Assembly (NCBI GenBank): GCA_021613335.1
Contig: JAJTWR010000044.1
Coordinates: 2,562,001 to 2,626,000, forward strand
Direction of reading: 5' to 3'
Source of the DNA: Whitmania pigra
Taxonomy: Eukaryota; Annelida; Clitellata; Hirudinida; Haemopidae
DNA: 64,000 nucleotides
Numbering within the stretch: position 1 is the first letter of the stretch; the number at the start of each line of letters is the position of its first letter. The translations under genes and the position numbers were made by a program. Of the stretch, positions 1-64,000 are shown in pieces. The notes below the pieces were generated by a model. It saw only the letters and a list, made by a program, of their open reading frames with translations. It was not told the DNA's origin and searched no databases.

Positions 1-457
1 CTACTGCAAGGATTCTTGCAATGTTTGGCAGTTACTGCCAGGCAGTACATATGCACGTGAACAATTTTTCTCATCCATGAAAGTTAACAAGTCTGTACTG
101 AGGTCACAGCTCACTAATGAACATTTGCAAGCAACGCTGAGATTGGTTTCTTCCCACAAAATCAAGCCTAATATTGATGCCCTTGTTGACGCAAAACGCT
201 GCCGGGTCAGCAGTCAGTACAGAAAGTGATTGAAACCTAAGTTAACCAAATACAGATACGCCAAAAACGATACATAAATTGACTACATTACATTTGTAAT
301 AAATGGATTTTAGAAAGTTTGTAAAGCACTACGTTCTTATTACGTTGTCTTGTTTATTGACTTTTTATCATTTCAAACAAGTTCTGGCTATGCGGCCCTC
401 GAGGAACTTTAGAAGTCAATACTTGGCCCGCGGAGCAATTTGAGTTTGAGACCCCTG
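1..457 (+). mobile_element. 3' end of a hAT-superfamily DNA transposon
   Basis: The window opens inside the transposase and continues to a terminal sequence that reads GTTTGAGACCCCTG at 444-457. Its reverse complement starts CAGGGGTCTCAAAC, the typical hAT terminal inverted repeat beginning CAGGGG. The 5' end lies outside the window, so the inverted partner and the 8-bp target duplication cannot be checked here; the 8 bp that follow (458-465, acttatgt) are the expected right-hand duplication. The stretch 230-443 is non-coding 3' element sequence. Confidence 0.75.
2..229 (+). pseudogene. hAT transposase C-terminal fragment (ZBED/GTF2IRD2-like)
   Basis: Frame 2 is open from the window edge to a TGA at 227-229 and gives 75 residues. 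It contains GSTYAREQFFSSMKVNK, then RSQLTNEHLQATLRL, then IDALVDAKRCRVS. This order is characteristic of the C-terminal dimerisation region of hAT transposases of the ZBED/GTF2IRD2-like group, which ends in an 'R(S)RLTdeHL...iDaLv..KRCq.S' block. The rest of the transposase is off the left edge. It could be an intact element outside the window or a truncated one. The downstream hAT-type terminus supports the assignment. Confidence 0.82.
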
Positions 458-573
458 ACTTATGTTGTTTGAGCGATAATTCAACCAAACAACCCGATCA
501 CAACTTCCTGAACACTTGCTCTAATAAACTTAGTAGTTAACTTACTTATTTGCGGACTCGCAGGTTATTTGAT

Positions 574-593
574 TGGTGTCTGGAGTGGGATCC
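574..593 (+). promoter_or_regulatory. Possible LTR-retrotransposon primer binding site
   Basis: TGGTGTCTGGAGTGGGATCC lies 14 bp before the gag-like ATG at 607. Retrotransposon primer binding sites typically start with TGG and match a tRNA 3' end. The 5' LTR that should end just before it was not delimited because no second copy of the preceding sequence was found in the window. This is a positional inference only. Confidence 0.25.
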
Positions 594-606
594 CAAAAAG
601 TAAGTC

Positions 607-1365
607 ATGAGCAAGTTCTTAGAAGATTTTACTGTTGCTGAAATGAGACATGAACTTAGGAAGAGAAAAATGGATACGAAAGGACTCTGGGCAGAATTGC
701 AAGATCGTCTGCAGTCGTGGATAATGGATCAGGGTGAGGATCCAGAGGCTTATAAATTTGTTGATGCATTCCAGAGAGAAATGCTTGAATTCATGAACAA
801 TCTAAACAGTAATTTGGAAGTAAAGATGGAAGGTTTTTAAGAAAAGATGAAAGGTTTTCAGATATAGACGGAAGATTTTCAAGCAGAAATTATTCTCTTG
901 AAAGCCAAACAGGTGGAAGAACCACAGGAGACATCTCTAAACCACCCTACACAAGCAAGACCAAATACTACTGAGAGATAAAAAAAATACGACATTCGAT
1001 GGTCAGGTACCATGGATGGTGTTCAAGCATCAGTTCGAAACAACTGCCAGACATAACGATTGGTCAGAGGAGGAAAAAGCAACAGAACTGATCATGACCC
1101 TCCAAGGAAAGGCGGCGGATCTCTTGCAGACTATGTTGGATTATCGGGATTACTCAAAGTTAGTAGAGACTATGGAAAGATTTGGTAACATGCACCTGGG
1201 GGAGGTACTCCGTAGCGAGCTGATAGGCAGAGTACAAAAGCCTGGTGAAACTCTCCAAGAGTTGGAGGCCGATGTCAGACGACTTGCATATTTAGTCTAT
1301 CCATGTGCGTCTACTGAGAACCTAGAAACTCCTACCGCGGAGCTAACCGAGAGGGAATCATCAGA
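607..1365 (+). pseudogene. Ty3/gypsy-like gag with SAP-type N-terminus, broken
   Basis: The first piece (607-840, 77 residues) has a SAP-like motif: FTVAEMRHELRKR followed by MDTKGLWAELQDRLQ. After a stop at 838-840 the reading frame is lost until about 980, then resumes as a retrotransposon gag domain (FDGQVPWMVFKHQFE, then WSEEEKATELIMTLQGKAAD). SAP-plus-gag proteins are known from arthropod and other invertebrate gypsy-like elements. The gag similarity ends near 1365, where sequence belonging to the antisense RLE element begins. At least one stop and one frame change make it a pseudogene. The zinc knuckle and protease are not seen. Confidence 0.7.
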
Positions 1366-4290
1366 GGAGTGCCCCCGTCATCAAACGTTTCGGCCCAAAC
1401 TCCTGACGTTCTCGAGGGGTGGGCCACACCCGTTGATCAGGTGGGTTCGCGACGACCTTTGCGCATCGATCCCATATAATGCAAACTGAGCGTTATAATT
1501 TCTTTGAAGCGACCGCCGTCACTTAGAAATATACGCTCACCGAACGCGCGCATATATTGCCTCAAACGTTCAATCGCGTTTTTACGTCATTTGCGAACGC
1601 GCGCGTCAACATCTCAACAACCAAACCGCGATCACTATTCTTAGCAACGCTTACGGCCTCTCATCTCCCAAATCCAACACGATGCTGCGTCTGCAGCCTC
1701 CGACATTTTTATCATAGCCCTAGTTCTTTCCCGGCTCGACAAACCTATTTGAGGAGGAACGTGTCGGCTGACTAACCAGCTAAACATCTCGCCCCAACTT
1801 CAATGGGCATCAGCGTTATCCGAAACCCGCTCACCTCTAGATCTTTCGCTAGCTCAAAGTATTTGTCTTCTTTCAGCACATTACTTACTTCGATCCTATC
1901 TTCCCACGGAACAGTCAACTCTATTAAAATGAGAGCGCCTGACGACGACGATGCGAGAACAACATCCGGCCTCCTGCCGCTATTCCTAAGCAGCTGGGGA
2001 TATTGTCTCAAGCCTTCCAGGTCGGCTGCGAAAGTCCAATCATTAGCTTCTACAAGAATGTCTCTCCTCGGAGGGAGTCTATTTTTCTTACAGGGTAGTG
2101 AAAAGCCCTCTCGCTTCTACCACTTCCTTTAAGACCTTACCGTGTACCGACCATTGTCGAGGGCATATTCGCAACTTGAGAGCACATGATGAAGTGTCTC
2201 GAAGCCTCCACAGAGCTCACATTTACAATCTTCCGTCAAACCTCATCTTCGCAAATTGTCCTTAGAGGGAAGTTGGTCATAAATCGATCTTATCAGAAAG
2301 GCCAGACGGTATGGAGACATTCTCCATATCTCGTTCCAACCGATGGAACGTTAAACCACGTCTTCCCATGCGGTCCATCTACCCTGCTGTGCCTGCTGCA
2401 CTGCCTTAATGACTCGATCTCTTTCCAAATCCCTCCTCATCTCCTGAATAATAAGCCTTGCCCTAACCGCAGGGCAAGACTCAGACCATTTTGCGAAGTG
2501 GTTCCACCCATCAGCCGGACGACCCGACTGAATAGGACCTCGCACTTCTTCGAAAGTCAGTTCCGCAACTGACTTATCGATTTCATCCTGTGCTGAGAAC
2601 TTTCTTTTAGTTCTTAACAGTGGTCTAACTTCGCGGATCCTGATGTCTGCAGAGTTATTCAACATCCACTGCGTTCTTATTTTAGAGACCTCATACTTTT
2701 CCACCAGGGAACGAAGAGGTAACCTTAACTTCGAGCTCTTACTGTAGAGGGCAACAGATGACAACCCTGGAGGTAGCCCAAGCCACGATCTGATGTGTCT
2801 GCTAACTTTCCTCTCTAATCCTTCGACTGTGGGCAAACCGATCTCTTAAATCGTCAATGGCCACAGCAGCCTTGGGAAAAGCACAAACTGGAACAACCAC
2901 ACCTTAAACCTTCCCTGCAATGGTGCCTCTCCCATTGCCTTCAGACCCACAACAGCCTGTTCGACAGTGCAGCTCTCTTGGCTCCTATCGTTCAGCGAAT
3001 CATTAAACACTCGGCCTAGGCTCTTAACCGGTTCCTCGGTAACTGTAGGAACCCGTTGACCCGCTACAACAAACGAGATGTCGCTGCAGACTTTTCCTTT
3101 AACAAGGGCAAGACTTCTCGACTTTGCCATTTTTAAAAGCCATTCGACACCACTCAAGAAGGCCATTGAACTTGTTCAAAGTTTTCTGAACTGCCGGTCT
3201 CCTATTCATTACTAGGGTGGTGTCATGCATAAACGCTTTCACCGAAGGCATATAGAGACCCTTACCTAAATGCGCCTCTAGAACATTAGACCCGGCTGCG
3301 TTGAGCATAAGTTGCATCGCCAGTACGAAAAGGGGTGGTGATATTGCGCACCCCATTGCAATTCCCACCTCCAAAGGAACCCACTTAGTCGTGTATGTCT
3401 TGGTTGAGAACCTCATCATAAACCCGTCAAAATACGTCTGAATAATTCGAATTACGTGACGCGGTACATGATGAATCTCCAACGTTTTCCATATGAGTTG
3501 GTGTGATACCGACCCGTACGCATTCGCCAAGTCGAGCCACACAACGTACAAACTCAGGCGGCGCCTCTTGGCTCTTTCAATAGCCTCCCAAATCAAGGAG
3601 GAGTGCTCTATGCAACCAGGCACGCCTGGAACACCTCCCTTCTGAATCGATGTATCAACGTACTTTTTGGACAAAACATACTCAGTGAGTCTCGATGCAA
3701 TCAAAGAGAAAAATATTTTCCCTTCTACATTCAACAGCGAAATAGGTCTGAATTGATTTAGGCGAATGGAGTCCCGTTCCTTTGGTATATAGACGCCTTC
3801 TGCGACTCTCCCCTCATCATCAACACAGCCTGACTGCCAAGCTCTTTCGATGAGGGAGTGCAGCAAGTACAGCACCTTAGGGCATCTTTTATACAAAAAG
3901 TAGGGAATTCCATTGGGGCCCGGCGCCGAACGGTTCCTAGCTTTCCTAATAACTCGCCTCACTTCCACAATCGACGGAGATGTCAAGCTAAAAACACTGG
4001 TAGGGAGAGGCACCACTGGGATGTCTTGTCTCACAGGAAGGGGAATGTGACGAAGAGAATCACGATACGTATTAGTAAGGTGCTCTTCCAATTCGTCTTT
4101 ACCTACACGAAACTCACCAGACTTCGGAGGGTCGAGTAATGCTTTCCCATATCTGTAAGGATCACTGAAAAACTTTCTGTGAGCTCTCCTCCTCTCATAG
4201 TTTTTTTTGCCTAATACACTCAGAACAAGTGACGCCGAGAGAGGGGCAGATGGGGTCACTGCCAGGGGGGCCGCATCTGTAAGGGGGTCC
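1366..4290 (-). mobile_element. RLE-type non-LTR retrotransposon, copy 1, 5'-truncated
   Basis: On the minus strand the order is reverse transcriptase, a connecting domain, a CCHC zinc motif and a PD...E endonuclease, then a 3' untranslated stretch. This order is that of non-LTR elements with a restriction-like endonuclease (R2/NeSL/R4-type clades). The 3' end is placed at about 1366 by comparison with the second copy: both copies share a 'cccccgtc.tcaaacg.ttc.gccc' block there (1370 and 24198) and a 'taatttctttg' block about 110-200 bp inwards. The 5' end near 4290 is uncertain; the N-terminal zinc fingers expected in full-length members are absent. It sits inside gypsy-like gag sequence, so it is the younger insertion. 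Confidence 0.75.
1772..4259 (-). pseudogene. RT-CCHC-RLE polyprotein remnant, copy 1
   Basis: Reading on the minus strand: 4259-3099 gives the RT fingers and palm (RSAPGPNGIPYFLYKR; motif A VVWLDLANAYGSVSH; VGIAMGCAISPPLF; motif C region KAFMHDTTLV). A frame change near 3130 leads to 3166-2846 and another to 2836-2351 (SWLGLPPGLSSVAL, SKIRTQWML). The CCHC motif CELCGGFETLHHVLSSC lies near 2215-2165, and the endonuclease near 2011-1772 (RRPDVVLASSSSGALILIE, then LTVPWEDRIE). PD followed about 14 residues later by E fits the RLE catalytic pattern. The motif C reads F-M-H-D where two acidic residues are expected. Frame changes plus that substitution indicate a dead copy. Confidence 0.78.
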
Positions 4291-5938
4291 GGCCGGTCCG
4301 ATCATGTCAATTTTTGCACGTCTCTTCGTTTACCGTAGGCGACAGAACCTAATGTCCTAATAGCCCCATAGTTTTACATACTGTAAAATACTTTTGTATA
4401 CTGCCGAACTAACAGTCCATTACACATAGGGTGTATAAACTCCCTATTCTGATGTGAGACGCTAGGGTAAGGTGGTGTAGGACGCCCACACCATTTTAGG
4501 CGAAACGGACCATTACAGATTTGATTTGTGTTGTTCCCTAGCAGGAAAGGTTTGATTTACCATCACTTCTATTATACACACTAGATTACTGCTAAAGTTG
4601 ATTTTTTGTCTAAAGGATGTAAAAATCTTACATATTTAATTTGTCAAACTATCACGATATTGAAAGAGCAAATCCATTGCTATAATAAATAACAACAGCT
4701 ATGTTATTGTGTCATTTAATAATGGCGTCGTAACTAGGAAAAACGCCCACTTCGAGTCAACCATTTTATAACGCCTTCTTGCAATTAATATAATGGCATT
4801 GGACGTCATTTCTGTACCATATGTTAGGTTACAAACCTAACCGTTCATGAAATTTTCTCACATAACTGATGCAGACGAAAAGTCGGCGCGTGTTGAGCGA
4901 AGCGTTTATTGTTGCGTCTCTACACGACAGGGCTGTGCCCGTAGAAGTTGATGCATCACTTACTCTAGAAGGGAAATTGGTGGGAATTCCATGGATACAG
5001 TCGGCCTCTTAGAAATTCAGTCGATATGCTGTTGAATGAGTCTGTCGCCATGCTGAACCGTTTACACGCTTTGAAAATCGATACACTGTTTCTAAACGTT
5101 GTCATTATGATACGTATCTTCTGCACGCTTCCGGTTACCGTTGCTCAAGCAAAACGATCTTTCATCACATTGGCCTGAGTTAAAAATGTTCTGAGATCGA
5201 CAATGTGTCAAGAACACCTGACCAGCCTTGGAATGCCGGCAGTGGAAGGTCGACTTGCAAGAACGATTGATTACAACAGTATAATTGAACTGTGCACGCA
5301 GAAAAGCCCGCAAAGTTTTGTTGTAGCCATCTCTCTTGCATGTCGTAAAAGTCGGTTCCACATAATTACATTGTTTTTAAGAACTTGTGTAGCTTAATCT
5401 CCATCGAAACACCAGTTTGCTTAGTGCACACAAATCTGTACACGTAGCATGTGGCTGGTTATCTTTGAGTAAGGCTGTATGGTGTAACGGTCGTTGCAGG
5501 TAAGGACACAATTATGATGAAATGAAAAACTCACAAAAAATAGGATCACTGATGATTAGAGTTGGCTAATTTAAAGCTCCTCGGTGCATGTTTGACCACC
5601 AAAAATTACTACTTTCATTTTGATTAACTGTAAAACAAATAAATTCAAATTAGATGACGAACAGCGTTTACCTTTGCAAAAGTCATTTCTATATTTTAAT
5701 TTAGCACCATGTATGCACGAATGTTGAACCTTGATAGTAACATTTACCTCGATTTGCAGGTTTTATTATAGCGACAAAATTTCTAAATACGGTCAATTCC
5801 GGATATAGTCACGTCCAAAACTGTAGGCTGTTGACTTGACTATAACTGAATATTTACTATAATCGAAAATAGTAAGCTACGTATGGTTTACACGGTGCAA
5901 GAGATCAGCTTGACTGTTTCCGAAACTTGACTGTAACC
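4291..5938. other. Spacer without recognisable gene
   Basis: Moderately AT-rich unique-looking sequence. Reading frames of 64-89 codons on both strands (for example 5092-5361 minus and 5203-5397 plus) overlap each other and show no domain I recognise. Part of it may be 5' sequence of the RLE element or residual gypsy sequence. I see no splice-linked exons. Confidence 0.5.
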
Positions 5939-6374
5939 CAGAGGCCTAGCCTGGGTATTTTGCGCCCGGGGGCAAACTATAGAATTGGCGCCCTTTTCCA
6001 TGTCTATATATTTAATCTTACTGTATTACACTACATTTGAAATTGAAATAAAAATCAAATTTCAATGGCACAAGGCATCCATTTAAAAGTGACAAAACGT
6101 TCTACAAATAGTAGCGCATGCTTCACCCAATCAGTCTCAGTCTAAGATGATTTACATGCCTAGTAGTCTAACACTGTCTAAAATAGATTTATTTTTCTTG
6201 ATTTAACAGTTGCAAACTGGTCAATAACGTCATCAAAGTCTGTTTTCTCAAGCGTTTCTCTTTCTATACTAAGAAGAGCAAGATCACTGAGACGATCCTA
6301 TCCCATTGATGCATTAAGCCTCATTTTGGCGCCCGAGGACATATGTACCCTCCGCCCCCTTAGCTACGCCTCTG
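5939..6374 (-). mobile_element. Short hAT element with terminal repeats and 8-bp duplications
   Basis: The left end starts CAGAGGCCTAGC at 5939 and the right end finishes GCTACGCCTCTG at 6374, an inverted repeat with one mismatch over 12 bp. The flanks are ctgtaacc (5931-5938) and ctgtagcc (6375-6382), an 8-bp target duplication with one difference, the hAT size. Inside, the minus strand at about 6310-6178 encodes DRLSDLALLSIERETLEK and then FDDVIDQFATVKSRK. This resembles the extreme C-terminus of TTF/ZMYM-type hAT transposases, so it is an internally deleted derivative of an autonomous element rather than a random MITE. Confidence 0.75.
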
Positions 6375-6860
6375 CTGTAGCCGACTCGACTATACCCGGA
6401 ATTGACTGTATTTTGACAAGGGGTCCGCAATGATGTCCTGCCCTGGGGCCCTTGTTGGCTCTCGGCGCCCCTGGAATCAACCTAAAACCGCCGTCACCGC
6501 TATTATGAATGGAATCGAGTTTGACTTTGCTGTAAACGTGCTTAAAAAGCAAAAGCAGAGTGTGTGAACCGCCATCTGATAATGACTAATGAAGTCCTGA
6601 CGTTATGCAATAGAAGCCAGAAAGAAATGAAAACAAAAAAAAAACGAGGTTCATTCAATTTTTTGCCAATCCCTTTCAGGTACTTTACTTCTATCATACA
6701 CAAATTAATATTGTTTTTGGAATTGGAGTAAAGGAGTATATTATTTTCGCTCGGCGTTGGTGTCGTTATTATCGCTCGTTGGCGAAAACGCACCGCGTGT
6801 TTTTGTGTTTTTCGCTGTTTTTTTGGATTATAGTCAAGCCAAGCAAAGAATCGGCCTGGT
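6375..6860. other. Spacer and likely 5' part of a CR1-like element
   Basis: No coding match is seen until about 6867, where the CR1-like reading frame begins. The region includes an A-run at 6632-6645. It may contain the 5' untranslated region of the CR1-like element; the junction cannot be placed. Confidence 0.35.
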
Positions 6861-6866
6861 TTCTAC

Positions 6867-8165
6867 ATGGCTCTACATGGTTCATACACTCGAGAAGAAC
6901 TTCTGTCTCTTCTCCCCCACTCAATAGAAGGCTTGAAAGTCAGCAGAGCGGTGAGAAAAATGTTATTTTCTCATAAAGTAAGGAGCTCTCGACGAGTTCG
7001 TTCTACAAAGTTACAACTTCTAAGCCAAACCAATTTGAAACTTGGCCTACTTAATTCAAGATCGGCTGTTAAAAAGGCCGCCCTCATTAAAGACAGCATG
7101 CATGATGGGGCGTTTGACGTCTTCGTTTTGACTGAAACTTGGATACCGTCCGACGCCCCTGGATGCATCATGCACAGTATCGCTCCTGACAGCTTCATCA
7201 CCGTTCATCAACACCGTGGATCTTCAAACGACAAGCGCGGAGGTGGCATAGCTGTCATTCACCGTCATGAATTGAAGTCCACCAACATCGTATCTCCTGC
7301 TCATGCTGAATTCGAAGGCCTCCATCTCAAGTTCAACAATCGCAAGACATCCTTCATCATATCATCCTTATATCGTCCACCTGGCCCCGTCACGTCATCT
7401 TTCTTAAAAGAGTTTGAAGACCTCATCGAGTTTATTTTTTCCCACAACCTACCCTTCATCATTTGTGGAGACTTCAACGCCGCTGGTTCAGGTACCATCA
7501 TTGATGAACATCTAGAAAAATTGATCGACTCCCATGGACTCCTCCAAAATGTAACTTCTCCAACTCACTCCAAAGGCCACACGCTAGATCTGCTTATCAC
7601 ACGATAGCCTCGTCTCAAGTATAGAAATAAAGGAAGTCACCTACTCTGATCATCATCTCATCTCCTGCAATATCTCCGTTGACAAACCTCCCCCTTCCAC
7701 CCGAATCATTCATCGCCGTAGCCTCAGAAGAATCGACTTGGACGTTTTTGAGGAAGATTTTCTTCGCCTTTCTGAAGAACTCCTAATCAGCTATCTCGAC
7801 ACTGACGGCTTCGCCACACAGGTCCATAAATCTCTAGAGGAGCTCCTCGACAGACACGCCCCAATCAGGAAGTTTTCCATTCGTGTCGGTCACCACCCTA
7901 ATTACCAGCTCTCTCATGAAGCAATCGAGGCAAAGAAAAACTGCCGGCGCTTGGAACGTCGCTATCTTCGTCAACGCAATGACGTCGCCAGGCAACTCTA
8001 CAAGTCTGCCAAGGAAACAGCCAAGATTGCAATCCTAAACTCAAGGGCCTCCTCCATCAAGGAAGAACTCAAGTCTGATGTAAATCCCCGTTCCATGTGG
8101 CGCTCTCTTCACAAATTGCTTCACACCCGTCCTCCTCAATATGGTGGTAGGCTCTTCCAGCCCAT
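6867..8165 (+). pseudogene. CR1/Jockey-like non-LTR element: AP-endonuclease and linker, no RT
   Basis: The frame 6867-7607 carries an exonuclease-endonuclease-phosphatase fold: LKLGLLNSRSAVKKAALI, FDVFVLTETW, RGGGIAVIHR, ISSLYRPPG, IICGDFNA and HTLDLLITR. These correspond to the N, E, Y, GDFN and H catalytic landmarks of LINE endonucleases. A one- or two-base frame change near 7605 interrupts it; the sense continues in another frame through SDHHLISCNISV and then 7738-8150, the endonuclease-RT linker (RRLERRYLRQRNDVARQLY). It never reaches the RT, because at about 8170 the sequence becomes gypsy pol. Confidence 0.8.
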
Positions 8166-9930
8166 GGTCATGACCTCTGCACATGGTTCCAAAATTTTCA
8201 GGGGACTGGAGGCCATGCGGGGATTACAGAGCACTGAATGCACGGACGGTTCCGGACAGATACCCCATTCCTCACCTACACGATTTCACAAATGGTCTGA
8301 CCAACGCACAGATCTTTTCAAGAATCGATCTCGTCCGAGCCTACCACCACATACCCATTGCGGAGGAGGACATACCCAAGACCGCCATCACTACACCGTT
8401 CGTCGATGGAGGAGCATTTCGGACATCTGGAGCAAGTGCTGAAGAGGTTCACCGATTTCCACCTCACGGTGAACATGGACAAATGTGAATTTGCGGTCAC
8501 GTCTACAACATTTCTGGGACACTCTGTGAGTTCGGACGGCATACAGCCACTTCCGGACAATGTCAAGGCCATCACAGTACAAGCAACCGGAGACGCTTAC
8601 ACAGCTACGACGTTTCGTGGGTCTGGTGAACTTCTACAGGAGGTTCATCCCACACTGCGCCGACATGCTCGCTCCTTTGACCAGCATGTTCAACAAGCAG
8701 AACTCGAAGAGCAAGGCAGCAGTGTCCCTGAACCCTGTCCAGTTGCAAGCATTCCACAAAATCAAAGATGCTGCGCAGTCCGCCACCTGTCTCGCATTCT
8801 TGGGCAAGGACAGCCACCTGCAACTCCTCACAGACGCTTCCGACGATGCAGCTGGAGCGGTCCTGGAACAGGTACAAGGTGGCCTCACTACACCGGTGGC
8901 GTTTTTCTCCAAGAAGTTCAGCCCGACGGAGACGCGGTACAGCACGTTCGGCAGGGAACTGTTGGCGATGTACCTGGCCGTGAAGCACTTCCAACACCTA
9001 AAAGGAAGGTCGTCAATTTACAATCTACACGGACCACAGGCCGCTCACATTCGCTTACAAGAGCGGATCCAGGCGGTACTCGCCCAGAGAAATACGGCAT
9101 CTGGATGTCCTCAGTCAGTTTGCAGCTGACATCAGGCACATCAAGGGAGACCAGAATGTCGTGGCAGATGCCTTGTCGCGCACCGATGTCAACGCCGTCG
9201 CAACCATCGATCTGCAAGAGGTAGCCGCACACCAAGCTGCAGAGACCCAGCTCCAGATCGACATGCCATCCCTGGAGATCATTGAGGTCCCACTACCCTC
9301 CAGCCACGGCAACATCTTCGTCGACGTCTCAACAGGAGTGCACAGACCGATCGTCCCAGAGAAGCTGCGTCACAAGGTATTTCTGAGCCTACACTCTTTA
9401 TCACACCCAGGTGCCCGTGCAACGTCAAAACTGGTGAGACTCGTCTGGCCAAACATGGACAAGGACATCAGAGCATGGTGCCGAGAGTGTCTGGCGTGCC
9501 AGAAGAGCACATCCATTTGGACCTGGTGGGACCACTTCCATCATCGGAGGGACGCACACACACATCCTCACATGCGTGGATCGATTCACAAGATGGCCCA
9601 TGGCTATACCCCTTTCCGACACCTCAACGGAAGCCACCGTCAAGAATTTCATGCTCTCATGGATTTCCAACTTTGGATTGCCGGAAACCATCACCACGGA
9701 CAGGGGTAGCCAATTTTCCTCACATATGTTTCATTAGTGGTGCAAGTTGTTAGGCATCCGCCACGTAAAAACAACGGCCTACCATCCTGCTGCTAACGGA
9801 ATGGTGGAACGTTTCCACCGTCAACTCAAGGCATCACTCATCGCACAGAACGCCACCAATACCTGGACAGATCTCTTACCCATGGCTCTTCTGGGGATCC
9901 GGGCAACGTTCGGGCTGGTTCGCCAGCTTG
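8166..9930 (+). pseudogene. Ty3/gypsy pol (RT, RNase H, integrase), frameshifted with a deletion
   Basis: Segments in order: RT fingers at 8172-8397 ([43 protein letters not shown]); RT thumb from about 8402 in a different frame ([26 protein letters not shown]); connection and RNase H at 8600-9050 (RRFVGLVNFYRRFIP, LTDASDDAAGAVLEQ, FGRELLAMYLAVKHF); ADALSRT at 9164; integrase zinc region (SHPGARATSKLVRLVWP, CRECLACQKS) and integrase core remnants (HLDLVGPLPS; TAYHPAANGMVERFHRQLK at 9776-9832). Several frame changes are needed. The RT segment carrying the conserved LPFG and YxDD motifs is missing between TTPF and MEEHF. No protease or gag is attached upstream. Confidence 0.85.
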
Positions 9931-9934
9931 CTCT

Positions 9935-10190
9935 CTGGTGGGGGAGTATTGTTGGACACAGGAACTTTGTCCCACTTGCATAATTAGAGACGCGGGCTCC
10001 GAGCGCCATGTTTGTTTACGTTTCATGAACTTGACGCGATATTATTCCTTCTCGACTCGAGTCAACAATTCATCTGTTCAACATTTATCCTTCTGATCGT
10101 CTTTGTATATACAGTTACACTACAACCTGCACAGCGGACGATGATTTAAGCATGCATGCTGCATAAAAAAAGAAAGATTGGGGACGAATG
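9935..10190 (+). other. Candidate polypurine tract and 3' LTR start of the gypsy element
   Basis: Just after the integrase remnant a purine-rich GGTGGGGGAGTA (9938-9949) is followed by TGTTGGACACAGG, the layout of a polypurine tract followed by an LTR starting TG. No second copy was found in the window, so the LTR end near 10130-10190 is a guess. Confidence 0.35.
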
Positions 10191-11953
10191 TCGTGTTTTT
10201 AATAACGAATGGTCTGCTGAATACTGCTCCACGAATTCTCTGGATTAAGTTTAATTATGAAAGCGTAACGGGATTAAATAATTAGGATGCAGTAAGCAAA
10301 GGTTAGCATCAGAAATAACGACTTTCGTCATTAAAGAGGCGAAAATCTTGGAACTCCAGATACGGATAGAAATTGCGTTTGAGTAAAAACAATAAAATGA
10401 ACAAGAGAAATAATAATAGGTCCACCTGGCGCCAAATATGATAGTTATCACATCGTAAGCATCCATTTATGTCGTCTTCTGAGTATCTGTTTCACAACTC
10501 TGCGATAAAATCATTCAACGTTTTGGCGACTTATGAAACAAGTCGGCAGCGGAATGCGAGCAAGCACCCAATTACCATCTAATAACAGACATCACGAAAT
10601 ATATTTTCCTGCTAAATGCAGCCAATTTAAACAGGCTTTGTTTTCAAATTGTCAAAATTTAAAATAATCTTCTTATTTACACTTAACTCTTAATACATTT
10701 TGGTAAGTTTTGGTACCTCGTAATGATAAGTGGAATATTAACAAGCAGTAAGTGAAGCTTCAGAAACTAAAGCGAGATTAGAAATAATTATACGTTCTAA
10801 TCAATCATTTCGATGACCTCTAAGTATTTCCTGGTTTTAATTATAATTACTGATATTGCACTTGTAATACTAACATGAAAATAATAAACATACTAATATG
10901 AAACTAAAATGTTTTAGTTAGAATCCAGAATAAATGATAAACATCGCAACCTAGGAGTTGACGGTAAGGGAGGCCTATATTATCCACTTGCATGAAATGG
11001 GTGTTCTTCAAATCTTATTTTAAAGTTTTATTTTAAATCGAACCCAGTTTTAAAGTTTTAATGAAGAATTTGCTTCAAGGCAACGAATATTGGTGTAATC
11101 ATTTTCTTTCTTGCTGTAAAACATTTTGTTGTAATCATCTAATCATATCCGCCGTTTTAATCGGCAATGTTTTAACGAAACTAATTAAATAAATTAATTA
11201 TGGTCTTCCTCCGCAGTTCAAAACTAGTGCGACTTTAAAGCGCTTATTATTAGATATTTTAAGTAAATGTCAGAAATTTCTCAATGCGCAGACTTCGTGA
11301 TTAAAGGATTCATTAAATTGTCGGACATTTTTTCGTTTCTAAACAAAATCATTATTTGCTTATTACATTAAAATTTGTGATCCTCTGAATCTGTATGCGA
11401 ATATCTGTAATAAATACGGATCTGTGATACTTAACATAATATTAATTTGTATTGGTTTAAGAAGACTAAAGTCTGCTTGATGAACTCCTTAGTGTAGTTG
11501 ACTGGAGGAATTCGATGAATAGCAAAGAAAAATTTATAGAAAATAAACTACAATTTATCATTTAGTTCATTACCTATTAGCATGTTTAGGTGCCCAAATC
11601 TGGAGTCCAAAATAATTTGACTCGGAAGATCGCTTAAACTTGAAACGCGAACTCGTCTGAAGTAGAAAAGTGTTTAAGTGTAATTTCAGTAATAAGTACA
11701 AGCAATTAATTGAGCTGAAAACACCTTCATTGCTCCGCAACAGATACTTGTGTCGAGACCGCATTGAGTTTTTGATCAGATCAAATGAACTCCTACCAAA
11801 GTATCTCAAAAAATGTTTAAATTTTGACACAACAAACAGTGGTCTACATAATGGGGAAATACAAAATATTGGTTAGCTATGACCAACGTTTTAGAAGATA
11901 TCGCCATTTTTACATGGTCACCCTACTTTTCGAATTTTGATTATTTTTTCGTA
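10191..11953. other. AT-rich spacer, nothing recognised
   Basis: Short frames on both strands (for example 10251-10466 minus and 11570-11830 minus) have biased AT-rich codons and no domain I recognise. No transposon termini were identified. Confidence 0.5.
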
Positions 11954-12013
<60 letters not shown>

Positions 12014-12324
12014 GATAATGATAATGATAATGATAATGATAATGATAATGATAATGATAATGATAATGATAATGATAATGATAATGATAATGATAATGAT
12101 AATGATAATGATAATGATAATGATAATGATAATGATAATGATAATGATAATGATAATGATAATGATAATGATAATGATAATGATAATGATAATGATAATG
12201 ATAATGATAATGATAATGATAATGATATGATAATGATAATGATAATGATAATGATAATGATAATGATAATGATAATGATAATGATAATGATAATGATAAT
12301 GATAATGATAATGATAATGATATG

Positions 12325-12403
<79 letters not shown>

Positions 12404-12418
12404 TAATAATCACCATCA
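11954..12418. repeat. GATAAT hexanucleotide microsatellite flanked by AAT repeats
   Basis: An AAT run (11954-11987) leads into about 410 bp of nearly pure GATAAT units, with two phase slips at 12225-12230 and 12320-12324 (atgatatgataat) and a further AAT block near 12350-12408, ending in ATC/ACC units. All long reading frames here (poly-ND, poly-MI, poly-HY, poly-SL) are products of the repeat and not genes. Confidence 0.97.
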
Positions 12419-14220
12419 TCACCATCGATATACAATCGAAAATTGCTTTCAGAAACAAATGAAACCAACATCGACTAGATTTATGCACTTATAAGTATTG
12501 TGTGATGCTGTATTTATATATAATAATAATTATTTAATTATTTGTTTAGAGTCCTTTGCGTAACTAAGATGATTTTGACTTTTGATTTTAGTGCTACCAA
12601 ATACAGATATAAATAAATAGTAAACCGTACATTAGGAGTACTTAACGCTGGAGGCTATATGTATATATGTAAAAAGTTTTCTTAACATAATTAACATATA
12701 CATATTTATTCATTTTACTTAGTAATTAATAACATCATAATTTATTTCAAATGTTTAAAGTACCTAAAACAATTCTTGAAATTTCTTAATTTCATAACTA
12801 GGCTCTGATATAAAAAATTTAGAAGTTAATTAATTCATGGAAGCAGTTCTCGGAGCTGGACCTGAGAAGTGATGAATCTGTTTCAACAACCACCAGTGCA
12901 TCTCGTGGCAGCGGTATGAAGATCTCGAGTTTAATATATTCTACTTGAAGCACTTGTGTTAATCAGGCAACAATGAACGAGTCATAATAAACAGCAGACA
13001 TAAATTCCAAACCGCTGACAAGGAACACTCGCCTTCGTAAAGACCCTGCAAAATTTACGTGCCACCTGCCAACACATTTCAAATATCATTTCATCCCCGT
13101 TGTTTGTCCTGTGTTCCAAATCATAATGCCCCAATTTAAGCAATGAATTTTCAGTTAAAGGATTGCTGCGATGACAGAATCATGTTCTCGCGACTGAAGT
13201 AAATTTCAAATCCGTTCCATGTTTCCCAGTTATTATAAGCTCCAGTATTTGTTTCTAAAATGAGTTGGCACAGCACCATTCTGGTCACTAATTGCTTCAC
13301 TACATCTGTCATTTCTTCCAGACCGAGCCAACTTGAAATGGTTTAGAAAAACTTACCAACATGTAATCTCTTTGCGATTTGTAGCCTGTTCAATCAATAA
13401 TGATTAGTGATGCACTTGATATTTGGTTCGCGCTTTTACTTTCTTAATTGAGTTTAAGCAACAATCAATCCACTTAAAATAATTCATCCCATAAAAATAA
13501 AAAAAGATTTTTTTTAAATCTCTGATATTTTCCAGATACTTATGGCCAAATGGTGAGATGAGAATGATGAGATGTAATTAAATGTAAAAAGAAGCTTCAA
13601 TCACTTTTGCACGTCACATGTTGCTTGTTGCAGCTGTAGAGATTTGAAAAGCAACTTCGATGTTTTGCAGTTTTAATCAAGGTCATCTTCATTGGAAAGC
13701 CAAAGCCGACATGGAATTATGTCCTCAGAGATCAGATAAGATGGACAAAAAGTTCACGAATTCACTCATGCAAGTAATTTCACTTCACGCACCCATAATT
13801 TCGAAATTATTGCGGGTTTTAAAAACAAATTCGTGGATGTACCAGAATGTCTGCAGTCTAAAATTCGACCATCTAATCCGCTTCCGACAAAAAAAAATCA
13901 TCTGTTCTAGCAGAAAGCCCTTTCTTCATCCATCCTGCTTTAAAATTCATTTTCAAAAACACTGTGATTTCCACAGCAGGGTTCTGTGTGTTCCCGGCGA
14001 CAATGGAGCAGATGTTGTCAATGGGTCATTAATACACAGCTCTTCATAAATAGCTCTTCATAGCGGTCTGCACACCACAGGACGTCAGAAGGCAGTAGGG
14101 AGGTTCGTGCATATATAATTCCACGTGTCCACTCCAAGTCATCATCACTCGAAGAGTCCCCTGTGATTATCATGCCACAAAATCTCAGATCATGTCACGA
14201 TTTCGCGAAGCCTTTTCCAA
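12419..14220. other. Spacer downstream of the ephrin gene
   Basis: AT-rich sequence beyond the ephrin polyadenylation signal. A 129-codon plus-strand frame at 13660-14049 shows no recognised domain, signal peptide or spliced partner. I checked the minus strand of 13960-14100 for an alternative ephrin tail and found only short frames. Confidence 0.45.
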
Positions 14221-14226
14221 TTTATT
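14221..14226 (-). terminator. Polyadenylation signal of the ephrin gene
   Basis: TTTATT on the plus strand, AATAAA on the minus strand, lies 40 bp past the ephrin stop codon. This implies a very short 3' untranslated region. Confidence 0.55.
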
Positions 14227-14265
14227 TACAATTGTTCAAAAATAATAAAGGATTTGTTATAAAAA

Positions 14266-17200
14266 TTATAACAAAATTAAACACCAGTTACAACTGCAAG
14301 CTAATAAAGAAAGTATCACAGTCGTTAAGAATATTTGAAAAGCGTTTTTCAATGAAGCTGAGGTCCCAGTGCCCTGAAATTGCTTGGAGTTTGTCTGAGT
14401 TTGCTGAAGCGTATTTACCGAGTACGTGTGACTGCTCGACTTTCTGACTGGCTTTGATGTGCTTTTTTCTTCAAAAATGTTTAAACATTTCAAATAAAAT
14501 TATGGAATTCAATCTATTGAAATAATTGAATATCTAACCGGTTGTTGTGATCTGGTTAGGAAAAAGATTTGGCTTCGAATAAATATCATCTTGCCCTGAA
14601 CTTCTGTTTGGTTTTTGTGGCTCAGTATTTATTACGCTCGCTAGAAATATTAAATAATCATACGAATTTGAGGCTTTTATAAACAATCAGAGGAAGTAAA
14701 AGTTATGAAGAAAATAAACAAACGTTGAATGTAGAAGGATAGTTTCATGTTTTGCGTTAGACAGGCACCATGAACTCTATTGCTTAAACCATCCATTCTT
14801 CCAGTGGAAGTCGCTGAAAAGATTTTTTTTAGAAAAAAATGAGTTTTAAAATTTGGCAAGGACGAATGTTATTGTCGACTCCATTCTTTCAGACTTTGCA
14901 AACATTTCGCAAGCTTGATGTTGACACGGCTGGTGTAAGACAGCAATGTAAGTCATTCTTAATGCGCCAATTAAGTTTAATCAAAGATTGAGGAATTTCT
15001 TTGATTGTAGACAAGGAGCTCCAATTAGAATCTCCTAGTTTAAGTTAACATCAATTTACATTTGCAAATAGCTCACTCATAATGTAGTAAGTTTGTCCCT
15101 CTTTGTACTCAGGACTGTTAGGAATGGGCTGGAAAGACAAAAACCTCAGAGTGTACCTCCGCCTACTTAAAGGACTGCTGCAGTTTAAGAGCATGTAACG
15201 GAGATCACGAAGGTCACACTTTTCATACTCATCCTTGGACACCTGGTTTTAAGGAAATACTTTCAGTAAATATGGTGTTAAAATGTAGAAAAATCGGTTA
15301 ATAAATAATATTGCATGAAAGTGCATGAATACAACTAGGTGTATGAATGTATATGAATACAACTATGTATATGAATGTGTATGAATACAACTATGTGTAT
15401 GAATACAACCTGGTATATAATGTAAGTCTCCATTGGACTAGAGTCTTGCTTTTCATAATTAGGACACACTAAGTCTACGTGATATTCAAGCTTGGCTTGG
15501 ATGGGCTCGGGGCTCGTGCTGGATTTAAATCTGCAAAGGAAAGCGTAATCATCATCATCGCCGCTACCGCTGCCGGCATCGTCATCATAATTAACATGGC
15601 ATTGATGCCACCATTACTAGGTCGTCCAAAGCGCTACTAATGGATTGTCAATGTTATTCGTGAACTGGTTTTGGGTGGTCAGTAGCTGTTGCTATAAACG
15701 TTTCTAACGAGGCCAAGGACATAGGTATACTGATGTGTCATGCCATTGTTAGGCGTGACGTCATTTGTTACTACAATCTGGTGTTCTTCGTCATCCTTAA
15801 TCAATAATGTTAGAGTGCAGGTGGCATTTTAAATGCATAAACATTAAATGCAGCATTTTTCACCTTTTATTGAACAAAGAGTCTATAATAGACATTATCA
15901 AACTCCGAATGAAAATGTTCCATAATTTCAAATTAAGCATAAAAGAAGTTGAAGTCGTTATTTTCCGACAAACAGAGATTTACATTTTCAAGTGTTTCTT
16001 ATCGCCTTTTTACACAACGAGGGTGGCTAAATCCAGGAAAATCAAAGCAGAAAACTTTGGAAATTCTTCAGATCTCATGTCTGGAATGTTTCGGCATTAG
16101 TCTTATTTTTAAATGACTCTATTTTCTTGGGTTTAAAACTAATAATAAAAATAATTCTCCATTACGCAAGGATTTATTTTTTTAATGTGAATATTTTCCG
16201 TTTTTTGCTCAATGAATTGTGTAATGCATACAAAAATGTGGCGAATTTGAAACGTGTCGAGTGAAAAAGTAGTTAGAGGATAAACGGGAATATGCAGAGA
16301 AGCGACGTGTGATTGACAAGCATAATGTACGTTTGAAGAATGGATGCCAGCCGAAAATCCAATTTGGAGGAGTAGACAAAATTGCCTTAAGCTCTCCTTT
16401 ATGTTTGGCTAAAAATTTTCTACTTGTGGATAACAGCTCGTGTCACGTTGTACGTGGTTTTGCGTCGGTGAAACACTTATTTTCTGATGCACCGCCCTGT
16501 CAGCTGTGCCAGCCAAAACACACGCTTCATCTGGTTAATTCAGCCCCTAGATTAAAAAATAATTCAAACTCATTTTTATGGAGAGAAACTATAACGCGAT
16601 CTGTCAAGTTAATTATTTTTTTTTAATAATTAGTCATTAAAGGCTTCATTCTACAAATGGAATTCACGAGGTTTTGTTTGCATTACGTCACTAGAGTTTT
16701 ATTGCGTCACACAATCCGAAATTGTCGGCCGAGTTGAAATAGCTTGAAACTTGGTAGTGCATCCTCATCAGAAACGTTTTGCAGAAGTAGGAAGGAGGAG
16801 GGTGGTATGGATAGTAAGATGGGAAAGAAGCGTTAAGTGAGTCAAAATTGAGGGAGAATTAATGTCAGGACATAAAATTCGATCAAAGTCAAATCTTGTT
16901 ACTCACGTTCTCAGAGAATGCGAAAGCATCAAAGTAGCAGAATCCCCACAAAGACAGGGGATTACTTGGAAGTGAATGAACGAGAATATATCGACGTTCG
17001 GTAATAAGCACTATGTTTCACTTGGCCATAAAACTCGTTTTGCTCACCAGTCAGGTGATAAAACGACTCAATCGCTCTCAATCGAAGGCAACGTTCGCTC
17101 GAGCAAAATAGAAAATGGCCGAGTTAAAATTAAGTGCGAATTATATTATGATTTATACTATGAATTATACTATGAATTATATTATGAATTATATTATGAT

Positions 17201-18649
17201 TTATATTATGAATTATATTATGATTTATACTATAAATTATATTATGAATTATATTATGATTTATACTATGAATTATACTATGAATTATATTATGAATTAT
17301 ATTATGATTTATATTATGAATTATATTATGATTTATACTATAAATTATATTATGAATTATATTATGATTTATACTATGAATTATATTATGATTTATACTA
17401 TGAATTATATTATGATTTATACTATGAATTATATTATGATTTATACTATGAATTATATTATGATTTATACTATGAATTATATTATGATTTATACTATGAA
17501 TTATATTATGATTTAGCGGAGATAAGAAGCAGATGTTTTCGTTGCACACATCGACCCCATGCCGAAGCTCGTATCGTTTCAAATTCTCGCATAAAATGAA
17601 ATTGATTTGCAAAAATATGGAACGTATTGAAATGCGACCATTTTTCGTGGAGATCGTGATTGATGAAGCACTCGCAGTTGCTAGTGAGCATTGGAGGAGA
17701 AGTTCCCGTCTACCGTTCCGATGCACTTCAACTTTCACCGACATCCAAAATAAATCAAAATAAACACCAAAATAAATCAAGTTGAAATAGTGTCGGTTTT
17801 AGCAGACGTGACAAATATTGAGAGAGCCACGATGCAGCACTTTGACAGGTTGTCAAACGAGAAGCTATTGATGATTCAATAATTGGCTGCTTCAATCCGT
17901 CCACATTCTCTTCATTTTTTAAGAACTTCATCGACACAATGAGACTCAGATCTTGATTCAAGCCTGAACTCGTTTTAATGTTCATCGAGTTCAAAACACT
18001 GCCGTCTGCTTAAATTAGCAGCCAGACGAGGAAGCTTTCAGCGACTAGTGCCAATACATTCATTGGAGGAAGTGACCAATAATCGTCGGTCATTTATTGC
18101 TAACCAGGTTTGCTAATTGGAACGAAATGACGTGTATGTTGATCATCAAATAAAACATCAATAAAACGATAATTAGTTGTGACATTGAATAACATAATTT
18201 ATGCCGGTGATTTGTAATAACGATATTCATATTACGCAACTCCTGTAAACAAATGAGCCTTTGATGATGTGTTTCAGTAGCATTTACAAACAGAGCTCCT
18301 CATCAATCATAATCGTTTATTACGACAGAAAGCTAAATGTACACTCATGGGCGAGTGTTATGAGTAAAAACAGGATGTGTTATTCTGACTTTATAATGAT
18401 TAATGTTCTAGGTGCACTGCTGCTATATTGATCGCCTCTCGACATCAGTTGTGGCGGCAGAAGACCAGAAGATAAACATCGGACATTCAGGGCACGTAAT
18501 AATGGCTAATACGATTATGCCTTTGAAATGGCACGTTAAACGAATGAAGATACTCACATAGTATTCGTGGAGTTCCAGTAGATAGGAGCAAGTCTTATTT
18601 GTAGTGAGATGTTCATCAGGCAAGCCACAATAGTGAAACAGCTCTTCAT
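14266..18649 (-). CDS. EFN: Ephrin, GPI-anchor type, five exons, complete
   Basis: Cell-surface ligand of Eph receptor tyrosine kinases. Exons in transcript order: 18558-18649, 15410-15530, 15077-15242, 14724-14813, 14266-14468; 672 nt, 223 residues plus stop, phases chaining through GT-AG introns. Residues 1-20 are a signal peptide (MKSCFTIVACLMNISLQIRL). Mature protein starts APIYWNST, the ephrin 'WNS.N' start with an N-glycosylation site at N26. The receptor-binding cupredoxin-like domain follows: KLEYHVDLVCPNYE, ETYIIYQVSKDEYEKC, MLLNCSSP, YTLRFLSFQPIPN, GQTYYIM, TSTGRMDGLSNRV. The four conserved cysteines are C53, C80, C92 and C144. The tail ends in about 22 hydrophobic residues with no cytoplasmic domain or PDZ motif, so GPI anchoring is inferred. 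Exon 1 also opens in another frame, which hides it. Confidence 0.93.
15320..15409. repeat. Short tandem repeat abutting the ephrin exon 2 splice donor
   Basis: Imperfect units of 'tatgaatacaacta.gtg' type repeat about five times. The last unit (tatgaatacaac) is the start of ephrin intron 2 read on the minus strand (donor gttgta at 15409-15404). Confidence 0.8.
17139..17515. repeat. 12/24-bp AT-rich minisatellite in ephrin intron 1
   Basis: About 31 copies of a 12-bp unit, tatgaattata(t/c) alternating with tatgatttata(t/c). The right half is a regular 24-bp dimer. The left half holds a 9-unit (108-bp) block that occurs twice in succession. The reading frame through it encodes LYYE/LYYD/LYYK units, and the minus strand NHNIIHSI-type units; both are by-products of a repeat period divisible by three. 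Confidence 0.95.
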
Positions 18650-21600
18650 AAAATTCCACATTTCATGGTCAGGAGAAAATAAAACTCTTTACTTTCCTCT
18701 TTTGACGAGATACGAAATCTGAAATCTTCTAATCCGAATACAACAGACTCTCAACTCTTGAAAGCTGGCTCCATGGCACACACGCGTACAAACGGCAACA
18801 GGCTTTTTATAGAGACCGAAGCCTTCTATTGTTCGTGTACGACTCGTGTTCGCTCGCTACAGCCACATACATCTCGATCAATTGTAATCTCGATGTTCTT
18901 CTAAAACAAATGACCCTGGCAAGATAGATTTGACTGAAAATTTCATTCATAATCTGCAAGATGACTTTATAAAGACCAAGTTTGTCGGCATCATTTTGAA
19001 CGTTCGAGCTGTTGAGAGCGAATAGCATGCTACCTAGCTAACAGTTGATGCATCTGTATGCCTCTTCGGAGTATTTTTGCACCTTTGCACGTATCTTTCC
19101 TATTAATCTTTGGCTCGCGAGAAATAACCGAATCTCGTCCAAGAATTCAATGTAACCGGAATTCAATGTATACCCAACGAAGGTAGAAATTGCCAACTCA
19201 TCCGTCAGCAGGGCTTTGAATGCAACAGTAAATACTCGAATCCTTCCTGCCTGCAAAGTTCGATCTGAGATCTTTGAAATGCCCTGCGATGGTTTCATTA
19301 AATTTAAATTGCATCCACTAAGCAAGTCGGCACTCGGCTCAAGAATTTATGCAAATGAAAACGCATCTATTCAAAACGTGCTCAAAAGGTTCATTTTTTT
19401 AATTGAAAAGATATCGTAAACTGCAGAGTACTTCGTGTTGAGGATGAATTATTTTAATGTTTTTAATTCTATCATCAACATGCTATTTTCTGAACATATT
19501 ACCAATTGCATAAAGTCGCAGTTTTAATGCTCAGATTTGTCGCGGTGTTAATGTGATGCGGTAAATTATGAAAGAAATATTCTGCCACCCCTCGTTAATC
19601 CCCAAATTACCGCCATGTTTCTCTTTTTTTCTCCTCAGAAAAGAATGTTTTCAGTAATTACTTGATTAAGCCTATTTCGTGCATCGTTGCGTCATTAACG
19701 AATCGAATTCTTGAAATAAACAAATCTCCTTTGTTTGCCATATCTCCGAAAGAGGCCTCAGACTAAAAATTCTGAGTCTTCATTATCGATTCAATCTAAA
19801 TCATGGAGATGTTGCTAAGGTTCAGCGTATCCATCCCTAAACGACTGTTACGAATCGGCACATCGAATCGTGTCAATGAGAGAGTGTGGCAGAAAAATCA
19901 ACTCTTGATCGAAGGGAATTTAGCATTAAAAACATGCAATTAATCATCAGGCGAATGAAACCAACTTCGTCGAAAGAATGGATGTCACGAGAGTGAAGTC
20001 AGCATGAAGATGACCCAAAAGTTCAATGTTAACTCTGACGATCCTTTTGTGCACCACAAAAGTTTGTTCATTGTTCCTTCTGACAATCCTCTGAGGTGCC
20101 TGAGAATTTGATGTCTCGAATAGGAATGAACAATCAGCCAACGAAAAGCTGAATAGTGCCGACAGCATTAGCGGGACATCGCCTAAAGAGACCAAAGCCA
20201 TGAAAAGATTTTGTTAATGTTTAAGAATTCATTCAAAGAACCCTAAAGGAGCAATTAGAAGATCTTGTGAGAAACTTTTACGGTCCAGTTGTCTTCAAAC
20301 ATTCGACCAAAGAAGAAGTGAGCGGCAGGAACAGTTGTTGAGGATGTTTCTTCAGAGACAGCACTTTGTAGACACGGCAAAGCTTTTAAAAACCTCACAT
20401 ATTTTCGTTTTTTCTAAAGCGTGTGAAAACCGATTTTAGAGTCTTTTTTTCACCTGGAAATCATCACCACCAGTTATAAGTTACATATTGGATGTCAAAA
20501 TGAGAAATAAAATTCATCTCACGTACATTGTTCCTGTAAAATGTCAGCTTATCAACGCATGTTACTTATCATTTTCGATAAATACTTTTAAAATTAGATG
20601 TTTATTTAAATTATTCGACAGCCCGAACGGCCGGTTCCCACCACAAGAAAGAAGTGAGCTTTCGTAAGAGTTTCTGCCAGTTCATGCCTAATGACCTTTG
20701 ATTAAATTCTTGCACTCAGAAGGAATTCTTTACACATTCGATTAGAAGTTGATTTACTGTATTCACTTTTCAGAAAATTATATGGTAAATCAAAGAAATA
20801 TAATTTGTTAAAACATTGCCGTGGATTAACTAATTATTTTATTGCAGTCAAAAAAGTGCTTTATTGGTGCGAAAGTTTGATAAAGAAGATTTATGAGGAC
20901 ACAAATTAAATTACATGGAATCCATGTGTTAACTGCTATAATAAATATCTGTCTTATTAAATATATTCAGATAATTATTAAATACGTTCAGGTAGATACT
21001 AGCGACTCTAAGTAGCTTGTTCAGGTGCATGATGACGGCTCTAAAATGATTTCAAGTTATAAATTTCTTCATTAAATTACGTGAGATAAATGAGCATCAG
21101 AACTAATTACTACGTAATAACAACGTTTAATTGGGCAGTAAAATAACTCAATTACATAATAATAGGAAACTTCAAATTCTTGTATGGCTTGGTTGCACAT
21201 ATTTCTGCTCCAAAGTCATTTAACATTTTTGTATCTTCTCGCAGGGGATTTCTACTCGCACCTTTGGACGACAACCCATAACGATAACCATCAACAGGTA
21301 AAACAAGCAGGACTTCTCATTTCAATGGATGTGAAATATTAAAAACCTATCGGGTCCGCAAAGCAAGTATTCAATCGATGGCCAATAATGCTAACAATAA
21401 AAATGGTGACACACCAATCCATTCATTCATTGACTTCCTTGCACAGGATGAATTTGATTCATATTACTTAAGTCTTAAGTTTAATATTTTTGATATTTCA
21501 AGATATTACTTTTATCACATTTTTTTTTATTTCGATAGAAAATGGGTTGAAATATGTATGTTTGCGGTTAAGCTCTATGTTGACTATGTGATATGAAATT

Positions 21601-23078
21601 TACATATTTCTAAAGCTTGCCGAGTAATCACTAAATTGTTCATTATTCATAATGAAGATAATGATTCAGTCCATTCATAGATCGTTTACAACAACATATG
21701 CCACACTTCCTGTCACATTTTTTAGACACAGATGCGAACAAGGTCCACCAATATTTTTCTATTTTATCTGCACCGCCAAACAATCTCCCTTGCATAATAT
21801 TTTCTAGTAATATTTTATCATTATGCTTCGAAAACACGTAACACAAATTGGTGATTACTAACATATTATAGGTTTATGCTAATTTAAATTCAGGTAATGA
21901 GGCATTTGAGATATCAAAGTTGATTTCTTTTTATTAAATTTTTAAAATGTTTGACTTGAAGTTCTTCAACCTTCATCTTTTCAAACAAACAATCTGAGAA
22001 TTTTTTGAAAAATTCACTCTGTACTTTGTTATTTATCCATTGATAGCTGTGCACCAACACGTATTTCGACTTGGCCAAACATGGCTGCTGCACGCTCCTT
22101 ACCCAAACAGGCTTTCATGGAGAAGATTACGCCATCCGATAAAAATTTGTTTATTTGTACAACGTGCCTATGGGTCTAACAGTAGGGACTTCTGTCATAA
22201 TAATAATGTTATAAAAAGATGATTCGAAAGTAAAAGATTGATGCAAAATTGCGAAAACATTACGTGGTGTTTGTTTTAGACATATTTTGTCTAATTACAA
22301 ATATTATTTATTTTTTGCACAATTACCAAAAATAAAAATGAGTTTGATATTTTCACGATCAGTCAAGATTAAAAGTCATGGAGAATTTGACTTTGTAGGT
22401 TTTGCTTGCCAGGAGAATTTTTTCAATCCTGATTTTCTTTGTTTTCGTACAAATAATGTATTACAGTTTTCTCTTGCTAGAATTTAACACCAAGTTATTT
22501 CTTCAGTTACGTAACAAATAAATGAAGCCAAAGGAACTATAGTAATAAAATACTTAAAGTTCTCTTTTAAGGGAGATTGAAAGTAAAATTTCTTTTAGAA
22601 AAGCTACAAGCGACATGTTTTACAAGCGACATCTGTGTCTCACGTCACAGTCGCTTAAATTTTCTTCCCCCGAAGGTCGCTTCTTTTGTCTCAGCAGAAC
22701 AACTTTATTTTATTTATTTATTTGATTATAGTCCTTTGCATAATCAGCAGAACAACAATTTTGACCGTCTTATGAATTATTATTAACTTAATAATTTCAT
22801 ATTTAATGATTAATTGTGTTTGCAAGTTCTATTACATCATAATTTTAAGTTATTATTAGCGAAATACTGCATGCATTTTTTAAATTGTGAAATTAAGCTG
22901 GAGGGGTGGTAACGCATGAAGCTTGCAATGTTTTCTCAACATTATAACATACAAAATAAAAAAAAATTAAGCACGCAGTTCTCAGACTGCTACAACAAAG
23001 AAAGTAGTGCTATTACAGGAGTAAGAAATACTCAGGAGCTTTATATAAATCGCGTCTAACCATCTTTCAGCAAAGTGC
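18650..23078. other. Spacer upstream of ephrin; unassigned reading frames
   Basis: The ephrin promoter should lie just right of 18650; no clear TATA element was identified. Several minus-strand frames look moderately protein-like: 18807-19028, 19038-19325 and 19947-20201, the last starting with a possible signal peptide (MALVSLGDVPLMLSALFSF). None matches a family I recognise and I could not chain them into an in-phase transcript. The remainder is AT-rich with no transposon ends seen. Confidence 0.35.
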
Positions 23079-23150
23079 GCCCGCATGGCCTAACGGTTAA
23101 AGCTGCGCCTCTCACGATGGCAGCACGGGGTTCAAGCCCCGCTGCGGGTG
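23079..23150 (+). repeat. tRNA-derived SINE head or tRNA pseudogene
   Basis: The ends pair as a 7-bp acceptor stem (GCCCGCA with TGCGGGT). An A box (TGGCCTAACGG at 23086-23096) and a B box (GGTTCAAGCCC at 23129-23139) are present. The anticodon stem cannot form around CTCTCAC, one D-stem pair is mismatched and the T loop has six nucleotides, so it is not a working tRNA. A second copy with the same broken anticodon arm is at 31850-31906 (minus), which points to a SINE family rather than a decayed tRNA gene. Confidence 0.6.
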
Positions 23151-24190
23151 CACCGTCCTAATCATCTAGATATGCAACGGACGTTAATAAAACATTACTT
23201 TTTATCTTTCAGCAAACAATTGATAAAAAAGAGATTCGACGATAGCGCTGACGTGTTCATTGTTTCTGAAAGATGACGTTGTAAGACCATTTATATTAAG
23301 TGTATTACCAATATTTTATTTGTAATCCACAGCACAAATAATTGCGCTTTGTGTCGGATCTTTTTATATAAAGAGATAATAATTAATATAATATGATTAG
23401 TATTTAGTAGATATTATTGATTCGCTTTAATTTGAATAAAAAAAGGTTCTTGCAATTTTTAATCGGCCTCTGGGAATCTAGAATCACTCTTTTAAAACAA
23501 ATACTTATTATTTCATTTGAGGTTACGATCAAACTGTTATCGCATATATAACTTTCAGTAACTTATTTTAGTTGTCGCCTTGTTTGGCATAAACCATCAA
23601 AATAAAAACAAATTAGCTTTCTAACTCTATTTTTATTGAATTCAGATTAAGTTTTGTATGACTCTTTCTAGCCGCACTCAAAAAGACTTTCAATTACTGA
23701 ATACCAGAATACTGTTTGCCGTTATTTTGCCAGCAAGCAATCCCTACAGCAGGGGTATTCAATTACATCTTAGTCAACTTTTTTGTGCCAGGTGACCGAG
23801 AGACATAATTTTGAAGCTGAATTTTTGAAGTCGTTTAACAGCTTGGCATGCACATCAAATCACCAGTTACTTGCATACAAATTGCTTTTTAATTTATTAC
23901 TTAATTTAACAGATATTTTTCATTTAACGAAGCGAGTGTAACCCTAATCTCTTTTGATTAGGCTTGGCGCATCTTCACACCCAGGAAATAATTTTATTAC
24001 AAGGCTCATAAATAGTGGTATTTCAGTTAGAGTTTGAGTTACCGTTAGTACTTTCCAGTTGCAGTTAAAGTTAACTTCAGACAGTCTTTCCAGTTATCAG
24101 TTACAAATTTTCAATGTGACCAGTTTTTATTTGTGTGCTTATGTAGTTTAGTTTTTCTTATTACTCCGCTTTGAAGCTTCGACAGGGATC
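23151..24190. other. AT-rich spacer
   Basis: No reading frame or transposon terminus that I can support. It may include the body of a SINE following the tRNA-like head, but no second full-length copy is available for comparison. Confidence 0.45.
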
Positions 24191-26760
24191 CTCAGGAGTT
24201 TCCCCCGTCTTCAAACGCTTCAGCCCTTTGAATCTCCTTACATTTACGGGGGCGGGCATTATATTTATTTATAATTACAACAATAACATCATGATATTTA
24301 TTATAGAAATAGAGAATGTCGATCGCCTCTACCCCAGTTGCCTACAGCAGTCATGAAAGTTCTCAGTGGCTTCTTCACACAGTGTATTCAATATACGTAA
24401 ACTGGGCCTTGTAATTTCTTTGTAGCGGCAGCCGGAGATAGAAAAAAGCGAGACTCGACCACGGGCCTTTGCGCGACCGCGTTTTGGGTCGTTTCTCCGG
24501 ACAATACCGCGTCTCTCGGCCAATGATTTGGCGCTGTCGTTCGGTGGATCATTCACACCAGAAACAGACGGCTTTCCTGAAGTGGCCTCTTAAGACTTCT
24601 CCTGGCTCTTCATGTGCCAGACCCAGAATGATGCCGCTTCTGCGGTCTCAGACATCTAGTCTTTGTTCTCTCTCGACTAGACCATCCAAACTTGGCGAGG
24701 AAAGCTTAAGTCGACCTGCCGACCACGCCTCTTGTGCCAACCTCGATAGGGAAGAGGTTTTTCCGATATCCTTTCGCTTCCAGGTCCATCGACAGATTTG
24801 CATACTTATCCATTTTGAGCACGTTGCTGCATTTAAACCTGTTTTTTCACGGCACTGTCAGCTCCACCAGAATGATGGCATCCGTCGAAGGCGACACGAG
24901 CACCAAATCTGGCTTCTTGCCACTTTCTATCAGCCCCTGGGGTAGTGCCTCATCTCTTCTAAGTCGGCTGCGACAGTCCAGTCGTTTGCCTCTGCAAGAA
25001 TGTCTCGCCTGGGAGTTTGACATATCTTTTGCAGAGGCGTGCGAAGCCCTCGCGAAAGAAATAAATCTTTCGATACTTTGCAATCGTGCGCTTTAGAGAC
25101 TGCTGCTTTTGCTGTCTCATACATTTCATTCCACTATCCCACCTTTTCGACGCATCCTACAAAGATCATAAATTGCCCCAGGACTGGAAAGTCGCCCTGG
25201 TAACACCCATCCACAAGAAAATTTAGACATCATCTACTTGGACTTCCGTAAGGCCTTTGACTCTGTCTCTCACACAAAACTAATGCTCAAAATACGCACA
25301 TATGGTGTAAATGACAATATGAAAGGATGGCTTGAGGATTTTCTATACTTGAGGTCACAAAAAGTGAGCATCAATGGATGTATCTCAGAAGAGGTTGCTG
25401 TCACTAGCGGAGTTCCTCAGGGGAGTGTTCTCGGGCCAACCCTATTTTTGCTATATATAAACGACCTTCCCGAAATATTCAAAAGCTCCGACACCATTTG
25501 TATGCTCTTTGCTGACGATGTAAAACTTTACAACACTTCTTCTCTCCAGTTGCAACGATCTCTTGACAAAATAGTAGAATGGAGTGAGAGATGGCAATTA
25601 CAGCTTGCTCCCGACAAATGTCAGATACTCTCGCTGATTGGTTACAACAAAAATTTCAACCCATGTGAATATTGGATCAATAACCACAGACTGTCGAGAG
25701 TTGGCACGATCCGAGATCTGGGAGTGCTTATTGATTCCTCCCTCAAATTCGTCCATCACATCGACAACATCACCAGGAAAGCAGCCATAATATCCAAATT
25801 GATTCTTGCACCCAGATATCCTTAAAAAAGCATTTTGTACTTACGTTAGACCAATATTGGAATACAGCTCTCCCGTTTGGAATCCTCATAAAAAACTACT
25901 CATTGACAGAATAGAGAAAATTCAAAAAAGGTACACAAAGGCCATCCCACACTTGCCCATTATCCATATCTACAAAGACTAAAGACACTTAAACTACCAA
26001 CATTGGAAAAGCGTCGACTACTGGCCGATCTCACTCTCTGTTACAAGCTACAAAATGGCTTTATCCACAGCAACATTTCCAATACTCTTATTAGATCAAC
26101 TTACACTAGGACCAGAGGCCATAACCACAAACTCAGGACAAGAAAATCCCGATGTGAAATATCCAAACACTTTTTCTCTAACCGCATTGTCCGATCCTGG
26201 AACTCCCTGCCAGCTCCTATCGTCAATTTCTCAACAACAAACCGATTTAATTATGAAATCTGTAAACTAAATCTTAATCCCTACCTCAGATTCCAAGAAC
26301 TTTGAAAATTTATTACCTCCTATTAAACTTTTTCTCCTCGCTTTCGATTTCTCAAACCAGACCTGCCCGAGCGGTGATGAACTTAGTTTTCGCGTTTAAG
26401 TTTATTTTTCGATCGTGTTAGAGGCTTCGGCCCTTCGTTCGTGTCTTTAAATAAAAAAAAAATTCTCGAATGATCTGGTTATGTTGCCATTTGTACCGAC
26501 CGTTGGCAAGGGCATACGTGCAATTGCTGAGCACGTGATGCAGTGTCTCGTTTCCGCCGCAGAGCCGGCATTCGGTGTCTTCCACCAAACCCCACTTCAG
26601 TAGATTGGCCATGGAGGGCAACTGGTCGTATACCGACCTTATCGCGTAGGCAAATCGGTGCAGGGACATCTTCCACATATCGCTCTAGGCAAGGGATTTT
26701 TGCATCACCTCTTCCCACGTTGTCCACTCACTCTGCTGTGACTGCTGAACCGCCCTCGTG
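24191..26760 (-). mobile_element. RLE-type non-LTR retrotransposon, copy 2, split by a CR1-like insertion
   Basis: The minus strand encodes the CCHC region at 26678-26470 (CRLCGGNETLHHVLSNC then YALANGRYKWQHNQIIRE). After a 1.3-kb interruption come the segment MYETAKAAVSKAHDC and the endonuclease (TPRRDILAEANDWTVAADLE, KKPDLVLVSPSTDAIILVEL) down to about 24830. The 3' region shares blocks with copy 1. The upstream RT is absent, so this copy is 5'-truncated. It belongs to the same family as the copies at 1366-4290 and 31389-31661. Confidence 0.75.
25133..26461 (+). mobile_element. CR1/Jockey-like non-LTR retrotransposon, 5'-truncated, nested
   Basis: Coding sense begins at about 25139 (HLFDASYKDHKLPQDWKVAL, VTPIHKK). 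It then jumps to NLDIIYLDFRKAFDSVSH, so an internal stretch of RT is deleted at about 25217. RT motifs present: YLDFRKAFDSV (A), TSGVPQGSVLGP (B), CMLFADDVKLY (C, catalytic pair intact), RDLGVLIDSSLKF (thumb). Frame changes follow at about 25825 and 25980. The C-terminus 26003-26305 contains SKHFFSNRIVRSWNSLPAPI, typical of CR1/RTE-like tails. The element ends in an A-rich tail (26449-26462). It splits RLE copy 2; ATTC on both sides is a minimal target duplication. Confidence 0.8.
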
Positions 26761-28182
26761 ACTCGGTATTGTTCCACTTTTTGTGGTAAATGGTCATATC
26801 ATAAAAGTTTTGTCTCTGCACAATCTGTCATTTACTTATTGTAGTTATTGTACAAAAATGTTCGACCAGAGTGGTAAATTGTTGAAATAATTTAAATAAA
26901 TTTTAAATTGAAATAGATTTAATTAATGTAATTTACAAATATTTAAAAAAATAATTTGAAATGGATTTAATTATTTTTTTCTTATATTTTCAAGATCACC
27001 CCATAAATCCTTCATTGTGACATCTCATAAAATGTAGTTGAATACCTCTGCTGTGAAGTTGTTTACATGTTTTTTTACAAGGTCCTATTTGCGAATTTGT
27101 ACAAAAAACATAGACATCATACCTTCTAGATATTAAACCCACTTTCGCACCGTCGTTAACCTGTAGCTTATGCATATGTAATTCATCTCATTACTCTACT
27201 TAAATAAGTCCCGTGAATCAGTAAATTTCTGTGATTCATTTTTATTTATTTATTTTATTAAACATCAGACTGAAGGGTCGTTGAAACCACTAACGCAAGT
27301 CTACAATTTACACGCATAAAGCTCCGAATGGCAAGAATAATCAGGTATATGCTAAGAAACTATCAAAATCAAAGTCATGCATTAGCGTATCTGAAACGAG
27401 AAATTGTTTTTAAGTTAATGATTTCGTTTAGCAATGTTCCAAAATTCCATGGTTTTTTGCGATCATATTGCAGATAGAATAGTTGGCAATGTCTGTTAAG
27501 AATTTACTGCATCAAAGCTTGAAACTGTGCCCTCTCGTGCCTGGGTAACCCTGGACGAGTTGCAGATGCTTCAGGAGGGAGTCCAAAGCCATTTTGTTTA
27601 GGTGAAGCAAAATGTTGTCAGCCATGGGGCGTCATTTCTCCAGGGTCATAAGTTTAAGATGACTTGGCTTTCCATGTAGGGTTATTTAGCAACAGAAGGT
27701 ATTGATTAGGTAAATAATTTTTGGATTTTTTAAACTTTATCAATTGGGTATTTGAGATGAGGGTTTCATACTGGTGATCAATATCTAAGATTTGGTCTGA
27801 CGTAAGTGCAAAAGGCAAGCTTTAACTCCTGGAAGAAAGATGCCCTTGTCATCCATGAAACTGTTGCAGCTTTATGAGTGATTGCTATTGTTACGTGGGT
27901 TGCAAACTTTAAGCCTTGGTCCATCATGATCCCGAGATTTAATTACATGAAAGAGAAAATTTTGTGAAATTACTAATTTTCTTAACAATTTTTTTTTATT
28001 CAATACACTTTTAAGTCTAATGCTGTGTTTGGAAAGGTATTGGAACAAATTATACCACAATAAATACAAATTCTGTGTTCTATGTTAATTAGAGCAGACG
28101 GCACACGTGTTAAATATGGCTTGGGGTAGTCGGAGGGGTTTGTCGGTCCAACAGGTTCCGTCGCAAAGGTCCAGGTGGAGCT
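26761..28182. other. AT-rich spacer upstream of MEIOB
   Basis: No gene seen. A TTTA-rich run at 27240-27262 may be the tail of a retroelement. From about 28107 base composition becomes more balanced, which may reflect the MEIOB promoter or 5' exon. Confidence 0.4.
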
Positions 28183-28335
28183 ATGTCGGAGACACTTTCG
28201 AGGAAATGTTGTGTTGCACAAAGCAACCACAAGTTGTGGGCATTGCTAATCTTTCCATCGGCATGTCGAAACCCGTACGTTCCAAGTGCCACATTTTATG
28301 TAATATTTTTGCACGTTCAAACTTTCTCATTTCAG

Positions 28336-31153
28336 AGTGTTGCGGGTATTATTATTCAAAAAGGCAGGCTAAAGCAATTTATTAGCAAAAAAGGTTATTC
28401 CTGAAACTTGATTCAAAATTATTTTGTTAAATCACATATCATTTAACAGACAATATGCAGAAGTGTGTTATTGATATTGCTATTCGAGATTCTCTTCAAG
28501 ATTCTGTAAATATTTCTTGCTGGGGACATGCACAATTTGTTGAATTTATTGATACATTTCACGTTGGAGATATAGGTTAGAAAATGTACTTGCAGTTATG
28601 TTAATCTATTGAAGTCAAATTGAATAAAACCAAATGTGTTTTATAGAAACATTGGTTTATTGATTTTATGTTTCAATGCCATTTGGTTTTGCCTTTGAAT
28701 GATTTTATATAACATTTATGCTTAAAAAAAGAGGGATAATCTTTAATAAGCTAATAAGCATTAGAATAAATATTCGCTTTCCCAATTAAGTTTGGAGGTG
28801 CTTTGGTTAATGCAGATCATTTAAGTATTAGGACATACACTTCTCAATTGTCAAGGTTGAATGTATTGAGATTTGCAAATATATATGGCTTTTAAGAGCC
28901 TCATGCAATGGCGTTGTTTGTGGTAAGTGCAACTTATCTTCATCTAAAAAAGAGAGTTTCTAGGAGGGATTTGTATATTAATTATTAGACTATTTGTAAA
29001 TATTTAGGGTCTGGGTACTAATTGTACTAGAAGATTTTGACTAGAACAATATTGTTTCATTTTTAATAAAATTATCAGTTGTGATTGACAATGCCATGGT
29101 GCAACCTAAGCCTTCCGATGGTAGCCATGAAAGATTTAAGCCATTTACAACAAGGTTAGACCCCTTTTGAAAAGTTTTAATATATGTAGACATTTATCTG
29201 GAATGCAGCCCCCTTTTCCTGAACTTGTATGAGTCAAGAGGGACAATAAAGGCCTCTAAAGAGAATTATGATTTTTATCAAGATCTCTTGAAACTTCCTA
29301 TCAAGGCTCAGAATAACTGCTACACAATCTTTGATCTTAATAGTCATAGTAAAGATTTACTAGGGCAACACATATCTGTTCTTGCTGTGGTGAAACAGGT
29401 AATAAATTTAGTGATAATGTGATTGCGTGAGATTGGAGTTGAGGCCTTACAACGTTATTGTTATTTATTATGATCATTACAAAAATTACATTACAAAACA
29501 ATGTTGTAACACTTTTTTGGAATTATTTATACAAATGGAAATATGCAGTGAAATGAAATATTTCTTGATTAGAATCTGCCACTTGGATTTTTAGATTTGG
29601 GAGCCAACAAGTGTCACTACAAAAAGTGGTCAGGAACTCAGGAAGAGAGAAGTAAAACTTTTTGATGACACTGCACCAGATTTGAGTTTTACAATGTAAT
29701 TCTTGCTTATCTTGCTAATTTATTCTAAAGTGTAACTAGTTCAAGCAACTTATATTTTTAAACAGTTGGAATGGAGAATGGATTTATCAGTCCTCTCAAT
29801 GGGTGCCAAAGAATTCAAGTCATTAGAATTCAGTATTCATTTTACTATATATTAATATATTTTATAATATATATGAAATATTTGTATTCGAGAATTAGAG
29901 TTCTAGTCACTAGAAGTATAAATTATTATTTAACCTCTTGTAGTTATCTATGTCTCTGATGTGAAGGTATCATATGACAACTTCAGAAAGAGAATTGTTA
30001 TCATGGCTACTGATCGAACTGTCATTACTCTTCAGCCAAGTGTGTTGATAAATAAAGTATTTTATAATTTGCATGTCCCAAAAGTCACCCCTAATTGGGC
30101 TGAAAGCAATAAAATTAATCATTGATTAATGGTGATTTTGATTTTTTTATTTTCATTACTGGTTGCATTTCTTTAATAACTTTAATGCTTGCAATGCATA
30201 AGCTTAAGTTATTTCAGAAATGAGGGAAGCTTTTCTACTGGCAAGATTTGCTGAGACAGTTGACTTTGACCAAATGCTCTTTGACGATAATAGCTGGGAA
30301 ATTGAGCTCGATCCATTTTCATGTAAGTTTTATGTTGTTTATTGCTTGCTCTCAACAGCTCAAAAGTCAAATTTTGTGAATAGTGGAATGCATCAAGGAA
30401 GAAATGTGTGTGAGAGACGTTAAGATCATGAGGGAATGTCCAGGAGATGAAATGTATTGCATAATATGGGCTGTCTTAACATATTTCAACATTGATGATC
30501 CTTCATCTGCCATAATCTCCCATATGTGGTCAGTTGAATATTCTTGGCTTTTGTCTGATTTATCATATCTAATAAACTATTTTTAAACATATTCATTAAT
30601 GTCATATTTAAGGATATGATGACATCATTTTAGTTCTTGCTGTCATAAGCCCATGTCTAAAGACGGAAATTTTTGTGGCTGCAGCAAGCTTAGCTCAGAC
30701 CAGAGGCTTCTTCCACAAGATCATATAGTGTCTTTCTATAATTTGAAAGTCTCTCTGACAGATGAAACTGGAACACTTGACAATTGCATTCTCTCTACCA
30801 CAGTTGCAGAAAAAATGATAGGAGAAACAGTGGGTTAAATCAACATCAACACCAAATTTAATGATTAAGCATCATTTTTGTCCCAGGCAGATAAGTTTGG
30901 TGCACTAAATGAACAGGCTAGAGAGCATCTGAAATGGAAGCATGTACTGGAGAGATATAAAGCAGTGATCCAAGTGAGCCTACTTTGCTGATCTCAAGAG
31001 TTTGAGCACTAAACAAAATTATTTTGAATCCAGTTGATCCAATCAACTCAGCCTGATGGCAAAAGGAAGATAAGGGTCTTATCTCTGGAGATGCTGCAAT
31101 CAGATCATCTTTTTGAAAAGTTTGTAAGCTACCAGAAAAGACGCAAGACTTGA
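28336..31153 (+). CDS. MEIOB: MEIOB, meiosis-specific OB-fold ssDNA-binding protein (start unresolved)
   Basis: MEIOB binds ssDNA with SPATA22 during meiotic recombination. Exons: 28336-28393, 28450-28575, 29079-29154, 29209-29398, 29595-29695, 29766-29818, 29944-30039, 30218-30322, 30384-30525, 30634-30829, 30887-30973, 31034-31153. Total 1350 nt in continuous phase, 449 residues plus TGA. Landmarks: VAGIIIQKGRLKQF (N-terminal strand), VIDIAIRDSLQDSVNISCWG (first OB fold), ISVLAVVKQ then TSGQ-type KSGQELRKREVKLFDDTAP (central RPA1-like OB fold), VPKNSIIYVSDVKVSYDNFR, LTYFNIDDPS, and SFYNLKVSLTDETGTLDNC (C-terminal OB fold). The zinc-ribbon region reads SCCHKPMSKDGNFCGCSK, a variant Cys spacing. 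Exon 1 has no ATG in this model; an in-frame ATG at 28183 without a splice, or an upstream exon, could supply the start. Confidence 0.9.
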
Positions 31154-31388
31154 CAACATGTCAAATTCCATTTACTCTCCATTACAAAATTTATTCATCA
31201 ATCAATTCAAGCCTCCAATAACATTTCAAGGATTACAATTATTTATTGAAATGGTAAAACTGTACGAGACGGACAAATCTTTTTAATATGAATAAGAATC
31301 CTGCTTGTTTTGTTTTTTTTTGTTGTTGGTTATCGTTTTTTGGATGTTGTCTCCAAAGTAAAAATTACAAAAGATAGTCAAAGTGGGG

Positions 31389-31661
31389 TCATGCTCCAAA
31401 CTTCCTTCTATGTGGTGGCTCTCTGTAGATTCTCATCCCAAGTAGTCTCTGTGGAGCCTGTTGACTTAACATCCACTGTGTCCTTATCTTGCCGAACTTG
31501 AATTCCTCAATAATAAGTCGTAACGGCAGTCTAAGCTTGGAATTCCTGTTGTGCATCGCGACAGACGTCAGGTCCGGCGGCAGGCCAAACGACCTTCTGG
31601 AAAATCGGTCTTTTGCCCTCGAAACAATTTGAAGAGGGGAAGTTGTTGATATTTCAATCAC
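31389..31661 (-). pseudogene. RLE-type non-LTR element fragment, copy 3
   Basis: The minus-strand frame contains RFSRRSFGLPPDLTSVAMHN and SKLRLPLRLIIEEFKFGKIR then TQWML. This aligns with the RT-to-CCHC connecting region of copy 1 at about 2800-2650 (SWLGLPPGLSSVAL, SKLRLPLRSL, SKIRTQWML). No RT or endonuclease flanks it, so it is a short relic. Confidence 0.72.
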
Positions 31662-31669
31662 AAGAACTT

Positions 31670-31740
31670 CTGATATGATATGAAATAATATAATAAATGT
31701 GATATGATATAATATAATATAACATAATATAATATGTATT
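31670..31740. repeat. Simple AT-rich GATAT/AATAT repeat
   Basis: Irregular tandem 'gatatgatataatataat' sequence. It gives poly-Tyr/Ile/Ser frames that are not genes. Confidence 0.7.
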
Positions 31741-31844
31741 GCTGCGGCAGGCTACATCATAAAAATAAACATGTAAAATCGTAATATGGACAAGTTTATT
31801 GAGAAAAAGCAAAAAAGTCTGGAGCCAAACTATACAAAAACTGA

Positions 31845-31912
31845 TGAGGCCAAGCGGGAGAATTGAATCCATGTTTCCATCGTGAGAGGCGCAGCCTTAA
31901 CCATTATTTTTT
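31845..31912 (-). repeat. tRNA-derived SINE head, second copy
   Basis: On the minus strand this reads TAATGGTTAAGGCTGCGCC then TCTCACGATGG, matching the copy at 23090-23120 across the A-box side and the anticodon region, followed by a B-box-like GGATTCAATTCTCC. It is directly flanked by a T-run on the plus strand (31905-31919), so the copy is 5'-truncated at an A-tract. Confidence 0.6.
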
Positions 31913-32764
31913 TTTTTTACAATGTTTATGAGTTTATTGAATCAATCGATCAATCAATCAAACAAACAAGCCGTTATATATATAGAAACAAAACAAAAAG
32001 TGAAAGCGAATAAATTCAAATAAACCCAAAGCGCCAATCTTAAGGAAGCACGCACTTCCGCTGTCGGACTGACCATGAAAGTAGTCATATACAAAATCAT
32101 AAGCTATACACATCCACACAGTAAATATTGTTTGTACGACATTTTGAATAGTAAATAAAGTAATTTGAAAGGGTGTGTGTTTAACTGAGTTAGATCCTTG
32201 ATAGATTTTATCGTTACTGAGCGTCAACCGAAAGTTTTTTAATAAAACTAATTTACATGTCACTCTGCACATGTTGAGAGAATATAATAGTATAGTTTTC
32301 ATTGAACATTTATTCCATATCGCCATACAGCAATGCTTACAAACATGGAACTGCTGTGATGAATAACGCTTTGCAAAAAGGTTGGGTTTTATTGAAGTTA
32401 TTTGTTTTAAAACAAATAAATGCTAATATTTTGTACATATTTAACTAAAAATGATATTTTCCAACGCTTATTTATAAATTAATGTTTATTAGTACAGTTC
32501 TAGAAAAAATGTTACGACAGTCCCCATTTTTTGTAATAACTTAAGTTTAAATTATCGTACGAAACTCAAATTTAGAAGAATTGTGTAATATACTTAAAGA
32601 ACATAACTCGTATATATTTTTTTCACTTTGATCAAGTATTAAGCGCAAATTCCTCAAAAATCCATTTTTTTGCATAGAAATATTGTTACGACAGATTACA
32701 AATAAACTCAGGAATTTCAGTATTTTGGCCAAAAAGTTTATTTAAAATTAAAAGAAATAATGTT

Positions 32765-33979
32765 TCAATAAGATGTCATTCCTCCTTTTTTAGAAATAAC
32801 ATCTATGCACTTATTTTTCATGGAGAAAATCAGTGTTTTGATGATGTTTTCATCCAAATTTCTCCAGGCACTCCAAATCGCTTCTTTCAAATAATTTTCT
32901 GTGTTATGTTGCTGTCCATTGCCATAAACTGATCTTAAAAGAAGGCCCCAGACATTTTCAATCATATTCAAGCCGGGTGAACACGCCGGCCAGTCCATCA
33001 CTTGAATGTTGGACTCCTGGAAATATGCTCTGGTTGCCTTGGAAACATGACTAGAGGCATTATCCTGCTGAAATTCATGTTGTTTTGTTTCAGCAAAAGG
33101 AAGGAGATGATCCTTGTGATAAAATAAAACGTTGTTTAATCAACAAACCAGTAGAAGCTCAACAACACAATGGCGACTAGAGAACAAAAAGCTTAGAACT
33201 CTAAACATGAAACAAAAAAAACTATATATATCTCCACAGCATGACTAGGTCACAACTAGAGAACATTAACATAATAAAAACATTGATGTCGCTATTCCAA
33301 CATCTTGAGCATTTTGATGTACTTCTGAGAGTCCTGCCTCCCTTTCAAAATCACCAGTTCAGTCCTCCCAAATGCTGAAATTCCTCCCCAGACCATCACA
33401 GAGCCTCCTCCGTGTTTTCTGCTATAACAAACCTCTCTTTCTTTTCTGAGATCATGCCAGTAGTATTTATAGCCGTCTGGCCCGTCAAGGTTGAATTTTT
33501 TTTTCTTCTGTGAAAATTACGCGTTCCCATGTTTCGTTGTAGCTGACCATCTCTTTGGCCCAGAAGAGGCGTTTTTTCTTGTGATGGACTTTCAACGCTG
33601 GAGCTCGCTTTCGCATTTCGTATCTCTGCTGTCTACTTGAATTAAGATAATTGCAGACTGTCCTAACATGGACATCCAAATCCAGCTTATTTTTTAGCTG
33701 TTTACACGAATATTCTCCCTGAATCTGATTCAAGAGTTTTTTCGGTCTTCTGCCCTTGTACTTCTTCCCATATGAGTCTGGATCATCCAAAAAACATTTG
33801 ATGACAGTTCTTGACCTATTCAACTCATTTGCAATTTTTTTTATTGAATAGTTTGCCTTCCCCAAGGCCTTAACTTGTCCTCTTTCTCCTTCTGTCAAAC
33901 CTGCTTTCTTTCCCGTGATGAAATGAATGTAAAAGGAAGTACCCAGGGACGGGGTCGAAAAAGCTTCCGATAAAATCAA
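32765..33979 (-). pseudogene. Tc1/mariner transposase remnant
   Basis: From 33979 down: the helix-turn-helix region (LTEGERGQVKALGKANYSIK, KIANELNRSRTVIKCFLDDP), a second HTH (LKNKLDLDVHVRTVCNYLN), and the first catalytic strand RVIFTEEKK. Tc1-like proteins usually have D in the 'FsDEskF' position; here it reads FTEEK. A frame change at the A-run (33495-33503) leads to NLDGPDGYKYYWHD, KHGGGSVMVWGGIS and QKYIKMLK. After the insertion come HLLPFAETKQHEFQQDNASS (second catalytic D) and MDWPACSPGLNMIENVWG (third catalytic E). The usual SPDLN has become SPGLN. Frame change and insertion make it non-functional. Confidence 0.85.
33117..33302 (-). mobile_element. Solo LTR-like insertion within the Tc1 transposase
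   Basis: On the minus strand the 186-bp insert starts TGTTGGAATAGCGAC and ends TTTTATTTTATCA, i.e. TG...CA. It contains a TATA-like gatatatatag and an AATAAA-like attaaac. TGTTGGAATA is a common start of Ty1/copia LTRs. Flanking 5-mers on the plus strand are ccttg (33112-33116) and tcttg (33303-33307), an imperfect target duplication. The transposase sense resumes exactly at both sides (QKYIKMLK / HLLPFAE). Confidence 0.6.
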
Positions 33980-34059
33980 AACAACTTGGGCGGAATTAGA
34001 AGATTTGCGACTAATGGAGTTTTGATTTTATCGGAAGCTTTTTCGACCCCGTCCCTGGG
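33942..34059. repeat. Perfect 41-bp inverted repeat with 36-bp spacer
   Basis: The left arm (33942-33982, starting CCCAGGGACGGGGTCG) and the right arm (34019-34059, ending CGACCCCGTCCCTGGG) are exact reverse complements over 41 bp. It lies at the 5' side of the Tc1-like transposase and overlaps the apparent start of its reading frame. Confidence 0.95.
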
Positions 34060-34373
34060 GATTAAAAATACATGTTATACATATTCTGATAGATATTTTT
34101 CAGGAGAATTCAAATATGTAAGTGACTTGACTAGCGCACACAGGGATCTACCCTAAACAAATCTTCAAAGTTTTCAAGCATTAATTAAAAATAGTTCCCG
34201 ATTTTTAAATTTTTTTTGAATGCTCGTCCCTGGCACTTTGATCCTTTCTCTATTTTTTAAAACAATCCGCACATTTTTAGCTCTAGCGGTTGATTTTTAA
34301 TCGACTTTACAAAATACCCCTGAAAAGGGGCTAGAATAGGGGCAGTTATCACACTCGTTGTTTTTTTACATCT
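34060..34373. other. Spacer between inverted repeat and piggyBac fragment
   Basis: AT-rich sequence without a reading frame or transposon end that I can support. Confidence 0.45.
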
Positions 34374-34670
34374 CTAGTTGTAACCCGCCATATCGATGAA
34401 GTCGAAGAACAAGGCTAGTGGCCATCGTCTACTCGTCCGCAGGCACCTGTATTCAAGCACAAGTTTATCTAGCGTGTCCACAGCAGCCTTTGTTTTATTA
34501 GAATCTAAGATCATTTGTGGCTTGAAACCATGCTCTTGTCCTACAATTTTTGCACCTTGATGCTGAGAAGACAGATGAACAACGTTTCTGTGTTTCTTCG
34601 GAATGTATGAGACCATTATCAGCCGCTCATGATGCAGAAACTTGGAAGAATGTACTGAGCGACCTTTGAT
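34374..34670 (-). pseudogene. piggyBac transposase fragment
   Basis: The minus-strand frame contains MVSYIPKKHRNVVHLSSQH, FKPQMILDSNKTKAAVDTLD and RWPLALFFDFIDMAGYN. This is the part of the DDD_Tnp_1_7 domain with the third catalytic Asp (in the 'NKTKgGVDtlD' block). The usual GG is AA here. The N-terminal two thirds and the C-terminal cysteine-rich finger are missing, so it is a relic. Sense extends a few codons upstream to about 34670. Confidence 0.83.
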
Positions 34671-35476
34671 TTCACCTTATACCATAATCCATATTATTTT
34701 TATATGTGCATAACATAAAGGACATAACATAACATAAGAACATAAAGGATTTCACAGAAGCCTTGTGGAACGTCCCTAAGCACTGGCTGCCAGTTTGATT
34801 AAATTCCTTCTGTCTCCCATCTATCAACCAGTTTGTCAGACAATGATTTGCCTTCAATCAAACATGCACTAAGCTTTTTTTTTGAAGCATTTGATGGGGT
34901 ACCTTCTTAAAAGCTTTTACAATGTCTACAAACACTACATCTACAGCCTTGTCATGATCAACCTACTCATAACTTTCTTCAAAAAACTCAAGCATCTTGC
35001 ATCGAAAGTGACTTGCTTTCGTGACTTTCAGGCTTTCCTAGTGGAAAACTACTTAGATCCTCTTCTTCGTTGCTAGGACTCGACCGGAGACCCCGGCCCC
35101 GGCAAATTTTAGCCGGGATTTAGCCGGGGAATGTCGTAAATCATGCAAAACAAATTTTGACAATTTTTTAAAATTCGAACGTCTATTCCATGCAATTGAA
35201 ATTGTAACTTCATTTATATAAAATTAATTTATAAAAATCTATTTAATGCTTTCTGGTTTATTAATGTACAATGCGTATCATAATGCAATCGCCAATGTGA
35301 TTGCGCTTGCTGTTCTCAATTATTTCATTGGAACTTCCGCTAAGGTCTGCAGAAGAAAAGCGCCACAGATGGTACATATTCTATTTCGTTTGCTTCACGA
35401 CTGTTTTCTGCCTTAATGTGATGTAATATCGATTAAATAAAAATATTCTAAAAACTATTGAATTACTTCTTTTCTG
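34671..35476. other. Spacer upstream of RAB3GAP1
   Basis: Contains a short 'ataacata' repeat (34707-34735) and no recognisable coding sequence. The RAB3GAP1 promoter is expected in 35100-35476 but no specific element is evident. Confidence 0.45.
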
Positions 35477-38400
35477 ATGAAGATGGACGAAGTCGAAGCC
35501 TTTCACAAGAAAGGTTACAAGCCTGCTTCCGATTATGATAGGTTTGAGTAGAGCTAACTTTATTTAAGTTTATTTGCATTAGCTTTTTGCTTTAACTTTC
35601 AAGTGTATATTGAAGTAATCAACACAATTACAAATGATGTCTTTATTAGTTGAAATATATTGTTATATTTGTGCCAAAATTAGATGTCTTAAACGGATTG
35701 AGAATGTTTTGCGCTATTGGAAACGATCTGATAAACAACACACCCCCAACCAAGTTGAAGATTTGCACTTTGCACATCGTAAATTCAGCTTGACGCGATA
35801 CTGGATATCTGGAACCTCCTCTGACAATGGGATTGAGACGGCCATTCCAAAATCTCAGAAAAAAGGTGCCTTAAAATGTTTTAGTTTTTGGGTTTTTCTT
35901 AGTTGATTTATGATCACTTAGTTACTTTTTGCAATTTATTTTCTGTGAATGAAAATATTATTGGATGAAATTAGTAAGAGTAACAAATATTCATTAAATG
36001 AATATAACAGGAAACACTCACAACCAACAAAAGGAAATGCCAAAAGCATGGGTGGACATGATGGACAATTCAAACTTGGTTCCCAGGCATGATGCTCATC
36101 ATTTTCACAGATTTTACGGTCTCAAGGAATTTATAGTCATGGCAATACATGATAAAGAAGATATTCCCTTTGAAATGAGTGATATATTACTCGGCATATT
36201 CTCATTTGTTGCTATCAAATGTAAATGGTGAGTCAGTTTGTGCAATTTAATTGGCTTAATTCCTGGATTAGGGAATTATTATTTTGTTAAAAGATAACAA
36301 TTATTTTGTTTAATTATATTTTTACATTATTAACATTTTTATTATCACGATCATTGTTTAATATCTTTTCAGCCAGCTACCCTTGTTTGTGAAGTGTGCT
36401 ACGGATTTATGTTCACCAACCATGATGAATCCTGGCATTCTAGAATATCCGGGTTTTGGGACATCATTTAAATCTTGGAAAGGCCGTTATTTGAAGTGCT
36501 ATTCTGATCGTGTAGTCAACTTGAAATACATAATTGATAACTTTCAATATTGCATGGTTAGTGTGGTTCATGGAAAATTTTAAAAAATGAAACTATAAAT
36601 ATTAGTGAGGTGACAATGGTGATATCAACTTTGGGGCTGCTGTAACCCATCATTAATTTTATTAATGTATCAGACTAATTGATGATGTTATGTTTAATTA
36701 ACATTTGCAAATCTGAAACAGAGGCGTTCATTTCAAGGCCCTGCTAAGGTCTCTGTGACACTCACCTACTACATCAACATCAGCAAATTATCATATCCTT
36801 GCAAAGAACAGCCTCACGGTATGTTTTTGCGATAAGATGTTTATTATGCACATAAAATTTTAAAAAATTATCTGTAATGCATCCCAGCATTGAGAAAAAA
36901 AACAACAAAAAAAAGTGCCTTTGAAGCTATATAATGTGAACTATAATTACTAAGTGTCTAAGATGTTGATCATAACATAAAATTAAATACTTTTGTAAAT
37001 CATGAACATTGCATACATCACAAATTATCTACCTTGGGCATTGGCACAAGTAATGGTTAAGTGATTAAAAAGTGCCTTCAGTTCTTATGTGCATACTTAA
37101 AAGGCTAAATAGCTATTATTCGAATAACTGCCTATATTAACAATTATTGTTTAATTGTCTGATCATTTGGGTTTTAAAGTAGACAATATAATTGTTTATG
37201 GTGAAGTTTTCATTGCAAGAGTGTTGTTTTTTTGATTCGAATGCTTCAACAACATTAACCAAAGCATACACATTAAAGGACTTTGGTCATTACAATCTAT
37301 AATACCATTTTTTTTGAATGGAAACAATTATGAATTAATTAATTTTTGTTTCATGGTCAGATTTGACCTCAACAACTGACTTTGGTGCTGGGGAATGTGA
37401 AAAACTTCAGTATGATAAAAATGGATATCCAAAGATGTGAGTTTGACCGCTTACTACTAGTCCATTCTCTTTAAATTATTCACCTTAGCTCATATAACAT
37501 TCATGTTGCAGTGAATTCTACCTTAATGCTAGTTGGTCAGATCAGTTGGATTCTGAAGTCCTCAGTTGTGAGGAAAAAACGTAAGCAATTCAAATTTATT
37601 CATGGTGATTAATTATTATTATTATTATTTACAAACATAAATTACTAATTTCTTTAATTCGAAATCAAGGGGTTTTAATCCTCTTGATGCTCCCAAATGG
37701 TCACTTCAAGCCGATGTTGATACATCTGAAGTTTCACTGGGTATGGAATGTATTATCATTTATTTTAGTACTTTTACTAAGCTGCTGTTAAGCATCATTT
37801 CACTAGCATTTAATTATATGAAGATGGCACCATTATTGACATAAACATTATCACAATCACCATTTTCATCATAAGGAGACTGTCTAAAGAGGTTCCTAAG
37901 CCTGTACTCTTCAACACAAACTGAGTCATTGTTATCAAATCCTGAAATCTTTTCAATACTGAAATATAGAAGAATATATAAACAACCCAAAAAGGTGGGT
38001 TGCATGGTGATTGAGATTTGAAATGCTGTTAAATGGATGTATTTGTTTATTTTGGATTTGGTTTGTTTAAAATTGGAAGCACTTTAAATATTTTCACTTA
38101 GATGTTTCTTTTCTTACTTGTTGAATCTAATTTTTATAATTAACGACATTATTGTTATTATCCAAGCTTTATTTTTTAAACATCTTTATGTAACATATCA
38201 GCAATTCATTAAGATAAAACATTTCAGAGGTCAATGCATCCCTGACCACGCAAGGTTTCAAGGTCAGGAAGATCACCCCAAAACTCACCCTTAAACCTGA
38301 GGAATCACTCATTCCTGTTGAATCACTCAATGTCATTCTTGATGTAAGTTAAGATGACTGTGATGTTAACTCATCTAAGCTAATTGATGACCTAATGATG

Positions 38401-41400
38401 TACCAGTTGATGGTAATACTGGAAGTGTTTGATAAATTTTTTTGAATGTTATTTCTGTATTATTGGTATTTGGTTCTTAAGTGAGGATGGATTGTTCTTT
38501 AAAATGTTTTTTTTTAAATTTTTTCTTTCAGTTCTTGTTTCATGATGCAAAGTTACAACCATCTCAACATTCAAATGGAAGTAACTCCAGTACAACAACC
38601 ACTGCTGAAGATGAAGTTGAGGACAAGTTCTACCTTTCATACAAAGTAATCTAACACCATATTATCTTATTCATTATTCATTGTAACTTCATTTGTATAT
38701 GCAAGATGTGAATGTAATTAATAATTTAGGAACTATCAAAATACTTCAAATCAACTCAACCCTCTAGTCTCACGAGCCGATTGGCAATATGCTTGTGCAT
38801 CGTCAACAAGTACCACGGAGGTCTTGGAGCTGTAAATCAATTGTGGGGGGAGTTTGTTCTGGAAATGAAATATTGCTTGGAAAACAACTGTAAAATTAAT
38901 GGGTATTCTTTCTCAATGTTTTAATCTCATTGATGAACAAATTGAGTTTTTAAAGTTTAGCATAAAATATGAGGATTTTCATGACCTTAGTGACTGAATT
39001 TGTATTTGTCCTTAGCAATCTAAGTCTAATCAATTAACCAATGAAATCTTACATATTCACCCAATTAACTCTGCAATTTGTATATTTGTTAAAGTTTGGA
39101 ACTGGTTGAGCCAAAAGTAGAATATAGAGAGCTTCTTCAAAAGCTACAAGTAAAATTTTGTTTTGTATTTATTACGATAACGACATCATTCCTTTAGATC
39201 ACAACTACAATGCAATTATCATCATTGTAGATGCTGAATAGATGCATTAAAAAGAAAGCCAGGGATGCATCATCACCAATTACTGATACTTTCAGTGAGT
39301 CATTTGTCATTAGTTTGCATGTAGGATTGTAATGATAATGTTTCATTTCAATAAATTTATTTGTAAACATCATTGGAAGTACCACTTGGATTTGGATGAA
39401 CAGTGACGCCATATCTGAATCAAAGTTACAAACAAATCAAATGGAACATAAATAATTCTTTATATTATGTATTTTGAAGCACATTAATTTATGAATCACC
39501 CTGGTATTTTTACATTTTCAGCCACCACCACGATCAACACCTCTAATTTTAGTGAGGAATTTGCGGACATTTCTGAATTGCCTTTAGAAAAGAGTATTAG
39601 CCTATCAGAAGCCAGGTAAAGATAAGTTAAATAAAAATAATACAGAGATTCAGATTGATATATAAGATAAAACTTTAAAAAATAATACCAAATAACTTAA
39701 TATTGTTAACATTAATGTAATGTTAATTTAAAAGACTATTGATTGTATTATTAGCTGTATAATAATGGATTGTCACAAATTTCTTTTCAATTTTTCAAAT
39801 CATATGCCTGTTTTCCTAGACCCAGAGTGGGTTCATCGACAAGTGTGCCCAATCTGAAAGTTCAAATTCTGTTTGACCGTCTATTGGCTAAGGATGCCTT
39901 CTATGCAGCCAACCCGGGATGTGCGATTGGAGACTTTGTGAGATGGTGCTCGGATGAGGGTTGGATGGAAGAGTTAGTCACAGATGAAGGAAAAGACAAA
40001 ATTTCCAACAAGGTTATATAATATGTTGATTGTTTTATCATTTATGAGGGGTCCTTGCCCTGAGCCACTCTTGGGGTTTTAAAACTACCAGCTTGATGGG
40101 TGGGCATGCAGGTTGCTTGGAAATGGCAATAGTATCATGTGTCATGTTTACCTACATTTTTGGTTAAGAAAAAGTGTTTATGACATGCCGTAAATGAAGT
40201 GAATTTACATTTTTGTATATTGTTCAGACACATAAAACACTCAAAAGATTATACAAATTATAAGATATCTGTTATTGTCTGTTTGTAAATAATTATTTAA
40301 TGGATATTGATCAACAGAATCACCAGGGACACCCGAATCAATGGATAAAGATATCAGATGGTGTGTCGTTGGTATTTCATAAAACTAAAAGTCAACAGAG
40401 GTTTTCTGAGAATGACGATGCCGCAAAGGTGGTAAATAATTTTGCATGGTGATGATCATGATTATTGACAAATTTCTTTGAATATTTAATTAGAATTAGT
40501 CTCCTTACATATTATTAATGTTGAATTTTACCAAATTGAAAATGCAGTTTGAAGGTGGAATTTGCCAGATATATTATTTGTAAATATATATCCATTAATG
40601 CCATGATTAATTAATGATGACCAGTTGCACTACCTCAGGTACTCCATTGGCTAGCTTTGGTGAAGCCCTCTGATTTGATGTTGAAACTCATGCCAGCCCT
40701 GATCCATTCAGCTGTCACCACACTTTCAGAGCAACGTATGTTTATCAGGCTGTTGTCAATGTCCTATTAAAATGTCATATAAAATTAAATGTTGCTATTT
40801 GTGACCTTTGAAAATACATGTTACATTTAGTGACTGTTATTTACGCTATTAGATTTGATATGTAATGATTTAATATTACAACAATGTAGCAATGTCTAAA
40901 ATATCAAATCAATAAAATTGGTCATACTTTTTTATCATTATAACCAGCTGTGTGCCGGCTTGGCTTCCTTCGAGAACACCTTGTTCAATTCAGAAATACA
41001 CTGATTGGCCAGTTTCACAATAAAACAGCTCAGTGCACTTCCTCTGGGATCCAAATGCTAGAGGTGAAAAGTGTTTTAATGGTTTTTCTTTTTTGGTTTT
41101 CTGATTTATTTTTCTATTTCATTCACAGGAGCACATTCATTATTTGCAGTGATGGGTAGTATTTCAAATCAAGTGATTTAAAATCACGAAATAAAATCAC
41201 TTTTGTGATTTTATGATTTGATTCAAAATCATCGTGTGTTGTGCGATTTTGATTTTTATTTTAAATCATATTTTTGATGATTGATGATTTTTTTTAATAT
41301 GTAAAAATCACGAAATCATATAAAATTTAAATTTCAAAATTTAGTTTTTTTAAATATATAATATCTTTCTTTATGACATTATCAGTCGATAATCGATGCA

Positions 41401-43764
41401 ACTTCCTTTTATTAACTTGTATTGTTGTTGTTGGTGCTATTCCGACCTCATGGTTAACGAAAGTTGTAAAATTGCTGATAATGATAAAACCGCTTGTGAA
41501 TTGCCGCCGCTTCCTTAAAAAATTACAAGTGAGGAAGCTGACAAAGTTGTAGCTAAATGTATTGATTGTGTTAATAAGTCGATATCAGGATCGAGACGTG
41601 CAACAATTTCCTACGCCATCTAATGCTTTTTACATTCTTAGCTACATGAAAAATAAATTTTTTTAAATATAAGGATGTATGACACACGATGTATGTTGGA
41701 ACTGAATATATGACAAACAATTCTTATGGAACTAGTATTAGAAGTGTTTTTACGTAGAACGAATTCTGCACCAGCTGATCAGGATCAACATTTAGAAATA
41801 GTCCTTGACAATGAATATTACGGATATTATGAGGATCATCAGTCTGACTTGCAAAAAGTCACTGTTAACAAGGCAAACAGTATCCGCACCAATATGATGA
41901 ATTATTTGTCTGATGCGGAATGTCATCTCTCTAGTCTTGAATCAAGCCTAGTCAAAAAAATCTTTGTTGTAACTTCATTTATTTATATAGCGCCATATGC
42001 ATAGCGTCAGAGGCGCTTGTAACCATTTATATAGCGGTCCTTCCCAAGGGAACTGGTGTCAGTGCAGGCTGGGTTTCGAACACCACACATTACGACTGTT
42101 GCCATTACCGCCGTATGCAATTCGGCTAACCTGAACGCCCCTAGTCACTTTGTGCGCTATAATACAAAGCTGCCACCATTAGCTACTAGAGAGGTTATTT
42201 AGTTCGGCAGGACTGATTGAAACATCAAGAAGGAACAGACTACATGATTCGATGTTTCAAAAACAAAAGTTTTTGAAAGTTAATAAAAGCTTTGAAAATT
42301 GACAGTGTTGAAAAAGTTCGTGCACTTTTTGGTCAAAGTGATTTGATTTTGATGATTTTAACGTGAAATCACATGCGTGAACCTGATTTTAACGTGAAAT
42401 CACATGCGTGAACCTGATTTCGATTTCCAATCACTTTTTGTCTGGTGATCTTGATTTTGATTTCCAATCACTCTGAACGTGATTTTACCCATCACTGATT
42501 ATTTGGTTCTAATTGAGCAGAAAATGGTAAAAGCTCAATACCTGTTGACGGCATTCAGATGTGTCGACCCCTCCTGCATGGTCAGTGAACTTGAAAAATA
42601 TGTCTCCGACCTCGTGGAATTCAAGGAGGTTCCAATTAATACTTCAAGAGGTGAACTTCCTTCAAGCACATGCTTTGGCAAGCTCATTTATAAGTTATTC
42701 CATGACCATAAGGTAATGTTGAGTTGATGATTATCTTGGTGATTAGAAATTTATAGTAATGTAGTGGAACCCACTTATCTCGAACTCGATTGACTCACCA
42801 ACCCTATTAAGTCGACTTTTTGAAGTTAAACCACCAAAATCTGTCTCTGTCTGCATTTTCTTATAGGTTATTTTGATTGTTTTGTGTTGCAGAACCCTAA
42901 TATCTTGAGCTCAAAAGAGGGTTGAATTAGCCACTTAACATCAGTTTTCCTAATCCTAGTCATTTTCTCGTGACTAATCGCCGACTTTAAAGCGGAACCG
43001 CCAAATTCACACTTTGTCGTAGCATTTTCTCATTGGTTACGTCAATTCTTTTATGTTGCCAAGCATAATTCACCCTTGCTGATTTTATCTGAGGGATAAC
43101 ATGCCATAGTTATTTTATTTATATTTTTCATTCCAAAATCTCTTGAGGTGTTAAGAGAAAACTCAATCACTCCATAGAAAAAATGTATGAAATTGTAACT
43201 GCCTAGAAGGAGCAAAACTGTATGACCTTTGTTGTCAGCATGGCATTCCAGCGATCTTTTTGTTTGCAAAGTAGGAAAAAATTATTATAAAGGTTTGTAT
43301 CGAGATCAGTGGGGATTCTTACTACTGTTGGTTGCATGTTATCAATATCAATTGCTGCTGTGTACAAAACAAAATAACACATGCATGTACATTCTCATTT
43401 ATTAAAGCACATTATTATCACAAAGAAATTTCAATGCACGTATTGATTTTCGGTTATCTCAACGCTTTTTGACAAGTTCCTAGGCGGGGTTTGATTGTAA
43501 TTTTAATTAGGACTGAAAGTGAACATTGTTAAATAATTTACCATTACTTGAACGTAAACTGCATTTTTGCAGGAAGAGGAAAGAAAATCTAACACCGAGG
43601 ATGCAAAAGTCAAAGTGAATTTGAAGCCAAAGTTTAGGGAATATGTCGCAATAACTGATTGTTCAAAGACAACAGGTTGCCTACGACTTTATGGTACTGG
43701 TCATGAAAATTGTTTTCAAGTTGCTGCTGCATTCACCAATGAGCCTTTTAAAGTATGGCCTTAG
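35477..43764 (+). CDS. RAB3GAP1: RAB3GAP1, catalytic subunit of Rab3 GTPase-activating complex
   Basis: Forms the Rab3GAP heterodimer, GAP for Rab3 and exchange factor for Rab18. Exons: 35477-35541, 35684-35865, 36011-36227, 36373-36556, 36722-36818, 37361-37436, 37512-37580, 37670-37740, 38228-38343, 38532-38645, 38730-38902, 39095-39149, 39231-39294, 39522-39615, 39820-40012, 40318-40428, 40639-40735, 40948-41063, 42521-42712, 43573-43764. Total 2478 nt, 825 residues; vertebrate proteins are about 980. Landmarks: ASDYDRCLKRIENVLRYW; HRFYGLKEFIVMA; LAICLCIVNKYHGGLGAV then NQLWGEFVLEM; and the C-terminal GAP region, residues about 526-660 (YAANPGCAIGDFVRWCSDEG, KVLHWLALVKPSDLMLKLMP). An Arg in QQRFSENDD lies where the vertebrate arginine-rich stretch is; equivalence to the catalytic Arg needs an alignment. 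A second ATG at 35483 is possible. Confidence 0.95.
41147..42497 (+). mobile_element. hAT transposon in RAB3GAP1 intron 18
   Basis: The ends are CAGTGATGGGTA (41147-41158) and TACCCATCACTG (42486-42497), perfect over 12 bp. Both flanks are ATTATTTG (41139-41146 and 42498-42505), an exact 8-bp target duplication. Subterminal regions are rich in repeated 'gtgattttga' motifs at both ends. Inside, 41520-41625 encodes a BED-finger-like piece (EEADKVVAKCIDCVNKSISG) and 41726-41960 a frame of unknown role, so a transposase has largely decayed. Length 1351 bp; it makes this intron by far the longest of the gene. Confidence 0.9.
41975..42145 (-). repeat. tRNA-derived SINE nested in the hAT element
   Basis: On the minus strand an A-box-like GTTCAGGTTAGCCGA is followed by a B box (GTGTTCGAAACCC) and a body ending ACCAGTTCCCTTGGGAAGG then ACCGCTATATAAATGG. 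The '(T)CCCTTGGGAA.GG.GCTATATAAAT' tail is typical of several widespread invertebrate and vertebrate SINE 3' ends. A second partial 'agcgccatatgc' tail-like piece at 41982-42020 may be part of the same copy. Confidence 0.6.
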
Positions 43765-45250
43765 TATTGATAATTTCCACCTCTTCTGCCATAAATCTAC
43801 AAAGTTGGAAGTCAAGGATTGGAGTTATTACCATTTGAAAATTGGTAATATTTGTTGATTGTTTAAAAGTAAAACGCACATAAATACAGGTCCTTATGTA
43901 TTTTCTTATTATTGCATCTATTGTTCACCTTTGGAATTTGTCAACATATCTCACTCTTTTGGACTGCTGAATTCTATGGGTATGCACAGGTTCTAGGTTT
44001 ATTGAATTGGTCTTGTTATCCATCTTTAGTTCTGCTTGGAATTGATTGCAGGAGGGGTTAAAATAAATGTATGATATGGGAGTCTTTTAATGTGTTGACA
44101 GTTTACATTTGTCATTCAACAAAGTTAAGCTAATCCTTTGAAAAATGATAGTGATTGTGGATTGCTTAACAAGTAAATTGAATAATTCCTGATTAATGCA
44201 TCTATTGTTCACTATTGAAAGTTGTCAAGGCATCTTTCTCCTATAGTCTGCCTAACAGATACAGGGCCTCTTAGGCTCTCCAGTGGATTTTGGCATTCAT
44301 CCCGAATCTCACCCTCTAATAAGAATTGAAGGGGGTTTTGGATTACGACATCCATATGCTGAAGATTTTGTCTGAACTGGTGAATGTTTTTTTTTTATAA
44401 AAAAAATAAATTTTATTTAAAACTATTTTAATAGATACTTAGTTGCATACTTTTGATCTAGGAATATGTTAGTAAAACCAGTTGATTTACAAAGTTCACA
44501 TCTGAACGCTTTTTTTTTTTATTGTTGTGCACTGAACGTTGTCCAACTTAATCATAATTGCGCCAGACAATTTGCCCCACTTATGCAATATCACATGCAC
44601 CCTAGGTGCACAGGCCTCATCAACTTTGGAGGCATTGGACAATATCTCATTGGTTGTTAAATAAACCTTTCTATATCACTCATTTGTTTCTTGTGTTGTA
44701 GAGCCACAACATTATCTTACTGTGTTGCAGTCATTACCAAGTTTTAATTTGTATTAAAGTAAAAATTATTCAATATTCTTTTTGATTGTTTTAATTAAAT
44801 AGGCTAATCGTATTGCAGAATTTAAGACTACAATTTTGTAAAATTCAAGTAATTATTCAAACTAGTTGTTCTACCCAGCATTGATCGATAATTTATTTGA
44901 TTAGAGTTAATAACTTAATAACTAAGATGATTCGGTCTTAAGGCGCCGCTTGGGCTGATTCAGGTTATTTTCGAATTAATGAATCCTCAGATTCTAAATT
45001 ATTTAAATTTTCAGTTTTACATGTTCTCTCTAGGACTTGTGTCCCATTTCGTGTGGAGTTGTGGACATAATCGTAAAAACAAGATCTTATCAGGCAGCAA
45101 CATCTACAATGATTCAAAACTCATCAAACCTGATCTTGGTGAGTAAACTTTGATTCAGTCAATGAAATGATAATATAGTGAGAACCGCTAATTAAAATTC
45201 AGGTGGGACGGCAATAACATGACCGCAGATGCAAACTGAACAGACCAGGG
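43765..45250. other. Intergenic, RAB3GAP1 3' side
   Basis: AT-rich sequence following the RAB3GAP1 stop. A possible AATAAA at 44062-44067 could serve polyadenylation. No convincing coding region. Confidence 0.45.
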
Positions 45251-45430
45251 TAAGGGTCTTATCTCTGGAGATGCAGCAATCAGATCATCTTTTTGAACAG
45301 TTTGTAAGCTACCAGAAAAGACGCAAGACTCGACCACATGCCAAATTCCATTTAAGCTCCATTACAAAATTTATTCATCAAACGATTCAAGCCTCCAATA
45401 ACATTTCAAGGTTTAAAATTATTTATCAAA
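45251..45430 (+). pseudogene. Duplicated 3' end of MEIOB (last exon part plus 3' flank)
   Basis: Aligns without gaps to 31071-31250 at a constant offset of 14180 bp; I count about 13 mismatches in 180 bp. It covers the last 27 codons of MEIOB (RVLSLEMQQSDHLFEQFVSY, QKRRKT) and about 100 bp beyond the stop. The MEIOB stop TGA is CGA here, so the frame reads on to 45444. No upstream MEIOB exon or splice acceptor accompanies it, so it is a non-functional duplicate. Confidence 0.9.
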
Positions 45431-46164
45431 GTAAAAGAAATTGAATCCGTGGAATGGCATTAAACTCGTTATATCAGTTACATTGGTAAAGGTATTAGGC
45501 TACATTGCATGATTTCTAATGATCAATATTTGGACTCTCGAGCCGATTACCTCGCGACTCACCGTCAAAATTAAAAAAAAATCAACTCAGCCAGCTGATA
45601 TGCCAGATCTCAGACAATAAGATGAGATTTGATGCTCTTTGTAGATTGAACCATGCATTAATATTGAAATTGAGGCCCAGAGTAATTTAAATGTTCACCT
45701 TGTGGAGGTGGTTATCGAAAACTGTTGCAAATGATAGTCTCCTTAGCATAATACTGAGAATCACAGAAGAATCCAAATGAAAGCTTTGTGGAAGTAATCC
45801 GCTGTGACATTGATTTTTGTGAGCTATTTTTAAATTTCAAATCATTTCAGCAATGAGAGCAGTGAAATGGACGAAGAGGCAAGCCAGTGCTATACCAAAT
45901 ACTGGCTATCCTTCTAATGGCTGCTGTGAAGGAAGTTCTAAGATTGTCAAGTCTCATACTACGAACAGATAGAAAATGAGCTAAGAAATTTTGAAACATC
46001 AAAAGTTTAAAAAAGAGAATGTCAAGCTAAGGAATGTTTGTAGTTTGTGAACACTGGATGGGCTTTCACTGATCTTTGCATAGATTTCCAAGTCCTAAAA
46101 AAACTATTAATTTAAATAAGAGTAGAATTGAGGAAGGTTAAGCTTAATATTTACCTCTTGACCA
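45431..46164. other. Intergenic between MEIOB duplicate and ankyrin 3' end
   Basis: Probable 3' untranslated region of the minus-strand ankyrin gene plus spacer. No AATAAA on the minus strand close to the stop is obvious to me. Confidence 0.4.
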
Positions 46165-49100
46165 TTACAGTCTTCTAATTTCTGGAAAGTTGTCTGAAAA
46201 AACCTGGTTCGCATCTTCTTCATCGATTGATATGTCACCTTCCAGCACCACCCTATCTGTGGTGAGTTGTTGTTCCGTGGTAGTGACGATGCGTCGTTTT
46301 ACCACTGTACCATCTTCTTGAACATCTTCAAATTCTTCAACATCTGTCTTTGAACCTTGTTGGGCATCATCGCCAAAAATTGGAGAATTCAGCATTTCAG
46401 GTTCTTCATCATACTCGACCTTGCCAATTAAATTTTGTGAAATAAAAATCAATGAAAACGAAGAATGAACTGGGTAAAAGTGAATACTTGTTTAAGCATC
46501 TCTTGTGCTTGTTCCTCATTTGTTGGTAATTCATCTTCAGGTCCTTCCATTACAACTCTTTTCATAATGGTCTGCTTTTGTTTCGTCTTAATGATACGGC
46601 GCTTGACAATTGTCCCATCTTCTAAAGTTTCCTCGAATTCTTTTACAGATGTCTCGATCTCAGGCTCTTTCTCCACAATGTCAGTATACACAAAAAATGC
46701 TACAGAATCTTCAAGACCTTCATTTCCATAATCTGACATTTGCAAAGTTCATTAAATGACCTAAATTTGATAAATGGCATTAAAGTAATATTTAAATCCA
46801 ACAATTTAAAAACAAAAGTGTAGAGTCCAAATCTCTAGAAAGGGCCAGTTGCTCAATGTATGAAACTGATAATACTTGTTAACATTTCTTTCTAACTATA
46901 GTTTGCATTGGAAGCATTAACAAGCACATTGCGAAAAAGTTTGCTTAACAACAACAGAAATACAGAATGAAAATTGACATTAAACCAACATTATTCTAGA
47001 ACCAACTAGTCAATTAATTGAATGAAATGGGATATTAAATTCAAGTAAAAAGATGGCTACCTAAATTCAAGTTCTCTGTTCGAATTTGTTCAATAGCAGC
47101 ATTAAGAGCATGATTCACTATTTGTTCGGCTTCCGTTGCAAGGTCATTTGGAACAGAAATCGAGTCAGAAAGCATTTTTTGACTTGAAATTGTATATTTT
47201 GGACTCTCGGCACAGAAAGATTTTGGCAGTCGAATGGGACTTGGGTTGTTCATAAATTTTTGTTTTTGTCCAAGGTATGATATGACGGTTTTGGTTATTT
47301 TACGTTCAAATGGAATCTTCTCTCCATGGGAACAGTCTGAAAAATAGCCCGCTTCTTTGCTGACATGGGTTTTAGAAGAAACCAGTCCAGGGTCAAGATC
47401 TCCAGGGTCAGATATCCCTGCTGATAACTCCATTACATCTTCTTCAATTTCTACTTTTACAAGTCTCTCTGACAAACCGTTTTCATTTTGATGAGGAGAA
47501 ATGTGAGGGATGGCAAAATGCGACTTGGTTATGACTTGTCGCTTCACAACAGTGCCATCGTCGAGCACTTGATCATCATCTTCCATTTCTACCTTAACTT
47601 CAATTTCTTTCTCTCCAGGCCTGAGGAGGTGGTTGAGGGATGAAAAATTGCAATAGTAGTTTGTTGGCTCATTTTCAGTAATTCCATTTTGGGCAACCGT
47701 TTCGTCATGGTACAGCTCGCTACGTCCATTACCATCATAAGTCATCTCCTGCGATTCAACCCAGTCTTCAAATGCTCTAGGAGCTTTCAGCTTAATTTCC
47801 AAAATGTCGCCATGAGGCAAAAATTGATCTGTTTCCGAAATAGTTAGTGCCGGAAGAGATTCAACTCCCGTGTTTGTTGAAATTATAGCTTCAAAGAGAA
47901 AATGAAAAACTGTGAGTGTTCAGCATAAATGTTAATTCACTCAGAACTATCTCTGTTAGCAACTAAAAGTGGAATCAAGCGACAAAGAAATGTAAATGGA
48001 AAGAAGCAAAGCCAGTCATGACCGCAATGTTGTCGCATCAACGAAACACATCTTCAAAAACTCAGAACAAACAAATATAATGATTTCATAGATTTCATTC
48101 TTAAAACCAAATTTGCAAAAGCAAATCAAACTTTTGAAAATTGTTAAAACCTTCATATTTGTATATGAACACATTGGGCTGACTTGTGATGTTAAGAGGC
48201 AACGAAATCCTTATACAAAAGTTGATCATTTTATGGCTTTTTAGGCTGCAAATCATTTAGTAACCGTTGCTTAAAATGTTTTTGAAAATGTTAACATTGG
48301 GATTTACTTAAATCCTCAAATCCTGCTTGAATTTTGGTAGTGAAGCATGCAATGAAAGCTCAGAGGAAGCAGGATTAATATCATTTTTAAAAAGGTGCTG
48401 AAAATATTTTCTCACAAGAAACAATGTCATGGAAGCCACATTTTCACACAAAATAAAAGTGAAAAATGTTAATTTGACTCGGAAAAACATTCAGATTAAA
48501 AAATTGTGACGGTTGGTAAACGATATTTAACAAGACTTCAGCCATAATAGGACCTAACTTATCATCATCATTGCCTCTTTGTAAAAAATATTATTTACCT
48601 TGCCTATAATATTATTACAAATCAATGCAATATTATTGATACCTTCATCAGATTCCATCTGAGCACTTATTTCACCATTTTCATCCATCAAGCCATCACA
48701 TCCAATGTCTAAAAACAATTCAATGACAGTAAATAGAATTCAAGGAGTTTATCATTTTTATTAAACATATAGTTCTGCATCCTACCAGTTTCATTTGACA
48801 TTTGGAATACTTCTTCCTGACCTGTTTTAGTAAAACTTAATTGTCTCAAGAGTGGATGTTTAAATAGTATTCAACTGACAAGGAATTTCCCAATCAAAAC
48901 AAATCAACGAACCTGTTGCACTGGAAAAAAGTTCCTCATGAGGCGAAATATTTGAATTTTCCAATCTTTGGTGGTCTTTTAAAGAAGAACATTATGTAGT
49001 AGTAATTTAATATTTACATATATAAAGTAAACAAATTATATAATAAATAGCTCACCTCCCGAATAATAAATGACATTTTTAGCTTCTTGGATTTCATTCT

Positions 49101-52100
49101 CATCAGTGACATCCTGGAGAAAGAAGATACACTTTTGTATGATGTCCTCTCTGCCAATTTCTCTCAAAGCTCTTTCCAGTAAATTGCCTGAGGCCACATC
49201 CTTATTTTTCTCCATCCACAAATGCAACATGACCAAAGCCTAACAAGTAAAATGTTCTCTCAAGATGCAAATCATCCAAACATTCCACAAATCATCCACA
49301 CTTGTTCTGGAACATATCCATATTCTGACTGTATCCTCTCAATATCTTCCTCATCGATGCCAAGATGTGCTGCAAGAGGAATCCAATCTTGTTCCAAATA
49401 CTCGGCAATATCAGTTAATCTTAACTCTGTTTTCGAAATTTGATCTTCGTCAGACACTAAAAAAAAGCAATTAATAGTTACTAATTAACATTTGTTAACT
49501 TTGTGACCATAATTACTCTGTGGACATCACAAAGATTCAGTATCTTTTTAAAGTTTTTTTTTTAACTTGGCTGATGAAGCAGAACAAGTCAATTAATCTA
49601 TTCAACTTGTTTATCTAATTATCCTCATAAAAACAGAACAAAAAACAACTCCTTCAAATTGAGAACTAACAATCCATCTTCCTCAGTTCATCCAGCTTCC
49701 TCTGAAGTTCTGCAACATCTTTTGCCACATCAACTTTTTGTTGTTCCTCCATGCTAGGAAGAGTGACACTGAGGTTACAGAGAGGCGTTTGGTCCTTCAC
49801 ATCTCTCGGCTCAGACATGAAGAGGAGATTTGCAGTGGCATCCTGGCTGAGATCTCTCACTCTGACATTCAATGACAATCTGTTTTCCCTGAAGGCTCTG
49901 AAATTGATGTACGGCTGTTTGTCAGTGTGGTCTGATTTCAGGACAGGAATCAAGTTTCCATGACATTCGATCCACTGAGGACGGTCATCCAGCACCTGAA
50001 ACAAGTTAATCCAAGTCAATCAACGTCGAAATAAATCATCGCGTCTGTCCGATTGCACCTCGATGTCTCTGCTCCTCGCAACCTCCATGAACTTTTCTTG
50101 AGACTCGAGAGTTTTGTCCATTTTGTCATCTGTCATGCAGAAAATTCGAAGTTGCCCGTCGAGAGGATCTCGTCTTTTGGCGAAGACGACAAAATTGGCA
50201 ACGAAAGGGACTGCAGAAGCTTCCGTGAACATAGGAGTTGCAATCATGACGGCCTCTTTATATCGTGGAGTGTTTATCAACCAATATCTGGAATATATTT
50301 TAACCACCTAAGTAATTATCCTCACTTCAATAAACAATGTTAAGATTAAATCAGAACCGAAATTGAAATATTCAAAATTAAGTTCAAGACCTTGCAGACA
50401 CTGCAATTGGGAAGGAGACGCAGTTGTTGTTGAGCACCATCGGCGTCGTCCCCGTTATGTCTTCCCACTCGGTCGGGTCAAAGCCATCTGAAAATGAGCA
50501 TTTAAAATTAATGATCAACGAGTGACATTTAATTTTCATGAAAATAGAAAGGTTAAGTTAAACAAACCATTCATGCTACAGAGCAGTCTAAGCGAAGGCG
50601 ACTTGTCGATGTTTTTGTTGTTAGCCACGAGGTTAGGATCGAGAGGAAGAGTGATCGTGATTGGTCGGTGGAACTTTCGTCTTCTTGGTTCAACCGTCGC
50701 TATTGGACTGACAGACACGCGAGATCCGACCATTTGTTTAACAAATTCATCGTTCAGGCATTGAGTCTGCAGATAAAACAAAGTGAAATAGATTTAGTAA
50801 TAAAAAATTAAATAAAATGGCTTTAACAGCAACAGTACTTGAAGGCAAAGTTTAATGGGCTTTGTTAATGCTCCAGCAGGAAAGGCAGCCTGAACTTGAG
50901 GGAAAATACTTGAAGTGATGACGCCACCTTGAGGACCCAGAGTGGCCATCTCCTGTCGAATCCGAGTTACTAAGGCAAAATACTTGGGGAAGTCGTTTGA
51001 AATTATTCTTGTTATTCTCCTGTGGTATAAGTCTTCAGCATTCTCGAGGTCTGAAGTCAAAGAAGTATATGGAATGATGCAGCATCACAATAAACGAATG
51101 AGTAGAAAATAAATATGGAATCAACCGTCAGATCAACGAACCATCAAAGCTTCCGCTGATGGCTTTCATGACAGCATCGTAAGATCCCAATTCAGTGTGT
51201 TCTCTCCAGGTCTGTCCGTTGTCACTCCTCCACACTACAATCTCTCGCTCATTGTTTCTCAAGGATGCAAAATGTGGAACTTCGAGAATGACAGGACTGC
51301 ATTAAGAAAATGTCTTAATTGTAAAAGTTTGCATGACAGGCACTTTATAATTACATTATTGTGAGTCATAATTTATGACTATTGATAAACTTTGCATGGA
51401 TGACCAGTAATTATAAATGCAATTTACAATCATCTCAAAAATTAATCCTCCTATAATAACCATAATCCAGATTCAATATTTCCTAATCATTGTTGCATTA
51501 ACAAACCAAACCAACATAAAAGCATTTACATTAATTCTTCTAGTTAATGAGACAAATTATCTGAAGCCAACTGGTGAATAAATAATTTGACAAATACCAT
51601 TTTTAATCTTATAAAGTATAATATTTGTAAATAGAAAATTAACTTGCATAACATAATTTTAATTTTTGCTAACCCAAGAAACTTGGCTCCTGAAGGACCC
51701 ATGACCAATACCCTGCTTGCCAATGCTTCCCCCTCCATCATCGGAGGAAGTTGGGGCACCTTCTCCTTCTTGACCAATTTACAAGTAACTCTCGTGGGTT
51801 GGCTCGCCCTTCCGGGAGGAACGATGATTCGAATGCCCGAATGTCTGCAGCCCCTCATGGCACCTCCTCGAGCGTCAACCATGAAGCTGACCAGGAACCT
51901 TTGCATTAACGAACAATTACTTTGAACAAATGTCTTCAATGTTGTCGAATTCCTAAAACCATAAAGCATACCCTTGGAAAATTGGCTGCCTGGACAATAC
52001 TACGTTGTCAGGGTCGAAACTGCTGGCATAGGACATGCCGCTATATGTGGAACCAAAAACATGGGAATCGGTCTCAGAAATATTGGACTTGAAGTACGGA

Positions 52101-55100
52101 ATCCCGTGAGTTACTGCCGGACTTGAAGAGGGTACGAGACCCTTGTTGTACTTGAGCTTCTGCCTGTAATCATCATTATCAACCTTCATGCCGGGCAAAG
52201 TTCCTGACTGGAAAACATTATCGGACTCCGATTCCCCTTTCCTCGGAACGATGACCAAATTCTGATTGACGTTGTCTAATGGTCTGTTGATGGGAAGAGA
52301 GATCTGTCAAAAGAAAAATAAATGAAAAAGTAAATAAAAACTTTCATCTGAAGTGCAACAAAATATGTCCCGCAAAATCATGGAAGCTACTATAGAATAT
52401 ATATAATTCAATACATAGATAGAATACTTACATACATATATAGATGCATACATAGATAGAATACATACCTCTTCTTTCTTTTCAAGGCCAATTGAATTTG
52501 AATCTCTCTTATTGCTCTCATAACCATTAAACTTCAAACGACCGCCATCTGGTCTTGTATTCTCCAAGTTCATCTGGTCTTTAGAAACCCTATGAATCTC
52601 AGATTTCTTTGGATCCGTCGATGATTCTGCATCCCTGGCAGAATCGGACACGATACTTCCAGCCGTTTTAACTGGATCACTATCAAAATGGGTTTCCTGG
52701 ATGAAAGAGTCGCCTTTTCTGGTCGGTTCCATAATTTGTGAAGTCGGTTTTTTCAAGCTGTCTCCGTGGTAGCTCTCTAATGGAATACCCTTCGCCTGAT
52801 CCTTGCCTGTAAGTAATTGAATGATCGTAGGTTAATCAAAATATGGCACACACCACACCGTACAACGACAAAAAAATAAAAATTCAATTTGAAGTTCAGT
52901 GAAATAACCATGGATCCAGTTGGCACTCTCTTGAACAGAAGTTCTCTCAGAAGGTGAAAAGCTTGTCCTGCCCATAGTTGCAGAGCTGAATTCATCCTTC
53001 AATAAATTCATAAATTATAGTTTGCAATGAACAGATACAGTCTCAACACTCGCTACCTTCACAGGACCAGAATCATCACCGAGTCCCCTCATGTCGCCAC
53101 CCATCATGTACAAGTAGGACTGCTCGTTCAAGCCATCATCTGCTCATGAGATCATTAAGTATAGTATTTTGAATACATTATTTGTGAATGATAACCAATG
53201 GTCAAATTAATTTGAATGTATTTAACTAAAAATGAAATCTAGGTTACCTGCAATACCTTTGTTACTTATTACTGAAATTACTTTTGCTATCAATATTAAT
53301 TTATACAATATTTTAATTCAACATTCTATAAAATACCTCTAAATAAATATCAAACATTATTACAATAATATAATATATAATTTAATTAGAATACCATGTA
53401 TAACATGATATAATTTAAATTAAATTAATTTAATATATTTTAATATCAACCTTTGTCCTCCTCTTCTTCATCTGACATAGGAACATCGTGCATGGTTTCA
53501 GGTTCGACAAGTTTGTACCTGTTGCTGACCTGATTCTGAGGTTGTGCAGATGTGACTCCTTTGAGCATCTCAACCACTGACAAATATCCAAGTCTTTCTG
53601 CAATCCAGAGCGGAGTTTGGCCATCCTGATAAAATGACGGAAACATCGACATCGCTCGTCGAGAAAGGAAATAAATTTCCAAACTACACTTACGGATGTG
53701 ATGCTGTTTGGATTTGCTTTGTGCCTGAGGAGCAACTGAGTGACAAGAACGTGACCCTGCTGAGCTGCTTGATGCAAAGGAGTGTGACCTGCCTGTGTCC
53801 AATTAACACCTTTATTAGCCTCGTTATAGTAGACCATGTTTCCTCACAAAATATAACAGTCTAGCCATAAAAAATTAAGCAAATGAAGACCTTGGTAATG
53901 GCTTCGACGTCGGCACCTTTCTTCAAAAGAAACTCGATCATGTTCAGTTTACCAAAGTGACAAGCAGTATGTAGCGGTGTGTACCCCGCCTGTAATTATA
54001 AATATTTGGCACATACATTACACTGTATTAGAATATGTTATAAATACATTACAAGTCGCAAGTCGACAAGGATAAGCTTTGGTGAGAATGAACGAGCGAA
54101 TGACACAATTAGCCATTGTTATTGTTATCACCATTAGGTAATTACAACACATTTGCAGACCTACAATGGATATCAGTGAAAAAATGCTCAAGAAATCATT
54201 CATCAAATTTATTGGTGATTATGAGGTTTGCCCCGAGATGTCAACAATAAAAATGTAAGTAAGAACACAAATTCCAATACTAGTTCTCAAAACACTTTTT
54301 TTGCAACCGTGTCGTCAAACTGTGGAGCTCCTTACCGGCTGATGTTGTAAACTCTACAACTCTGACTTGCTTCAACTCAGCCTTCAATTCGACAACTAAA
54401 CTTTAACCAATTCCTTAGATTTAAAGAGCTTTAGGATGACAACACTCGAGAAAACAAATTAATTTTTAAGCCTTTTTGTGTCCCTTTTTGTGGTCTAGCT
54501 CTGTTGCTCGGATATTTGTTTGTTTACATTTTGTTGCCTGGTCATGTAAGCGGTTAAAAGCCCTTTGACCTCGTGTGAATAAATAAATAAATCAATAAAA
54601 TTATTTTAATAATTTTTTAAAGTGGTTTCAGTCCAGAATATTTGTGAATAATGATGATGATGATGATGATGATAATAATAATAATAATAATAATGGTAAT
54701 GATGATAATAATGTTAATGAAACTGATAATGATGCTGATGACGATGATGACAATAATAATGATGGATTTGAATTTTTAGTAATATTTATAACTTTTTTGA
54801 AGATTTGGGACAAAAAAGAGCACCTTAAAGTACGAATAGAATACCTTAAAATACCATTATAGCACATTAAAATACAGATAGAATTCATTATAATACATGT
54901 ATAGCACATTAAAATACAGATAGAATTTATTAAAATACATGAATAACACATGAAAATCCCACCTTGGTCTGAGGATCGATTTCAGCCTGATGTTTCACGA
55001 GAACTTCTGCCACCGGGACGTGGTCTTCCTGAGCCGCAAGGTGCATCGCCGTCAAACCGTTCTTTGACTGGTGGTTGACCTTGGCCTTGCTTTCCAGCAA

Positions 55101-58100
55101 TATGGAAACCAATTCCACGTGACCCTCCTGAGCAGCGAGGTGCAGCGGGGAAAAACCGTTCTGGAAATAATTAATTGCAAGATGTTTAAGCAATGGCTGT
55201 TGTGGTTATGAACATACTGAAGAATAAGAACATCTTTTATTCTTTTATTAGTTAGAGCAATAGGATTCATAAGAAAATTACAATTTGAAGCGTTACTACA
55301 ATCACTACAATTATCACCATTAACATTTTACCATTTGCACACTTTTTAAAAGGCAAACTAAAAAATAAAATAATTGATTATAATTACAAATATTCACATA
55401 TTTCACAACTAAATAAATAAGTTTTCAGGCATTACTTTGGACTCAGCATTTGGCTTGGCTTTGTGTTTCAGCAAGGAATGTGCAATATCCACTTCATTGT
55501 ACTTGCCTGCTATGTGCAGGGGAGTGTAGCCATTCTAAATGAGAAAGATAACAATGTTCTACTACTAACAGATTACTCTTCGCTTGTGTGATTGAGAAAT
55601 AATTAAATAAGGTAAGCATTAAAAGAACTTCGTGTGTTGCTTGCATGAATAACAAATGCCAAGGAAGGTTTTAAAACACTGAGTCAGCAAACCTTGGCAG
55701 TTGCCTGTGGATTTGATTTCTTCTGAAGGAGCAGGTTGACCATTTCAGGTTGGTTGTAATGAACGGCCAGGTGCAGGGGGGTCAGTCCGTTCTTGCTCTC
55801 CACGTTGACATCCCCCCCTCCTGATATGAGAACCTCCCCAACCTTGACATTGCCATATTTGGAGGCCATATGCAGTGGTGTGAAACTTTTCTGTTTAATG
55901 AATAAATATATTTGCACCTTAGGCTTAGATTTCCTTAGGCTAAATTATTTGCTGTTTATAATTGTACTTAATAACATATCTTCAAAAACATTAAAAATTA
56001 TCGGGAATAATCATCTCGACAACAGTTCACGTATGCCGAACAAAAATGAATTAAATTTAAAGAAATAATTTTTAGACACAAAATCCAACCAAAGTCTTAA
56101 TGGATTGATCGGCTCCCTTTTCCAGTAGGATGTCAACAATTTCATGGTGGCCTTCCTTGGAAGCAGCGTGGAGTGGCGTGTAATTCTCCTTTGTTGCTGC
56201 ATTCACCGAGGCTTTGTACTGGAGCAGCAGGACGACTGCATCCACGCTTCCCGTTTTGGTGGCAGAATGGAGAGGTGTTTGGTTCTCCTGGGAAGTGCAC
56301 GGAGTCGACGCATTTAACGATTTTGTAAAATGGATGGACCAATCAAACGGATCAAGAGCAACAACTAAATATCATCTCCTCATTCTACAAATATTAACTA
56401 CTTAAGTATTAACATTTTATTAAACAATGTCAAGTAAATTTATGGTAGAATACTATTAAGTGCTATAAAAAGTTTGAAGTGCTCCCAACATCTATTCATC
56501 CAATCAACCATTTCAACATTCAATTCATCATTCTTAAGGTAATGTAGAGACTCTCATACCAGTTGTTTATAATCCCTCAACAAACCAATCAAAGGCATGG
56601 TAACATCAATTTCACCTTTGCCTGAGCATCAACATTTGCTCCTTTATCCAGCAGGAGTCTCATTACTTCCAGTTGGTTTCCTCGCGTGGCCAAGTGAAGA
56701 CACGTCTCTCCTTTGTCGGTCCTCGCTTCCGAATCGGAACCCTCGCTCAGCAGATACCTCGCCACGTCCAAGTACCCCATGAACGAAGCCACGTGAAGCG
56801 GCGTGAGGCCTGTTTCGGTGGTGGCATCGATGGACGCCCCGTACTTCACCAGCAGCTCGATGACTCTAATCCGGTTTTTCTTGCAAGCAATGTGCAGTGG
56901 AGTAAAGCCATTCTAAGAATTAATTGTAAATTATTACTTTCAATAAAATTTAAGTCAATATGGAACATAGTAATAATGTGATGAAAAAATGAACAAATTA
57001 TAAATTGTAAATAAAGTAATAAATCAAAATAATAATGTATCATAATAAGACAACCAATCAATCAAACAATCAAATTCCTCCATGGAGACCAACCAGAGCC
57101 CTGGCATTTGGTTGGCATTGATTTTCCAGCAACAATTTGGCACAACCATAACTTCCACAATGCGCAGCTACGTGGAGCGGGGTCAGGTAGTCCTAAGGTG
57201 GTGATGATGATGATGATATTAACACCGGTTATGTTGATATACCGACATTGATATATATCAACACAATTATGCAATCACAATGAATATTCGTGATCAAAAG
57301 TGCTTAAGAACTTGAAAACAACAAACAAAAGTCCAGGTGCATTCACATAACAGATGGTGCTTTGGCATACATTGTCAACACTAACATAATATTAATAACG
57401 TAATAATCATCATGTATATACTTCACAGATGCAAACCATTGTTTAATACCTTATTATAATAAGTTGTATAATATAAACATGTTAATATGTTATGTAATAA
57501 CTTATTGCAAGATGTTGTGTAATATGTTGTTCCAATCACCAACCACTGTGACATCGTCAAGAGGAGCACTTCTGGCGATGAGAAGTCTTGCGGTATTGAC
57601 ATGGTCTCCCTGGGAAGCCATGTGGAGGGGCGTGAGGCCGTGCTTGGTTCGAGCAGAAATGTCCGCCTTGGCATCCAACAGGAGTTCGGCCACCTCGTCA
57701 TACCCGCTTCTCGAACAACAGTGCAACGGAGTCAAACCATCCTGATATGAAGTTTGTTTGTAAAAACAAATCCACTTTCAACATTTAAAATAAACAGACA
57801 CTTGGCCAACAGATTTAAAACAACATAACTTGTCCAGAAGCGTGTTTCCGTGATTTATTTTCATAACATAAAATGCTTAGAAACTATGCAGTGGATATCT
57901 CCAACACAATGATCATCATTGTAAATGAAGTATTTGAACCTGCCTTTGTTCTGCAGTCTACGATGGCATCACTTTTAAGCAGAAGGTCAACAACAGCTGT
58001 ACGTCCCCATTTACTGGAAACGTGCAGTGGAAAAATTGAGCTCTGCAAAAAAATGCGTTCCTATTCACTTCAAAGCATTCGCAATAACAGTAAATGTTTA

Positions 58101-58854
58101 AGTAATAAATAATTAAATTCCACCAACCTTAGCCTTTGCATTGACGTTGCTGCCGTGTTGAATGAGAACTTTGGCGACGTTCAAGTTTCCGTAGTGCGAT
58201 GCGATGTGGAGGGGCGTGAATCCGCTCTGCAATTCGACATGGAATTGGAATGTCGGGAATCGTACGTTATTTTAAAATGAACAACAAATTACCTTAGTTG
58301 TGTCGTTGACCATGATGGCCCTCTGAAATGAAAAAAATTTTCAAACAAAGTTAAACTGAATGAAACAATCCAACAATAATTTCATTAGTGTTCTTCATTA
58401 GTTGCAATTCATACAAATGCATTACACATTCAATCATAATTATCAACAACTATTATTAACAGCTGAGTTTGGAGTTTTCAAGAACATGAGTTGTGTTTTA
58501 TTAAAAATGCTTATAATATCATAAAATATCACGTAATATCTCGTAATATCATATAATATCGTGCATGCATCTCGAATGTGAACTGAAGGAAAGAAACAGG
58601 TTGATAATCAATAAACAAAAATGCCTTTAAAACTGGTTTTACAAAATAGTATAATAAAAAATATGAGGCAAAATAAGAAATAAATAAAACTTCCAGGATG
58701 AACAATGCCTCTTGAGTTTAGAAAAGGTTTAGAGTATTTTCATTCAATGCAAATGAAATCACAAGATTGCGCACAAACCAGCAGCATCTGTTTTTAGATG
58801 TTAAAGAATTCCACCTCAACAACAACAAATTCCACTTTCCTCATAATAATGATG

Positions 58855-58895
<41 letters not shown>

Positions 58896-61800
58896 CAATA
58901 ACAATTAATAATAATAATAATAATAATATAATAGTATAATATCAGTTCCATGGTTACTAAAATTAAAGTGTTGTTGCCATCAGAAAGTGATGTCAGATTT
59001 ATTAATATTGCCATTATTAAATGACAATCTTATAACATAAGCTCTCAGGATGTGTCCTAGTCCTAATCATCGGGCAATGTAAATGATGTTAATAAACCAC
59101 ATCAACAACCGCCTCAGATGCCTAAAACTAATGAATGTCAGGTATGCATAATACACACAATGTTCATCAAAATCCCCTCAAACAAAATCTGAAAATCTCA
59201 CAAGTTTTGGATCCTGTTCGCTCTGCAGCAACATGATGGTGGCATGAACGTCGTTTTTCTTGGCTGCAAGATGCAACGGAGACAGTTTTGTTTTGCCTCT
59301 CTGTTCGTGCTCGGTCAGGATTTCAACGACTTCCTGGTTGTTTTGCTGCACAGCCACGGCCATTGGAGTGTAGTTATCCTAGTTTTAAAATACGTTTTCA
59401 TTTGCCAGCTCATCAATTGTAGTCTTGTTAAACGACGCACAATCGAAACTTAACGAACGTGCAATAGATCAAATAATGCATTACAAATCGTTGGTGATAA
59501 ATAAATTGTCGTCTCACTTTGGTGGCAATTACAGGATTAGCTCCCCTCTCGAGAAGATACCTTACCACGTCACCGTGGTTCTCCTGTGCAGCCATGTACA
59601 GGGGTGTGAAACCTGCCTAATGTGGTCGATCAAAGTTCAACCTCCCGTTTGCATTGAAGTCATCGAAAGACCTTAAGATGTTCACCTGAGATTGAACGTT
59701 AACGTCCGCTCCATTTTCAATCAGAATCTTTACAACCTCCAATTGGCCTGCCAAGGAGGCAACGTGAAGTGCTGTGTTGCCCTTCTGCAGATCATCGTCA
59801 TCGCAATGCCAATCATTATGCACATTAAAATTTATCATAAATAATACTTGCAATTCTTCTAACAAAATTACTGGAAAATATCAAATGATTAAAGAACTAA
59901 AAATACAAAATGTTGTAAAAAAAAACTCATGTACATAAATAAATAATCAAACCTTTGACTTTGAATCAACTTGACAATTTCTTCTAAGAACTTCAGAAAC
60001 TATGTCCACATATCCATCTTTAGCTGCAAGGTGGAGGGCATTAAGTCCATTCTGGAAACAAATATTTTAAATACAATCATTACTGACAACAATTTATCAC
60101 AATTCATCTGTGAAAAGCTATCAACATAACACAGTGCTTTGAATTAGGATTGGAGTTTGAGATTGAACAGATTGTCAGCTGTTGATGATCATCACAGAAA
60201 GAAAGACTAGTTGAAATTCAAATGACTTATGGAAATGTTTGCCAGCAGCAAATGCTAAACGAACATGCTGAATTAAATCTATGGATTTGTATCAATATAT
60301 TGAGTCAGTTGGTTTTAAGTATTTTGCTGTGTTAATTGATTTGAATCATGGGATTAAGAATACAATTCCAAGACGTTCAATATAAAATGAAAGATGCAAC
60401 AAATCCCAAATTTAAAGACGTGTTCGACGAGACGAGGCATGAAACGTGACTCACGTTGTTGCAGGCGTGAACGTCCACCTTTCCTGAGTCCAAGAATTCA
60501 ACGACAACTTCAAAATCTCCTCCTCTGACAGACTTCAGGAAGCTCGAGTTGTCGCTCTGATTTAGATGTATCAAGTCACCAAAATTGCATAAGTGTATTT
60601 TTTATTTATTTATTATTAATTTGTTATTATTTAGTTGCATTTAAGAATGTTTAATGGACGAATTTCAATTCCCGATCAGCGACCACTCGTGGTAATAAAC
60701 TAGAAAACAAATAATTTGATGACAGCAATTGAAAACAAATTGAGTTGACTGTGTGAGTTATTTCCAACCAATTAAGATAACAGACATCCACTGTATGAAT
60801 TATCAAGAGAAACAAGCATTTCAACAACTACATGCATAAAACTCTCAACACATAACATGGGGCAATTTCAAAGAAATAATCTGATAAAAGTAAATGATTT
60901 TCCTTCCATTTATTAAGAAATTCACTTTAAAAGACATTTGAGGAGATACACTTTCCAACTACATCTGAGGCTTAACAGAACAACATCTTAACATATCCTT
61001 CTCCTGCTTTGAATCCAACTATAATAAAGGTCTTAATAAAACATTAATTCACAAACAACAAAACGCTTTTAAAATACAATTTGTACAGTTTAAATCGCCT
61101 CTGATGCTATGCATACGGCACCTTAAAACTATTAACTATTATTATTATAATTATTAATAATCCCACCATTAGTAAAATAGTAATATTAATAATAATAATA
61201 AGACAATAATGTGTTACTGGTGAATTCTCTAAATTAGTGTAACCAATCAAATTCTAGATGATTATATCAGATGTTGGCAAAAAAGGCACATTATCGACAT
61301 TGGAAACAACAACTTAGAATCTCATTTAAGGAAGAAGCTCGTTGGTGAAAAAAAATAGCTGCGTGGATATTCAATTTCAAACGAGCCAAATGAACTTCAG
61401 TAAAGATTGCAAAAAAAAAATTCGCCTTCATGTTGCATAATAGAAATTTTTAATTCAACAATTCTAATTTTTATTTTTAAAATGTGGCCATAACTTGAAA
61501 CATTATTAAGAATGAAATAGTTTAATGAGCAAAAACATTTTTTTCTCATTTATACTTACTTTTACAATTCACTAATAAAGTTCTTGTATTAAAAAATTAC
61601 TCAATAACTTAGAAATCCCAAATTCACAAAAAATGTAACGATCTGACTAAATTATTAATCGAGCTGTATATGCTAACAGCATCATTTCTACTTAAAAATA
61701 ATATTAAAAAAACATCAGATGCATCAAAATCTGTCTCTAATCTCAATCAACAGAGTTCATAATGTTAATTATCATTTAGATATAATTAATTTTCAAATAT

Positions 61801-61920
61801 ACAAAAATATATAGGCATAAAACGCACTTTCGAAGATTTGACCGAATGATCCAATGAAGTAGGAGAATTATTTTCAACGAAATGATCGCTTCTGTTGCTT
61901 GCAGGCAACCTCAAAGCCAT
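46165..61920 (-). CDS. ANK: Ankyrin: 24 ANK repeats, ZU5-ZU5-UPA, death domain; 38 exons
   Basis: Adaptor linking membrane proteins to spectrin. Transcript order: 61828-61920, 60455-60556, 59953-60051, 59686-59784, 59518-59616, 59202-59378, 58293-58322, 58128-58226, 57944-58042, 57547-57741, 57094-57192, 56616-56912, 56090-56287, 55693-55890, 55436-55534, 54963-55160, 53891-53989, 53694-53792, 53451-53625, 53057-53139, 52909-52996, 52469-52806, 51972-52303, 51674-51898, 51142-51296, 50839-51050, 50568-50766, 50391-50487, 50059-50287, 49671-49995, 49302-49456, 49056-49239, 48913-48975, 48786-48821, 48643-48708, 47061-47888, 46488-46732, 46165-46419. Sum 6669 nt, 2222 residues. ANK repeats span about 35-826, many as 99-nt (33-residue) exons. 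ZU5-1 starts about 1132 ([16 protein letters not shown]), ZU5-2 about 1300 ([20 protein letters not shown]), UPA about 1430-1590 ([23 protein letters not shown]), death domain about 1620-1710 ([18 protein letters not shown]). The tail is acidic. An in-frame ATG at 62010 would add 30 residues. Confidence 0.95.
54240..54600 (+). mobile_element. 5'-truncated CR1-like fragment in an ankyrin intron
   Basis: The plus strand encodes [20 protein letters not shown] then [13 protein letters not shown] at about 54285-54400. This is the C-terminal signature of CR1-type ORF2 proteins (F.nRvv.lWNsLP..vv). It is followed by an untranslated tail ending in AATA repeats (54578-54600). It lies in the intron between exons 54963-55160 and 53891-53989, antisense to ankyrin, and resembles the C-terminus at 26150-26270. 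Confidence 0.75.
54648..54760. repeat. Imperfect ATG/ATA trinucleotide microsatellite
   Basis: atgatgatg units passing into aataataat and degenerate gat/aat units, in the same ankyrin intron directly downstream of the CR1-like tail. Gives poly-D/N and poly-S/L frames only. Confidence 0.85.
58845..58927. repeat. AAT trinucleotide microsatellite in an ankyrin intron
   Basis: Runs of aataataat interrupted by 'aacaataacaatt' within the intron between exons 59202-59378 and 58293-58322. Confidence 0.9.
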
Positions 61921-64000
61921 AATTTTATAAAATTCTTCGTAATATCCGAAAAGAAAAAGACGATCGAGTACGCAAAAGGCCGCTTCACAGCATTTCTCGG
62001 GAGTAAACAAGCCGAATTAATGCACCTTCGCTGTCTGACAGGTAGCAAACACGAGCGACCGCCATTAAATGCTTGTATTGAATCTCGATTGGTTGAACCT
62101 CAATTCTTTTACATACTTATAATACCAAATTATCTTTCAAATTTCATTATTCAAAATATTTCTTCGTTGAAATTTCTGTTTGGCGCTCGTCTAGTAATTA
62201 GCGCTAATGGACGGAATCGCAGAACCGATTCTCCTGTAATTGTATATTTATCAATTTTAAAGACGTGATTCACAAGAAATAATATCAGACATGCTTTATT
62301 TATCCAGATCGAATGCAATTGAGGTGATGATTAAAGGATGAATAGCATTCAATGATTATTGTTGCATGAATGTAGCAAAATTATAATTGTAACTGTAATT
62401 TCTGAAAGTCTCAAACGTAAAGAGTTATGTCACCTAACAAATCACTCATCGAATTCCATTCAGAAATTTAACTTTAATAAGCTTAATTTAATATTTAGTT
62501 TACTTCAAGTGAAAGGGTAGAAATTGAACTTTGGCCTGGATTTGAACTGGTGCATTTGAAAGTCGCTGAACGAATGAAGCGCAATTGTTCTGTGCCTGTT
62601 AATGGAAGCTCGTTGCAAATATTTTCCTATGAAATTAATATAAACCTTGTATATGTAAATATATATTTTAATATTGAATGTCAGATGAAGTTAATATGGC
62701 TGTCGCTTTTAATTCCATGAAAGCCTGTCAAAATGTGTTCAATTTATTCAATGGCATTACCAAGCGGTTTGTCGACATTTCATTGAATCCTTGCATTTAC
62801 ATACACGCGTCACTTTACTCTTTATTCGGTTTAATGAAAGAGATTAGAAAGTTCACCATATTCAACTTTTTAAAGAACTTAAATCCGTCACGAGCAAGAA
62901 TTAGATGAAAAATAAGCTATTAGAGATGACAGAAATTATTCTTAATGAATAGTCTCGCAGACAACTTACGTTTTAAAATCCCGTTGCTAAATGCGCTCAT
63001 TTAAGACATCCCCTGCAACGACTTGATTTTACGCGCTTTAACAAACATTTGAAATGTAAAAATCAATTTGATCACGATTTATTATTTATGGTTGTGACAT
63101 AGCTATTTATAACTTATAATCTACACGCTTCCATAAATTAATCCTTAAGTTTCCGCAATAATATTTTGAGTACTCTCAGGAACTTTTGATTCCTCCTTTG
63201 AACGTCTTGCAATGTTTTTGTAACCTCAGAAAAAAAACGAGATTTGGGTTTAAAAAGCGGGGCTTCAGTTTTAAAACTTGGTATACGTTTTTTAGAGATG
63301 AACAATTTCATTACAAAATAAATGTTTATTTCCATCAATTTGCTTGAAGATTTTTTAAATTAGAATCTAACGATGATGATGATATCAAGGATAGCGTGAC
63401 ATATGATAGCCCAGGATGCGATACCTGATACACGTTTTGAATGATGGGTTGTCGAAGTCAGTCCAAAGTAAAGTTCTTGTGATTGATGGATGGAAGATGA
63501 TAAATGAACAAAGTATTTATTTTTAAGTGAACCATCTTTAAAACTTCGCTCAGAGAAGTCATACGGTCTGTCAAGGTTAGTCCCAGTTAAATACGTTATT
63601 TTGCAAAAAAAAATGTGCAAAATATCAGCACGATGTATGTTAAAAGGAGAACAAAAACGGTGAACAACTTAAAGAAAGATGCATTTTTTCTTGAACACAT
63701 TAAATTAAACAGTGTTAAAATAAGTCATATTACCGGCTCTGATTAGAATTTGCTTAAGGTAGATTTTGGGACGCCGATAAACCTACGCATGAGGTTTAAA
63801 GTTGCTGATAAACAATTTGTCAATCTCCATAAAAAGAAACTGACAAGTATGAGAATCCAAAATAGGTCACACAAATTAAAACAATTTGAAAGTTAAGTGA
63901 AAGTGTGCCCTCCACGAACAGCTCAAATGAAAAATCCCTGAAAGTGTTTATAGCTTATTTAAAAACTCTTCGAATGTTTCACAGTACAGCAGACCACAAC
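61921..64000. other. Region upstream of ankyrin
   Basis: Contains the presumed ankyrin promoter and 5' leader immediately right of 61920; no TATA box or initiator is clear. Short frames (61882-62268 plus, 62678-62908 plus, 63360-63620 minus) show no recognised domain. No transposon termini were seen. Confidence 0.45.

Follow-up and report, generated by a model that had tools for sequence, protein, structure and literature searches.

Does the locus at positions 14266–18649 of the window (the whole 64,000-nucleotide stretch of Whitmania pigra DNA analysed here) encode an intact ephrin (a signal on the cell surface that guides adjacent cells), and what, if anything, does the end of its product say about the division of ephrins into A and B classes? 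The initial annotation had proposed five short exons, joined in phase into 672 nt encoding 223 residues, and rebuilding the gene from the DNA returned the same numbers, with GT-AG boundaries at all four introns, no frameshift or internal stop, and an in-frame TAA ending at 14266 (Table 1). The ephrin gene that the window holds looks real and intact, though ordinary; the earlier observation is confirmed. None of the minus-strand open reading frames of at least 120 residues overlaps any of the five exons. An alternative in-frame ATG lies at 18661, four codons upstream of the exon 1 start (MWNF-MKSC...), and may be the real start of the reading frame. A shorter exon 4 near 14929–14895 was considered and dropped; the exon 4 given in Table 1 is upheld by the paralogues described below.

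Table 1. Exons and 3' signal of the window ephrin gene (a slash marks the splice junction)
Feature	Position	Strand	Length and content
Exon 1	18558..18649	minus	92 nt; start codon, then a putative signal peptide (judged by eye) and IYWNSTNT; phase-2 donor TAT/gtgagt
Exon 2	15410..15530	minus	121 nt; through core Cys 53 to ...YIIYQ
Exon 3	15077..15242	minus	166 nt; VSKDEYEKC..., Cys 80, Cys 92, G-H loop QPIPNSPEY, YYIM; phase-1 donor
Exon 4	14724..14813	minus	90 nt; TSTGRMDGLSNRVHGAC(144)LTQNMKLSFYIQ
Exon 5	14266..14468	minus	203 nt; a polar stalk rich in Ser/Thr, then the hydrophobic C-terminus and the TAA stop; putative GPI-attachment signal
AATAAA, possible polyadenylation signal	14221..14226	minus	40 nt past the stop codon

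The profile search that had been proposed as a check on the model matched the ephrin domain far beyond chance: PF00812 aligned over profile positions 6–140 of 140 with residues 21–155, at 121.8 bits (cut-off 25; E 2.7e-35). The best solved relatives in the PDB are ephrin-B2 chains, with human ephrin-B2 at E 1.5e-23. The four core cysteines that had been named at the outset (C53, C80, C92 and C144) are present in the rebuilt protein, among nine cysteines in all, and align with those of all six human ephrins used. The WNST start is likewise there, at residues 25–28, and several of the human ephrins used for comparison share a WNS(T/S)N start. The N-terminus is hydrophobic by eye; a 19-residue hydropathy scan (cut 1.6) listed C-terminal windows only.

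We applied the same profile to the whole assembly (178,173,256 bases in 381 contigs) and obtained five exon matches at three loci, namely, two on contig C274, two on contig C379 and one on C21, the contig of the window, where exon 3 scored 40.1 bits (E 4.0e-8). The start and end of exon 3 and the start of exon 4 are common to the window gene and both paralogues, as is the threonine codon that is split A/CG or A/CA across the intron after exon 3. P0121, a database protein that comes from a contig of 1,583 bases (source tag lgn) and that we take to be RNA-derived, is nearly identical to the C274 ephrin and thereby confirms the splicing of that paralogue: residues 51 to the end (343) map to C274, it has a counterpart of exon 4 with the same start, and its last exon was already among 14 hydrophobic-ended reading frames noted at C274 before this protein came to light. 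No match to residues 1–50 of P0121, corresponding to exon 1 of C274, turned up in 14.8 kb of upstream DNA. The exon 1/2 position is shared between the window gene and C274, as judged from the C274 acceptor together with P0121; the two genes do not share the 3' end of exon 4. The C274 locus (L014/L017/L018) is a second ephrin in its own right, which carries extra stalk exons downstream of exon 4 and finishes in a tail-less hydrophobic terminus.

The initial annotation had also described a hydrophobic C-terminus lacking a cytoplasmic tail, and this description holds: the best 15-residue hydropathy of the window ephrin (2.33) falls at residues 202–216, with seven residues after it, and the protein lacks the combination of transmembrane segment and cytoplasmic tail that defines the ephrin-B class. 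We compared this arrangement with that of 19 relatives (P0121–P0139, with the fragments P0140–P0142 left out) and with hand-picked vertebrate controls, in which 83 residues follow the best hydrophobic stretch in four of four ephrin-B proteins and 0–2 residues follow it in three of three ephrin-A proteins. In 18 of the 19 relatives the most hydrophobic stretch of the scan is C-terminal and is followed by 0–10 residues; the exception is P0134, a Helobdella gene model with 74 residues after the stretch. The ends of five relatives (P0121, P0124, P0125, P0127 and P0130) are weakly hydrophobic, with 15-residue means of 1.30–1.69 against at least 2.37 in the controls. Hydropathy and the similar endings of the relatives thus back the GPI-type end proposed earlier, and the C-terminus of the window ephrin is likely to be a GPI signal.

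To which class does the Eph-binding domain belong? In a nine-row tree, a branch sets apart each of three groups: the three ephrins of this genome (85/91), three human B ephrins (98/97) and three human A ephrins (100/99). Human A and human B both stay whole in a 28-row tree and in a 25-row tree made from it by removing P0139, P0134 and P0133 (100/98 or better), and in these trees the window ephrin groups with annelid-type ephrins (85/91 and 93/88, respectively), where "annelid-type" denotes the clade containing the named annelids Capitella and Helobdella, its other rows being nameless. The deeper order depends on the tree: human A and B are joined (93/78) in the 28-row one, for which a long-branch warning was given, and B lies closer to the annelid-type and rotifer rows in the 25-row one. 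The trees thus place the gene inside neither human clade without fixing how A, B and annelid-type ephrins branch from one another. The spacing between the third and fourth core cysteines (C3-C4) is 52 in the three ephrins of this genome and in three of three human B ephrins, compared with 48–49 in three of three human A ephrins. It is also 52 in 13 of the 19 relatives (P0121–P0132 and P0134, although the fourth Cys of P0134 is not aligned), and in the remainder it is 53 (P0133), 54 (P0135–P0137), 49 (P0138) or 44 (P0139). The Eph-binding domain of the window ephrin therefore appears B-like (i.e., non-A) in its spacing and its best scores, yet the protein stands outside the human B clade too.

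The GPI-type end invites a reading in which the protein is a true ephrin-A, orthologous to the vertebrate A type, such that the A/B split would be older than the protostome-deuterostome split. This we hold to be extremely unlikely, because human A forms one side of a 100/99 branch in three trees, with the window ephrin and its two paralogues outside it, the C3-C4 spacing is that of B, and neither the A-type insert (GPLKFSEKF) nor the short loop preceding Cys 4 is present. The phmmer bits against the window ephrin favour B (B2 87, B1 70, B3 65) over A (A1 54, A5 42, A2 36). Moreover, in the available text of PMC2405795 and PMC6993872, GPI anchors are described as having been gained or lost several times, and anchorage does not define ephrin class. 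The suggestion made at the outset that a GPI end in an invertebrate would help to date the A/B split consequently fails, given this decoupling of anchor and class and a binding domain with B-type spacing. The accessible text of PMC6993872 also describes GPI ephrins in molluscs, nematodes, hemichordates and cephalochordates, B-type domains with either anchor in non-vertebrate ephrins, and the appearance of class A ephrins in tunicates.

The tail-less end itself depends on exon 5, which has the weakest splice sites of the gene (donor AAC/gtttgt, acceptor ttgaag/AAA) and is a putative last exon, assigned by phase, position and resemblance. Those sites, and the additional stalk exons that C274 has beyond exon 4, would fit a transcript that runs instead to a transmembrane exon and a cytoplasmic tail, or through other stalk exons; we consider such a transcript quite unlikely, since exon 5 is in phase, gives a terminus like those of the relatives and is followed 40 nt on by AATAAA, and since, over the 6.7 kb downstream of exon 4, the six hydrophobic-ended reading frames listed comprise exon 5 itself, two simple repeats and three frames of 29–38 residues. 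It is also very unlikely that the window copy is decayed or silent, a pseudogene in the making. Its end branch is indeed longer than those of the other two paralogues (0.82 in the 28-row tree and 1.02 in the 25-row tree), and a protein-database search returned no transcript for it, the sole match to this copy itself covering exon 2, on a 3.4-Mb contig. That match, the 73-residue protein P0142, agrees with window exon 2 at 39 of 40 residues as against 13 of 28 in the intron-side reading, and the conservation of exon 2 while the flank drifted counts against decay, as do the unbroken reading frame, the canonical introns and the retention of all four cysteines. Compared as DNA with the whole genome, window positions 14200–15600 matched no second place.

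With the gene read as an intact ephrin of B-like domain and tail-less end, its closest named counterparts are two proteins filed as hypothetical, Capitella teleta CAPTEDRAFT_225002 (P0130) and Helobdella robusta HELRODRAFT_194703 (P0134), which resemble it in domain and in C3-C4 spacing of 52 (for P0134 with its fourth Cys not aligned) and have the loop IPNVPE. P0130 is 43% identical to the window ephrin over 62% of the query and has a tail-less, weakly hydrophobic end; the stalk of the window ephrin is shorter, and the Cys-Cys pair that follows MKL-xxx-V in P0130 is missing from the window ephrin. P0134, as modelled, has no hydrophobic end. The bdelloid rotifer Adineta vaga has a small tail-less ephrin with a hydrophobic end (I4U23_030163, P0135; 36% identical over 68% of the query), which differs from the window ephrin in belonging to a separate clade and in its loop, YPHLPE. 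Human ephrin-B2 shares the spacing of the binding domain and the segment TSTG...GL.N..G.C..MK, but the window ephrin has neither the transmembrane-plus-tail arrangement nor the YYKV end of vertebrate ephrin-B, and its G-H loop differs. The likeness to vertebrate ephrin-A (human ephrin-A1, -A2 and -A5) lies in the GPI-type C-terminus, whereas the domain falls outside the A clade, has no A-type insert and has a C3-C4 spacing of 52 rather than 48–49.

In vertebrates the G-H loop fills the Eph pocket. The motif IPNx(P/H/Q)E occupies this loop in all three ephrins of the genome and in 13 of the 19 relatives (P0121–P0132 and P0134), and in none of the six human sequences. P0135–P0138 (i.e., Adineta and its clade) have YPxxPE instead, P0139 differs, and P0133 has no such string. 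One possible, though doubtful, extension is that annelids have only tail-less GPI ephrins whose loop, unlike that of vertebrates, would give them an Eph interface of their own and no tail-based reverse signalling; on this reading the window gene would be the third leech ephrin, evolving fast and specialised for one partner among the three leech Ephs.

The initial annotation had proposed looking for an Eph receptor in the same genome, and at the level of ligand-binding domains this check came out positive: a genome search with the Eph ligand-binding domain (Ephrin_lbd, PF01404) matched five times, spread over the three loci C359, C33 and C283, whereas the EphA2_TM profile exceeded its cut-off at C359 only, with one match just under it on C324. 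Taking together what can be read directly from the DNA (the exon chain, the ephrin domain, the four core cysteines, the hydrophobic tail-less end and the Eph ligand-binding domains), we are highly confident that an intact gene is present, that its product is a small, putatively GPI-anchored ephrin whose Eph-binding domain is B-like (non-A), and that it belongs to the three ephrin loci found in this genome. Such a protein would be secreted, its C-terminal signal would be exchanged for a GPI anchor, and it would bind an Eph receptor tyrosine kinase on an adjacent cell through its G-H loop; judging from the family, this binding could then lead to contact-dependent forward signalling in repulsion, cell sorting or axon guidance. 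Because the window ephrin has no cytoplasmic tail, any reverse signal would need membrane partners.

The analysis yields a sound model of a leech-type ephrin gene, from a genome in which three ephrin loci stand beside three Eph ligand-binding loci and from a group used in work on neural development and regeneration. Its bearing on the history of ephrin classes is small, since published work already uses the binding domain and not the anchor. Neither "annelid" nor "leech" occurs in the available text of PMC6993872, and "ephrin" is absent from the leech genome papers PMC10887747, PMC8787918, PMC7303139 and PMC10111769. Our literature search, which covered mostly titles and the starts of abstracts, without subscription papers or supplements, found no paper describing leech ephrins (the match in PMC7317182 is to its reference list) and none on annelid GPI ephrins.

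Around the gene, the window averages 37% GC over sixteen 4-kb steps and contains two tandem arrays, an AT-rich 24-bp repeat of 15.8 copies within intron 1 of the ephrin gene (17138–17515) and a 6-bp unit (ATAATG) of 75.8 copies downstream of it (11955–12407). Retroelement pieces with reverse transcriptase, endonuclease, RNase H and integrase zinc-binding domains lie at 3099–4259 (minus strand) and at 6867–7607, 8560–9129, 9161–9709 and 25238–25825 (all plus strand). On the minus strand there are also the N-terminal part of a Tc3-type transposase (33485–33979) and an exon with ankyrin repeats (53430–53837).

Elsewhere in the assembly, a single short match exceeded the cut-off of the Hirudin profile (PF00713; 28.8 bits, profile positions 1–19 of 64), weak evidence for a leech when taken alone. 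Four open COX1 genes of bacterial type were found, at L011 (C115), L012 (C49) and L013 (C360), with surrounding GC of 0.59, 0.37 and 0.60, respectively, and on contig C47; the contigs that carry them are probably bacterial, from symbionts or contaminants. A homeobox search gave 150 scored matches (303 candidates), from which 30 loci were taken and 26 translated. Among these 26 are L028, with KLTGP after the homeodomain, the Lox2/Lox4-like L034, L038 and L039, and the Post2-like L036, which we take to mark the lophotrochozoan Lox5, Lox2/4 and Post2 genes. As genes of lophotrochozoan type they point to a leech and away from a tunicate or, as the bacterial-type COX1 genes had suggested, a sponge holobiont. 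The Hox-like loci are spread over several contigs. Identical printed translations were obtained for L026 and L027 (on opposite strands of C220, ∼51 kb apart) and for L048 and L049 (on C149 and C184), pairs that are perhaps recent duplicates or unmerged haplotypes.
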